From an uncultured Pelagibacteraceae bacterium (GTDB taxonomy: Bacteria > Pseudomonadota > Alphaproteobacteria > Pelagibacterales > Pelagibacteraceae), in contig CABZDS010000001.1 in assembly GCA_902524595.1 (NCBI GenBank), forward strand, positions 124,001-188,000: DNA of 64,000 bases, in the 5' to 3' direction. The notes under the pieces are model-generated. The model was not told the DNA's origin. It saw only the letters and a program-made list of their open reading frames with translations, and searched no databases. The position numbers and the translations under genes are program-made. The first letter of the stretch is position 1; the number at the start of each line of letters is the position of its first letter. This document shows positions 1 through 64,000 of this stretch, piece by piece.

Positions 1-318
1 ATTAGGGAAATTTGGCCAGAAATTAAATATATTTCACGTGAAATTGATGAACAACTGGAAATCAACTCACATTATAAGGGTTATTTAAAGAAACAAAAAG
101 CTGATATATTAGCGTTTAAAAGAGATGAAAATTTATTAATACCTGAAAATCTGAATTATGACAGTTTTTCAGGACTATCAAATGAGGTAAAATCAAAATT
201 TAAGAAAATAAAGCCTAAAACAATGGGGCAGGCATTGCGAATTGACGGTATCACACCGGCAGCAGTGTATATTTTGTTGTCTCACCTCAAAAGAAAGTCT
301 ATTAAGCATATAGCTTGA
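1..318 (+). CDS. mnmG: tRNA uridine-5-carboxymethylaminomethyl modification enzyme MnmG (GidA), C-terminal fragment
   Basis: Frame 1 open from base 1: IREIWPEIKYISREIDEQLEI...YKGYLKKQ...KPKTMGQALRIDGITPAAVYILLSHLKRK, typical MnmG C-terminus, directly followed by rsmG. Confidence 0.93.
   Translation: MREIWPEIKYISREIDEQLEINSHYKGYLKKQKADILAFKRDENLLIPENLNYDSFSGLSNEVKSKFKKIKPKTMGQALRIDGITPAAVYILLSHLKRKSIKHIA
30..45. promoter_or_regulatory. parS-like site (TATTTCACGTGAAATT, degenerate)
   Basis: 14-bp perfect palindrome ATTTCACGTGAAAT at 31-44; 13/16 match to TGTTTCACGTGAAACA; about 1 kb upstream of parAB. Confidence 0.65.
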
Positions 319-959
319 TTGATTCGGATATTTATAAATTAGATAAAATTACTGACTTAAATGTTTCACGTGAAACATTAAAAGAACTTGAAGATTATTC
401 AAGAGCTGTAATTTTAAAAAATAAAGATATTAATTTAATTAGTAAATCAACGGAAAAATCAATAAAACACAGACATATAGAAGATAGTGCACAAACCATT
501 GAATTTATTGATAAAAATGATATCAAAATATGCACTGATATAGGCTCTGGTGCTGGATTGCCTGGCATAGTTTTAGGTATTTTAATGAAACCAAAAAAGT
601 CAGTATTTAAAGTAGTTTTTTACGAGAAAAGTCATCACAAAAGTATTTTCATAAGAGATATGACAAAAAAATTTAATTTAGACTCAGAAATTCGGCAAAA
701 AAATATTTTTAACGAAAAAAATTTAAATACTGATGTCATTATTTCCCGCGCATTTAAACCTTTGCCAATAATTTTTCAAATTGCTCAAAATAATTTTAAA
801 AATTTTAAATATATAATTTTATTTTTAGGGAAGAGCGGCAAAAAAATTTTAGATGATGCACATAAATCTTGGACATTTGATTACGAAGAAAAAAAAAGTT
901 CGACTAATCAAGAGTCGATTATTGTAAAAATTTCAAATTTAAGAAAAAAAAATGTATAG
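315..959 (+). CDS. rsmG: 16S rRNA (guanine527-N7)-methyltransferase RsmG (GidB)
   Basis: VSRETLKELEDY, DIGSGAGLPGIVL motifs; position between mnmG and parA; TTG start overlapping the mnmG stop. Confidence 0.92.
   Translation: MIDSDIYKLDKITDLNVSRETLKELEDYSRAVILKNKDINLISKSTEKSIKHRHIEDSAQTIEFIDKNDIKICTDIGSGAGLPGIVLGILMKPKKSVFKVVFYEKSHHKSIFIRDMTKKFNLDSEIRQKNIFNEKNLNTDVIISRAFKPLPIIFQIAQNNFKNFKYIILFLGKSGKKILDDAHKSWTFDYEEKKSSTNQESIIVKISNLRKKNV
362..377. promoter_or_regulatory. canonical parS centromere site TGTTTCACGTGAAACA
   Basis: Exact 16-bp consensus inside a 20-bp perfect palindrome (360-379) within the rsmG coding sequence. Confidence 0.93.
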
Positions 960-1033
960 AATAAATTTCTTCGGTATGAAAATTTTATTTCAGTCTAAAA
1001 AATTTTTAGAATATAAAAATTTAATAAAAAAAA

Positions 1034-1834
1034 ATGGATAATAAAATTATTTCAGTTATAAATCAGAAGGGAGGAGTAGGAAAGACCACTACTGTAATCA
1101 ATCTAGCAGCAGGAATATCGATGAAAGGAAAAAGAGTTTTAGTAATCGATCTTGATCCTCAAGGCAATGCAACAACAGGTCTTGGATTATCAAATACGAC
1201 CAATTCTGATATAACAATTTATAGTGTACTAAATGGAAATAAGAAAATTTCTGAGGTTATTCAATCGACTAACTTTGCAAACCTCAATTTAATTACCTCG
1301 AACGTTGATTTGTCTGGTCTTGAGGTTGAAACAGCAGGAGATAGCCGCAGGGCATTTAAATTAAAGGATGAATTAGGCTCTATTTTAAACGATTCTAGAG
1401 CATCATATGATTACATTCTAATTGATTGTCCCCCATCACTCAGCTTACTAACAATTATGGCATTGGTAGCTTCAGATGCACTAGTTGTGCCTCTTCAAAC
1501 AGAATTTTTTGCCTTGGAGGGACTTACACAACTCATGAAAACGATTGAGAGAATAAAATCTAATTTAAACCCTTCCTTAGAGATAAGAGGTATCCTTCTG
1601 ACCATGTTTGATAAAAGAAATAAGCTTTCAGGACAAGTTGAATTGGAAGCAAGAAACTATTTTAAAGATAAAGTTTACCCAACTGCTGTTCCAAGGAATG
1701 TTAGATTATCAGAAGCACCGTCACATGGGATCCCAGTTTTATTATATGATAAGATATGTTCAGGTAGTAAAGCTTATTTTAAATTTACAGAGGAATTTTT
1801 AGAACAAGACAAAAAAGTGGATAGTGCAGCATGA
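1034..1834 (+). CDS. parA: Chromosome partitioning ATPase ParA
   Basis: QKGGVGKTTTVINLA deviant Walker A, DYILIDCPPSLSLLT. Confidence 0.97.
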   Translation: MDNKIISVINQKGGVGKTTTVINLAAGISMKGKRVLVIDLDPQGNATTGLGLSNTTNSDITIYSVLNGNKKISEVIQSTNFANLNLITSNVDLSGLEVETAGDSRRAFKLKDELGSILNDSRASYDYILIDCPPSLSLLTIMALVASDALVVPLQTEFFALEGLTQLMKTIERIKSNLNPSLEIRGILLTMFDKRNKLSGQVELEARNYFKDKVYPTAVPRNVRLSEAPSHGIPVLLYDKICSGSKAYFKFTEEFLEQDKKVDSAA

Positions 1835-2682
1835 TAAATCCTTTTAAAAGTAAGAAGGGCTTAGGGAGAGGGCTTTCATCATTAATAGGAGATGGTGATA
1901 TTAAAACCTCCAATGACAAAATTTCTATAAGTTCAATTATTCCAAATAAAAATCAACCAAGAAAAATCTTCGAGAAAAATGCATTAGAGGAGTTAAAAAA
2001 TTCAATAAAAGAAAGAGGAATTATACAACCTCTGATCGTTAGAAAATCAGTTGATCAAAATGATAAATTTGAATTAATAGCAGGTGAGAGAAGGTGGCAA
2101 GCAGCACAATCAGCCGGTCTTCATGAAGTCCCAGTTGTGATTATTGAAGCTGATAATTTAAAGTCATTAGAGTTTGCAATTATTGAAAATGTTCAAAGGA
2201 AGGATCTTAATGCAATAGAGGAAGCCGAAAGTTACAAAAATTTAATTGAAAATTTTGGATACGATCAAGAAAAAGTTTCGAAATTTATTGGAAAAAGTAG
2301 ATCTCACGTCTCAAACTCTTTAAGATTATTGACCCTTCCTGATAAAATTATTGATATGATTAAGAATGAAAAAATCAGCCAGGGGCATGCTAAAATTTTA
2401 ATTGGTTTAAATAATGCTCTCCTTGTAGCTGAAAAAATTATTAATAAAAAATTATCAGTTAGACAAACAGAAAATTTAGTTAGACTTTTAAAAAGAGGAT
2501 CTAAAAAAATTAAAAATATTAAAGACCCAAATATTATTGCAACAGAAAACGAATTAATAAATAAGATAGGCATGAAAGTAATATTAGATAACACAAAAAA
2601 TAATTCAGGCAGCTTAATTTTTGAATATAAAGGTCTCGATCAGTTGGATAGACTTATTAATGTGATTAAGAACTATTACTAA
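1831..2682 (+). CDS. parB: Chromosome partitioning protein ParB
   Basis: GLGRGLSSLIGD, NPNKNQPRK-like, ELIAGERRWQAAQSAGL, ENVQRKDLNAIEEAESY. Confidence 0.97.
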   Translation: MINPFKSKKGLGRGLSSLIGDGDIKTSNDKISISSIIPNKNQPRKIFEKNALEELKNSIKERGIIQPLIVRKSVDQNDKFELIAGERRWQAAQSAGLHEVPVVIIEADNLKSLEFAIIENVQRKDLNAIEEAESYKNLIENFGYDQEKVSKFIGKSRSHVSNSLRLLTLPDKIIDMIKNEKISQGHAKILIGLNNALLVAEKIINKKLSVRQTENLVRLLKRGSKKIKNIKDPNIIATENELINKIGMKVILDNTKNNSGSLIFEYKGLDQLDRLINVIKNYY

Positions 2683-3656
2683 TAGTTTACTATAAAGTCA
2701 GAAATTATATTAACTGAATTATTTGAATTGCTTTTTATTAAAGATTCAATCTCGTTAATTTCATAAATTTTATTCATTAAGTCCTTTTTTTTCCAAGATC
2801 TTACTTGATTTTTAACACTCTCTTTTTCTTTCCAAAATATGGGAGGTCTCGTGTTTGATATAACTTCATCAATGTTATTAATTTTATTGTACCTCTCTAA
2901 AATTCCTAATAACCTTTTTGATTTATTAAGTATTGTTCTTAAAATAAGGATACAGTCCTCACTTGTATAGTTATTTTCATTAAGAATTTTAGCTGTGTTT
3001 TTCTTATTTTTAATTAAATAATTATCTGCCAATTCATTTACAGAGTAGTTTTCTGCTAAGTTTGTTAGTTTTTGCACAGTATCATATTCAATCTTCTCAT
3101 TCGAAATTGAATAATTAAATATTTTCTCAAGTTCAATCCTTAGGTTCTTTCTATCCCCATTTGCTCTACTTACTAACAGGTTTATAGATTCTCTTGATAG
3201 TTTTATATTTTTATCGATTAAAAATTCTGAAACTAATTGTGATAATTTTTTATTATCATCTTCATAAAATGGAACAATTGCTAAATCTTTATTTTTTTCA
3301 AATAAAGCCCGTAATTTAGATTTTTTGTCAAGAGGCCCACTTTTTAATATAAATATGGTTTCACTTATTTTTTTTTGTAATATTATATCAATATACTTAT
3401 TTATCTTTTCACTTATCCTAGAAATTATTATTTTTTTCCGTTTTTCAAAAAAAGATATATTTAATAACTCAGATAATATATCATCAAAGTTATTTATAAA
3501 TTCTTTTTCCTCATATTTAATCATTTGATCTTCTGTACTATTTTTAAATTTATTAATAAGAACTTCGTTTTGTAATCCTTCGTTTTTACCATAGAAAAGG
3601 TAAAATTTAAATTCATCTATTCCGTGTTTATCTAATTCATAATATTTGATAATCAT
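2679..3656 (-). CDS. holA: DNA polymerase III delta subunit
   Basis: FYLFYGKNEGL...; SRANGDRKNLRIELEKI; followed by lptE and leuS, usual order. Confidence 0.85.
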   Translation of the reverse strand: MIIKYYELDKHGIDEFKFYLFYGKNEGLQNEVLINKFKNSTEDQMIKYEEKEFINNFDDILSELLNISFFEKRKKIIISRISEKINKYIDIILQKKISETIFILKSGPLDKKSKLRALFEKNKDLAIVPFYEDDNKKLSQLVSEFLIDKNIKLSRESINLLVSRANGDRKNLRIELEKIFNYSISNEKIEYDTVQKLTNLAENYSVNELADNYLIKNKKNTAKILNENNYTSEDCILILRTILNKSKRLLGILERYNKINNIDEVISNTRPPIFWKEKESVKNQVRSWKKKDLMNKIYEINEIESLIKSNSNNSVNIISDFIVNY

Positions 3657-4106
3657 TTAATTTTTATGTACTACTGATTTTGAAATTTCATTAGAAATCT
3701 TTTGTGCTATAGTATTAATTATGTTTTCTTCTAATTTAAGAAGCTCAAATTTATCTTTCATGTTGTTGTAAGTAAATTCTTTAGTAATTTTATTATTTAA
3801 AATAAATTTTCCGCTATCTTCTATTTTGAATTTTACATCAAGCTTTATTTTAAATATTTTTGGATCACCTTTTGTGTCTGATGATAAAATTTCTTTCTTT
3901 TTTTTTGTTGTAATATAAATATTATATTCCTTATCACCATCATTTTTATCTGATAATTTTTTACTTAATATTTTATTAAAATCTTTATCACCATTAGTAA
4001 TTATGTTAATAAATTTAAAACTTGAACTCTTATTTAAAAGAATTGGTTCGTAAGAACAACCAACAATCAGAAAAATAAATAATGATATATTTATAATTTT
4101 ACTCAT
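3657..4106 (-). CDS. lptE: LPS-assembly lipoprotein LptE-like
   Basis: Lipobox VGCSYEPIL; position between leuS and holA. Confidence 0.75.
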
Positions 4107-6642
4107 TTAATAAAATATTCATAAGCTTGTTTTTAATGAATATAATCTTTTTTATCTCTTTGTTACCTATATATTTTTGTAGACTCTTATCTAATTTAAC
4201 AGTTTTTAAAAGGTCTCCTTCATTCATTTCTTTCTTTACTTCAAGTAATGACCTTTTTTTTCCATCTATTTGTATTACAATTTTGACATTTTCCTCATTT
4301 AAATATTTTTTGTTATATGTTGGCCATTCAAATACACCTTTATCTGCAAATTTACTAAGACATTCACTCGAAAAATGTGGGATAATAGGAGATATGCAGA
4401 CTAAAATTTTTAAATAATTTTCTTTAAGATTTTTAAGATTTTTTTTTTTTCTAATCAAATCAAATAAAAAATTATAAGTTTCATATATATTAGCAATTAT
4501 TACATTGTAACTAAATTTATCTAAATTATTTGTAATCTTAAAGATCATTTGATTTGTGAACCTATTTAATTCTTCATCTGTATTTTCTTGAGACTCATTT
4601 TCTAACTTATCTAGTATAAAGCAATGCAATGACCAAAGTTTTTGAATAAACTTGTACGAAGAAACCATCCCTTGTTCGGACCACTGCACATCTTTTTCAG
4701 GAGGACTATCTGAAAGTATAAATAATCTTACTGCATCAGCTCCATAATTTCTAATTATGAATTCTGGATCAACCACGTTCTTTTTTGATTTAGACATTGA
4801 CTCTGATGCTCCAACTTTAACTTTTTTTTGTGGATTACTTTTTTGAACAAATATTTTATTAATTTTTTCTACTTCATCAGGACTTAACCAATTATCATTT
4901 TCATCTTTATATGTTTCATGACAAACCATTCCTTGAGTAAATAAACTTTTAAATGGTTCTTTAATATTAAAGTTGTCATTCTTATAATCTAAAGCTCTCA
5001 TAAAAAACCTTGAATATAACAAATGTAAAATTGCATGCTCAACCCCACCAATATATTGATCAACTGGCATCCAATAATCGATGTCTTCTTTTTTAAATCC
5101 ATATTTTTCTTGTTTAGGAGAGCAGAATCTTAAATAATACCAAGATGAACAAACGAAAGTATCTAGAGTATCTGTTTCTCTGTACATTTTCTCACCATTT
5201 ATAATAACTTCTCTCCATGAAGTTTGTTTACTTAAAGGATTGCCTTTTGTGTTTAAATCAATGTTTTCTGGAAGCTTAACTGGCAACATTGATTTTGGAA
5301 TTGGATGAGCTTTACCATTTTTATCGTAAGCAATTGGTATTGGGCAGCCCCAATACCTTTGACGAGAAACCCCCCAATCTTTCAAACGATAGTTTGTAGT
5401 TTTTTTCCCTAATTTATTTTGTTCTAGGTATCTTATCGTCTCTAAAACTGAGGTTTCTGGTACCTCTAGTCCATTTAAAAAACTTGAATTTATTAATATT
5501 CCAGAACCAGTGTATGCTTCACTCTCCACAACATAATCATCTTTCTGATTGAGTGGTTTGACAACAGTTTTTATTTTAAGATTATATTTTTTTGCAAAAT
5601 CATAATCTCTTTGGTCATGAGCAGGACAACCAAAAACAGCTCCAAATCCGTAATCCATTAATACAAAGTTAGCAAAATATACTGGTACTTTTTCCTCAGG
5701 ATTAATCGGATTTATTGCCTCTAATTCAGTTTTGAAACCAATTTTTTCACCAACAGCGATTGCTTCTTCTGTTGTTCCAGTTTTAGAACACTCATCTTTA
5801 AAATTCTTAAAATCTTTATTATTTTTGTAAAACTGTGATATTTCGTGATCTACAGATAAGGCTAAAAAAGAAAAACCAAACAAAGTATCAGGTCTTGTTG
5901 TAAAGCATTTTATACTTTTAATAGGCAATTTACCTTTAATTTGAAATTCTATTTCACAACCAAATGATTTTCCAATCCAATTTTTTTGCATTACCTTAAC
6001 TTTATCAGGCCAATTTTCTAACTCATCTAAACCATTTAGTAAATCTTGAGAAAATTTTGATATGTTAAAAAACCATTGATTTAATTTTTTTCTTTCTACT
6101 AAAGCTCCAGATCTCCATCCCCTTCCATCTATTACTTGCTCATTTGCTAAAACTGTTTCATCAACTGGATCCCAATTTACATAGTTTTCTTTTCTATATA
6201 CTAATTCTTTTTCTAAAAGTTCTAGAAAGAATATTTGTTGATGTTTGTAATATTCTTCCGAACAAGTCGAAATTTCTCTATCCCAATCTAGAGACAAACC
6301 TAATTTTTTTAATTGGTTTTTCATTGTTTCGATATTTTTATTTGTCCAATCTTTTGGATCTAATTTATTTTCTCTTGCTGCATTTTCTGCAGGCATTCCA
6401 AATGCATCCCATCCCATGGGATGTAAAACATTAAATCCATTTAAATACTTATAACGAGATAACACGTCTCCAATAGTATAGTTTCGAACATGACCCATAT
6501 GTATTTTGCCAGATGGGTAAGGAAACATTTCAAGGCAATAAAATTTTTTTTTACTTTTATCAAATTGAGAAGAAAATTCTTTATTTGCTTCCCACTTATT
6601 TTGCCATTTCTCTTCTATGCTTTTGAAATTATATCTTTCCAC
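4099..6642 (-). CDS. leuS: Leucyl-tRNA synthetase
   Basis: [39 protein letters not shown]-like, full length. Confidence 0.98.
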
Positions 6643-6659
6643 AATTTAAGATTTTACTA

Positions 6660-7190
6660 TTAATTTTCGAGATTTTTATTAATATATTTTTTTTTATTTT
6701 TTGACTTGCTTTCTTTTTCGTAAACAGCAGCTTTTGTTAATATTTTTTTTGTTAATTCTGCTGATAATGTTTCTGATCTATCAGAGATTTTACATGTTTG
6801 TTGAATAGAGCATTGTTTGTAGAACACTTTTATATTAAGTGCGTCGGCTCTAATATCATTGCTTAAAAATCTTATTGAGATTTTAACTGACTCATTATTT
6901 TCATTATCACTATACCAATCAGTTACAATTAAACCTCCACCATAATTAGCAAGCGCTAGTGGCATAAATTCTAATGTGTCTAATGAAGCTCTCCAAAGTT
7001 CATTGGAACTTGCAAAATCAAATTCACCAGATGCTTTTTTCTGTGAACCCATTAGTCGGAAACCTCTTCCTTCTTCAATATTTTTTTTTACTCTTTCCTT
7101 AGGATCTGGAGAAATTTTCCTTGCATCTGCTCCTGTGCAATTATTTAAAAGTAAGCAAATTGTAATCAGAGTTATGATTTGTATTTTCAT
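6660..7190 (-). CDS. DUF3576-like lipoprotein
   Basis: Lipobox LLNNCTGADA, LWRASLDTLEFMPLALANYGGGLIVTDWY. Confidence 0.7.
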   Translation of the reverse strand: MKIQIITLITICLLLNNCTGADARKISPDPKERVKKNIEEGRGFRLMGSQKKASGEFDFASSNELWRASLDTLEFMPLALANYGGGLIVTDWYSDNENNESVKISIRFLSNDIRADALNIKVFYKQCSIQQTCKISDRSETLSAELTKKILTKAAVYEKESKSKNKKKYINKNLEN

Positions 7191-7406
7191 AATTTATATT
7201 AGACTGTTTTTAGATTATTTATTAATTTTATAACAATAAATTTATAAATATGTTAAAAAAAGCAGTAAATTCAACATTTTTAATGATGTATATTTGCAAC
7301 ACTTTTTTTTTAAATTTCAAATAATGCCAATAATCTAAGAGTTTTTTTGCTTTTTTGATAAAACACCTTTGTTTAATATTAAACTAAAACATAAGGAGTT
7401 CTTAAT

Positions 7407-8345
7407 ATGGACAAACTAAGAAAAATTGGGTTAACAGCATTAGCTGGATCCCTAGTTGCTGGATCAGTTTCAGCAGCTGAAATGTCAGTATCTGGTAGTG
7501 CGGCTATGTCGTACTCAGGTGGTGATGAGCATGCAGTAACTGGTGCAGGATGGACAATGGGTGACTCTGTTACCTTTTCTGCTTCAGGAGATGTAAATGA
7601 TATTGGTGTTACATATAGCGTTGAGCTAGATGGTGATGCTGCTGATGGAACAAACCAATTAGATTCACACTCAATCACTTTTGATTTAGGAGATGCTGGT
7701 TCATTAGTATTTGCTGGTCACGGTGGAAGTGGTTTCTTGGATGCTAACGATGACGTTATGCCAACAGCTCATGAAGAGCCATGGGATATCGTAACTGGTG
7801 CGGAAGCACAGTTAATCGGTGGTCATTCTGGAAACAACATGTTTACTTACAAATACAGCCATGATTCAGGATTAAACCTAACAGTAGGTTATCTACAATC
7901 AGCTGGTGGAATATCAGCAAAATCATATACTGATTTTGGTGTAACTTATACTGGTATGGAAGGTTTGACAATAGGTTATGGTCAAGGTGATGTTGAGCAA
8001 ACTCTTAACACAAAAAGTGATGAGAGCACAATGTTTGCAAAATATGCAATGGGTTCAATCACTGTTGGTTTACAACAATCAGAAAAAGACAATGAAACTG
8101 GAAACGACTATGAATCAACTAGCTTCGGTATTTCTTACCAAGTTAATGATGATTTAGCAGTATCTTATGGTGCTCAAGACTCAGAAGTAACAAGTGGAAC
8201 TGACCAAGAAGCGTCAGCTTTATCTGTTTCTTACACAATGGGATCATTAAGCATAGGTGCATCAGTTCACGATGTTAACAACATTAACAACGTGCAAACT
8301 AATGACAGAAGCGCTTACAACATTGCGTTAGGTTTCAACTTCTAA
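7407..8345 (+). CDS. Gram-negative porin
   Basis: Signal peptide MDKLRKIGLTALAGSLVAGSVSA, Gly/Ser-rich alternating beta-strands, terminal aromatic IALGFNF. Confidence 0.9.
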   Translation: MDKLRKIGLTALAGSLVAGSVSAAEMSVSGSAAMSYSGGDEHAVTGAGWTMGDSVTFSASGDVNDIGVTYSVELDGDAADGTNQLDSHSITFDLGDAGSLVFAGHGGSGFLDANDDVMPTAHEEPWDIVTGAEAQLIGGHSGNNMFTYKYSHDSGLNLTVGYLQSAGGISAKSYTDFGVTYTGMEGLTIGYGQGDVEQTLNTKSDESTMFAKYAMGSITVGLQQSEKDNETGNDYESTSFGISYQVNDDLAVSYGAQDSEVTSGTDQEASALSVSYTMGSLSIGASVHDVNNINNVQTNDRSAYNIALGFNF

Positions 8346-8366
8346 GTTTGAAATTATAAATTACTT

Positions 8367-8396
8367 AAAAGGCCCTAGAAATAGGGCCTTTTTTTT
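8367..8396 (+). terminator. Rho-independent terminator of porin
   Basis: AAAAGGCCCTA-GAAA-TAGGGCCTTTTTTTT: stem with GAAA loop and U tract immediately after the stop. Confidence 0.92.
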
Positions 8397-8922
8397 ATTC
8401 AAAATAACTAATTCCAGCAAATCCATTACATCCAATTAATTTCAGTTTTTTTAAATTAGATTTAGAAATTCCACCTAAAGCAAAAACATTTTTTTTGGTC
8501 ATTTTTTGAATAATTCTAAATTTATTTAACCCAAGAAAATTTTTATTTCTTTTAAATAAAGAGGATAAAACTATATCACTTACATTCTGCAGTTCTTTTA
8601 TCCTTATTTCTTTAATATTATGTGCAGAACCCATAATGTGAAAATCTTTTTTGTATATGTAAGATAAGTGTTTAAATTCAATGTTAAACGATGGTATATA
8701 AACTCCATCTAGACCGAGTTTTATTGCAACTTTAAAGTTATTAGATAAATAAAGTTTTATTCCTTTTTTTTTACAATAATTTTTTAATTCAAATAAATCC
8801 TTAACCTTAGTACGTTTTTCATAGTTTCTATAAATAATTACTGTATTATTATCAAGTTTATCAATATTACTTTTTTTAAATTTATTTATAAAATAATATT
8901 TTTTAAAAGTTAGTTTATGCAT
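8395..8922 (-). CDS. Thiamine phosphate synthase-like (ThiE/TenI fold)
   Basis: GSAHNIKEI, VFALGGISKSNLKKLKLIGCNGFAGIS; substrate motifs divergent. Confidence 0.65.
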   Translation of the reverse strand: MHKLTFKKYYFINKFKKSNIDKLDNNTVIIYRNYEKRTKVKDLFELKNYCKKKGIKLYLSNNFKVAIKLGLDGVYIPSFNIEFKHLSYIYKKDFHIMGSAHNIKEIRIKELQNVSDIVLSSLFKRNKNFLGLNKFRIIQKMTKKNVFALGGISKSNLKKLKLIGCNGFAGISYFE

Positions 8923-9576
8923 GAAACAATTAAAAATTTACTTAATATCGAAACAAAAGTTAAGCAAAAATTTCAAAAAAGCAATTTTGATCAAGTTCCC
9001 AATATAATAGCAGTATCTAAAACATTTAAAATTGATCATATAAGTCCCTTAATTGAGCATGGACATATCCATTTTGGAGAAAATAAAGTTCAAGAGGCTG
9101 TTGAAAAATGGACTGATATTAAGCAAAAAAAAAATAATTTAAAATTACACTTAATTGGTAAATTACAAACCAATAAGGTTAAATTTGCAGTTAAATTATT
9201 TGACTACATACATTCACTTGATAATGAAAAGTTGGCTAAAAAAATTTCTGAATATCAAATTAAAGAAAATCGTAATTTAAAATTATTTATTCAAATTAAT
9301 ATAGGAGATGAAAACCAGAAATCAGGTATTAATGAAAACAATTTAGAAAATTTTCATAATTATTGCAAAGATTTAGGTTTAAATATTGTTGGTTTGATGT
9401 GTATTCCACCTTTTAATAATGATAGTGAAAAATATTTTAATAAAATGGAAAAATTAAAAAATAATCTAGCATTAAAAGAGTTAAGTATGGGTATGTCATC
9501 AGATTATTTGGATGCTTTAAATTATGGCGCAACTTATCTGAGAATTGGATCTAGTATTTTTGGAAGCAGAAATTAA
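8917..9576 (+). CDS. YggS family PLP-homeostasis protein
   Basis: IIAVSKTF, HFGENKVQEA, HLIGKLQTNK, SMGMSSDYLDAL, LRIGSSIFGSR. Confidence 0.93.
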   Translation: MHETIKNLLNIETKVKQKFQKSNFDQVPNIIAVSKTFKIDHISPLIEHGHIHFGENKVQEAVEKWTDIKQKKNNLKLHLIGKLQTNKVKFAVKLFDYIHSLDNEKLAKKISEYQIKENRNLKLFIQINIGDENQKSGINENNLENFHNYCKDLGLNIVGLMCIPPFNNDSEKYFNKMEKLKNNLALKELSMGMSSDYLDALNYGATYLRIGSSIFGSRN

Positions 9577-10067
9577 GATATTTTAATCTTTGTGTTCTTA
9601 TTAATTAATTTAGCTAAAATTAAAAAATCTTTTTTTAATAAACCTATACATCCTGCAGTTGGTCTATAATTTTTAGTTAGGTGAATAAAAATTGCGCTTC
9701 CTTTATGTATTTTTGGTTTACTCCAATTATATTTAATTGGAATTAAATAATCATATTTATAGTCTTTTCGATATAATTTTTCAGATTTAATCTTATTATA
9801 ATTTATTACTTTTTTATTATAAAATTTTTTATTTCTTATATCGTTACACCACCCCATGTTTTTACTAATACTCTTACAATTTAATGAGGTTTGAGGTTTT
9901 TTTACTCTATCTTTTCTAAAATACAAATAACTTAAATTAAATAAACCTTGGGGTGTCTTTTTATCTCCTTCAAATTTAGTATTAGTCAGTCCGTTTTTAC
10001 CTACACAGCATTTAAAACTAAAATCTTTATATAAAAGAGTTTGTTTATTTTTTAGTCTAATTATCAT
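9573..10067 (-). CDS. L,D-transpeptidase (YkuD)-like protein
   Basis: GDKKTPQGLF, AIFIHLTKNYRPTAGCIGL: HxxxxxxxxxGC active-site-type motif. Confidence 0.82.
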   Translation of the reverse strand: MIIRLKNKQTLLYKDFSFKCCVGKNGLTNTKFEGDKKTPQGLFNLSYLYFRKDRVKKPQTSLNCKSISKNMGWCNDIRNKKFYNKKVINYNKIKSEKLYRKDYKYDYLIPIKYNWSKPKIHKGSAIFIHLTKNYRPTAGCIGLLKKDFLILAKLINKNTKIKIS

Positions 10068-10078
10068 AACCTTTAAAT

Positions 10079-10633
10079 ATGAATAAACAATACCTTCTAA
10101 TTCATGATCATAAAATATTATACGAAATCTTGTTTGAATTAAAGAGTATATTAAGTTTTGAGTTAAGATTTATAAAAGAAAAAGATTTTAAATTAAAAAA
10201 TTTAAGACCTAATGAGTTAATTATCTCAAAAAAAAATTTCGAAAGTGAAAATCAAATTAAATTAAATGATTTTCCAATAGAATTAGATAAGTTAGTAGAT
10301 TATTTAAATATTAACTTTCTTAAAAAAAAAATTAAATTTCAAAAAGATATCAAAATTGGAGAGTATCAAGTAAACTTTAATACAAGAAAAATGTTTAAGA
10401 ATAATAAGCATCTCAATTTAACTGAGAAAGAGTCAAAAATAATTGATTTTCTAAAAAATTCTACCTCACCTGTATCTGTTATTAAATTGCAAAATAAAGT
10501 TTGGGGCTATAAATCACAATTGGAAACCCATACTGTTGAAACACACATCTATCGTTTACGAAAAAAAATTGACAATGTATTTAAAGATAAAAATTTTATC
10601 AGAAGTTATAAAGAAGGCTATCAAATATCATGA
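10079..10633 (+). CDS. OmpR/PhoB-type winged-helix DNA-binding protein with divergent N-terminal receiver-like region
   Basis: LTEKESKIIDFL...VWGYKSQLETHTVETHIYRLRKKI...SYKEGYQIS, Trans_reg_C. Confidence 0.8.
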   Translation: MNKQYLLIHDHKILYEILFELKSILSFELRFIKEKDFKLKNLRPNELIISKKNFESENQIKLNDFPIELDKLVDYLNINFLKKKIKFQKDIKIGEYQVNFNTRKMFKNNKHLNLTEKESKIIDFLKNSTSPVSVIKLQNKVWGYKSQLETHTVETHIYRLRKKIDNVFKDKNFIRSYKEGYQIS

Positions 10634-10737
10634 AAAATAGAAACGTAATAGCTAAAGATTTATTTTCAAAAAAATATAAGAATAAAATAGTTAAGCCAAA
10701 AAAAGGTAAAGGCAGCTTTAAAAGAAAAAAAAAATAA
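10630..10737 (+). CDS. arfA: ArfA-like alternative ribosome-rescue factor (35 aa, not in ORF track)
   Basis: MKNRNVIAKDLFSKKYKNKIVKPKKGKGSFKRKKK; matches the ArfA core (N..I..L..DPLF..RV..KKGKGSYxRK); start overlaps upstream stop (ATGA). Confidence 0.82.
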   Translation: MKNRNVIAKDLFSKKYKNKIVKPKKGKGSFKRKKK

Positions 10738-10738
10738 A

Positions 10739-11347
10739 TTATTTTAATATATCAATATTAAAACTAATAACTATTCTATCTTCATTTGACTCATTCATAC
10801 CTACAGAGTGAGGTAGGTAAGCTGGAAACAAAAGTAAATCTCCTTCATTTGGCTTTATGTGAGCAATATTTTGATTTAAATCAGTCTTTCTATTGCTTGT
10901 AGTTACTCTTTCTCTGGATATCAAATTTGGATTTGTAACTTTGAAAGATCCACAGTTTTCTGGAGCTTTCACATAGTATGCTGCACTCAAATAATTGTTT
11001 GGATGGGTATGTTCTAAGTTAAAATTATTTTTTTTATTAATTATTGCCCACATCTCTGTTAAGTTCACTTTACCTGGATCATATTTCCATCCATACTCTT
11101 TGAATGTATCAGCAACATACATCTGTATAGAAATAAAAAATTTAAAAGGCGCAGCTTCTTTCTCCTTTAGATTAAACGGTTTTGAGTGCCATCCCCCTTG
11201 ATTTGACCTAGCCACACCCTCAGGATCCAATTTATGAAGATTATATATATATTTTGATAATTCTTCGTTATGTTTTTTGTAATCATCTAACTGATAATGG
11301 AATACAGGTTGAGGAAAGAGTTTGAATATATTTTTTGATAATGTCAT
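10739..11347 (-). CDS. 2OG-Fe(II) oxygenase family protein (TIGR02466-like)
   Basis: NLEHTHPNNYLSAAYYVKAPENCG, GDLLLFPAYLPHSVGMNESNEDRIVISFNI. Confidence 0.8.
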   Translation of the reverse strand: MTLSKNIFKLFPQPVFHYQLDDYKKHNEELSKYIYNLHKLDPEGVARSNQGGWHSKPFNLKEKEAAPFKFFISIQMYVADTFKEYGWKYDPGKVNLTEMWAIINKKNNFNLEHTHPNNYLSAAYYVKAPENCGSFKVTNPNLISRERVTTSNRKTDLNQNIAHIKPNEGDLLLFPAYLPHSVGMNESNEDRIVISFNIDILK

Positions 11348-12277
11348 TTAGAGTCTTGCACCAATTTGTTGAATTACTTTTGATGATAATTCTTTTCCCT
11401 TATTAAGACATCCCATTAAGTCTAAATTATTAAGGTATCCATGCAAAAATCCTGCTGCAAATAAATCTCCAGCACCTGTGAGGTCTTTTATAAGTAAATT
11501 TTTTTCTATGCCATTTTCAAAAATTTCATTGTTAGATATTAACACGGCACCTTTTTCGCCGCGGGTAATTACTATAATTTTGTTTAAATTTTTAGCAAAG
11601 TTTATAACTTCATCAAAATTTTTTGTATCTATCAATGACATCATCTCCTGTTCATTTGCAAAAGTGATGTCTATTTTATTTTTTACTAAATCTAAAAAAT
11701 GTGGTTTATGTCTATCCACACAGAACTGATCTGAAAGAGACATAGCAACTTTATTTGCACTTTTAATTGCTTTTTCAAATGCTTTTTTAGGTTCTCCTTC
11801 ATCCCACAAATAGCCTTCTAAAAATATCATTTCTGATTGCTTAATAAAATCAACATTTACGTCCTTTTCATTAATTTTTCCGGCAGTACCCAGAAATGTA
11901 CACATTGTTCTTTCCGAATCTGGAGTTACTAAAATTAAACAAGTCCCTGTTGGCAATTCTTCTTTCTTTTTTGAATAAAAATATTTAACCTTTTCTGATT
12001 TCAATCCTTCTTCATATTTATTACCTAATTCGTCATCACTCACTTTTCCGATAAAACCCACGTTGTTCCCTAATTGCGATAATCCAACAATAGAATTTGC
12101 TACTGATCCACCAGAAATAGTTTTTTCAATTTTTAAATTTGATAACAGTGATTGAAATTCCTTATCATCAAAAATTAGCTTCATTGTACCTTTTGTTAGA
12201 TTATTTTGATTAATAAAGTTTTCATCAACCTTGCAAATTACGTCGACTATTGCATTTCCAATTCCTAAAATTTTCAT
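11348..12277 (-). CDS. PfkB-family carbohydrate/nucleoside kinase (adenosine kinase-like)
   Basis: GNAIVDVI, GGSVANSIVGLSQLG, DLTGAGDLFAAGFLHG. Confidence 0.9.
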   Translation of the reverse strand: MKILGIGNAIVDVICKVDENFINQNNLTKGTMKLIFDDKEFQSLLSNLKIEKTISGGSVANSIVGLSQLGNNVGFIGKVSDDELGNKYEEGLKSEKVKYFYSKKKEELPTGTCLILVTPDSERTMCTFLGTAGKINEKDVNVDFIKQSEMIFLEGYLWDEGEPKKAFEKAIKSANKVAMSLSDQFCVDRHKPHFLDLVKNKIDITFANEQEMMSLIDTKNFDEVINFAKNLNKIIVITRGEKGAVLISNNEIFENGIEKNLLIKDLTGAGDLFAAGFLHGYLNNLDLMGCLNKGKELSSKVIQQIGARL

Positions 12278-12278
12278 T

Positions 12279-12932
12279 TTATGCTTTTTTTGTTTTTATC
12301 GGTCTTTTTCTTTTAGGATAACAAGAAGTACAAATTTTACAAGAAATACCGTAACAATCTCTTGCTTTACAATATTCTCTTCCATAATAAATAATTTGAA
12401 GATGAAGTTTATTCCAATTTTTTTTTGGAAATAAACGCTTTAAATCTTTTTCTGTTTGAACAACATTTTTTCCATTAGTTAAACCCCATCGTTGGGCAAG
12501 TCTATGTATGTGAGTATCTATTGGAAATGCAGGGTAGCCAAAACCTTGAGACATAACTACACTTGCAGTTTTGTGTCCAACTCCAGGCAATTCCTCTAAT
12601 TCCTCAAAAGTCCTAGGAACTTTTCCATTATATTTTTCAACTAAAGTTTTTGAAAGATTATAAACACTTTTAGCTTTAACCCTAAAAATACCTATACTTC
12701 TTATCAATTTTTCTATTTTTCTTCTACCCAGTTTAACAAAATGCTCAGGTTTATTATATTTTGGGTAAATATTTCTTGTAACATTGTTAACATTTATATC
12801 TGTACATTGAGCCGAAAGTAGTACAGATATTAAAAGTGTAAATATATTTCTATGCTTTAATGGTATAGGTGTTGTTGGATAAGTTTTGTTTAATATTTTT
12901 AAAACTATTTTGGCTCTCTGTTCTTCATTCAT
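12279..12932 (-). CDS. nth: Endonuclease III
   Basis: LPGVGHKTASVV, FPIDTHIHRLAQRWGL, CKARDCYGISCKICTSC FeS cluster. Confidence 0.95.
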   Translation of the reverse strand: MNEEQRAKIVLKILNKTYPTTPIPLKHRNIFTLLISVLLSAQCTDINVNNVTRNIYPKYNKPEHFVKLGRRKIEKLIRSIGIFRVKAKSVYNLSKTLVEKYNGKVPRTFEELEELPGVGHKTASVVMSQGFGYPAFPIDTHIHRLAQRWGLTNGKNVVQTEKDLKRLFPKKNWNKLHLQIIYYGREYCKARDCYGISCKICTSCYPKRKRPIKTKKA

Positions 12933-13708
12933 TATTTAAAATTCAGAAGATTTCTCATTGAATAAAGACCTGGTTTTTTATTTATTAGCCATTTAGCAGC
13001 AATTATTGCTCCCTCTGAGTACAAAGCTCTATCGAAAGCTTCATGATTTAGTTTTATAATTTCTTTTCCGCTTGAAAAAGTCACTTCATGTTCACCAATA
13101 ATCTCGCCTTTTCTAATTGAATTGAAATTAATTTTTTTTCCAAAAGGAAACTTTTTTTTATTTAAGAATTTTTTCCCCATTATTTTATAAAAGTCTTTAT
13201 TTTTTCCAACAGCAATTCCATTTCCAAGCATTAAAGCAGTTCCAGAAGGATGGTCTTTCTTGTGTTTGTGATGTGCTTCAAAAACTTTACTTTTATAATT
13301 ATTACCGAGTGATGCTGCTGTGATCTCTGTAAGATACATGAGTAGATTAATTCCAAGGCTCATATTACCTGCTTTCAAAATTGGAATTTTATTAGAAAAC
13401 TTTTTTATTAATTTTTCCTCTTTTTTTGTAAAACCTGTAGTACCAATGACCACCTTTTTTTTTAGTTTTACAGCAATTTTTAATACTTCTAGCGTACATT
13501 TTGGTACAGTGAAATCTATTATAACGTTTGCTTTTCTTAGGGCTTTTTCAGTATTCAATTCAGGTTTAATTCCAACAATCTTTTTCTTAATTAACTTATT
13601 TTCTGTAATAGCAACTAATCTAGTAGATTTATCTTTTGTAGCAGATTTGATGAGCTGTTGGCCCATTCTTCCCTTAAATCCTGTTATAGCTATGTTAATT
13701 TTACCCAT
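12932..13708 (-). CDS. dapB: 4-hydroxy-tetrahydrodipicolinate reductase
   Basis: ITGFKGRMGQQLI, VVIGTTGF, EAHHKHKKDHPSGTAL. Confidence 0.96.
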   Translation of the reverse strand: MGKINIAITGFKGRMGQQLIKSATKDKSTRLVAITENKLIKKKIVGIKPELNTEKALRKANVIIDFTVPKCTLEVLKIAVKLKKKVVIGTTGFTKKEEKLIKKFSNKIPILKAGNMSLGINLLMYLTEITAASLGNNYKSKVFEAHHKHKKDHPSGTALMLGNGIAVGKNKDFYKIMGKKFLNKKKFPFGKKINFNSIRKGEIIGEHEVTFSSGKEIIKLNHEAFDRALYSEGAIIAAKWLINKKPGLYSMRNLLNFK

Positions 13709-13735
13709 TATTAGGGTTTAGATTAGCATTATTAG

Positions 13736-14860
13736 TTAGTTTTTCCAAAAACTTTTGGCCTTTTGAAAGAATTTTTTAATACTTGGGTTAGATTTTTCGT
13801 TTTCAATTTCTCTAAATTTTTCTAGTAATTCTTTTTGTTCTTTATTTAGAGATATTGGAACTTCAGTATTTACTTGTACATAAAGGTCTCCAAAATCATT
13901 ACCCCTCATGTAAGGCATACCCTTTCCTCTTAATCTAAATTGTTTTCCACTTTGAGTTCCTGCGGGAATTTTTATTTTAGCCTTACCACCGTCAATTGTT
14001 GGAATTTCAATTGAAGCACCCAAAGCAGCATCTGCTATAGAGACTGGATATTCAAAAAACAGATTTTCATCTGATCTTTTAAATAAGTCATGGGAATGCA
14101 CATTAATGAATAAGTATAAATCACCACTACCCCCACCTCTTGATCCTGCTTCACCTTTACCTGAGAGCCTTATTCTCGTTCCATCATCCACACCTTTTGG
14201 AATGGTAACTGATAATCTTTTCGAAGCTTGTTTTTTCCCTTGACCATTACAAGCTGAGCAAGGATGTGTAATTTCCTCTCCAGCACCAGCGCATTGAGGG
14301 CAAGTTTGCTGAACTGTAAAAAAACCTTGGCTTGATCTAACTTGTCCATGACCACCACACATAGAACATGCGCCTGCATGATGTCCAGGTTTTGATCCAT
14401 AGCCACTACAAGTATCACATTTTTCAGATGTAGAGAATTTTATATCTTGTTTTTTTCCAGAAAAAGCCTCCTCCAAAGAAATAGACAAATCATATCTTAA
14501 ATCTGAACCTCTGTTATTTGATCTTCTTGACCTACGACCTCCACCAAAGCCTTCTCCAAAAAAATCCTCAAAAATATCAGAAAAATGATTTGAAAAATCA
14601 AAATTTCCAAATCCTCCTCTACCACCACCTCCATTTTCAAATGCCGCATGACCAAAATTGTCATAGTTTTGTTTTCTCTCAGAATTAGAAAGGACGTGAT
14701 AAGCTTCTGATGCTTCCTTAAATTTTTCTTCAGCACTCTTATCATTCTTATTTTTGTCTGGATGATATTTTACTGCAAGTTTTCTATAAGCTGATTTTAT
14801 TTGATCTGCCGAAGCACTTTTGTTTACACCTAAAACTTCATAATAATCTCTTTTTGCCAT
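13736..14860 (-). CDS. dnaJ: Chaperone DnaJ
   Basis: [20 protein letters not shown], CxxCxGxG zinc repeats. Confidence 0.98.
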
Positions 14861-14888
14861 AACATGTTATAGACAAACAGTTGTTATA

Positions 14889-16811
14889 TTAGGCGCTTTT
14901 TTCTTTATTCTCGTCTTTTACTTCTTCAAAATCTGCATCAACAACGTTATCGTCTTTCTTATCTTCTTTCTTCGCTTCTTTTGGAGCATCTTCAGGTTTT
15001 GCACTTTGTTGTGATTTGTAGATTGCTTCACCTAATTTCATAGATGCCTGAACTAAATCTTGTGTTTTCTTTTTAATTTCCTCAATATCAGTTCCCTTCA
15101 GAGCATTTCTTAGATTTGCTGATGCATCTTCAATTGCTTTTTTATCTGCATCAGAAACTTTACTTCCATGCTCTTTCAAGTTCTTTTCAGTTGAATGAAT
15201 TAATGTATCCGCTTGATTTCTTGCATCAACAGCTTCTCTTTTCTTTTTATCTTCTTCTTTGTTAGACTCCGCATCTTTTACCATCTGGTTAATTTCTTCA
15301 TCGCTTAATCCACCAGATGCTTGAATTTGAATTTTTTGCTCTTTACCAGTTCCTTTGTCTTTGGCTGATACATTAACTATACCGTTAGCGTCTATATCAA
15401 AAGCTACTTCAATTTGTGGAACACCTCTTGGAGCTGGAGCAATTCCGACTAGCTCAAAATTTCCTAATACTTTGTTATCTGAAGCCATTTCCCTCTCGCC
15501 CTGGAGAACTCTGATTGATACAGCGGGTTGATTGTCCTCAGCGGTTGAAAATACTTGGCTCTTTTTTGTTGGAATTGTTGTATTTTTATCAATAAGTTTT
15601 GTTGATACACCACCTAAAGTTTCTATCCCTAGAGATAAAGGCGTTACGTCTAAAAGCAGCACATCTTTAACATCCCCTTGTAATACTCCAGCTTGGATAG
15701 CTGCACCCATTGCTACAACTTCGTCAGGATTTACAGATTTGTTAGGATCTTTCCCAAAGAAATTTTTAACTTCCTCTATAACTTTTGGCATTCTAGTCAT
15801 ACCACCAACTAGTACTATTTCATCTACTTCACTTGGTGATAAGCCTGCATCTTTTAATGCTGTTTTACATGGCGGTATCGTTCTAGAAATTAAATCTTCA
15901 ACTAAAGCTTCTAATTTGGCTCTAGTCATTTTCAGGTTAATATGTTTTGGTCCAGTTTTGTCAGCAGTAATAAATGGCAAATTTATTTCTGTTTGGGTAG
16001 CTGATGAAAGTTCAATTTTTGCTTTTTCAGCTGCTTCTTTTAATCTTTGCAAAGCTAATTTATCTGATTTTAGATCAATACCGTTTTCTTTTTTAAATTC
16101 TGTAAGTAAGTAATCAACTATTGCATTATCAAAATCTTCTCCACCTAAAAATGTATCACCATTGGTTGATTTAACCTCAAATACACCATCACCTAATTCA
16201 AGAATAGAAACATCAAACGTTCCTCCACCTAAGTCATAGACTGCTATTTTCTTATTTGCTTTTTTATCTAAACCATAAGCTAGAGATGCTGCTGTTGGCT
16301 CATTTATAATTCTTAAAACTTCAAGGCCAGCTATTTTACCTGCATCTTTAGTAGCTTGTCTCTGAGCATCATTAAAATATGCTGGAACGGTAATAACTGC
16401 TTGTTTCACCTCAGAGCCTAAATATTTTTCTGCTGTCTCCTTCATCTTTTGAAGTGTGAAAGCTGAAATTTGTGATGGTGAATATTTTTGGCCCTTTGCT
16501 TCAATCCATGCGTCGCCTTTATCAGAATTAACTATTTTAAAAGGAGCAGTCTCTACATCTTTTTTAACTGTCGGATCATCAAAATTTCTTCCAATTAATC
16601 TTTTAACTGCAAATATTGTATTTTCAGGATTTGTAACAGCTTGTCTTTTCGCAGGCTGGCCTATTAATTTTTCTCCTTCATCAGTAAATGCAACAACCGA
16701 AGGTGTCGTTCTCGCTCCTTCAGCATTCTCCAAGACTTTTGCTTGCGTTCCTTCCATAACAGCAACACAAGAATTTGTTGTTCCCAAATCTATTCCTATA
16801 ACTTTACTCAT
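14889..16811 (-). CDS. dnaK: Chaperone DnaK
   Basis: [29 protein letters not shown], full length. Confidence 0.99.
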
Positions 16812-16872
16812 AATTAATCCTATTTGATGCTCATATAAGTGTTAATTTTACAACTACAACCATAATAAATAA

Positions 16873-17511
16873 CTAATTTTTTACTTCTTTTTCCTCATTT
16901 TCTTGGTTTTTTTGGTTATTCTGTTTATCTTCAACTTTTTTTTTAGATACAGCTACTAACGAAGGTCTTAGTAACCTATCCTTCATCATAAAACCTTTTT
17001 GAATTTCTTGAACTATTGTGCCTTGATCTTTGGTATCATCTTCGACTTCCATCATAGCCTGATGTAAATTTGGATCCAATTTTTCGTTAATTGCTTTAAT
17101 CGGTTCAATATTATTTTTTTTGAAAATTGAAATCATATCTTTATTAATAATATCAATGTGCTCTATTAATTTTTTTAGTGTGTCTTTATCTTTAATAGTT
17201 TCATCACTTTCGAGTGTTTGTTTTGATCTCTCTAAATTATCTAGAAGATTAAGTGTTTCTCTTGCAAATGAAAATCCACCATATTCAAAAGCTTCATCTT
17301 TCTCTTTTTCAAATCTTCTTCTTTGATTTTCCATTTCAGCAAATGTTCTAGCAACTTTATCTTTAAGGTTTGTAATTTCATCTTCAGGCGAAAGCTGTTC
17401 AACTTCTTCTTTTTTTTCAGTCTCTTCTGGGACCTGCTTATCTGTGCTTAGCTCTAAATTTTCATCTTTTAAATTTTGATTTTTCTTATTTTGTGATACT
17501 TCTTTTTCCAT
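16873..17511 (-). CDS. grpE: Nucleotide exchange factor GrpE
   Basis: AEMENQRRRFEKEKDEAFEYG, DRLLRPSLVAVSK; upstream of dnaK. Confidence 0.94.
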   Translation of the reverse strand: MEKEVSQNKKNQNLKDENLELSTDKQVPEETEKKEEVEQLSPEDEITNLKDKVARTFAEMENQRRRFEKEKDEAFEYGGFSFARETLNLLDNLERSKQTLESDETIKDKDTLKKLIEHIDIINKDMISIFKKNNIEPIKAINEKLDPNLHQAMMEVEDDTKDQGTIVQEIQKGFMMKDRLLRPSLVAVSKKKVEDKQNNQKNQENEEKEVKN

Positions 17512-17547
17512 TACATTCTATATGGTATGAAATTCATGAAATTCTAG

Positions 17548-18150
17548 ATGTTAAAAAAAAAAATTAAAGAAATTGTAGTAGGGTCAAATAATGATGGAAA
17601 AATAAAAGAAATTAAAGATTTGCTGCCAAAATACTACACTATTACCTCTCCAAAAGACTATGGCCTTAAAAGCCCAAAAGAAAATGGAAATACGTTTCTA
17701 AAAAATTCTTTAATAAAAGCCAAGTATTTTTCAAAAAAAACAAAAAAAATTTGTATTGCAGATGACTCAGGACTTGAAATTGACTTACTAAATAATCAAC
17801 CAGGTATTTATTCGGCAAGATGGGGTGGAGAAAAGGGTGATTTTAGTTTGGCAATATCCAAAGTATATCAAAAGTTATCGGAGGTCGATAAAAACTGGAA
17901 GTTAAAAAAAATTAAAGCAAGATTTATTTGTGCATTAACTATTTATGGGTTAAAAAAAAATCCGATTCAATCATTAGGAATTATTAATGGTAAAATTTCA
18001 AAAAAGAAAATTGGAAATAAAGGTTTCGGATATGATCCAATTTTTATTCCTGAAAATAAAAGATTAACATTTGGTCAAATGAGTCAAAAGTTAAAATTTA
18101 AAAATGATCACCGAGCACGAGCTTTCAAACAAATTAAAAAATTTCTTTAA
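17548..18150 (+). CDS. rdgB: dITP/XTP pyrophosphatase RdgB
   Basis: VVGSNNDGKIKEI, ADDSGLEIDLLNNQPGIYSARW, GFGYDPIFIPE. Confidence 0.95.
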   Translation: MLKKKIKEIVVGSNNDGKIKEIKDLLPKYYTITSPKDYGLKSPKENGNTFLKNSLIKAKYFSKKTKKICIADDSGLEIDLLNNQPGIYSARWGGEKGDFSLAISKVYQKLSEVDKNWKLKKIKARFICALTIYGLKKNPIQSLGIINGKISKKKIGNKGFGYDPIFIPENKRLTFGQMSQKLKFKNDHRARAFKQIKKFL

Positions 18151-19291
18151 AATATTTGTCTTGTATTTCATAAAAGTTTAATTGATGGGTAATTGTTTTC
18201 TTATTTATTTCAAAAATACCTATTTTACCTTTAAATTTATTTTTCTTAATAAATAAATTTTCATTAATTTTAAAATCATTATTTATTAACAAGTAATATA
18301 CCAACCCTATAAGATCATAGCTTAAAAATGAAATTTGATTTGGTATATTATTGAAATTTTGTATGTATTCTTTTTGATACATTTCAAAATTATCTTTGTT
18401 TATTGATGGGAAATATATTGGATGCAATGAAGTTTCCTTTAAAAGACTTTCATCAAACCATTGATTCAATGTAATGTATTTTACTCTTTTGGAGGACACA
18501 TCTGTATATAATAAAGATGTGGCAACACTTTTTAGACTTTCACTAAAATCAGCAATTATTACTGAATCAAAATTAATGAAACCCAAAGTATCTTTTTTCT
18601 TCAATTCATCAATTTTTTTTTTTTTATTGAAAGAATTTGAATTTTCTACCCTTTTAATTTCGTTTTTTAAATTTTGTTTTCTTTGTTGATATCTTGTTAA
18701 ATCTTCTATTTGTTTTGTTAGTAATGTTGGGTCTTTGCTGTAGACAAATTCTTCTTTTAACAACAAGTTTGATTTTTTAATAGCCTCTTCTATTTCGCTT
18801 TTATACTCTGTTTCGGGAACCAAAAATATTGTATTTTTTAAATTATTTTCACTTAAATATTTTTTAATTGTATTTATTTGTGATATTGCATTTACTCCCG
18901 CAGAAATTACATTTTTTGGATTATTTCTAATTTTGTTTGTAAAAGATAAGAATGTGACTTCATTTAATTCGTCTAAATATTTATTACTCTCATTGAATAC
19001 TGGTCCAATAATTATTTTTATTCCATTACTGTAAAGCTCATTTGATACTTTTAATGCATCTATTGGATTTGCTTTAGTATCTTTGGGTACAACTGTTATT
19101 CTGTTATCATTAATCTTATTTAATGCCATTCTTGTAGATTTAAGAATTGAATTACCAATATATGAATATTCGCCTGATAAAGGTACAATTAAACCTATTT
19201 TAATTTTCTCATCTGAAATTGCTTTAAGATGTGAGAAAACGATTATAAGAAAAACTTTTAAAATTATGGTATATAATTTCTTTATCGTCAT
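18134..19291 (-). CDS. Periplasmic-binding-fold penicillin-binding protein activator (LpoA-like)
   Basis: IKIGLIVPLSGEYSYIGNSILKSTRMALN, Peripla_BP_6-like; adjacent to rsmI. Confidence 0.75.
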   Translation of the reverse strand: MTIKKLYTIILKVFLIIVFSHLKAISDEKIKIGLIVPLSGEYSYIGNSILKSTRMALNKINDNRITVVPKDTKANPIDALKVSNELYSNGIKIIIGPVFNESNKYLDELNEVTFLSFTNKIRNNPKNVISAGVNAISQINTIKKYLSENNLKNTIFLVPETEYKSEIEEAIKKSNLLLKEEFVYSKDPTLLTKQIEDLTRYQQRKQNLKNEIKRVENSNSFNKKKKIDELKKKDTLGFINFDSVIIADFSESLKSVATSLLYTDVSSKRVKYITLNQWFDESLLKETSLHPIYFPSINKDNFEMYQKEYIQNFNNIPNQISFLSYDLIGLVYYLLINNDFKINENLFIKKNKFKGKIGIFEINKKTITHQLNFYEIQDKYFKEIF

Positions 19292-19294
19292 TAA

Positions 19295-20152
19295 ATGTAT
19301 AATTTTGAAATAAATGATAGTTTAAAACCTGGGCTATATTGTGTTTCTACTCCGATTGGAAATTTAGGTGATATTACTTTTAGGGCTATATACATACTTA
19401 ATAAATCAGACTTGATCTTGTCAGAAGACACAAGAGTTTCAAGTAAACTATTATCTAGGTTCAATATAAATACAAAACTATCATCTAATCATAAATTTAA
19501 TGAAAAAAAAAACATCAAATACGTATTAAATTTACTAAAAGAAAATAAAATAGTTTCCATCATTTCGGATGCAGGTACTCCAACAATTTCAGATCCTGGT
19601 GGAATCTTGATAAATGAATGTATTAAAAATAAAATTGATATATTTCCTGTTCCAGGATCTTCCGCTGTTTCTGCAGCTGTATCTATAAGCGGCTTTTCAA
19701 ACAATTTCTTATTTTGTGGTTTCTTGCCAGATAAAAAGTTACAAATCGATCAACTTTTTCAGAAGATTTCTAATTTAAATTGCTCAATTGTCTTTTTTAT
19801 TTCACCCAAAAAAATAAAAAAAATTACAGCACAAATTCAAAAATATTTTGGTGATAGAGATATTCTAATTACTAGAGAAATGACAAAGTTACACGAAGAA
19901 TATATTAGAGATAAGATTAGAAACCTTAATAACATTAATATAACAGAAAAAGGTGAGATTACTGTAGTTATATCAGAAAATTTAAATTTAGAAAATAGGT
20001 TACAAGTAATTGAAGAATCAGTTAAAAAAAAAATTATCAAACTTTTAAAAAAAATGTCAATTAAAGATATTACATCGAAAATTAGTAAGGAAAATAATAT
20101 ATCAAAAAAAATTGTTTACGATTATTGCTTAAAGAAAAAAAATGAAATTTAG
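19295..20152 (+). CDS. rsmI: 16S rRNA (cytidine1402-2'-O)-methyltransferase
   Basis: LYCVSTPIGNLGDITFRAIYIL, SEDTRVSSKLL, SDAGTPTISDPG. Confidence 0.96.
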   Translation: MYNFEINDSLKPGLYCVSTPIGNLGDITFRAIYILNKSDLILSEDTRVSSKLLSRFNINTKLSSNHKFNEKKNIKYVLNLLKENKIVSIISDAGTPTISDPGGILINECIKNKIDIFPVPGSSAVSAAVSISGFSNNFLFCGFLPDKKLQIDQLFQKISNLNCSIVFFISPKKIKKITAQIQKYFGDRDILITREMTKLHEEYIRDKIRNLNNINITEKGEITVVISENLNLENRLQVIEESVKKKIIKLLKKMSIKDITSKISKENNISKKIVYDYCLKKKNEI

Positions 20153-20735
20153 AAATTTAATTTTAATTATAACTTTTATTTTAATCTCAGGATGTGTTGG
20201 TTATTCATCAACTGGAGTTTTGGGAACAGGGGTTTCGATTGCAATAGATCCAAGAACAATAGGAACACAAATAGACGATTCTTTAATGCAAAAAAACCTA
20301 AGAGCAAAACTTATATTAATGGACAAAAATTATTTACTAAATGTAAAGTCCAAAGTTTTAGACGGTCGAATATTTATAACTGGTAAAGTAAATACTATTG
20401 AAGAAAAATTAAAAATTACAAAACTAGGCTGGGAAATAAAAGGTGCCAGATCAGTAAAAAATGATTTAAAAATTAAGGAAGAGTTTAATTTTAAACAAAC
20501 CGCAAAAGATGTACTAATAACTTCTCAATTAAGAACCGCTTTAATAACCAACAAAAAAATTAAGTCTGCTAATTATGATATCGATACATATAAGAAAATA
20601 ATTTATGTTTACGGAATTTCGCAAAATGAAGAAGAAAGAGCTGAAGTTATTAACGAGGCTAAAAAAGTTCTTGATGTAGATGATGTAGTTACAAGCATTT
20701 TTTTAGTTGAAGACTTGAGAGTTGTAAAAAACTAA
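20142..20735 (+). CDS. BON-domain lipoprotein
   Basis: Lipobox ISGCVGYSS; two BON-like repeats (VLDGRIFITGKV..., IIYVYGISQNEEE). Confidence 0.85.
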   Translation: MKFRNLILIITFILISGCVGYSSTGVLGTGVSIAIDPRTIGTQIDDSLMQKNLRAKLILMDKNYLLNVKSKVLDGRIFITGKVNTIEEKLKITKLGWEIKGARSVKNDLKIKEEFNFKQTAKDVLITSQLRTALITNKKIKSANYDIDTYKKIIYVYGISQNEEERAEVINEAKKVLDVDDVVTSIFLVEDLRVVKN

Positions 20736-23020
20736 TTTGGTTTCTTGTAATTAATTACCCCTGCTGAATATGCTGCAACAGATGCTAAATTCAATATGTC
20801 AGATGTCGATGATCTTAATGGAGCAATTTCAATAGCTTGACCTAAACCGATTAATAGCGGTCCGATAACTTTAGCACCACCTAAAGTTTTCATTGTTTTA
20901 TAAGTTATAGCAGCACTATGTTGTCCAGGCATAATCAATATATTTGCATTACCAACTATTTCGGAGAATGGATAAAGGTCTTTATATTCATCACTTAAGG
21001 CCACATCAGGCTGCATATCTCCATCAAACTTAAAGTTAACCTTTTTATTTTTTAAAATTTCTACTGCATCTCTTATATGTTTAGTTCTAGCTGTAATTGG
21101 TTGGCCAAAGGTTGAGTGCGAAAGAAAAGCAACTTTTGGCTCAAAACCAAATAATTTTGCTACTCTAGATGCAGAAATAGCTATTTCAGAGAGTTGTTCA
21201 GATGTTGGATATTCATGAACACTTGTATCCGCAATAAAAACTGTTTTGCCCTTATTTACAATCATGTTCAATCCAAACATAATTTCTCCCGGTCTAACAT
21301 CTATGACCTTTTTTACTTTATCAAGAGATTGGCCATATCTTCTTGAATTTCCAGTTACCATTGCATCAGCATCACCACATGCAACCATGCAAGAACCCCA
21401 TATAACTCTGTCATTTCTAACCATTTTATCACAATCTCTTTCAAGCAATCCCTCTGTTCTTTGAAGTTTTTTAAATAAGTAATTCACATATTTTTTTCGT
21501 TTGTCACTCAAAGTAGAGTTTACAATCTCAATATCAAAGTTTTCTCCGTAACCAATCTCTCTAAGTTTTTCTTTAACAACTTTTTCTTTAGCAACTAAAA
21601 TAGGCGTACCCAGTCCACTATTTTTAAATGCTATAGCTGCCTTCAAAGTATTTTCATCCTCACCATCAGCAAATACAACTTTTTTGTTTGTTTTTTTAAT
21701 TTGATTATTTATTCCCTGCATAATAGTTACAGATGGATCAAGCCTTTGTTTTAGCTGTTCTGAATATTGATCAAAATTTTCTATTTTTTTCCTAGCTACA
21801 CCAGATTTTATAGCAGCTTTTGCTACTGCTACTGGTATTACACTTATTAACCGAGGATCAAAAGTAGATGGAATAATATATTCTTTTCCATAATTAGGTC
21901 TTTCGCCACCCATTGCAGCGGCTACTTCGTCAGGCACAAATTCTCTTGCAAGCGTTGCAATAGCATTAGCTGCTGCAACTTTCATTTCTTCATTAATAGT
22001 TTTTGCTCTTACATCTAACGCTCCCCTAAATATGTAGGGAAACCCAATTAAATTATTTACTTGATTTGGATAATCGGATCTACCCGTTGCTATAATTGCA
22101 TCATTCCTCACATCTTCTATATCCTCTGGTTTAATTTCAGGATCAGGATTTGCGCAAGCAAATATAATTGGATTTTTTGCCATTTTTTTAACCATACTTT
22201 TTTTTACAACTCCAGCGGCGGATAAGCCCAAAAATACATCTGCATTTTTCATCGCATCATCCAAATTTTTATCATTTGTTTCTACTGCAAATTCTTTCTT
22301 CCAAGTGTTAATATCTTTTCTATTTTTATTAATAACTCCCTTTGTATCCAACATTTTGATATTATTTTTTGGAATACCTGTGCTTCTAAACAACTTTGCA
22401 CACGCCATAGCTGCAGCGCCTGCACCGTTAATCACTATTTTAATTTTTTTTAAGTTCTTTTTTGCAATATCCACAGCGTTAATTAAAGCAGCTGTTGTTA
22501 TGATTGCCGTCCCATGTTGATCATCGTGAAAGACAGGAATATCTAGAATTTTTTTTAATTCTTCTTCGATTATAAAACAGTTTGGAGCTGCAATGTCTTC
22601 AAGATTTATACCACCAAAACTTTTTGCGATATGCTTTATTGAATTAATTATTTCTTTTGTATCTTCAGTGTCTATTTCTAAATCTATCGAGTCAATATCT
22701 GCAAATCTTTTAAAAAGAACTGCTTTTCCTTCCATCACTGGTTTTGATGCTATCGCACCCAAATTTCCTAGCCCTAATATTGCTGATCCATTGCTAATTA
22801 CTGCAACCAGGTTCCCTTTAGTAGTATATTCATATGCTAACTCAGGATTGTCTGCTATTGCTTTCACAGGAGCCGCAACACCAGGAGAATAAGCTAGGGC
22901 TAAGTCTCTTTTTGTAGTTACAGGCTTTGATGAAACGATCTCTATTTTGCCAGATTTGTCATAAGTATGAAAATCTAAAGCTTCTTTATCAGAATAATGC
23001 TCAATTTTGTTTTTTTTCAT
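20732..23020 (-). CDS. maeB: NADP-dependent malic enzyme with phosphotransacetylase-like C-terminal domain
   Basis: TTKRDLALAYSPGVAAP, FHDDQHGTAIITTAALINA, C-terminal PTA-like PGQHSAAITYKTMKTLGG. Confidence 0.95.
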   Translation of the reverse strand: MKKNKIEHYSDKEALDFHTYDKSGKIEIVSSKPVTTKRDLALAYSPGVAAPVKAIADNPELAYEYTTKGNLVAVISNGSAILGLGNLGAIASKPVMEGKAVLFKRFADIDSIDLEIDTEDTKEIINSIKHIAKSFGGINLEDIAAPNCFIIEEELKKILDIPVFHDDQHGTAIITTAALINAVDIAKKNLKKIKIVINGAGAAAMACAKLFRSTGIPKNNIKMLDTKGVINKNRKDINTWKKEFAVETNDKNLDDAMKNADVFLGLSAAGVVKKSMVKKMAKNPIIFACANPDPEIKPEDIEDVRNDAIIATGRSDYPNQVNNLIGFPYIFRGALDVRAKTINEEMKVAAANAIATLAREFVPDEVAAAMGGERPNYGKEYIIPSTFDPRLISVIPVAVAKAAIKSGVARKKIENFDQYSEQLKQRLDPSVTIMQGINNQIKKTNKKVVFADGEDENTLKAAIAFKNSGLGTPILVAKEKVVKEKLREIGYGENFDIEIVNSTLSDKRKKYVNYLFKKLQRTEGLLERDCDKMVRNDRVIWGSCMVACGDADAMVTGNSRRYGQSLDKVKKVIDVRPGEIMFGLNMIVNKGKTVFIADTSVHEYPTSEQLSEIAISASRVAKLFGFEPKVAFLSHSTFGQPITARTKHIRDAVEILKNKKVNFKFDGDMQPDVALSDEYKDLYPFSEIVGNANILIMPGQHSAAITYKTMKTLGGAKVIGPLLIGLGQAIEIAPLRSSTSDILNLASVAAYSAGVINYKKPN

Positions 23021-23064
23021 TTTTTCTTTAGATATACAAAAGGATTAAGCTACTAATATGATTT

Positions 23065-24591
23065 ATGAATTTAATTAAGTCAACAGGCACATTTAGTCTG
23101 TTCGTTATTCTAAGCAGAATTTTAGGATACATTAGAGACTTTTTTATAGCTATTTATCTTGGTTCAGGACCAATTGCTGATGCATTCTTCGTAGCATTTA
23201 GAATACCAAATACCTTTAGAAGATTATTTGCAGAAGGTACCTTTAATGCAGCATTTGTTCCATCTTACACATCAGAACTTTTGTCTGGTAAAAAAAAAGC
23301 TCAGAAATTTGCAAATTCAGTATTTAATTTATTGGTCTTTGCACTTTTAAGTCTAACAATTTTAATTGAGATTTTTATGCCAAGTTTTATAAAATTGATT
23401 GCCCCTGGCTTCTCAGATATAGATGAAAAGTTCAAATTAGCTGTTGATTTAACCAGAATTACTTTTCCATTTTTATTTTTTATAAGTATAGCATCTTTTT
23501 TTTCAGCAATTTTAAATTCGCATAACAAATTTGCAGCCGCTGCTGCTGCTCCTCTTTTTTTAAATGTAATATTAATAATTTGTTTCCTTATTATAAAAAA
23601 TGGTACAGATTTAGTTTACTATCTAAGTTATGCAGTAACATTAGCGGGAATTATACAATTTATATTTTTAATTATTTTTACTAGAAAATATTTTTATCCT
23701 AATTTTTACTTCAATTTCCAAATAGATAAAAACATAAAATTTTTTTTTAGTAAACTTTTACCAAGCATATTTTCATCTGGGGTCACCCAAATAAATATAT
23801 TAGTTGGGACTATAATTGCTTCTTTCCAAGCAAGTGCAGTCTCATATTTGTATTATGCAGATAGAATTTATCAGATAAACTTAGCGATAGCAGGGATTGT
23901 AATTGGTATAATTATACTGCCCAACTTAAGTAGGTATGTTAAGAGTAAAAATAAAATAAAATTGGAAATCTTACAAAATAAGTCTCTGGAGTTGAGTTTA
24001 TTTTTAAGTCTTCCTGCTACACTTGCATTAATTTTTGCTTCTGAAGAAATTGTTTCTGCACTTTTTGGATATGGATCTTTTAGCGAAGAAAGTGTTAAAA
24101 ATTCAGCTCATGCATTATTTTATTTTGCATTAGGTCTACCCGCATTCTCGATGATAAAAATATTTTCAAGTTTTATATTTGCAAGAAATGATACTAAAAC
24201 GCCTTTTTACTTTTCATTGATTTCTGTAATATTAAATATCGTTATTAGTGTATCTTTATTCAGCAAAATAGGGTTTATTATAATTCCTATAGCAACAAGT
24301 ATTTCATCTTGGTTGAATGGATTCTTGCTGATGGTATTCGTCCTAAATAAAAATTACTTTAATTTCAATGACTCGTTTTTTATACAGCTATTTAAAATAT
24401 TTATTGTAAATTTAATTTGTTTGGGATTATTTAAAATATTAATAAATTATTTTAGTAATTATTTTACATTTACAAATACTTATAAATTTTTAGCAATTAT
24501 ATTATTAGTTATTTTAACTTTTGCTTCTTATTTGTTAATTTCAATACTCATTAAGGCCTTTAAAATATCTGATATTAAATTAAACTATTAA
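23065..24591 (+). CDS. murJ: Lipid II flippase MurJ (MviN)
   Basis: SRILGYIRDFFIA, DAFFVAFRIPNTFRRLFAEGTFNAAFVP. Confidence 0.96.
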   Translation: MNLIKSTGTFSLFVILSRILGYIRDFFIAIYLGSGPIADAFFVAFRIPNTFRRLFAEGTFNAAFVPSYTSELLSGKKKAQKFANSVFNLLVFALLSLTILIEIFMPSFIKLIAPGFSDIDEKFKLAVDLTRITFPFLFFISIASFFSAILNSHNKFAAAAAAPLFLNVILIICFLIIKNGTDLVYYLSYAVTLAGIIQFIFLIIFTRKYFYPNFYFNFQIDKNIKFFFSKLLPSIFSSGVTQINILVGTIIASFQASAVSYLYYADRIYQINLAIAGIVIGIIILPNLSRYVKSKNKIKLEILQNKSLELSLFLSLPATLALIFASEEIVSALFGYGSFSEESVKNSAHALFYFALGLPAFSMIKIFSSFIFARNDTKTPFYFSLISVILNIVISVSLFSKIGFIIIPIATSISSWLNGFLLMVFVLNKNYFNFNDSFFIQLFKIFIVNLICLGLFKILINYFSNYFTFTNTYKFLAIILLVILTFASYLLISILIKAFKISDIKLNY

Positions 24592-24594
24592 GTT

Positions 24595-25596
24595 ATGTCT
24601 AAAAAAATTTTTTCGGGAGTTCAACCAACGGGCAATTTACATATTGGCAATTATATAGGTGCAATAAAGAATTTTGTAGATTTACAAAATAATAAAGATA
24701 ACAGCTGCATTTTTTGTGTTGTCGATCTTCATGCAATTACAGTAATGCAAGATCCGACAGAGTTAAAAAATAATATTAGAGAGACAGCAGCAGCATTTAT
24801 TGCAAGCGGTATTGATCCAAAAAATTGTATAATATTCAATCAATCTTTAGTTCCCGCACATTCTGAGGGTTCTTGGATTTTAGGATGTATTGCTAGAATG
24901 GGTTGGCTAAATAGAATGACACAATTCAAAGAGAAAGCTGGAAAAGATAAGGAAAAAGCTAGTGTTGGTTTGTATATTTATCCAATTCTAATGGCCTCTG
25001 ATATTCTTTTATATGACGCTACTCATGTACCAGTTGGAGATGATCAAAAACAGCATCTAGAACTCTGTAAAGATATAGCTCAAAAATTTAATAATGAATA
25101 TAAATGTCCAGATTTCCTAAGGCCTCCTGAGCCACTTATACAAAAAAATTTTTCAAGAATTATGAGTTTGAAAGATGGCACAAAAAAAATGAGTAAGTCA
25201 GATATTGCTGAAGGAAGTAGGATCAATTTAACAGATACCGAGGATCAAATTATTAACAAAATAAAAAAAGCAAAAACAGATAATGATACTTTGCCTGAAA
25301 ATGAAGAAGGACTTAAGAACAGACCTGAAGCAAAAAATTTGATGGGTATTTACTCTAGCTTAAGCAATAAAAATATTACTAATACAATAAATGAATTTGA
25401 GGGAAAAAACTTTTCTGATTTAAAAAATAAACTGTCTGAAATAATTGTGACTAAATTGTCACCTATATCAAAAGAAATAAAAAAATTGTTGTCAGATAAA
25501 AATTACATAGATCAAATTTTAAAGGATGGTGCGGCAAAAGCGGAGGATATTTCTTCTAAAAAAGTTAAAAAAATAAAAGAAATAGTTGGTTTTTAA
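24595..25596 (+). CDS. trpS: Tryptophanyl-tRNA synthetase
   Basis: [26 protein letters not shown]. Confidence 0.98.
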
Positions 25597-25633
25597 TCAT
25601 TTAATATTTTGAAATAAACACTATATAAAATAT

Positions 25634-26176
25634 ATGTTTATACAAACTGAAAATACACCTAACCCAAATTCATTAAAATTCTTACCTGGTAGAAGGGTAT
25701 CTAATAATGGTTCTTTGGAAGTTTTAAATCAGGAAGATACAAATAATTTATTGATAAAGAACTTACTGCAAATAAATGGAGTGACTGGAGTATTTTTAGG
25801 AGAAGATTTCTTTTCTATAAATAAAGAAGAGAATAAAAAATGGGAAGATATTCAACATATTGTTATATCTTATGTAAATGAGCATTATGCAAATGGCAAT
25901 ACTTGCATTATAGACAAAACAAATGAAGAAGAGCAAAACAAAAATTATTCAGAGATCGAAAAAAAAATAATAAGTATTCTAGATTCTAAAATTAGACCAG
26001 CTGTTGCAAGAGATGGAGGAGATATAAAGTTCCAAGAATTCAAGGATGGAAAAGTTAGAGTTTTGTTAAAAGGTAGTTGTTCAGGCTGTCCGTCTTCAAC
26101 TCTTACTTTAAAAAAAGGTGTAGAAAACTTGCTTTGTCATTATATTCCTGAAGTTAAAGAAGTTTTAGCTGTATAA
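25634..26176 (+). CDS. NifU/NFU family iron-sulfur scaffold protein
   Basis: MFIQTENTPNPNSLKFLPG, RDGGDIKF, GSCSGCPSSTLTLK CxxC. Confidence 0.95.
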   Translation: MFIQTENTPNPNSLKFLPGRRVSNNGSLEVLNQEDTNNLLIKNLLQINGVTGVFLGEDFFSINKEENKKWEDIQHIVISYVNEHYANGNTCIIDKTNEEEQNKNYSEIEKKIISILDSKIRPAVARDGGDIKFQEFKDGKVRVLLKGSCSGCPSSTLTLKKGVENLLCHYIPEVKEVLAV

Positions 26177-26195
26177 CTAAATAATAATTATTATA

Positions 26196-27296
26196 TTGAA
26201 ACTAATGGTTAGACGTACAAAAAACAAAAGTATTAAATTCAAGCAAAAGAAAAATAACATACTTAGATTTTCCACAATTAGTATTTTTGTAATATTCTCA
26301 TTCTTTTCTTTACCAACCGTAAGTAATTTTTTGGATAAAAATTTAAATTTTAAAAAATCTATAATCTCAAATTCTGGTGTAAATTTTGACCAAGAATTAG
26401 AAAAAAGAAAAAAAGTGATAGACGGAGCAATAGAAACCAAAACAAATAAACTGAGTATAAAAAATATTTTTGCCGATATTGATTTTTTCAGTACAGATGA
26501 CGAGGGACAAAATTCAATAAGATTTGATGCAAGAACAATTGAGCAATTGTTTAAAGATACAAATTATAATCTTGAAAGAGTTCGTGAGACTAAATTAGTA
26601 AATATTGGTAACAAAATTGATCATCTTCCAAAAGAGATCAAAAGTATTGAGAGTTCAAAAAAGAGAAAGAAACTATTTATTCAAATAGTTTTACCGTTAA
26701 TTGTAGAAGAGAACGCTAAAATTAGACTTGATAGAAAGGAACTATTTAAAATATTGGCAAAAAATATAAACACTCGAAAAGAAAAGAATTGGTTAAAAAA
26801 AAAATTTAAACAATATGGTTTAAGAGATGGAGATTTTTATTCTTTGAAAGTTAGAATGGATGAAATCCCTGTCTCATTAGCACTTGCTCAAGCTGCAAAA
26901 GAAACTGGATGGGGTACATCGAGATTTGCACTAGAAGGAAATGCATTATTTGGGCAATGGACTTGGAATGGTGAAGGAATAAGACCAGCTGGTGTAGATA
27001 AAGATGCAAAACACAAAGTTGCAAAATTCGCAGTCCTTAAAGCATCAGTAAGAGCATATCAGCGAAATTTAAATACTCATAGCAGCTATATTAAATTTAG
27101 AAAGGAAAGAGCAATTCAAAGAGACAACGATGAAAAATTAGACAGTTTAAAGCTGGTAAATTATTTAGATAAATACGCGGAGACAGGACAACAATATATT
27201 GATGTGTTAAAACAAATTATAAAGCAAAATTCTCTTACAGACTTTGATGATGTAAATGTAATGCCTACGAGTAAGAAGACTAAAAAATTAATTTAA
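26196..27296 (+). CDS. Glucosaminidase/Bax-like protein
   Basis: ALAQAAKETGWGTSRFALEGNALFGQWTWNGEG, VRAYQRNLNTHSSY. Confidence 0.88.
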   Translation: MKLMVRRTKNKSIKFKQKKNNILRFSTISIFVIFSFFSLPTVSNFLDKNLNFKKSIISNSGVNFDQELEKRKKVIDGAIETKTNKLSIKNIFADIDFFSTDDEGQNSIRFDARTIEQLFKDTNYNLERVRETKLVNIGNKIDHLPKEIKSIESSKKRKKLFIQIVLPLIVEENAKIRLDRKELFKILAKNINTRKEKNWLKKKFKQYGLRDGDFYSLKVRMDEIPVSLALAQAAKETGWGTSRFALEGNALFGQWTWNGEGIRPAGVDKDAKHKVAKFAVLKASVRAYQRNLNTHSSYIKFRKERAIQRDNDEKLDSLKLVNYLDKYAETGQQYIDVLKQIIKQNSLTDFDDVNVMPTSKKTKKLI

Positions 27297-28345
27297 TTTT
27301 GAACAAATTGGAAACCTGAAAATCTCCACCCATTTTCATCTTTTAAAGAACAATTAATTCTCCCTCTTCTCTCAATAAATTTTTCTGCAAAATTAATAAT
27401 TAATATATTGTCAATTAAGACAATTTTTGTTTTTCTCCATTTTGAACCTTCATTTGAAAAACAATTAATATTTTCTAAATTTTTTTGATCTTTGAAAAAT
27501 TCTATTGTCATTCTAGGTGGGTTTTCTCCATCTATCATAAATTTGTTTTCAGGTTTAATTATTCTATACTGAAGTGGCAAATAAGATATTATCTCTTTAA
27601 ATCTTTTTATTTCTCCATATTTTTCGTTTATAGGGAATCTTGGTAGTTCATATCTATCTTTGTTTAAATCAATAACACCTGAATGTTGGCCAAATGCAAA
27701 TTCAAAATTTTTTGAAATATAATTTTTCTGCTCTAAATTATACTCACCGAAGGGATATGAAAAAAAACTTGGATTATAACCTAATTTATCATTAAAAATT
27801 TTAATTGATTTTTTTATATCTTCTACAAACTTTTGAAAAGTAAATTTAATTAAATAATCGTGTGAATGAGAATGATTACCAATATAAGCAAAGTTTTCTT
27901 TTTCTACTTCTTTTATTTGGTTCCAGCTCATGTATCCTTTATTTCCAACTGACTCTGTTGAGACAAATAAAATAAACGGAATTTTTCCCTCTTTTAAAAT
28001 TGGCCAAGCATTTTCATAAAATGATGTGAATGCATCATCAATTGTTAGTAAAATTTTCTTTTGTTTCTTGACTTTTTTAAAATTTTTTGAAAATTCACCG
28101 GGATTATAAAAATTTAAATTGTTTTCTTTTATTAAATTAATTTGTTTTTTAAATACATCTAATCTAATATTTGTTGATGGATACTTATTTTCTTCAAATC
28201 TATGATACATAATTGCCAAAATACCTTGTTCATTTTTAAAATATTTTTTATTTACTACTTCAGCTTTAACGTTTAAAAAAATAATAAAAAAAATGAATAC
28301 TTTAGTTATTAACGCTGCAGATAATAAAATTTTATTTTGTCTCAT
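27293..28345 (-). CDS. Polysaccharide deacetylase family protein
   Basis: ILLTIDDAFTSFYENAWPIL, GNHSHSHDYL, FSYPFGEYN; start chosen at MRQNK (ORF extends to 28354). Confidence 0.88.
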   Translation of the reverse strand: MRQNKILLSAALITKVFIFFIIFLNVKAEVVNKKYFKNEQGILAIMYHRFEENKYPSTNIRLDVFKKQINLIKENNLNFYNPGEFSKNFKKVKKQKKILLTIDDAFTSFYENAWPILKEGKIPFILFVSTESVGNKGYMSWNQIKEVEKENFAYIGNHSHSHDYLIKFTFQKFVEDIKKSIKIFNDKLGYNPSFFSYPFGEYNLEQKNYISKNFEFAFGQHSGVIDLNKDRYELPRFPINEKYGEIKRFKEIISYLPLQYRIIKPENKFMIDGENPPRMTIEFFKDQKNLENINCFSNEGSKWRKTKIVLIDNILIINFAEKFIERRGRINCSLKDENGWRFSGFQFVQN

Positions 28346-28670
28346 AACTAACATAGAATCTTATACTACCACTCATATAAACAGTAGGGAAAATTTTGAC
28401 AAAATAATGATATTAATTTTAAATTTTCTTAAAGAACATAATTCAAATTTAGATAAAATAAGTGAAATATTTGTCAATCAAGGTCCTGGCAAAGTCTCAA
28501 GTATTAGAAATTCAATAGCAATCGCAAAAGGCATTGCTTTTGCAAAAAATATTGATTTATATGGATTTTCTAGTGAACACTTAACCCAAAAAAGTGTAGA
28601 TCAGTTAGTAAAAATTGATAAAAAAAATTTTACAAATATTAATTTGATTAAACCCCTTTACTCGAGTTAA
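28293..28670 (+). CDS. tsaB: Short TsaB-like t6A biosynthesis protein
   Basis: MNTLVINAADNKILFCLI..., VNQGPGKVSSIRNSIAIAKGIAFA; only 125 aa. Confidence 0.75.
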   Translation: MNTLVINAADNKILFCLITNIESYTTTHINSRENFDKIMILILNFLKEHNSNLDKISEIFVNQGPGKVSSIRNSIAIAKGIAFAKNIDLYGFSSEHLTQKSVDQLVKIDKKNFTNINLIKPLYSS

Positions 28671-28678
28671 AATATATT

Positions 28679-29098
28679 ATGCTAGAAACTATTGAAGAAA
28701 AATGCCAAAAAAATGGAGTAAAACTTACAGATCAAAGAAGGATAATCGCAAGAGTAATTTCCGAGTCTAAAAAAACATACGGAGAGTCTGACCACCCAGA
28801 TGTTGATGAATTGTATAATAGAGTTTCTCAAATAGATTCTAAAATTAGTATTGCTACGGTTTATAGAACAGTCAAACTTTTCGAAGAAGCGGGAATTTTA
28901 ACAAAACATGATTTTAAGTCTGGTAAAGCAAGATATGAGCTTAACGATGACCATAATCATTTGATTGATATTAAAACTGGAGAAATAATAGAATTTGTTG
29001 ATGAAGAGATTGAAGAATTACAAAAAAAAATCGCAGATAAATATGGCTATAAGCTCGTTGATCATAAATTAGAACTATACGGAATCAAAAAAAAGTAA
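28679..29098 (+). CDS. fur: Fur/Mur family metal-responsive regulator
   Basis: VKLTDQRRIIARVI, SIATVYRTVKLFEEAGI, DDHNHLIDIKTGEIIEF. Confidence 0.9.
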   Translation: MLETIEEKCQKNGVKLTDQRRIIARVISESKKTYGESDHPDVDELYNRVSQIDSKISIATVYRTVKLFEEAGILTKHDFKSGKARYELNDDHNHLIDIKTGEIIEFVDEEIEELQKKIADKYGYKLVDHKLELYGIKKK

Positions 29099-29101
29099 TT
29101 A

Positions 29102-30433
29102 ATGCGTAAAAAGGTATTTATAAAGACATTTGGTTGTCAAATGAATGAGTATGACTCCAACAGGATATACGATGCTGTTAGAGCTATAGGTTATAATAAA
29201 ACTGAAAATCAGGATGAAGCTGATTGTTATATTTTAAACACTTGTCATATTAGAGACAAAGCTAAAGATAAAGTTTATCACGAGATAGGAAGGGTTAAGA
29301 AATTATACAAAGATAAAAAAAAACCAATAATGGTTGTTGCAGGTTGTGTAGCGCAAGCTGAAAATATAGAGATGCTCAATAGAGAAAAATATATAGATCT
29401 TGTTATAGGTCCACAATCTTATCAAAAGATAAACAATCTTTTAAAGAATTTTGAGGAAGAAAACAAAGTTGAAGAAACTGAATTTGACTCAGTGTCTAAG
29501 TTTAGGTACTTCGATAATATTAAAAATAATAATACCAATGTTTCATCTTTCTTAACGATTCAAGAGGGTTGTGATAAGTTTTGTCACTTTTGTGTTGTTC
29601 CGTATACTAGAGGACCAGAATATTCTCGACCATTCAAAAGCATTATTAATGAAGCCGAGAAATTAATAAAGAACGGATCTAGAGAAATTACTTTTCTTGG
29701 CCAAAACGTAAATGCATATTCTTATATAGATGAATCCAGAGAGTACCGACTATCAGATCTTATCAATACACTCAGCAAATATAACGAAATAAGTAGAATT
29801 AGATATACCACTTCTCACCCAAGAGATATGACAGATGATCTTATTGAATGTTATAAAAATTCGAAAAAGTTAATGCCTTTTGTTCATTTACCAATTCAAA
29901 GCGGTTCTGACAGAATATTAAAAATGATGAACAGAAAGCATACTGTAAATTATTATTTAGATATTTATGAAAAATTAATCAAAATTAATTCTGATATAAA
30001 ATTTTCTAGTGACTTTATTATTGGATATCCTGGAGAAACAGAGAATGATTTTAAAGAAACTATACATTTAATTAATAAAATTAAATTTATAAATTCATTC
30101 TCTTTTATTTTCAGTCCAAGACCAGGAACAAAGGCTGCCAAATTAGAGATTACAGATAAAAATAAACTTAAAAATAGGCTGATAACTATTCAAGAAAAAT
30201 TATTTAGTAACCAAATAGAATTGAATAAATCTTTAGAAGGCAAAACCTTAGAGGTGCTTGTGGAAAATAAACTTAAAAACCAAAACAAATATTTTGGACG
30301 AAATAAATTTTTAAATTCTGTAATTTTTGATGGTAAAGAAAGTCATATTGGCAAACTAATTAAAGTTAATATTGAAAAAAGTAATCAAAATTCTCTATTT
30401 GGTAAAGTAATAGATGAAATGAAAGCAGCATAA
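29102..30433 (+). CDS. miaB: tRNA-2-methylthio-N6-dimethylallyladenosine synthase MiaB
   Basis: KTFGCQMNEYDSNR, QEGCDKFCHFCVVPYTRG, TRAM domain. Confidence 0.97.
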   Translation: MRKKVFIKTFGCQMNEYDSNRIYDAVRAIGYNKTENQDEADCYILNTCHIRDKAKDKVYHEIGRVKKLYKDKKKPIMVVAGCVAQAENIEMLNREKYIDLVIGPQSYQKINNLLKNFEEENKVEETEFDSVSKFRYFDNIKNNNTNVSSFLTIQEGCDKFCHFCVVPYTRGPEYSRPFKSIINEAEKLIKNGSREITFLGQNVNAYSYIDESREYRLSDLINTLSKYNEISRIRYTTSHPRDMTDDLIECYKNSKKLMPFVHLPIQSGSDRILKMMNRKHTVNYYLDIYEKLIKINSDIKFSSDFIIGYPGETENDFKETIHLINKIKFINSFSFIFSPRPGTKAAKLEITDKNKLKNRLITIQEKLFSNQIELNKSLEGKTLEVLVENKLKNQNKYFGRNKFLNSVIFDGKESHIGKLIKVNIEKSNQNSLFGKVIDEMKAA

Positions 30434-30434
30434 T

Positions 30435-31445
30435 TTGAAAAATTTTGCAAAATCAAAAATTAACCCTGACTTAAAATATGTATATTCAGAAAACAATGCT
30501 TTAAGTATTGTATTTCAAAGCAATGAATTACTTTTAGGTGTTTTAGGAGAATTTAATAATAACTTAAAAGAATTAGAAAAAGTTACAAATACTAGCATTT
30601 ACTCTAGAGGAAATTCAATTTTATTAAAAAATACGCCTGAAAAAAATGAGTTAATAAAGAATGCAATTCAATTTCTTGTAGATCAATTTTTAAATAATGG
30701 AACAGTAGAAAAAAAGGATATAGAGTCATCTGTAAACAAATTTATGATTGATGAGAAAGTTTCAAATAAAAGTAAAAATGTAGAATACATAATAAAAACT
30801 CCAAAAAAATCTGTAATACCAAGATCAGAGAAGCAAAAAAGATATATAAGTGCTTTAAAAGAATCAGATATTGTTATTTCTGCAGGACCAGCGGGAACTG
30901 GTAAAACTTTTTTAGCCGTCGCAGTTGCTTTAACAATGCTACTAGAAAAAAAAATAGAACGAATCATTTTATCTAGACCAGCAGTGGAGGCAGGAGAAAG
31001 ATTAGGTTTTTTACCAGGAGATATGAGAGAAAAAGTTGATCCTTATTTAAGACCTCTATACGATTCATTATATGATTTATTAGATTTTGAAAAAATTCAA
31101 AAAAAAATAGAAGTTGGAGATATTGAAATTGCACCACTTGCTTTCATGAGGGGAAGAACTTTAAAAAATTCCTTTGCAATACTTGATGAGGCACAAAATG
31201 CCACCGATACTCAAATAAAAATGTTCTTAACAAGAATTGGTGAAAATTCTAAAATAATTATTAACGGCGATCCTTCCCAAATAGACTTACCTAATAAAAC
31301 AATATCAGGTTTAAATAGATCAAAAAAATTACTTGGTCATTTAAATGAAATATCTGTTATAGATTTTGATCATAGTGATGTTGTAAGACACCCACTAGTT
31401 TCTAAGATAGTCAAGGCTTATTCTGATAAAAATTCAGATCAATGA
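30435..31445 (+). CDS. ybeZ: PhoH family ATPase (YbeZ)
   Basis: SAGPAGTGKTFLAVA, AILDEAQNATDTQIKMFLTRIG; TTG start. Confidence 0.95.
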   Translation: MKNFAKSKINPDLKYVYSENNALSIVFQSNELLLGVLGEFNNNLKELEKVTNTSIYSRGNSILLKNTPEKNELIKNAIQFLVDQFLNNGTVEKKDIESSVNKFMIDEKVSNKSKNVEYIIKTPKKSVIPRSEKQKRYISALKESDIVISAGPAGTGKTFLAVAVALTMLLEKKIERIILSRPAVEAGERLGFLPGDMREKVDPYLRPLYDSLYDLLDFEKIQKKIEVGDIEIAPLAFMRGRTLKNSFAILDEAQNATDTQIKMFLTRIGENSKIIINGDPSQIDLPNKTISGLNRSKKLLGHLNEISVIDFDHSDVVRHPLVSKIVKAYSDKNSDQ

Positions 31446-31888
31446 TTAAGGCCAACATAGTTTTAGACAAAAAAATTTGGGAAAAAAAATTAAAAAAACC
31501 TGAAATTTACTTTAAAAAGAAATTAAACAAATTATCTAAATTTAGTACTTTTAAAAGTAAAAACCAGGAATTTACTGTAATGCTTACTAATAATAAAAAA
31601 ATGAAAGATTTAAATTCAAAATTTAGAAATAAAAATGTCTCAACGGACGTTCTTTCTTTTCCTTTAAAAGTTAAATTAAAAAATAAATTATATTTAGGAG
31701 ATATAGCACTTTCCTTTGAAATAATTAATAAAAGATCAAAATTATCTTCTTTTAATCATGAATTAGACAAAATGTGGATACATGGTTATTTACATCTTTT
31801 AGGACACGATCATAAAAAAAATAAAGATTATTATTTAATGAAGAAAAAAGAAAATTTAATATTTAAAAAATTGAATAAAATAAATTGA
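31442..31888 (+). CDS. ybeY: Endoribonuclease YbeY
   Basis: NVSTDVLSFPL, GDIALSFE, HGYLHLLGHDH. Confidence 0.95.
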   Translation: MIKANIVLDKKIWEKKLKKPEIYFKKKLNKLSKFSTFKSKNQEFTVMLTNNKKMKDLNSKFRNKNVSTDVLSFPLKVKLKNKLYLGDIALSFEIINKRSKLSSFNHELDKMWIHGYLHLLGHDHKKNKDYYLMKKKENLIFKKLNKIN

Positions 31889-33405
31889 GCTCTATTTTAG
31901 AAAATAAAGCGTACCTATTTTTAATATGCTTACTTTTAGGTATACTTACGTCTTTTAGTTTACCCCCATATAATTTAGTTTTTATTAACTTTTTAACACT
32001 TCCAGTATTACTTTACATATTAGTTAATTATGTAAATAAAAAAACCATTTCATTTTTTGTTGGTTGGATCTTTGGATTTGGTTATTTTATTTCAAACCTT
32101 TATTGGATTACAAATTCCTTGACTTTTGATGTAAATTTTAAAATTATCATTCCATTTGCATTAATAATAATCCCTCTATTTTTAGGAATATTTTACGGTT
32201 TAGTTACTTTTCTAAGCAATTTTTTTAATTTAAAAAATAAAATCTCATCAATTTTAATATTTTCAGTTATCTTTGGTGGAATTGAGATTCTAAGAAGTTT
32301 TATTTTTGGTGGCTTTCCTTGGAATTTAGTAGTTTTCAGTCTTTCAAGTAATTTATCTTCTTTGCAAATTTTAGCTTATGTAGGCACTTATTCATTAAAT
32401 TTATTATCAATAACTATATTTTTATTACCAATAATATTTTTTTTTAAATATAAAAGTTTAACCAAATTTTTAATTTTTAGCCTTAGTTTAATTTTAGTAG
32501 CAATCAATTTTTTATATGGAAACTTGATTATTAAAAATTTTGAAAAAAAAAAAAGTGAAAAATTAAGTTCTATTATTCGAGTTGTCTCACCGAATATACC
32601 AATTGAGAGATTTTTAACAAACCAAGATGTTGAGATAAATATCAATGAATTAATTAGTTTAAGCGATCCAGACAATTCTGAAAAAAAAATATTTATTTTT
32701 CCTGAGGGAATAATTACTAGTATTTATTTTAAAGATCTTAAATTATTTAAAAATATTTTTGAAAAAAAATTTAACAATAATCATAAAGTTATATTGGGAA
32801 TTAATAGCATTAAACAAAATAAAATTTTTAATTCCTTAGTAGTATTAAATAACGAGACTGAATTATTGTATAAATATAACAAGAATAAATTAGTTCCATT
32901 TGGAGAATTTTTACCTTTTGAAAATTTTTTTAAAAAATTAGGTTTAAAAAAAATTACTCAAGGATATCAATCATTTTCAGCTGATAATAAAAGGGAAATT
33001 TTGAATATTGATCAATTGAAGTTTATTCCACTTATTTGTTATGAAATTATATATTCTGGAAAAATTAATCCAAATAAAAAATATTATGATTTTATTTTAA
33101 ATATTTCTGAAGATGGGTGGTTTGGTAAATCTATTGGACCAACTCAACATTTATCTCATTCGATATTTAGATCAATTGAGGAAGGTAAAAATGTTATTAG
33201 GTCAACCAATAATGGAGTATCTGCCTTTATTAACCCTAAAGGCCAAATTATAAAACAATTAAGTGAAAAAGGATACTTTGATGTTAATGAGTTCAAACAT
33301 GTTGATAAAACCTATTTTGCTAAACACGGTAATAAGATCTTCTTTTATTTTGTTCTAATTTATATTACTTTTACAATTATTTTAAAAATTAGAGAGAATA
33401 AATGA
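31885..33405 (+). CDS. lnt: Apolipoprotein N-acyltransferase
   Basis: [37 protein letters not shown]. Confidence 0.93.
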
Positions 33406-34565
33406 AAAAAGATTACTTATTTACTAGCGAGTCTGTATCCGAAGGACACCCGGACAAAGTATGTGATAGAATTTCAGATATGGTTGTAGATACTTATTTG
33501 GCAGCCGAACCTCAATCAAGAGTTGCTTGCGAAACTTTAACAACAACCAACAAAGTTGTCTTAGCTGGTGAAGTAAGAGGTCCAGAAATTAAAAAAGAGG
33601 ATTTAATTGAAAAAGTCAGGCATTGCATAAAGGACATAGGTTATGATCAAGAAGGGTTTACCTGGAAAGAAGCAACATCAATCGAAAGTCATTTACATGC
33701 CCAATCTGCTGATATAGCTATGGGTGTAGACTCCGATGGTAATAAAGATGAAGGTGCGGGTGACCAAGGAATTATGTTTGGTTATGCATGTAATGAAACA
33801 GACTTACTTATGCCAGCTCCAATACATTACTCTCATAAGATATTAAGACTTATGGCAGAGGATAGAAAATCTGGTAAATTAAAAAATATAGAACCAGACT
33901 CAAAAAGCCAAATTACAATTGAATATAAAGATGGAAGACCATCATCAGTAAAATCTGTAGTTATATCGACACAACACTCTCCAGATGTAAATCAGTCTCA
34001 AGTTAGAGAATTGGTTAAACCTTACATTGAAAGATCAATACCAAAAGAATTAATTAACTCATTAGATGAAAATGAAATTTATGTTAATCCGACAGGAAAT
34101 TTTGTCATTGGAGGTCCTGATGGAGATAGTGGTTTAACCGGTAGAAAAATAATAGTTGATACTTACGGTGGTGCAGCTCCACATGGTGGTGGTGCGTTCT
34201 CCGGAAAAGACCCAACAAAAGTTGATAGATCTGCTGCATATGCATCTCGATATTTAGCAAAAAATGTTGTTGCTTCTAAAATTGCAGACAAATGTTTAAT
34301 TCAACTTGCATATGCAATTGGTGTTTCAAAGCCATTATCTATTTATGTTGATTTATTTGATAATGATGAAGAAAAAAATAGACATGTGGAAAATATTATT
34401 AATAAAAATTTTGATTTAAGTCCAAGAGGTATTAGAGAAATGTTAAGTTTAAATAAACCAATTTATGAAAAAACAGCAGCTTATGGTCATTTCGGAAGAA
34501 CTCCAGACGAGGCAGGTTCATTTTCATGGGAAAAAACAGATAAATCGGACTTATTTAATAATTAA
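33402..34565 (+). CDS. metK: S-adenosylmethionine synthetase
   Basis: [57 protein letters not shown]. Confidence 0.98.
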
Positions 34566-34571
34566 ATAAAG

Positions 34572-34599
34572 TTGAATATTAAAAAAAAATAAATATATT
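34572..34599 (+). promoter_or_regulatory. Candidate promoter upstream of the nusA leader hairpin
   Basis: TTGAAT (34572-34577), 16-bp spacer, TATATT (34594-34599); weak because local DNA is AT-rich. Confidence 0.35.
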
Positions 34600-34622
34600 C
34601 CAATAATATTATTGAAATTTCT

Positions 34623-34648
34623 AAATGGGCCTCGGCCCATTTTTTTTT
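34623..34648 (+). terminator. Intrinsic terminator / possible attenuator ahead of nusA
   Basis: AAATGGGC-CTCG-GCCCATTT followed by a T run; 13 bp before the nusA ATG. Confidence 0.87.
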
Positions 34649-34660
34649 AGGGTAAGAAAA

Positions 34661-36214
34661 ATGTTAAATAGAAGAGCTGATAAATTAGAGTTGATAAGAA
34701 TAGCTGAAGCAGTGGCATTAGAGAAATCTATTGATAAAGAATTAATTATTGGATCAATGGAAAATGGTATTGCAAAAGCAGCAAAATCTAAATTTGGATC
34801 TGAAAATGAAATCAAAGTTGAAATTGACAGGGATAGTGGAGATATAGGAATATTTAGAAAATTAGTAATAGTTGAAAATCCTGAAAATTCAAACCTAGAG
34901 ATAACTCTTCAAGATGCAATTAAACTCAATGAAAATAATGAAGGAAAAGAAATAGGAGATGAAGTTCTTCAGCCATTACCATCATTTGATTTTGGTAGAA
35001 TAGCTGCACAAACTGCAAAACAAGTAATTAGTTACAACGTAAGAGAGGCAGAAAGAGAAAGACAGTATAACGATTTTAAAGATAAAATTGATACTATTTT
35101 GAGTGGAATAGTAAAAAGATTAGAGTTTGGAAATGTTATTGTAGATTTGGGAAGAACAGAAGCAATAATTCAAAAAAATGAAATGATCCCAAGAGAAAAT
35201 ATCAAAGCGGGAGATAGAATAAAAGCATATTGTTTGGATGTAAGAAGAGAACCAAGAGGACAGCAAATATTTCTTTCAAGAGCACACCCTAAATTTATGG
35301 AAAAATTATTTATTCAGGAAGTACCAGAAATTTATGATGGATTAATAGAAATTAAATCCTCCTCTAGGGACCCTGGTAGTAGAGCAAAGATTTGTGTTAA
35401 AGCAATAGATACATCATTAGATCCAGTAGGTGCGTGTGTAGGCATGAGGGGAAGCAGGGTTCAAGCTGTAGTTAACGAATTACAGGGTGAAAAAATTGAT
35501 ATAGTGAATTGGTCAGAAGACCCAGCAGTTATTGTTGCAAATGCACTTTCGCCTGCAGAAGTTCAAAGAGTAAATGTAGATGAAGATGCAAGGAAACTTG
35601 ATGTAATCTTAACTGAAGAGAATTTAAGCAAAGCTATTGGTAGAAGAGGTCAAAATGTTAGATTAGCGACAAAATTAATGAACTATGAAATAAACATTAT
35701 GACAGATCAAGAAGATTCTGAGAGAAGACAAATTGAATTTAAGGAAAAAACAGATAACTTTGTAAAAAATCTAGAATTGGATGAAACCTTGGGTCAGTTA
35801 TTAGTAGCAGAGGGATTTTCATCAATTGATGACATAAAAGATAGCAATCCAGAAGCATTAATGAAAATCGAGGGGATAGAGGAAGAAACGGCAAAAGAAT
35901 TAATTGAAAGAGCAGAAGAATTTTATCAAAAAGATCAAGAGGAAATTGCAAATAGAATAAAAAATCTAGGTCTAGAAAATGCCCTAATTAATCATAAAGG
36001 TTTAACCCCGGGAATGTTAGTTACACTTGGAGAACAAAAAATACTAACATTAAATGATTTTGCAGATTTAGCATCCGACGAATTAACTGGTGGATATGAT
36101 GTTGTTAAAGGGGAAAGAGTAAGAATTAAAGGATATTTAGAGGATTTTGCACTTTCAAAAAAAGAGGCAGATGATTTAATTATGTCAGCAAGAGATATTA
36201 TCTATCAAGATTGA
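34661..36214 (+). CDS. nusA: Transcription termination/antitermination protein NusA
   Basis: MLNRRADKLELIRIAEAVALEKSIDKELIIGSMENGIAKAAK; S1/KH motifs, VGMRGSRVQAVVNELQGEKIDIV. ORF track start at 34625 reads through the terminator hairpin and is rejected. Confidence 0.96.
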   Translation: MLNRRADKLELIRIAEAVALEKSIDKELIIGSMENGIAKAAKSKFGSENEIKVEIDRDSGDIGIFRKLVIVENPENSNLEITLQDAIKLNENNEGKEIGDEVLQPLPSFDFGRIAAQTAKQVISYNVREAERERQYNDFKDKIDTILSGIVKRLEFGNVIVDLGRTEAIIQKNEMIPRENIKAGDRIKAYCLDVRREPRGQQIFLSRAHPKFMEKLFIQEVPEIYDGLIEIKSSSRDPGSRAKICVKAIDTSLDPVGACVGMRGSRVQAVVNELQGEKIDIVNWSEDPAVIVANALSPAEVQRVNVDEDARKLDVILTEENLSKAIGRRGQNVRLATKLMNYEINIMTDQEDSERRQIEFKEKTDNFVKNLELDETLGQLLVAEGFSSIDDIKDSNPEALMKIEGIEEETAKELIERAEEFYQKDQEEIANRIKNLGLENALINHKGLTPGMLVTLGEQKILTLNDFADLASDELTGGYDVVKGERVRIKGYLEDFALSKKEADDLIMSARDIIYQD

Positions 36215-36224
36215 GAGATGAATA

Positions 36225-38444
36225 ATGGAAAAAAAAAAATTAAAGTTATCAATTTCAGGAGCATCCAAAAAAACAATTAGTAGTATAGAGCAAGCTAAAT
36301 CTCAGTCAAAAAATACTGTTGTAATAGAAAAGAGATCACCCAGATTTTCTGGAAAACCAAATTTTTCAAGAGGCAATAAATCTAGTGAAATTAAATCACA
36401 AAGTACTTTTGTACCAAAAAAAACAAATTTTTCTAAACCACCATCGCCAATAACTTCTGATTTTGAAAGACGAAAACTAGCTGAACAAAGAGCAACAAGA
36501 AGATTAAAAGGTGAAAATGTTCAAAAGGAAAGTAAAACAAATAAATTAGTAGGCAAAAGAAGAGAATTAAAACTTACAATTTCCAGAGCATTAAGTGAAG
36601 ATGAAATTGGAATAAGATCAAGAAGCTTGGCCTCTTTAAAAAGAGCAAAGCAAAAAGAAAACAGGTTATTAAATAAGCAGGATTCAAAAGACAATTTTAA
36701 ACCTGTTAAAAGAGATATTAATATTCCTGAGGTAATTACTATAAGAGAATTAGCTAATAGAATGGCCGAACAATCAAGTAGTATAATCAAACATTTGATG
36801 GGTATGGGTGTAACAGTTACAATTAATCATACAATTGATGCAGACACAGCAGAATATTTAGTAAAAGAATTTGGACATAATCCTGTTAAGGAAGCAAAAG
36901 CAGAAGAAATTTTAGATAAAATCAAAGAGATAAAAACAAAAAATTTAAAAAGTAGAGCTCCTATAGTTACAGTAATGGGCCATGTAGATCATGGTAAGAC
37001 TTCTGTATTAGATGTGCTAAGAAAGGCCGATGTTGTTTCTGGTGAATTTGGTGGGATTACTCAACATATTGGAGCTTATCAAATCTCTCATAATGAAAAT
37101 AAATTAACTTTTATAGATACCCCTGGTCATGCAGCATTCACAGAAATGCGAGCAAGAGGTTCAAAATTGACAGATATAGTAATTCTAGTTGTTGCTGCAG
37201 ATGACGGAGTAAAGCCTCAAACAATAGAGTCAATAAAACATGCAAAAGCTGCCAAAGTACCTATTGTTGTTGCAATAAACAAATGTGATCTTCCAGAGGC
37301 CGATCCCCAAAAAATTAAAAATCAGCTTTTAGAATACGAGCTTATAGCAGAAGACTTATCTGGTGATACATTAATGGTAGAAATTTCAACAAAAACAAAA
37401 CAAAATTTAGATAAGTTAGTTGAGAGCGTAATCTTGCAAGCAGAAATATTAGATTTAAAAACAGACTTTGATACTGATGCAAAAGGTATTGTTTTAGAAT
37501 CTAAAATTGATACTGGAAGAGGACCAATTGCGAATGTAATAATTACTGCCGGAACTTTAAATAAGGGAGATTATTTTGTTAGTGGTTCAAAATGGGGAAA
37601 AGTAAGAGCGATAATTAATGATAGAGGAGTTCAGATTGATCGTGCAGTGCCAGCGACACCGATTGAAATATTGGGTATAAATGGAGCAGCAAAATCTGGA
37701 GACGATTTTATAGTATTAAAGAGTGAAAAAGAAGCCAAATCACTTTGCGATGGAAGAATACAACAAGCTAAAGAGAACAAAAATCCATTATCTTTTGTAA
37801 CTCAAGACTCCGCATTTAAAGATTCTTCATCTGAAGAGTTAAATATAATAATAAAATCAGATGTGCATGGTTCTTCAGAAGCAATTAAAAATGCAATAAA
37901 TCTTATTAAACATGATGAAGTCAAACCAAAGATACTTTTATCAGATATTGGAATGGTAACAGAAACGGATGTAACTTTGGCTAAAGCATCTAATGCTGTA
38001 ATTATTGCTTTTAATGTAAAACCTAGCAAAGAAGCTAAAAAAAGAGCTGAAATAGAAAAAATTTCTATTTCAAATTTTAATATAATTTATGAAGTTTTAG
38101 ACTTCATAAAAAACAAGATGTCTGGCCTATTAACACCAGAGGTGGATGAGAAAATTACTGGAATAGCAGAAATTCTTGAAATATTTAAAGTTTCAAAAGT
38201 TGGAAAAGTTGCGGGCTCAAAAGTAACTGATGGAGAAATTACCCAGGACTCTAATGCAAGAGTTATTAGAGATGGTACTATAATATTTAATGGAAAAATA
38301 GGTTCAATATTTAGAGAAAAAAATCAAACTAAACAGGTATCTGCTGGATTAGAATGTGGAATAACATTAAAGGATTTTGTTGATTTTCAGAAAAATGATG
38401 TAATTGAAGTGTATAATTCGACAATAATAGAAAGAACAATATAA
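36225..38444 (+). CDS. infB: Translation initiation factor IF-2
   Basis: APIVTVMGHVDHGKTSVLDVLR, FIDTPGHAAFTEMRARG, NKCDLP. Confidence 0.98.
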   Translation: MEKKKLKLSISGASKKTISSIEQAKSQSKNTVVIEKRSPRFSGKPNFSRGNKSSEIKSQSTFVPKKTNFSKPPSPITSDFERRKLAEQRATRRLKGENVQKESKTNKLVGKRRELKLTISRALSEDEIGIRSRSLASLKRAKQKENRLLNKQDSKDNFKPVKRDINIPEVITIRELANRMAEQSSSIIKHLMGMGVTVTINHTIDADTAEYLVKEFGHNPVKEAKAEEILDKIKEIKTKNLKSRAPIVTVMGHVDHGKTSVLDVLRKADVVSGEFGGITQHIGAYQISHNENKLTFIDTPGHAAFTEMRARGSKLTDIVILVVAADDGVKPQTIESIKHAKAAKVPIVVAINKCDLPEADPQKIKNQLLEYELIAEDLSGDTLMVEISTKTKQNLDKLVESVILQAEILDLKTDFDTDAKGIVLESKIDTGRGPIANVIITAGTLNKGDYFVSGSKWGKVRAIINDRGVQIDRAVPATPIEILGINGAAKSGDDFIVLKSEKEAKSLCDGRIQQAKENKNPLSFVTQDSAFKDSSSEELNIIIKSDVHGSSEAIKNAINLIKHDEVKPKILLSDIGMVTETDVTLAKASNAVIIAFNVKPSKEAKKRAEIEKISISNFNIIYEVLDFIKNKMSGLLTPEVDEKITGIAEILEIFKVSKVGKVAGSKVTDGEITQDSNARVIRDGTIIFNGKIGSIFREKNQTKQVSAGLECGITLKDFVDFQKNDVIEVYNSTIIERTI

Positions 38445-38809
38445 TGACTAACCTAGGAAAACCAGTTACACAGAGACAGCTAAGAGTTGGAGAAATGATA
38501 AAACAAGCTCTAGGAATGTTATTTATCAGAGATGAAGCAAAGCTTCCGAATTTATCTACTAAGGAAATAACTGTAACCGAAGTTAGAATGTCTCCTGATT
38601 TAAAAACTGCAAAAATTTTTGTAATGCCTTTAGGCGGTAAAGACGCTGAAGAAGTTGTTACTAAATTAAAAGAATTTTCATTTGTAATAAGAAAAGTCTT
38701 ATCAAAAAAGATAGTAATGAAATTTTTACCAAAACTATTTTTTGTAAAAGACGATTCCTTTGATTATGCAGAAAAAATTGAAAATTTAATAAAACAAACA
38801 AATAAATAA
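38444..38809 (+). CDS. rbfA: Ribosome-binding factor A
   Basis: QRQLRVGEMIKQAL, EITVTEVRMSPDLKTAKIFVMPL. Confidence 0.94.
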   Translation: MTNLGKPVTQRQLRVGEMIKQALGMLFIRDEAKLPNLSTKEITVTEVRMSPDLKTAKIFVMPLGGKDAEEVVTKLKEFSFVIRKVLSKKIVMKFLPKLFFVKDDSFDYAEKIENLIKQTNK

Positions 38810-38819
38810 GGAAAAGAAA

Positions 38820-39068
38820 ATGGTAAATAAAGTAAAAGAACTAGCAATCCACGAAAAGGACACAGGTTCTTCAGAAGTTCAAGTTGCGCAATTAACAGAT
38901 AAAATTGAGAACTTGTCAAAACATATTAAACAGTTCAAAAAAGATAAACACTCATCTGTTGGACTTTTAAGAGCAGTAAATAGAAGAAAAAAATTATTAG
39001 ACTATTTAAAGAAAAATAAAATGGAGTCTTATAAAGAAGTAATATCAAAATTAAATTTAAGGAAATAA
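38820..39068 (+). CDS. rpsO: 30S ribosomal protein S15
   Basis: HEKDTGSSEVQVAQLTDKIENLSKHIKQFKKDKHSSVGLLRAVNRRKKLLDYLKK. Confidence 0.97.
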   Translation: MVNKVKELAIHEKDTGSSEVQVAQLTDKIENLSKHIKQFKKDKHSSVGLLRAVNRRKKLLDYLKKNKMESYKEVISKLNLRK

Positions 39069-41141
39069 ATGTTTAAAATTGTTAAGAAAGAAATAGAAGT
39101 CGCAGGGAAAAAGATTAGTTTAGAAACAGGTAAAATAGCAAGACAAGCAGATGGTGCAATTGTAGCTCAATGTGGAGAAACAGTAGTTTTAGCAACAGCT
39201 GTCGGAGCTAAAAAAGTTAATCCAGATATGGATTATTTTCCTTTGTCAGTAAATTATCAAGAAAAATATTACGCAGCAGGTAAAATTCCAGGTGGATATT
39301 TTAAGAGAGAAGCAAGACCAACAGATAGCGAAACATTAATTTCAAGATTAATTGACAGACCTATCAGACCATTGTTCCCAGATGAATTTAAAAATGAGGT
39401 TCAGGTTCTACCAACAGTGATATCATATGATAAAGAAAATGAAGCAGATATTTTATCAATTATTGCTTCATCAGCTGCCTTAGCAATTTCAGGAATGCCA
39501 TTTTTGGGCCCTGTCGGTGCGTCTAGAGTTGGCTTTATTAAAGGGGAATATACTCTTAACCCCACAAAAGCAGAACTTAAAGATTCAAAACTTGATCTTG
39601 TAGTAGCAGGAACAAAAGATGCAGTTTTAATGGTTGAGTCCGAGGCAAGTGGTTTAACTGAAGAGGAAATGCTAAATGCTGTTAAGTTTGGTCACGAAGG
39701 GTTTGTTCCAGTAATTGAAATGATAGAGGAACTAGCCAAAGAATGCAAAAAAACTGATTGGATAATTGAAAAAAAAGATATTTCAGAAGTAAAAAGTAAA
39801 TTGGAAAGCGAATTTACGGAGGGACTTAAAAAAGCATTTTCAATAAAAGATAAACAAGAAAGATCAAATTTAATTTCTGAGATAACTGATAAAGCAAAGA
39901 AGCTATATGAAGAAGACGAAAATTATACAGATCTTGATGTAAATTCTGAACTTAAAAATTTAGAGAAGAGAATTGTGAGAACAGATATTCTAAAAAATAA
40001 AAATAGAATTGATGGTAGAGGTCTTGCAGATGTTAGACCAATCATGTGTGAAGTTGGAATTCTTCCAAGAGTACATGGCTCTGCCTTGTTTACTAGAGGA
40101 GAAACTCAAGCAATAGTTACAACTACACTTGGAACATCGGATGATGAACAGAAAATTGAAAGTCTTGAAGGGTTACAAAAAGAAAGATTTATGCTTCATT
40201 ATAATTTTCCACCTTTCTCAGTAGGGGAAACTGGTAGAATAGGAACCGGCAGAAGAGAAATTGGTCATGGAAAATTAGCTTGGAGAGCAATAAATTCATC
40301 TTTGCCTTCAAAGGAAAGTTTTCCATACACATTTAGAATTGTTTCAGAAATAACAGAGTCAAATGGTTCGTCATCAATGGCAACTGTTTGTGGTGCCTCT
40401 TTAGCACTGATGGATGCAGGTGTGCCAATTAAAGAGCCAGTTGCTGGTATTGCAATGGGATTAATTAAAGAAGGAGAAGAATTTAGTGTTCTTTCAGATA
40501 TCCTGGGAGATGAAGATCATTTGGGTGATATGGACTTTAAAGTTGCAGGAACTAAAGACGGCATAACATCGCTTCAAATGGATATTAAAATCACAGGAAT
40601 AACATTTGAAATTATGGAGCAAGCTCTAAAACAGGCAAAAGATGGAAGAATTCACATCTTAGGTGAAATGAATAAAGCTTTATCCAAATCAAGGGAAGAT
40701 GTTGGAAAACATACACCTAAAATGGAAAAAATCTCTGTGGACAAAAAAGATATTGCCACAGTCATTGGAAAAGGCGGTGCAACTATAAGAGAAATAGTTG
40801 AACTATCAGGTGCAAAAGTTGACATCAATGACGAAGGTGAAGTAACAGTGGCTGCTCCAGATGAAGAATCTAGGAATAAAGCTATGCAGATGATAAAAGA
40901 TTTAACGGCTAAAGCTGAACTCAATAAAATTTATAATGGTAAAGTAATGAAAATTATGGAGTTTGGTGCATTTGTTAATTTCCTAGGAAAACAAGATGGG
41001 CTTGTTCACATATCAGAGCTTGCTGATAAGAGAGTCGGCAAGGTAACTGATGTCGTGAAAGAAGGTGATGAAGTTAAAGTTAAAGTAATCGGCTTTGATA
41101 GAGGAAAAGTTAAGTTATCAATTAAACAAGCTGCAATATAA
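39069..41141 (+). CDS. pnp: Polyribonucleotide nucleotidyltransferase
   Basis: [33 protein letters not shown] and S1 C-terminal domains. Confidence 0.98.
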
Positions 41142-41156
41142 ATTTATAGGAGAAAT

Positions 41157-41519
41157 ATGAAAAAATTTGATGATTTGATGAGTGTGAGTAATGAAATAGA
41201 AAATATTAGCGCCAGTGATGCAAAAGAAAAGTTAAATGACTCAAATGTTCAATTTATCGATGTCAGAGATAAAGAAAGCTTTTCAAAAGGAACGATCGGT
41301 AATGCAATTCACTTGGATAGGGGATTACTAGAATTTTATTTAGCAGAAGGCAGTCCTATAGAAAATGATATGTTTAAAAATAATCCTGATAAAGAATATG
41401 TAGTTTTTTGTGGTGTTGGAGGACAAGGAACATTAGCAACCAAAACCATGAAAGACATGGGGGTTAAAAATGTTAAAAATATCATTGGTGGAATAAAAGA
41501 GTGGGAAAAGATTAAGTAA
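41157..41519 (+). CDS. Rhodanese-like domain protein
   Basis: QFIDVRDKESFSKGTIGNAIHL, VVFCGVGGQGTLATKTMKDMGV, IIGGIKEW. Confidence 0.9.
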   Translation: MKKFDDLMSVSNEIENISASDAKEKLNDSNVQFIDVRDKESFSKGTIGNAIHLDRGLLEFYLAEGSPIENDMFKNNPDKEYVVFCGVGGQGTLATKTMKDMGVKNVKNIIGGIKEWEKIK

Positions 41520-41546
41520 TAAATTAAGCAAATAAATTATTAAAAA

Positions 41547-41678
41547 ATGAAACTTTTTAAAAACTTTAACATCATACTTCTAAAAAAAAAATATGGAATG
41601 CATTTGTTATTTTATGGCTTTACAATTTTTTTTATTAGAAGTTTAGTTTGCTTATTATTTAAAAATGCTAGTGACTAA
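41547..41678 (+). CDS. 43-aa single-TM micro-protein (not in ORF track)
   Basis: MKLFKNFNIILLKKKYGMHLLFYGFTIFFIRSLVCLLFKNASD; 5 bp before the MBL gene; resembles the peptide at 43056-43205. Confidence 0.55.
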   Translation: MKLFKNFNIILLKKKYGMHLLFYGFTIFFIRSLVCLLFKNASD

Positions 41679-41683
41679 TTCAA

Positions 41684-43048
41684 ATGCATTATAATCCTGA
41701 ATATATTTCATTAATCAATCACGCATCTATTTTTTTAGAAAACCAGAATAAAGAAAATATATTATCTGATCCTTGGTTTGAAGGCGAAATATTCAACAAA
41801 GGATGGAGACTAATTTATCAAAATAAAGAAAATGATATAAAAAAGATATTACATAAAACAAAATATATATATCTTTCACATGAACACCCTGATCATTTTT
41901 CTGTGAGCTTTTTTCGTAAATACTATAAATTATTAAAAAAAAAAAATATTAAGATTTTATTTCAGGAAACTAGTGATAAAAGGCTACAAAAATTTTTAGA
42001 AAAAAAATTTGGTCTCGAGTTTAAGATATTAAAAGATAGTTTTTATTCCAAACAAAAAGATTTAAATAGTAAATTAACTCTTTTCAAAAATAGTTATATA
42101 GACTCATCTTTAGTTTATGAAACTAGAAACTATTATCACATAAATTTTAATGATTGTAATTTTGAAGATGAAGAATTAGTTCTAATAAAAAAAAAATTAA
42201 ATAATACTAGTAAAAAAAGAATACTTTACATACAATTTTCTTATGCCGCGCATCGATCAAACAAAGATTGGCTAAAAGAAGCAGCTAAATATAAATTAAA
42301 CAATATTATACAAATTTATAAAAAACTTGAAATTGACTTGGTAATACCTTTTGCAAGTTTCATAACTTTTTCTAACAGGGAAAATCAAAATTTAAATCAC
42401 TTTAAAAATAACTGTCATAAAACTTCGTCATTTCTACTGAAACATAATGTTAAACATTGTTTCTTAAATCCCTTAATTCAAAAAGTAAATATAGAAAAAT
42501 TAATTAGTAAAAACCAATATAGATCAAAAATTAATACTTTATCAGTATCATTTTGGGACAAAAGGTTTAAAGACAACATAAAAAAATTCTCTCCAGTGGA
42601 TATTAAGAAAATTGATGAAATTACAATTAATAATTTTCTAGATAGAATAAAGACTAAAAATTCAATAATTTTAATGCGCATAATAAGATTTTTGACAATT
42701 AAGTATTTATTTGGCGATTGCATAATTTATTTGAGTGATACTAGACAAACTTACAAAATTAATTTTTATTCTATTTCAAGGATACAAAATAAAAATAAAG
42801 CTTCGTTGCATATGAAATCAGAAGTTTTATATTTTATGCTTAAAGAAGTTTATGGAGTAGATACATTAATTGTAAATGGAAGATTTAAAGAAATGAAATC
42901 TAATGCATTTCAAAAGTTAATATTAGCTCTAGGATTTACGATAATAAATCAATCTGACTACGGTATCAATTTTAGAACTTTATTAAATAAATTCTTTATT
43001 AAAAAACTATCTTTTGCTTTGACTAAAGTTTTGAGCAAAAATTCATAA
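41684..43048 (+). CDS. MBL-fold metallo-hydrolase
   Basis: INHASIFLE...ILSDPWFEGEIFNKGWRL...YIYLSHEHPDHFS: HxHxDH metal motif. Confidence 0.85.
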   Translation: MHYNPEYISLINHASIFLENQNKENILSDPWFEGEIFNKGWRLIYQNKENDIKKILHKTKYIYLSHEHPDHFSVSFFRKYYKLLKKKNIKILFQETSDKRLQKFLEKKFGLEFKILKDSFYSKQKDLNSKLTLFKNSYIDSSLVYETRNYYHINFNDCNFEDEELVLIKKKLNNTSKKRILYIQFSYAAHRSNKDWLKEAAKYKLNNIIQIYKKLEIDLVIPFASFITFSNRENQNLNHFKNNCHKTSSFLLKHNVKHCFLNPLIQKVNIEKLISKNQYRSKINTLSVSFWDKRFKDNIKKFSPVDIKKIDEITINNFLDRIKTKNSIILMRIIRFLTIKYLFGDCIIYLSDTRQTYKINFYSISRIQNKNKASLHMKSEVLYFMLKEVYGVDTLIVNGRFKEMKSNAFQKLILALGFTIINQSDYGINFRTLLNKFFIKKLSFALTKVLSKNS

Positions 43049-43055
43049 TAAAATA

Positions 43056-43205
43056 ATGTTTACGAGATTAAAAATAAAAAAATTCTTCAATCTTAAGTTT
43101 GGCAAAAATTTATTATTAATTAGTTTTGCATTTTTTTTTATTAAAGGTTTAATTTGGTTAGGTATTTTTATAGCTATTGGCTTAGGTATAATTAATTCTT
43201 TTTAA
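43056..43205 (+). CDS. 49-aa single-TM micro-protein (not in ORF track)
   Basis: MFTRLKIKKFFNLKFGKNLLLISFAFFFIKGLIWLGIFIAIGLGIINSF; 7 bp after the MBL stop. Confidence 0.6.
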   Translation: MFTRLKIKKFFNLKFGKNLLLISFAFFFIKGLIWLGIFIAIGLGIINSF

Positions 43206-43591
43206 ATTAAGACAATTACCAACAGAATCATTTGAACAAAATTTATTACAACAGAAATAAAGTGTGATTGTTTAAACTTTTTATCCTGCTTATTATCTCT
43301 GAATTTATTTATCAGTGGCATTAGTAAAAAATTTGATAAAGCAAATAATACTGCAACACTTAAAATTAAATAAAAATCTAAAGAAAAAATTTTTAGCATT
43401 GTAAATAAAATGAAAACTAAAACACTAATAGCTAAATTAACAGTATAGTAATAAGGAAATATTTTTCTTATAAATTTTCTAGCATTTTCTTCATCTAATG
43501 CAGTGAAAGTAACAGGCGCTACAACAAAAGAAAAGAAGAGCATAATTCCCAATATAATACTTGTTAGATAAATACTAATTTGTTGCATCAT
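43202..43591 (-). CDS. DUF4149-like membrane protein
   Basis: Four hydrophobic segments; SIILGIMLFFSFVVAPVTFTALDEENARKFIRKIFPYYY. Confidence 0.8.
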   Translation of the reverse strand: MMQQISIYLTSIILGIMLFFSFVVAPVTFTALDEENARKFIRKIFPYYYTVNLAISVLVFILFTMLKIFSLDFYLILSVAVLFALSNFLLMPLINKFRDNKQDKKFKQSHFISVVINFVQMILLVIVLI

Positions 43592-43605
43592 AATTTAACT
43601 AAATT

Positions 43606-44391
43606 TCAGGTAAAGTTCTTAGGATCTGGCATTCCAACTTTATTGTAACCAGCATCTACATAGTGAATTTCTCCAGTAACACCACTTGCCATATCGCTTA
43701 ATAGGTATAATGCTGAATTTCCCACATCTAAATTATCAACATTTCTTTTTAAAAAGGAATGATCAGCATTCCATTTGTAAAGAAATTTAGCATCACCAAT
43801 AGCAGATGCAGCTAGAGTTTTGATTGGTCCAGCGCTTATTGCATTAACTCTAATATTTTTTGCTCCTAGATCTCTAGCTAAGTATTTAACACTGGACTCT
43901 AATGCAGCTTTACAAACTCCCATTACATTATAATTAGGTATGGCTTTATTTGCTTCATAACTCAAAGTAATCATGCTGCTGCCTTGCTTCATTATTTTAG
44001 ATGCCTCTCTGGCAACTTCAGTAAATGAAAAACAAGATATTAACATACTTCTCAAAAAATTTTCACGACTAGTATTTAAATATTCTCCAGTTAACTCAGA
44101 CTTATCAGAAAATGCAATTGCATGAACTATAAAATCGATTTCTCCCCATTTACTTTTTACATCTTCAAAAAGTTTTACAATCTCTTCTTTTTTTTCAACA
44201 TCACAGCTAAATGTTACATTTGAATTAAGTTTTTCTGCAAGTGGAACAACTCTTTTTTTTAAAGCATCACCTAAAAATGTAAAAGCTAACTCTGCTCCAG
44301 CTTCTGCTAGTTTTTGAGATATACCCCATGCAATTGATCTTTCATTGGCAACGCCCATGATAAGACCTTTTTTTCCTTTCATTAAACTCAT
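43606..44391 (-). CDS. fabI: Enoyl-[acyl-carrier-protein] reductase (NADH) FabI
   Basis: MKGKKGLIMGVANERSIAWGIS, YNVMGVCKAALESSVKYLA; start trimmed to MSLMKGKKG. Confidence 0.94.
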   Translation of the reverse strand: MSLMKGKKGLIMGVANERSIAWGISQKLAEAGAELAFTFLGDALKKRVVPLAEKLNSNVTFSCDVEKKEEIVKLFEDVKSKWGEIDFIVHAIAFSDKSELTGEYLNTSRENFLRSMLISCFSFTEVAREASKIMKQGSSMITLSYEANKAIPNYNVMGVCKAALESSVKYLARDLGAKNIRVNAISAGPIKTLAASAIGDAKFLYKWNADHSFLKRNVDNLDVGNSALYLLSDMASGVTGEIHYVDAGYNKVGMPDPKNFT

Positions 44392-44395
44392 AGAT

Positions 44396-45607
44396 CTAAA
44401 CTTTCTCAAACACTAATGTTGCATTAGTTCCACCAAAACCAAAGCTATTAGACATAATTGCGTTTAAATTTACATCTTTTTCAACTTGTGTAACAATTGG
44501 ATAATTTTTTGCTTCGTCATCCATTTCTGCAATATTTGCTGATGCTGAAATAAAATTATTTTTCATCATTATCAAACTGTAAATTGCTTCATGAACTGAA
44601 GTTGCACCTAATGAATGACCAGACAAAGACTTAGTTGAACTTATCTTAGGTTTATAATCTGGGAAAGCTTCGCCAACTGCTTTTAATTCTGTAATATCAC
44701 CTACAGGCGTAGATGTCCCGTGAGTGTTGATATAGTCAATTTTATTTTTTGAAGTTGCAAGGGCCATTTTCATACATCTCACTGCTCCCTCACCAGATGG
44801 CGCAACCATATCATAGCCATCTGATGTTGCTCCATATCCAGTTAATTCGGCGTATATTTTAGCACCTCTTGCTTTGGCATGTTCGTATTCTTCTAAAACA
44901 AGAACTCCACCTCCACCAGCAATTACAAAACCATCTCTTGTTTTATCATACGGTCTTGAGGCTTTTTCAGGGGTATTGTTATATTTTGATGATAGTGCAG
45001 TCATTGCATCAAACATTGCAGTCATTGCAAAGTGAACCTCATCACTTCCACCTGCAAAAATAATATTTTGTTTTCCTAATTGAATAAGTTCCATTGCATT
45101 ACCAATACAATGACCACTCGTCGCGCATGCAGAACTTATTGTGTAATTTGTTCCTTTTATTTTAAATGGAACCGCAAGAGTGGCGGATGCAGTACTTGCC
45201 ATTGTTCTTGGAACTATAAATGGACCCATCTTCTTAGGATTTTTTTCTCTAGTTTTATCAGATGCTAAAATCACATTTTCAATTGATGGTCCTCCAGATC
45301 CCATAACCATTCCTGTTGAAATATTACTAACTTCATTTTCCTTTAATCCCGAATCTTTGACTGCTTCACTCATAGCAACATAATTGTATGCTGATCCAGC
45401 ACCCATAAACCGAATAACTTTTCTATCAATGTAATCTTCTAATTTGATATTAGGTTTGCCATGGACATGGCTCTTTAAGTTATGTTCTTTATATTCCTCA
45501 GAAAATGTTATTCCTGATTTTGTATTAACTAACGATTGATAAACTTCTTCCTGATTATTTCCTAAACATGAAACTACACCAATTCCTGTTACAACTACTT
45601 TTTTCAT
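44396..45607 (-). CDS. fabB: 3-oxoacyl-ACP synthase I FabB
   Basis: [59 protein letters not shown]. Confidence 0.95.
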
Positions 45608-46107
45608 TATTTAAATAACCCTACTTTAAGATTTTCTGCACTATAAATCTTCTTTCCGTCAGCAAGCAATATTCCATTTGCGAGACCAACCGTTGTTTCA
45701 CCTTTAATAAGAACTCTTTTCATATCTATTTCATATGTCGCCATTTTGACATTTTTAAGAACTTCACCAGTAAATTTTACTGCGCTCACACCTAATGCTC
45801 TACCTCTACCTGGATTTCCAAGCCAACCAAGGAAAAACCCAACTAGCTGCCACATAGCATCTAAACCAAGACAACCTGGCATAACCGGATCCTCCCTAAA
45901 ATGACAATCAAAGAACCATAAATTATCCTTTATATCAAGTTCGGCTTTCATAGATCCTTTTTTATAAAAACCCTCACTTTCAGTAATTTCTGTAATTCTA
46001 TCAAACATAAGCATTGGTGGAGATGGCAATTTTGCGTTTCCTGGACCAAATAATTTACCGTTAGCGCAATCAATAAGTTCATTGTAATTAAAGGAACTTT
46101 TTTTCAT
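45607..46107 (-). CDS. fabA: 3-hydroxydecanoyl-ACP dehydratase/isomerase FabA
   Basis: [43 protein letters not shown]; start trimmed to [11 protein letters not shown]. Confidence 0.94.
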
Positions 46108-46156
46108 ATTTTGTAATCTTAATACTTGATTATGGTACATTATAATATAGAAATAG

Positions 46157-46173
46157 TTTAGAATAGTTTTAAT
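46157..46173. promoter_or_regulatory. Irr-box (ICE)-like element in fabA/irr intergenic region
   Basis: TTTAGAATAGTTTTAAT, near TTTAGAAnnGTTCTAAA; 14/17 identical to the element upstream of katG. Confidence 0.6.
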
Positions 46174-46179
46174 TTGCTT

Positions 46180-46590
46180 ATGACTAGTAAACAAGAATTT
46201 ATTAAAAAATTAAGAAACTCTAACTTAAGACCAACAAAACAAAGAATTAATATATGTGAAGTTCTATTTAACAGAGATAAAACTTTCCATTTTACAATAA
46301 ACGACTTGTTCAATTTAATTAAGGACAAAACAGAAGAAAAAGTATCTTTAGCGACTGTTTACAATACAGTTCATGCATTTCACAAAAAAGGTTATTTAAA
46401 AGAAATACCAATTAATTCTAATCAAACTTACTTTGATACAAATGTCACAGATCACCACCATTTCTTTGATGTTAAAGAGGAAAGGCTAATTGACTTAAAA
46501 AATGAGGATGTAGGACCGATTGAAATTCAAAAATCTATTCCCGGAAAAAAAATCAAGTCTGTTGAAGTTCTCGTTAAATTAGAGGATTAA
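46180..46590 (+). CDS. irr: Iron response regulator Irr (Fur superfamily)
   Basis: [52 protein letters not shown] with HHH motif; ATG at 46180 (TTG alternative at 46174). Confidence 0.9.
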
Positions 46591-46636
46591 ATCCTTAAAG
46601 CTACATTAAAACCATTCTAACTCATTGACATTCTTC

Positions 46637-46653
46637 TTTAGAATAATTATAAA
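46637..46653. promoter_or_regulatory. Irr-box (ICE)-like element upstream of katG
   Basis: TTTAGAATAATTATAAA, 37 bp before the katG ATG; flanked by direct repeats AACTCATTGA at 46619-46628 and 46655-46664. Confidence 0.55.
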
Positions 46654-46677
46654 AAACTCATTGAGTAAATAACATAG

Positions 46678-48927
<2,250 letters not shown>

Positions 48928-48949
48928 TATAGAAGAGGCGGAAAAAAAA

Positions 48950-49546
48950 ATGACATCATTAAATTTTGAAGATTTTTACAAAGTTCCTGAAATAAAATTT
49001 GACATCTCAAAGTTAAGAAAAGATCTAGATGCAATATTAGAGAAAAAGAGATTTAATTCACCAGGGATAACTCACTTTGGCGCAATACCTTTAAATCAAA
49101 TTCCTAATGATGAAGAGTCAATAAAGGGAAATAACATTAGAGGAAAATATTGGACTATTGCTGACGAGACAGGTAGGGAAGTTTCAAGAGATATTGATAT
49201 TGATGAGTCAAAATATACCCAGTTAGTACCTGAATTTGAGAATACATATTTCAAAGAAGTTTATGAGATTTTGAGCAAAAAATTTAAATTGGGTAGAGTT
49301 AGGCTTCTATTAAAAGAGCCAAGATCAGTATTAAGTTGGCATAAAGACCCAGAGTGTAGATTGCATATTCCAATAGTAACTAATGCAGGTTGTTCAATGG
49401 TCATTGAAAATGTGGCTAAACATCTTCCAGCAGATGGACATGTTTGGATTACAAATAACACAAAATATCACAATTTTTTCAACGGAGGTGAGCAAGCCAG
49501 AGTTCACTTAGTTGCTTGCGTACTAGAAAGTCCATTTAAAAAATAA
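48950..49546 (+). CDS. Aspartyl/asparaginyl beta-hydroxylase-like 2OG-Fe(II) dioxygenase
   Basis: VLSWHKDPECRLHIPIVTNAGCSMVIE ... HNFFNGGEQARVHLVACV: HxD...H...R arrangement. Confidence 0.75.
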   Translation: MTSLNFEDFYKVPEIKFDISKLRKDLDAILEKKRFNSPGITHFGAIPLNQIPNDEESIKGNNIRGKYWTIADETGREVSRDIDIDESKYTQLVPEFENTYFKEVYEILSKKFKLGRVRLLLKEPRSVLSWHKDPECRLHIPIVTNAGCSMVIENVAKHLPADGHVWITNNTKYHNFFNGGEQARVHLVACVLESPFKK

Positions 49547-49578
49547 TAAGCAAACTTAGTGATATAAATTAATTCTCT

Positions 49579-50742
49579 ATGAACGCATTCATTGCCGCTG
49601 TATTAGAAAAAAAAACAATTTTAGTTGCAAATGAAGGAAGATTATTAAAGAAAAGTTTCTTAGGAATTGCTATTTTGGCAATGGCTTTTCAAACTAACAG
49701 CTTCGGTGAAATGATAAGAAGTTCGTTAGTCGACGCTTACCTACAAGTATCAGTTTTTGTAGGTTTTACTTTATTCATTTTTATAGGATTGGATTCGCTC
49801 ACAAAGTTCAATATCTCATATATTTTAAATAAAACCAAAAAATATCACGTAGCAATTTCATCTTTATTAGGTGCATTGCCAGGCTGTGGGGGAGCAATTG
49901 TTGTTGTAACTCAATACATTCAAGGAAGAATTAGTTTTGGATCCTTAGTAGCTGTCTTAACAGCTACAATGGGTGATGCAGCGTTTTTACTTCTTGCGAT
50001 TGAACCTATAACTGGTTTATTGATATTTACATTAGGAGCTACAGCTGGATCAATTTCTGGATATATTGTTGATAAAATTCATAATGAAAATTATCTCCAG
50101 GGTAATTCAAAATTAAAAATAGAATTCGAGAAGATTTCCACTACGTTTGTTTCTAAATTCAATTTCTTTTGGACAGTTATTTTTTTACCTGGTTTTGTTA
50201 TAGGTTTATTTTTAGCTTTCCAAGTTGATATTGATCAAATGCTAAATATTCCAGGCAACTTAAGTATAGTCCATACAATCGGAGCATTAGGTGCTATTAT
50301 GTGTATATTTATGTGGTCACTCAATCCATTAAGTGATTTTCAATGTTCTACCGACAGAAATAGAAATGTTTTGTCAAGAGTTGTTGATACAACAAACTTT
50401 GTTACTACCTGGGTAATTTGCGGTTTTTTAACTTTTGAAATTTTCATCTATTTTACTGAATATGATCTAAAAGCATTTTTTGAAGTATGGTTGCCTATAG
50501 TTCCCTTAATAGCTATATTATTTGGGTTTCTACCTGGATGTGGACCACAAATTATTGTTACAACTTTTTATCTAAGCGGTTCCATTCCACTATCAGCTGA
50601 AATAGGAAATGCTATATCTAATGATGGTGATGCACTATTTCCTGCTATTGCACTAGCACCTAAAGCTGCAATTGTAGCAACTTTATATAGCGCTATTCCA
50701 GCGATCCTTTTTGCTTACGGGTATATGTTTTTGTTCGAATAA
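49579..50742 (+). CDS. Putative manganese/metal transporter, polytopic membrane protein with duplicated PGCG motifs
   Basis: LGALPGCGGAIVVVTQYIQGRISFGSLVAVLTATMGDAAFLLLAIEP and FGFLPGCGPQIIVTTFYLSGSIPLSAEIGNAISNDGDALFPAIALAP; multiple TM segments. Confidence 0.7.
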   Translation: MNAFIAAVLEKKTILVANEGRLLKKSFLGIAILAMAFQTNSFGEMIRSSLVDAYLQVSVFVGFTLFIFIGLDSLTKFNISYILNKTKKYHVAISSLLGALPGCGGAIVVVTQYIQGRISFGSLVAVLTATMGDAAFLLLAIEPITGLLIFTLGATAGSISGYIVDKIHNENYLQGNSKLKIEFEKISTTFVSKFNFFWTVIFLPGFVIGLFLAFQVDIDQMLNIPGNLSIVHTIGALGAIMCIFMWSLNPLSDFQCSTDRNRNVLSRVVDTTNFVTTWVICGFLTFEIFIYFTEYDLKAFFEVWLPIVPLIAILFGFLPGCGPQIIVTTFYLSGSIPLSAEIGNAISNDGDALFPAIALAPKAAIVATLYSAIPAILFAYGYMFLFE

Positions 50743-50817
50743 GCAAAAAAAATATATTTTTTAGAATTAAACCTTGTCAGTCATTTGATTTAATAAAAAT
50801 ATTTGACTGGGTCAAAG

Positions 50818-50837
50818 TAAATAATAATCATTATCAA
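50818..50837. promoter_or_regulatory. Fur-box-like operator A
   Basis: TAATAATCATTATCA (50822-50836) differs from TGATAATnATTATCA at one base. Confidence 0.65.
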
Positions 50838-50876
50838 TAAAATATATGAATTTTTTTTATAAGGATAATTCGTAAC

Positions 50877-50894
50877 AATAATAATTATTCGCAA
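50877..50894. repeat. Fur-box-like operator B (18-bp direct repeat copy 1)
   Basis: AATAATAATTATTCGCAA. Confidence 0.6.
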
Positions 50895-50906
50895 AAAAAA
50901 TGTGTA

Positions 50907-50924
50907 AATAATAATTATTCGCAA
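50907..50924. repeat. Fur-box-like operator C (18-bp direct repeat copy 2)
   Basis: AATAATAATTATTCGCAA, identical to copy 1, offset exactly 30 bp. Confidence 0.6.
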
Positions 50925-50967
50925 GGATATTTGTTGAAAATAATTTTTTCATATTTAATCTTAAAAT

Positions 50968-51147
50968 ATGCAAATAGAAAATTATAATTGTAAAAAATGT
51001 GGATTAACAATTTCATCAACTTGTTCCAAGTGTGATAAAATAGTTGATGTCGAGGTCCTTGATGATGGATGTATTGTTCAAAAGACTAAATGTACTGATT
51101 GTGCAAATGCTCCAGTGATCAAAGACGTATGTGTCCAACAAAAATAA
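50968..51147 (+). CDS. 59-aa Cys-rich putative metal-binding protein (not in ORF track)
   Basis: MQIENYNCKKCGLTISSTCSKCDKIVDVEVLDDGCIVQKTKCTDCANAPVIKDVCVQQK; three CxxC plus two further Cys; downstream of three Fur-like boxes. Confidence 0.7.
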   Translation: MQIENYNCKKCGLTISSTCSKCDKIVDVEVLDDGCIVQKTKCTDCANAPVIKDVCVQQK

Positions 51148-51173
51148 TCAGTTAATAAATATAACTTAAAGGG

Positions 51174-51626
51174 TTAGTTGATTTTTCCCCAAAGATTTTC
51201 TTCGTCAACCCACCCTTTAAAACTTTTTGTTTCTACTAAACACCAATTTCTCTCACATTTTTTTACTAACAATAATCTTCCAATTTCTATTTTAGCCAAG
51301 GGTTTAGAAAATTTAGTCGGCTTTTTGAAAAGAATTTTATTTGATACAGTTATAAAGGATTTTGATTGCTTCAATTGAGATATATGTATCCACCCACCAT
51401 TTTTTTTATTATCAATTATTCTTCTAAAATTTTCTTTTTTATCAATCACTTTTACTGGTAGGTTTATTTTCTTGTAAATATACTTTATTGGATAATCAAA
51501 ACTTGGGCCATATCTTACGTTTACCTTATCATTTTTAAGCATTAAAAATTTTTCTTTATTTTCAGAAACGGCATTCGAGGTAAAAAATATTATTATTAAA
51601 ATCTTGAAGATTAATTGCACAAACAA
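51174..51626 (-). CDS. SH3-domain periplasmic protein
   Basis: LMLKNDKVNVRYGPSFDYPIKYIYKKINLPVKVID, NGGWIHISQL, GWVDEENLW. Confidence 0.85.
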   Translation of the reverse strand: MFVQLIFKILIIIFFTSNAVSENKEKFLMLKNDKVNVRYGPSFDYPIKYIYKKINLPVKVIDKKENFRRIIDNKKNGGWIHISQLKQSKSFITVSNKILFKKPTKFSKPLAKIEIGRLLLVKKCERNWCLVETKSFKGWVDEENLWGKIN

Positions 51627-52363
51627 CCTTTTTTTTTAGTAAATTTTATTTTTCTAAATTCAAGTTTTTTCAAATTAACCACCAGAATTGATGAGTGAAG
51701 ACTTTTATCTGATGAAATTATGTTTTTTAAAACTTCATTTGCTTGCATACTTCCAATTATGTTTGATGTAGTCCCCAATATTCCTTCACTTTCACAATTT
51801 AAAACTTCATCAGAAGGTTCTGACTGGTAAAAACACTTTAAACATGGACTTGATTTATTATTAAAATCGAATGAAAAAATGTGTCCATCAAATTTGCTAA
51901 TAGCACCAACTATTAATTTCTTTTTATATTTTAATGAAAATTTATTTATTAAAAATTTAGTTTTAAAATTATCTGTTCCATCTACAATTATATCGAAATC
52001 CTTAACAATTTTATTTAAATTTTTTTCAGATGCTTTTTCTCTTAAAGTTTTGATTTTTACATCTCTGTTAATTAATTTTAATCTCTTTCTAAAGATATCA
52101 ACCTTAAATTTTCCAACATCTTTTGAAGTATATAAGATTTGCCTTTGAAGATTTGAAATATCTACTTTATCGTGATCAATAGCTCCTATATAGCCTACGC
52201 CACATCTAGTCAACAAATCTGCAACTGGACTACCTAATCCACCAATTCCTACAATTAAAACTTTTGAATTAATTATTTTCTTTTGTCCCAATATACCAAT
52301 ATCCTTAAGTATTATTTGTCTTGAGTATCTCTCAAGCTTTTGTTTTGATAATGAATTTTTCAC
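51611..52363 (-). CDS. MoeB/ThiF family adenylyltransferase
   Basis: ERYSRQIILKDIGILGQKKI, VGIGGLGSPVADLLTRCGVG, DGTDNFKTKFLIN, CLKC. Confidence 0.92.
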   Translation of the reverse strand: MKNSLSKQKLERYSRQIILKDIGILGQKKIINSKVLIVGIGGLGSPVADLLTRCGVGYIGAIDHDKVDISNLQRQILYTSKDVGKFKVDIFRKRLKLINRDVKIKTLREKASEKNLNKIVKDFDIIVDGTDNFKTKFLINKFSLKYKKKLIVGAISKFDGHIFSFDFNNKSSPCLKCFYQSEPSDEVLNCESEGILGTTSNIIGSMQANEVLKNIISSDKSLHSSILVVNLKKLEFRKIKFTKKKGCLCN

Positions 52364-52797
52364 TTACCTGTTGATCCAAATCCACCCAAACCTCTAATTG
52401 TCTCAGGCAAAACTTCTACTGTTTCAAAATCCACTTTTAGAATTGGCATTAATATCATTTGAGCAATTCTATCATCGTTATTTACTGTAAAGTCTTTATC
52501 TCCATGATTAAATAAAATTACTTTTATCTCTCCTCTATAGTCACTATCAATAGTTCCAGGTGTATTTAAAACACTTATATTGTTTTTGGCTGCTAAACCT
52601 GATCGCGGCCTTATTTGAACCTCAGTATCTTCAGGTATTGCAATCGATATACCTGTTGGCACTAAAGCGTTTTTTCCAGGTTTAATTACTATTTTCTTTT
52701 CAATGAATGCAGTCAAATCTAGACCTGATGAGCCTGTTGTTTTATATTCTGGCAGTTTTACTTTTTTGTCTAATTTTTTAATTAGGACCTTTACCAT
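52360..52797 (-). CDS. dut: dUTP diphosphatase
   Basis: GSSGLDLTA, RPRSGLAAKN, NTPGTIDSDYRGEI, DDRIAQMIL, RGLGGFGSTG. Confidence 0.97.
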   Translation of the reverse strand: MVKVLIKKLDKKVKLPEYKTTGSSGLDLTAFIEKKIVIKPGKNALVPTGISIAIPEDTEVQIRPRSGLAAKNNISVLNTPGTIDSDYRGEIKVILFNHGDKDFTVNNDDRIAQMILMPILKVDFETVEVLPETIRGLGGFGSTGK

Positions 52798-52801
52798 TAA
52801 G

Positions 52802-54001
52802 TTAATTAATTTGTTGAATTACTCTTTTAACTATCTCTTCAGCGATTAACGATTTACTCATCCTTTCAAAATTTTCTTCAGGTTTATCTTTGTAAAATAT
52901 TGAAATTTTATTAAAATCTGACTCAAATCCTATAGTTTGATCTGAGACATCATTTGCAATTATCCAGTCACAATTTTTTTCATTCAACTTCTCTTTTGCA
53001 TTTATTGAAACATTGTTTGTTTCTGCTGCAAAACCAATAGTTATTTTTGGCCTTAAAGAATTATGATTAGAAATATGATTTAAAATATCAATATTTTTTT
53101 CTAGCTCTAAGTTTAACTCATCATTCTTTTTAATCTTTGTACTTTTATAATTTTTTACTTTAAAATCGGAAACAGCTGCTGAAAAAATAGCTACATCCGT
53201 TGGAAGATTATTTAAACTTTCTTTGAACATCTCTTCAGCTGTTTCAACACTTATAAAATTAACACCATCCAAAGGTTTAATACTCGTTTTTCCAGAAATA
53301 AGTGTTGTATCAAATCCATTGTCTCTAAGACATTTGGCTATTTCATATCCTTGTTTCCCACTTGATTTATTTGTAATAAATCTTACAGGATCAATATATT
53401 CATTAGTTGGCCCAGCAGTAATTAAAGCTTTTAATTTTTTATTTTTATTTAAATTAGAAAAATAATTTTTAAGCGTATTAGCTATCCCATTTGGTTCTGT
53501 CATTTTTCCTTCACCGTATTCACCACATGCCATATCCCCTATCTCTGGCCCAATAATTTTGTATCCAAAGCTTTTTAATTTTAATATGTTTTCTTTAGTA
53601 GAGGGATGCTCCCACATTCTTACATTCATTGCTGGTGCTAAAAATATCTGTTTGTTAGAGGCTAATAAAACAGTAGACGCCAAATCTTCTGCATTTCCTG
53701 AGGCTACTTTAGATATTGTATTAGCTGTAATTGGTGCAACTAATACTACATCAGCCCATCTTGATAAAGATATATGGTCCATCTCAGCTTCGTTTTCTGC
53801 ACTAAATATATCGTCATAAACTTTTTCTTGGGAAAGAGACGAAACAGATAGTGGAGTTACAAATTCTTTCGCGTTTTTTGTTAATATAGTTTTTACACGA
53901 GCACCATTTTTCTTAAGTAATCTTATTAACTCAAGACTTTTATAAGCAGAAATTCCTCCACATATAATCAACAGTATTTTTTTATTATCAAAATAATTCA
54001 T
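52802..54001 (-). CDS. coaBC: Bifunctional phosphopantothenoylcysteine decarboxylase/synthase
   Basis: ICGGISAYKSLELIRLLKK, APAMNVRMWEHP, TAGPTNEYIDPVRFITNKSSGKQGYEIA. Confidence 0.96.
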   Translation of the reverse strand: MNYFDNKKILLIICGGISAYKSLELIRLLKKNGARVKTILTKNAKEFVTPLSVSSLSQEKVYDDIFSAENEAEMDHISLSRWADVVLVAPITANTISKVASGNAEDLASTVLLASNKQIFLAPAMNVRMWEHPSTKENILKLKSFGYKIIGPEIGDMACGEYGEGKMTEPNGIANTLKNYFSNLNKNKKLKALITAGPTNEYIDPVRFITNKSSGKQGYEIAKCLRDNGFDTTLISGKTSIKPLDGVNFISVETAEEMFKESLNNLPTDVAIFSAAVSDFKVKNYKSTKIKKNDELNLELEKNIDILNHISNHNSLRPKITIGFAAETNNVSINAKEKLNEKNCDWIIANDVSDQTIGFESDFNKISIFYKDKPEENFERMSKSLIAEEIVKRVIQQIN

Positions 54002-54009
54002 CGTCGAGA

Positions 54010-55587
54010 TTAAAATACTACTAATCCTAAAATTACAAGTAATAATAAACCAATGATTGATTGATTTCTGAAAGCTACCATTTCAGATTTTTTTGTATTT
54101 AGATCATTATATGTATTTGTATTTTGTGGAATTTGCCCACTTGCAAGAAATGTTAATGCTTGGTTTGCCTTATCCATTATTTGAGGCATTTCTGGCAGTC
54201 TTTTTATAACTTCAGCAGAATTTTTAAGAGTTTCGTTTAATGTGGTAATAGGATCTTTTGTTTCTTTAAGCCATTTTTCAAGAACAGGTCTTGACGTTTC
54301 CCAAATGTTTGTCTCTGGATTTAATCTTCTTGCAACACCTTCAACTACTACCATGGTTTTCTGTAGCATGAGCAACTGTGGTTGAGTTTGCATATTAAAT
54401 TTTTCTGTCACATCAAAAAGTTGTTTGAGTAGTTTACCGCCAGATATATCTTTAATTGACTGACCAAATATTGGCTCTCCTATTGATCTTAGTGCTTGGG
54501 CGAGATCATCAACAGGCACTTCTTTTGGAACTAACCCTGCAGCTAAATGAACTTCAGCCACTTTTTTATAATCTCTTTTAATAAATCCATATAAAATCTC
54601 AGCAAGAAATTTTTTACTCAAATCATCGAGCCTTCCCATTATACCAAAATCAATAGGGACTATTTGACCACTATTGTTTATAAAAATGTTACCTTGATGC
54701 ATATCTGCATGAAAAAAACCATCTCTGACAGCATGTCTTAGAAAATGTTGAATAATATCTGATGCAATCTTTTTGGTATCTATATTTCTTTTTTCTAACT
54801 CTTCTTTTTCTCTTATAGAGACACCTTCAACCCAATCTAAAGTCATTACGTTTTCACTTGTAAAATTCCAATAAATTCTAGGAACTTGAAATCCACTGTC
54901 ATTCTTAGTGTTTTCAGAATACTCATTAGCTGCAGCGGCTTCAAATCTTAAATCCATTTCTAAATTGGTTATTTCTTTTAGTAAATAAACAACCTCAACT
55001 AATTTTAGTCTTTTTGTCTTTTTGATAATTGACTCAGTTAAAAAAGCAAAAAGCATCAAAGCATCAATTTCTTCGTTGAATATTTTTTTTATATTTGGTC
55101 GTAAAATTTTAATAGCCACATCTTTAATTGTGCCGTTATCATTTATTTGTGCTTTATGTACTTGAGCTATAGATGCCGCTGCCACTGGTTCAGATAGATT
55201 TATAATTGAATTAAAATTATCTTCTCCTAGATCTTTTTTGATTATTTCTTTAGCATTATATAATTCAAAGGGAGGCAAACGATCTTGTAGACTCTCTAGT
55301 TGCTTCGATAACTTTTCTCCAATTATATCTGGTCTAGTTGCTAGAAATTGACCTAATTTAATAAATGTCGTGCCCATAGATTGTAAGGAGTTTGATAATC
55401 TTTCACCTTCGGTTTCATTTACAAAAGAAATATTTTTTTTTGAAAATGAAAAAGATAACAAATAGAATAAAATTTTTATTCCAATCGGCGGATTATGAAA
55501 CTTTGTGAAAATACTTAAAGCGTCAGATTTTGCTAATTTTCTTCCAAGCTTAAAAAGTATATATAATTTTTTAATCATATTTTCCAA
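54010..55587 (-). CDS. ubiB: Ubiquinone biosynthesis kinase-like protein UbiB
   Basis: LGQFLATRPDIIGEKLSKQLESLQDRLPPF, PVAAASIAQVHKAQ, GFFHADMHQGNIF. Confidence 0.95.
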   Translation of the reverse strand: MENMIKKLYILFKLGRKLAKSDALSIFTKFHNPPIGIKILFYLLSFSFSKKNISFVNETEGERLSNSLQSMGTTFIKLGQFLATRPDIIGEKLSKQLESLQDRLPPFELYNAKEIIKKDLGEDNFNSIINLSEPVAAASIAQVHKAQINDNGTIKDVAIKILRPNIKKIFNEEIDALMLFAFLTESIIKKTKRLKLVEVVYLLKEITNLEMDLRFEAAAANEYSENTKNDSGFQVPRIYWNFTSENVMTLDWVEGVSIREKEELEKRNIDTKKIASDIIQHFLRHAVRDGFFHADMHQGNIFINNSGQIVPIDFGIMGRLDDLSKKFLAEILYGFIKRDYKKVAEVHLAAGLVPKEVPVDDLAQALRSIGEPIFGQSIKDISGGKLLKQLFDVTEKFNMQTQPQLLMLQKTMVVVEGVARRLNPETNIWETSRPVLEKWLKETKDPITTLNETLKNSAEVIKRLPEMPQIMDKANQALTFLASGQIPQNTNTYNDLNTKKSEMVAFRNQSIIGLLLLVILGLVVF

Positions 55588-56282
55588 CCTGAATGAATAG
55601 CTACTATTCCACCAGAAAAGTTTCTATACTCACATTTAATAAAATTATTTTTCTCCATTAAACCCTTTAATTCCTCTTGGTTAACAAATTCTTGGATACT
55701 TTTTACTAGATATTCATAAGGCTCTTTTTCACCAACTACAAATTTTCCGATTTTTGGAATTAATTTAGAGTATCTTTTATAGACTAAATCTAAGTTTAAA
55801 TTTTGAATTTTTGAAAATTCTAAACAAAAAAATCTACCACCTGATTTTAAAACTCTGAACGCTTCACTTAAAGATTTTTCTATATTTTTTGTATTTCTTA
55901 AACCAAAACTGATTGTGTAATAATCACATGAATTAGATTTTAAGGGCAATTTCTCTGCTGATCCCTTTATCCACTTGATATTTTTATAGTTTGATAATCT
56001 ATTTTTTCCCTTTTTCATCATTCCTTCATTGGGATCAATACAAAATAATTCTATATTTTTATTTAAACTATTATCGATATAAAGTTTTGCTATATCACCT
56101 GTACCACATGCAACATCTGCTAGAATTTTATTTTTTCCTGGGTTCATCCAATTTATTAAATTTCTTTTCCATATTCTGTGAACTCCAAGTGACATTAAAT
56201 CATTCATGATATCGTATTTATCATAAACTTTATCAAACACACCTTGGACTAGACCTTTTCTATTTTGAAGATATTGTTGCAT
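55575..56282 (-). CDS. ubiE: Demethylmenaquinone/ubiquinone methyltransferase UbiE
   Basis: VFDKVYDKYDIMNDLMSLGVHRIWK, DVACGTGDIA, FGLRNTKNIEKSLSEAFRVLKSGGRF. Confidence 0.95.
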   Translation of the reverse strand: MQQYLQNRKGLVQGVFDKVYDKYDIMNDLMSLGVHRIWKRNLINWMNPGKNKILADVACGTGDIAKLYIDNSLNKNIELFCIDPNEGMMKKGKNRLSNYKNIKWIKGSAEKLPLKSNSCDYYTISFGLRNTKNIEKSLSEAFRVLKSGGRFFCLEFSKIQNLNLDLVYKRYSKLIPKIGKFVVGEKEPYEYLVKSIQEFVNQEELKGLMEKNNFIKCEYRNFSGGIVAIHSGWKI

Positions 56283-56314
56283 AAAATAAATAATAATAAT
56301 TAATATAATAATAA

Positions 56315-57178
56315 ATGCCAGAATTGCCAGAAGTAGAAGTTGTTAAACAGTCTCTAAGTAGAACGATAACAGGAAAAAAAATAAAAAAAGTAAGTATTAA
56401 GAATAGAAATTTAAGGTTTAAAATAAAAAAAGGTTTTGAAACAAGACTTAAATCAAAATCGATAAAAAAAGTTAAGAGGTTTTCAAAATATATTATACTG
56501 GTTTTAAATGATGAAAAATTTTGTTTAATTCATCTTGGAATGTCTGGAACTATACATCTTTTAAGGAAAAATATTTTAAATCAAAAGACAAATGCAAGTT
56601 TTTATCACAGTCCTTATTTGCCGAAAAAACATAACCATGTATTTTTGGAATTTGATAACATAAAAATTATATATAATGATCCTAGAAGATTTGGTTGTTT
56701 TAAATTATTAGAGAATAAGAATAGTTTAGAAAATTTTGTAAATAATTATGGTCCCGAACCTTTTTCTTCAAAATTTAATCTTAATTACTTAAAAAAATAT
56801 TTTTATAATAAGAAAAAGAATATAAAAAATTTCTTATTAGATCAAAAGTTTGTTTCAGGTTTGGGAAATATTTATGCGAGTGAGATTTTATTTAATTGTA
56901 AAATAAATCCGAAAAAAAAAGCAAAATCTTTAAGCAAAAACGATTGCGTTAATATTATCAAATTTTCAAGAAAAATTTTAAATCAAGCAATAAAAAAAGG
57001 AGGGTCTAGTATTAGAGATTTTAAAAATACAGTTGGTAAAAATGGATCTTTTCAAGATAACTTTAAAGTATACAATAGAGAGAATATGAGTTGTGTTTCT
57101 CCAGGATGCAAAGGAATAATAATAAAAAAATTTATCACTAATAGATCGACATTTTTTTGTAATATTTGTCAAAAATAA
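56315..57178 (+). CDS. mutM: Formamidopyrimidine-DNA glycosylase
   Basis: MPELPEVEVVKQSL, HLGMSGTI, DPRRFG, GLGNIYASEILF, C-terminal zinc finger. Confidence 0.96.
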   Translation: MPELPEVEVVKQSLSRTITGKKIKKVSIKNRNLRFKIKKGFETRLKSKSIKKVKRFSKYIILVLNDEKFCLIHLGMSGTIHLLRKNILNQKTNASFYHSPYLPKKHNHVFLEFDNIKIIYNDPRRFGCFKLLENKNSLENFVNNYGPEPFSSKFNLNYLKKYFYNKKKNIKNFLLDQKFVSGLGNIYASEILFNCKINPKKKAKSLSKNDCVNIIKFSRKILNQAIKKGGSSIRDFKNTVGKNGSFQDNFKVYNRENMSCVSPGCKGIIIKKFITNRSTFFCNICQK

Positions 57179-57228
57179 AAAATTATTCTATTGACCCTAT
57201 AAATTTCTCGTTATATACAATCGCGCTT

Positions 57229-57489
57229 ATGGCAAATACTAAATCAGCTATTAAACGAATAAGACGTATATCACGTCAAACAACTGTAAATAAGTCTAGA
57301 AAAAGCAGGTTTAGATCTGCAATAAAAAAAATGAATTTAATTCTTGATAAAAAAAACAAAAAAGAAGCCTTAGCTTTTTTGCCAAAGTTAAACTCCGAAT
57401 TAATGAAAATAGCTAAGACAGGAGTGATAAAAAAGCAAAACGCGTCAAGAAATATCTCCAGAATAACAAAAAAAATAAATTCTTTATAA
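57229..57489 (+). CDS. rpsT: 30S ribosomal protein S20
   Basis: MANTKSAIKRIRRISRQTTVNKSRKSRFRSAIKK; start trimmed from the 57166 ORF. Confidence 0.96.
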   Translation: MANTKSAIKRIRRISRQTTVNKSRKSRFRSAIKKMNLILDKKNKKEALAFLPKLNSELMKIAKTGVIKKQNASRNISRITKKINSL

Positions 57490-57733
57490 CAACTTTTAGT
57501 TTACTTAATGAAATTACAACTCTAGAGATTATTTTTTCAATTAAAAAATGAAATTTCTTATCATTTTGTCTTAAAATAAAAAAAGAATAATAAAAGTAAA
57601 TTTAAGATTACTAAATTTAAGTCTCTCAAATCAGATTCAATTATTAATTTATACAATTGTAAATTTTATTTTTTTTTGAGAATAAAAATAAATTTATTGC
57701 ATTGAATTATGAATAGGAGTTAAACAGACTCTC

Positions 57734-59143
57734 ATGAAAAATAATCTTAACAACATTAAATCAGACAATATTAATAAGATTGATTGGAAATTATTACAAA
57801 ATGAAATGAAAAATAAATTTGGTTCTGAGATTTATGATAGTTGGTTAAAAAAAATTGATTTGGTCGACGAGTTTAAGAATTATGTTTTGTTGTCTGTTTC
57901 GACTAGATTTATTAGAGATTGGATAACTTCAAGATATTTAGATCAAATATTACAAATAATTAAATTTTATAAAAAAGATATTTCTAGAATAGAGTTTGTT
58001 ATTAACGATAATATAAGGACCGAAAATAGTAATGAAATAAAACAAGATAATTTATCAGATAATGAAAAAATTTCTTTTATCAAAGACTCGTATCTTCAAT
58101 ATAATAGAATTGACCCAAATAAAAATTTTGAAAATTTCTTGCTAGGGAAAAGTAATAAACTAGCTTTTGAAGCTGCAAAAAAAGTTTCAGAGCAAATAGC
58201 ACACTATAACCCTTTATATATTTATGGTGGAGTTGGTATGGGTAAGACACATTTGTTGAATGCAATTGGTTTAAGTTTGAAAGAAAAAAATAAAGTAATG
58301 TTTATTTCAGCTGAAAGATTTATGTATCAATTTGTAAAATCAATAAAATCCAACGATATGGTAAAGTTTAAAGAGTATTTTAGAAATACAGACATATTTT
58401 TGATTGATGACATTCAATTTATGAACGGAAAAGAAGCTATGCAAGAAGAGTTTTTCCATACATTTAATGTTTTGCTAGAGAAAGGATCTCAAATTATTAT
58501 ATCAGCAGATAGACCACCAAACAAATTAACTAGAATACAAGAGAGAATCAAATCTAGATTTTCAGGAGGACTAGTAGTTGATATCCAAAATGCCGATTTT
58601 GAATTAAGATACAATATAATAAAATCTAAAAACGATGACCTCAAAATTCATGATCCAAATAATATTCAAATTAGTGACGAAATCATAAAATTTATTAGTA
58701 CAGAAATTAGTACTAGTATCAGAGAACTTGTAGGTGCATTTAATAGAATAGTATCCTTCTCAAGAATTTATGGAAAAACTCCTTCGATGTCAGAAGTAAA
58801 AGTAATATTAAAAGATCTCTTAAATTTAACTGAAAATAAAGTTGATATAGATAATATTCAAACAATAGTCTGTAAATATTTTAAAATAAGTAAAAATGAA
58901 ATGCTTTCTCCAAGAAGGTCAAGATATCTTGTAAGACCAAGACAAACAGCTATTTATTTGGCAAAAATGCTGACATCTAAATCTTTACCAGAAATAGGTC
59001 GATCATTTGCTAATAGAGATCACACAACTGTTATTCATTCAGTTAAAACAATAGAAAAATTAAGAAAAGACGATAATGAATTAAATTTAAGCATTGATAG
59101 CCTGAAGAATAAAATATTATACAAACAAGAAAATGAAATTTAG
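57734..59143 (+). CDS. dnaA: Chromosomal replication initiator DnaA
   Basis: NPLYIYGGVGMGKTHLLNAIG, DIFLIDDIQFMNGKE, RSFANRDHTTVIHSVKTIEKL. Confidence 0.98.
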   Translation: MKNNLNNIKSDNINKIDWKLLQNEMKNKFGSEIYDSWLKKIDLVDEFKNYVLLSVSTRFIRDWITSRYLDQILQIIKFYKKDISRIEFVINDNIRTENSNEIKQDNLSDNEKISFIKDSYLQYNRIDPNKNFENFLLGKSNKLAFEAAKKVSEQIAHYNPLYIYGGVGMGKTHLLNAIGLSLKEKNKVMFISAERFMYQFVKSIKSNDMVKFKEYFRNTDIFLIDDIQFMNGKEAMQEEFFHTFNVLLEKGSQIIISADRPPNKLTRIQERIKSRFSGGLVVDIQNADFELRYNIIKSKNDDLKIHDPNNIQISDEIIKFISTEISTSIRELVGAFNRIVSFSRIYGKTPSMSEVKVILKDLLNLTENKVDIDNIQTIVCKYFKISKNEMLSPRRSRYLVRPRQTAIYLAKMLTSKSLPEIGRSFANRDHTTVIHSVKTIEKLRKDDNELNLSIDSLKNKILYKQENEI

Positions 59144-60245
59144 TGTTAATCAACAAGATTTGCAAAAATCTTTAGGTTACTGTCAGGGTGTAATAGAAAA
59201 AAGAAGCACTTTACCTATTCTTTCAAATATTTTGATAGAGGTAGCAAATTCAAAGTTAAAAATTACAGCAACAGATTTAGATTTAATTTTTGTAAATGAA
59301 ATTTCAAATATTAAAATTTTCGAAGAGGGAAAAACTACTACTTCATCATCAATTATGTTTGATATTATAAGAAAAATACCCTCTGGTAGTCAGATAAATT
59401 TTGAAAACACTGGAGAGAGTAAATTACAATTAGAGACAAATAAATCCTTATTTAATTTAAATTCAATTAATGCATCAGAATTTCCAATTACAGATGAAAA
59501 TTTTAATGAAAATGAATTTACTATAAATTCAAAAGATTTACTAAAACTTTTAAACAAATGTAAATTTTCGATTTCGAACGATGAAACAAGGCATTATCTT
59601 AGTGGTATTTTTTTTCATCAGACCCAAACAGATGATAAGAATTTTTTAACTGCAGCCGCAACAGATAGTCATAGAATGTCTATTTCAAAAGTAAGACTAA
59701 AAAATAAAATTGAATTTGAACCGATAATACTTCCAAAAAAAACTATATTTCAATTATGTTCCCTTTTAGAGGATCATGATGGCGAAGTTAAAGTCTCAAA
59801 TATTAAATCCAAAATTAAATTTGAACTTAATAATAGTATTTTGATATCAAAATTAATCGATGGAAAATTCCCTAATTATATTCAGGTTATCCCTAGAGAA
59901 AATCAAAAAAAATTAGAAATTGATTTGAAATCTTTTTTAAACTCTGTAGATAGGGTAGCATCAGTTTCTCTAGATAAAAAAGATGGTGTAAAATTTAATT
60001 TGACTAAAGATAATTTAGATTTATCTGTCAATAACACTAACAGTGGTGATGGTAAAGAAAGCCTATCTGTAAAATTTGAGACAGATTTAGATATAAGTTT
60101 TAACTCTAGATATTTGCTTGATATAGCATCCCAACTCGACGGTGATAACATTGAAATATATTTGAAAGATACTGGATCTCCAGCTTTAATAAAAGATCCT
60201 GCAGACTTTGACAGTATTTACGTTGTAATGCCTATGAAAGGTTAG
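59133..60245 (+). CDS. dnaN: DNA polymerase III beta subunit (sliding clamp)
   Basis: KRSTLPILSNILIEV, TDLDLIFVNEI, TDSHRMSISK, VYVVMPMKG-type C-terminus. Confidence 0.97.
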   Translation: MKFSVNQQDLQKSLGYCQGVIEKRSTLPILSNILIEVANSKLKITATDLDLIFVNEISNIKIFEEGKTTTSSSIMFDIIRKIPSGSQINFENTGESKLQLETNKSLFNLNSINASEFPITDENFNENEFTINSKDLLKLLNKCKFSISNDETRHYLSGIFFHQTQTDDKNFLTAAATDSHRMSISKVRLKNKIEFEPIILPKKTIFQLCSLLEDHDGEVKVSNIKSKIKFELNNSILISKLIDGKFPNYIQVIPRENQKKLEIDLKSFLNSVDRVASVSLDKKDGVKFNLTKDNLDLSVNNTNSGDGKESLSVKFETDLDISFNSRYLLDIASQLDGDNIEIYLKDTGSPALIKDPADFDSIYVVMPMKG

Positions 60246-60940
60246 TTAGCTAGACCAAGCTCGGAATATATTTCTTTTTGTAGTAATTTTACAAATTCTG
60301 TTTCCTCAATACCTGTATTAATTGGTTTTAGAATAGAAATAGTAATTGTTTTATTTGGCATCATTTTTCCAGATTTTGGCCATACTCTTCCAGAGTCAAT
60401 AGCAACAGGTTGACATTTTACATTTAATTCTCTGTAAATCCTTCCAACTCCCTTTTTAAAGGGAATAACTTCATCTGGTAGAACTCGAGTAGCTTGGGGA
60501 AAAACTATTATGGGTCTTTTTGTTTTCTCCATAGCTTGTTTAATTTTTTCAGTAAAATTAAGGTTTTCTTTGGAAACTTTATTTCTATTCACAGAAATAG
60601 AATCTATTTTTCTTAAATACCAACCGAATATCGGAATATTTAATAGTTCTTTTTTAAGAATAAAAATTGGAGAATTAAAAATTGTCTGTAAAAAGAAAGT
60701 TTCAAACATTGACTGATGAGAGGATGCTATAATGTAGTTCTCATCATTAATTATATTTTCTCGACCTTTAATTACTATGCTGGTTGAATAAAATATTTTT
60801 AAACAGAATGAGGACCAGTAACCAAAAAGCTTACCTCCAAAAAGAGTTATTTTCTTTGGTAGCATTAATGATGGAAGAAAAATAATGCATATGGATATTA
60901 ATCCAAAAAAAAATACACTTTTAAATAGGATGTTTCTCAT
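60242..60940 (-). CDS. plsC: 1-acyl-sn-glycerol-3-phosphate acyltransferase (PlsC)
   Basis: IIASSHQSMFETFFL (HxxxxE/D-type), SVNRNKVS, IIVFPQATRV, KKGVGRIY. Confidence 0.85.
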   Translation of the reverse strand: MRNILFKSVFFFGLISICIIFLPSLMLPKKITLFGGKLFGYWSSFCLKIFYSTSIVIKGRENIINDENYIIASSHQSMFETFFLQTIFNSPIFILKKELLNIPIFGWYLRKIDSISVNRNKVSKENLNFTEKIKQAMEKTKRPIIVFPQATRVLPDEVIPFKKGVGRIYRELNVKCQPVAIDSGRVWPKSGKMMPNKTITISILKPINTGIEETEFVKLLQKEIYSELGLAN

Positions 60941-60953
60941 TAAATATTTAAAG

Positions 60954-62168
60954 CTAGACTATGTCTGCTATTTTTTGTCTTTTTCTAATAATCTGTACTT
61001 TATTTCCTTTAATCAAAATTTCAGCAGGCCTTAATCTTAGATTATAATTAGAAGATAATGAATAACCGTATGCACCAGTATCGCAAATAACCATAATATC
61101 ATTTTCTTTTATGTTCTGGAATTTCCTTTCGGTTAAAAATTTATCAGTTGTTTCGCATACAGGGCCAACAAATTCCAATATTTTCTTTGATTGTGATTTA
61201 TTTCTTACTGATGGAACTATTCTATGTTTTGCATTATACAAAGCTGGTCTTATCAAATCATTCATTGCCGCATCCAATATCACAAATGTTTTTGTCTTAT
61301 TATGTTTTAAATAAATTACTTTAGTTGCAAGAATACCAACATTTCCAATTATAGATCTTCCAGGTTCAAAAATTATTTTACAATTATATTTATTTTTAAA
61401 TTTAATTATTAATTTTTTATATTTTAAATAATCAAGTTTTTTTGCTTTATTGTCATAATTAATTCCCATCCCACCACCTAAATCAATAAACTCAAATTTA
61501 TAATCTAAATTTCTCAAAAGTTTATCAAGAACATTCAACATTTTTTCATAGGGTTTGTGATTTAATATTTGACTACCAATGTGAACACTTAAACATTTAA
61601 TGTTTATAAATTTTGAGTCTCTCATCAAATTAATAATTTTTATAAAAGTTTTCTTATCTACACCAAATTTATTCTCACTTTTGCCTGTAGAAATTTGTTT
61701 TAGTGTTTCAGCATCTGTATCTGGATTTAATCTCAGCCCTATATTAACAACTTTATTTACTTTTTTTGCAGCCTTTTCAATTGCTAAAACTTCACTCAAA
61801 GACTCAGAATTTATTAATAATATTTTTTGTTTAATTGCGTAATCAATTTCATCTTTCGTCTTACCAACTCCAGAGAAAACTATCTTGTTTTTATTAATAC
61901 CAGCTTTAAGTGATGCATATAATTCACCCTTTGAAACTACGTCTGCTCCAAGTCCAAGTTTTTTTATTTCTTTTAATAATGAAATATTAGAATTAGACTT
62001 TACAGAAAAACAAATTAAAGGTCTAATTTCATTAAAAGCTTTTTTAAAATTCACTATATTCTCTCTTAAATTTTTATATGAGTAGCAATATAGAGGTGTA
62101 TTAAATTTATTTGTTAGACTCTTAATATTTCTTCCTTCTATAAAAAAATTACTATTTATATATCTCAT
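60954..62168 (-). CDS. lysA: Diaminopimelate decarboxylase
   Basis: TPLYCYSYKNLREN, CFSVKSNSNISLL, HIGSQIL, DLGGGMGINY, EPGRSIIGN, CDTGAYGYSLSSNYN. Confidence 0.97.
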   Translation of the reverse strand: MRYINSNFFIEGRNIKSLTNKFNTPLYCYSYKNLRENIVNFKKAFNEIRPLICFSVKSNSNISLLKEIKKLGLGADVVSKGELYASLKAGINKNKIVFSGVGKTKDEIDYAIKQKILLINSESLSEVLAIEKAAKKVNKVVNIGLRLNPDTDAETLKQISTGKSENKFGVDKKTFIKIINLMRDSKFINIKCLSVHIGSQILNHKPYEKMLNVLDKLLRNLDYKFEFIDLGGGMGINYDNKAKKLDYLKYKKLIIKFKNKYNCKIIFEPGRSIIGNVGILATKVIYLKHNKTKTFVILDAAMNDLIRPALYNAKHRIVPSVRNKSQSKKILEFVGPVCETTDKFLTERKFQNIKENDIMVICDTGAYGYSLSSNYNLRLRPAEILIKGNKVQIIRKRQKIADIV

Positions 62169-62281
62169 AATACCTTTTGAATATTCTTACTTAATTCAGA
62201 TTTATATTCAGGATCACCTTTACGTCCACAAGCAACTACAAAATATAAACAAAGTATAATAATTAAAATTTTTTTACTCAT
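62165..62281 (-). CDS. 38-aa LptM/YifL-like lipoprotein (not in ORF track)
   Basis: MSKKILIIILCLYFVVACGRKGDPEYKSELSKNIQKVL; lipobox VVAC plus GRKGDPE; ATGA overlap with lysA start and argH stop. Confidence 0.8.
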   Translation of the reverse strand: MSKKILIIILCLYFVVACGRKGDPEYKSELSKNIQKVL

Positions 62282-63663
62282 TTTTTTGCTTTTTTTAACA
62301 TTTTCTTCACATTCTCAAAAGAAGTTCCGCCATAAGATTTTTTTGAATTAATCGAATTTTCTAGATTAAGTATTTTATAAACATTTAATGTTAATCTTGG
62401 CTCAATTTGATTAATTTCTTTTAATTCTAGTTCGTGAAGTTTTTTGTTTTTTTTTTCAGCTAAATTAATTATTTTTGCTGTCTGTATGTATGCCTTTCTA
62501 AATGGATACCCAAGCTCCCTTACAATGTGATCAGATAAATCTGTAGCTGTAGTAAATCCTTTTTCTGCAAGGGATAGCATACTTTTCTTATTTATTATTA
62601 AATTTTTTACTACATCATTCAACAATGATAGTGATATTTTTAATTGATCATTTGTTTTAAAAACAATTTCTTTGTCATCTTGTAGATCTTTAAAATATGA
62701 TAGAGGTAATCCTTTTAATATTGAAATCATGGAATTGATATTTCCTACAAAGGTTCCAGTTTTACCTCTTAAATATTCCAACGGATCTGGATTTTTTTTT
62801 TGTGGCATTATAGAAGAACCGGTTACCAATTTGTCATTTAAGGTTATCAAATTGAATGCATCTGAGTTCCAGATTATGAGTTCTTCGGCAATTCTTGAGA
62901 TATGCAAAGAGCAAGCTAGTGAAGAATACAAAAAATCTAACACAAAATCTCTATCAGATACAGTATCTACCGAATTGTTTGTTGGCTTTTTAAATTTAAG
63001 TTTTTTGGTGGTATAATATCTATCGATATTAAAAGAAGTTCCTGATAAGGCTCCAACTCCTAACGGATTTTCATCTAAAAACTCCAAATTATTCTTAAAT
63101 TTTTTCTTATCTCTCTTAAACATTTCAATATATGCTAGTAGATAATGTGCTAAAGATAATGGTTGTGCATTTTTTAAGTGCGTAAATCCAGGCATAATTG
63201 TTCTTACATTTTTTTTTGCAAGATTAATGATATTAGAATTTGTATTATCTAATAAAATTATAATTTTTTTGGTTGCCTCTTTTAACCATAATTTAAGGTC
63301 AGTAATTACCTGATCATTTCTAGATCTAGCAGTGTGAACATATCCAGCATCATCACCAATAAGTTCAAATAATCTATTCTCCACATTCATATGAATATCC
63401 TCTAAGTCATAATTAAAATTAAATTTCTTTTTGATAATTTCATTTTTAATTCTTTTTAATCCCCAAGTTATTTTATTTTTTATTCTAAAATTAATAATTT
63501 TCTGTTTGTAAAGCATTTCTGCGTGAGCAATTGATCCTTCAATATCCTCTTTAAATAGTCTCTTATCTACTGGTAATGAACCACCTACTTTTTTAAATAA
63601 AGTTGAGGCATTTTTTTTTATTCTTGCACCCCAAATTGGTTTATTGTTTTTATTTTTACCCAT
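62278..63663 (-). CDS. argH: Argininosuccinate lyase
   Basis: GYVHTARSRNDQVITDLKLWL, PGFTHLKNAQPLSLAHYLLAY, GSSIMPQKKNPDPLEYLRG. Confidence 0.98.
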   Translation of the reverse strand: MGKNKNNKPIWGARIKKNASTLFKKVGGSLPVDKRLFKEDIEGSIAHAEMLYKQKIINFRIKNKITWGLKRIKNEIIKKKFNFNYDLEDIHMNVENRLFELIGDDAGYVHTARSRNDQVITDLKLWLKEATKKIIILLDNTNSNIINLAKKNVRTIMPGFTHLKNAQPLSLAHYLLAYIEMFKRDKKKFKNNLEFLDENPLGVGALSGTSFNIDRYYTTKKLKFKKPTNNSVDTVSDRDFVLDFLYSSLACSLHISRIAEELIIWNSDAFNLITLNDKLVTGSSIMPQKKNPDPLEYLRGKTGTFVGNINSMISILKGLPLSYFKDLQDDKEIVFKTNDQLKISLSLLNDVVKNLIINKKSMLSLAEKGFTTATDLSDHIVRELGYPFRKAYIQTAKIINLAEKKNKKLHELELKEINQIEPRLTLNVYKILNLENSINSKKSYGGTSFENVKKMLKKAKK

Positions 63664-63682
63664 GTTATTCAGTTATAAATCT

Positions 63683-64000
63683 ATGAAATTTATATTTATA
63701 TTTATTAAAATAATATTTATTTACTTCATACCATTTAGTTTTTCATATTCAATAGAAGCGCCCAATATAAAAAATCTAATAATTTATGAGGAAAAACAAA
63801 AAATTAAGTTTTTTGACTTTCTAAATGAGGCTGGAAATAAAGTTAATTTGAAAGATTTCAAATCTGAATTAATTATTTTGAATTTTTGGGCAACATGGTG
63901 TGCTCCATGTAGAGAGGAAATGCCATCTTTAAATAATCTCCAATTATTGAATGATGAAAAAAAAATAAAAATTATCCCAATAAATATAGGTGGAGAAAAT
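63683..64000 (+). CDS. TlpA-like thiol:disulfide oxidoreductase, 5' fragment
   Basis: MKFIFIFIKIIFIYFIPFSFSYS signal, NFWATWCAPCREEMPSLNNL with CxxC; runs off the window end. Confidence 0.88.
   Translation, partial: MKFIFIFIKIIFIYFIPFSFSYSIEAPNIKNLIIYEEKQKIKFFDFLNEAGNKVNLKDFKSELIILNFWATWCAPCREEMPSLNNLQLLNDEKKIKIIPINIGGEN

Follow-up and report, generated by a model that had tools for sequence, protein, structure and literature searches.

The question raised by this locus is whether an open reading frame of 59 codons, rich in cysteine and placed behind Fur-like boxes, encodes a functional protein, and what such a protein might do in the iron physiology of SAR11. The window analysed is a stretch of 64,000 nucleotides from contig CABZDS010000001.1 of an uncultured Pelagibacteraceae bacterium. 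Translation of the forward strand at 50968-51147 reproduced exactly the 59-aa protein given in a preliminary description of this DNA, with cysteines at positions 8, 11, 19, 22, 35, 42, 45 and 55 (hereafter the 8-Cys protein and gene). The ORF was absent from the ORF track, as that description had said, for the sole reason that it is 59 aa long and the track was limited to 60 aa; a run with a 40-aa limit listed it.

Full-length, uninterrupted homologues with 65-95% identity were recovered from 13 of 60 relatives in the relatives search. All eight cysteines were invariant across 29 diverse orthologues, and dN/dS, with synonymous change far exceeding amino-acid change, was mostly 0.04-0.13 among the pairs shown; the preliminary description had named unconserved cysteines or a dN/dS near 1 as the outcome that would overturn its reading. 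A spurious ORF could be suspected from the short length, the AT-rich region and the presence of other chance Cys-rich ORFs, and a high cysteine count alone is insufficient proof of a gene, because another eight-cysteine ORF of the window (45080-45268, +), most likely a chance ORF, lies antisense to FabB. For the 8-Cys gene this reading was ruled out by the selection and conservation tests, which included a conserved start codon, promoter and operators; its probability is negligible, and the ORF is almost certainly a real gene under purifying selection. Feature coordinates are collected below.

Table. Features of the 8-Cys gene and its upstream region (window coordinates)
Feature	Position	Strand	Details
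Fur box 1, TAATAATCATTATCA	50822..50836	.	13/14 to TGATAATNATTATCA; also found in the own-genome scan (G000:C1:174822)
Fur-like box 2, TAATAATTATTCGCA	50879..50893	.	11/14; relative position kept in close relatives
Fur-like box 3, TAATAATTATTCGCA	50909..50923	.	11/14; just upstream of the -35 element
Predicted -35 element, TTGAAA	50934..50939	+	First T in 34/34 upstreams; second T and G in 79%
Predicted -10 element, TAATCT (consensus TAnnnT)	50956..50961	+	T in 94%, A in 97%, last T in 94% of 34 upstreams; 16-bp spacer
Gene for the 59-aa eight-cysteine protein	50968..51147	+	Translation, orthologues, invariant cysteines, dN/dS well below 1

Matches to the 8-Cys protein were found in 170 of 397 Pelagibacterales genomes, roughly 145 of which carried the 8-Cys type (E below 1e-20, counted from the table) and the remainder a related type described below as the MATY subfamily. 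The best 80 named relatives were Pelagibacteraceae single-cell genomes and MAGs, which places the window in SAR11. A search of viral contigs and phages with the 8-Cys family returned no relatives, and a plasmid search with a MATY relative as query gave no match.

Fur boxes were scored against the 7-1-7 palindrome TGATAATNATTATCA within 250 bp upstream, at a threshold of 12/14. The Fur-like boxes of the preliminary description were present, at the scores tabulated above. Boxes of at least 12/14 preceded the gene in 84 of 92 distinct Pelagibacteraceae upstreams, against 1.6% of shuffled sequences and 0.4% of stretches drawn at random from the window; some of the 92 are near-identical, so independence is to be counted by genomic context, not by sequence. 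In many orthologues the box lay at roughly -59 to -66 relative to the ATG, and divergent orthologues in new contexts kept one near -65. No Fur box was found upstream of orthologues from another order (G679, G756). The region ahead of the 8-Cys gene (50876-50924) contains two copies, 30 bp apart, of an approximately 18-bp stretch, AATAATAATTATTCGCAA. A scan of the own genome gave six sites that match TGATAATNATTATCA with one mismatch or none, including those of the 8-Cys gene, of futA (a ferric-binding protein) and of a second Asp/Arg hydroxylase gene; the remaining three lie inside genes and are probably chance occurrences. The site between hemB and the second hydroxylase gene is a perfect palindrome (L138 1501-1515, G000:C7:18184), and boxes of 13-14/14 at that place were kept in some relatives (L211-L216, L228) and absent in others.

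The conserved upstream layout consists of the Fur box followed by TTGaaa (-34 to -29) and TAnnnT (-12 to -7), with a 16-bp spacer between these two. With the promoter in this position the transcription start is expected at or near the ATG, and we infer that the 8-Cys mRNA is leaderless. The futA gene, whose counterpart in Ca. P. ubique is sfuC, served as positive control: its Fur box likewise lies just upstream of the -35 element, and all futA orthologues tested had a box of at least 12/14. A 2016 survey describes 7-1-7 Fur boxes in SAR11, standing before Fe3+ ABC transporter components and FTR1, and gives strain HTCC7211 as having no apparent Fur boxes (PMC4771312). The 8-Cys gene carries this type of box with the same placement upstream of -35 as futA/sfuC, but is a non-transporter gene that goes unmentioned in the passages of the survey consulted. 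From the operator, control by Fur appears very probable. The sfu genes of Ca. P. ubique are induced by iron limitation, sfuC by 16-fold (PMC2864753), and since futA shares the operator and promoter layout, the 8-Cys gene is read by analogy as an iron-limitation gene, with induction under iron limitation quite likely.

In the window the 8-Cys gene directly follows an ArsP2-type transporter gene (49579-50742), and the preliminary description had suggested that the protein acts with this transporter. The adjacency recurred in one other case (G295, L197), giving 2 of 119 loci, and in other contexts the 8-Cys gene is still preceded by a promoter and operators of its own. As a general rule the partnership was refuted by these neighbour statistics, and we regard it as very improbable despite the adjacency in the window. 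An Asp/Arg hydroxylase gene was the nearest called upstream gene at 107 of the 118 other loci, and those inspected had a small membrane-protein ORF separating it from the 8-Cys gene; in the window the ArsP2-type gene fills the position of that ORF. A hydroxylase partnership was also considered and rejected, the adjacency looking like clade synteny that is lost in other contexts. Other lineages had the 8-Cys gene between dapB and dnaJ, beside a thiolase gene, near recJ, after fabI or elsewhere, amounting by our count to at least nine unrelated contexts, with gene names mostly read from the sequences and not from family searches. These quite different places mark the gene as an independent unit, which the sequence shows to be monocistronic.

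No Pfam or NCBIfam model scored above cut-off for the 8-Cys protein. The best match was the DZR double zinc ribbon (PF12773; E 0.0013), which shares the N-terminal CxxCG...CxxC pattern but scored 19.3 bits against a curated cut-off of 27.3 and was limited to residues 5-29. The rubredoxin family model gave no match at E<=1, and an RCKP-type match, below cut-off, was obtained for a MATY relative only. AlphaFold2 models from two runs were poor (pLDDT 62 and 64); a PDB fold search with the low-confidence model gave no match, and PDB sequence profile searches gave insignificant matches only. The haloarchaeal zinc-finger microprotein HVO_2753 (PDB 6ydh), with four C(P)XCG motifs, resembles the 8-Cys protein in size, cysteine content and standalone nature and gave a weak local profile match (hmmsearch E 0.83 with alignment A1, 1.4 with alignment A4), but it differs in cysteine spacing, has no demonstrable homology and is not known as Fur controlled. 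HVO_2753 binds only one Zn, 5 of 14 haloarchaeal C(P)XCG microproteins did not bind zinc, and in related CxxCG proteins a site may stay unoccupied, which structure predictors cannot tell (PMC11241148).

The MATY subfamily, an uncharacterised homologue (MATYECxxCGMxVNAxCxKC...HGKIKSPxCCGxDM), occurs in other Pelagibacterales and extends to other Alphaproteobacteria and a further class of the phylum. It has C8, C11, C19, C22, C42 and C55 in common with the 8-Cys type, but has H46 (or C45) and C56 where the latter has C35 and C45, and its genes are without Fur boxes (best scores 8-11/14). The two types occurred together in no Pelagibacterales genome listed; both were present in G756, from another order, and are therefore paralogues. 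The ligand exchange matches two separate four-ligand sites, of which the N-terminal one is constant and the C-terminal one rebuilt. The two four-cysteine sites of the preliminary description are accordingly plausible, and on this pattern the 8-Cys protein probably has two metal sites. Residues G34, V37, K41, P49 and D53 were also invariant in the 29 orthologues, a pattern that suits a protein interface better than a metallothionein. The net charge is 0, giving no sign of nucleic-acid binding; together with the conserved non-cysteine residues it points to a protein partner and not to nucleic acid or pure buffering.

Among 147 genomes, 40 carried the 8-Cys gene, 27 of the same genus carried rubrerythrin and none carried both, in counts uncorrected for kinship. 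Between irr and a block of SH3, ThiF, Dut, CoaBC and UbiB genes lies either katG, often with the Asp/Arg hydroxylase and 8-Cys genes, or a rubrerythrin module (rubrerythrin, a CCG-domain protein and DUF3501). Modules that physically replace each other at this locus partly explain the zero overlap, yet four genomes with the 8-Cys gene elsewhere (G067, whose gene has a 12/14 Fur box in L192, G069, G077 and G139) also had katG at the irr locus. The modules appear to have swapped several times (window 46174-51147, L304-L316). On a UbiB tree they changed about six times, three of these changes being forced by well-supported branches, and the 8-Cys gene went the opposite way to rubrerythrin, in 3 to 6 independent pairs, which are too few for significance. 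Because the tree genomes were picked by gene content, the absence of any overlap among the 147 is the observation free of bias. Genome G095 has katG and lacks the 8-Cys gene, and katG is therefore not sufficient. A ferritin link was also considered and dropped, the single PF00210 match examined having turned out to be rubrerythrin. A second operator type, TTAGAATNATTATAA or its reverse complement, stands close to a TTGACA-like -35 element in the promoters of katG and rubrerythrin alike (window about 46600-46690 and further upstream regions); the adjacent Irr-like regulator may recognise it.

Our best explanation is that the 8-Cys protein is a cytosolic microprotein of SAR11 (Pelagibacteraceae) that acts as an iron-sparing, zinc-ribbon-like adaptor. 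Fe-Fur would repress the gene at sufficient iron, and at iron shortage the protein would be made from its leaderless mRNA and fold round two metal sites of four ligands each. C8, C11, C19 and C22 would form a zinc-ribbon-like N-terminal site, and C35, C42, C45 and C55 a C-terminal one, both predicted to hold most likely Zn rather than Fe. In the most speculative step, the protein would bind a client as adaptor, in an iron-sparing response of katG-type, rubrerythrin-free SAR11 lineages. Against repression, Fur could in principle activate from the position of the box. The explanation as a whole, including Fur repression, two sites and client binding, is put forward tentatively, at somewhat under an even chance.

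Among the alternatives, a small electron carrier, rubredoxin-like or Bfd-like, would bind Fe or an Fe-S cluster and reduce an iron store or a peroxidase. Bfd is a known small redox protein of iron starvation, and such a role would also suit the CxxCG knuckle and the reciprocal occurrence with rubrerythrin; but neither a rubredoxin nor a Bfd model matched, the spacing CX2CX7CX2C is unlike that of rubredoxin, an iron-requiring protein would be odd under iron shortage, and the own genome has no ferritin-family match, leaving this reading rather unlikely. Slightly less doubtful, though still unlikely, is a metal buffer or chaperone whose eight cysteines would bind Fe(II) or Zn(II) and pass it to iron or Fe-S enzymes at iron shortage. 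The eight invariant cysteines and the Fur boxes would fit it, as would the upregulation of suf genes in iron-limited P. ubique (PMC2864753), but the conserved non-cysteine residues exceed a buffer's needs and the contexts examined showed no genomic link to suf genes; the metal-storage role offered in the preliminary description fits poorly with an operator layout common to the iron-starvation gene futA. That description had also raised a zinc-ribbon regulator, here a transcription or RNA regulator of iron-responsive genes. The zinc-ribbon resemblance of the N-terminus stands, if below cut-off, and iron sparing in B. subtilis involves small proteins under Fur control (by the title of a work cited in PMC2864753), but those proteins are basic, and the net charge of 0 makes a regulator improbable.

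Iron regulation in SAR11 has been described as very small, essentially Fe transporters, and the 8-Cys gene adds to it a conserved non-transporter with the same operator, in hosts whose surroundings offer very little iron. The gene would, if confirmed, serve as a compact marker of iron stress in SAR11, and it raises the question of what role a two-metal microprotein has at iron shortage. More broadly, and with low probability, a so far unrecognised family of iron-starvation microproteins, whose gene travels together with its Fur operator as a cassette, may let katG-type SAR11 dispense with rubrerythrin; if true, the most abundant marine heterotrophs would hold two alternative peroxide/iron strategies, with the 8-Cys gene as marker.
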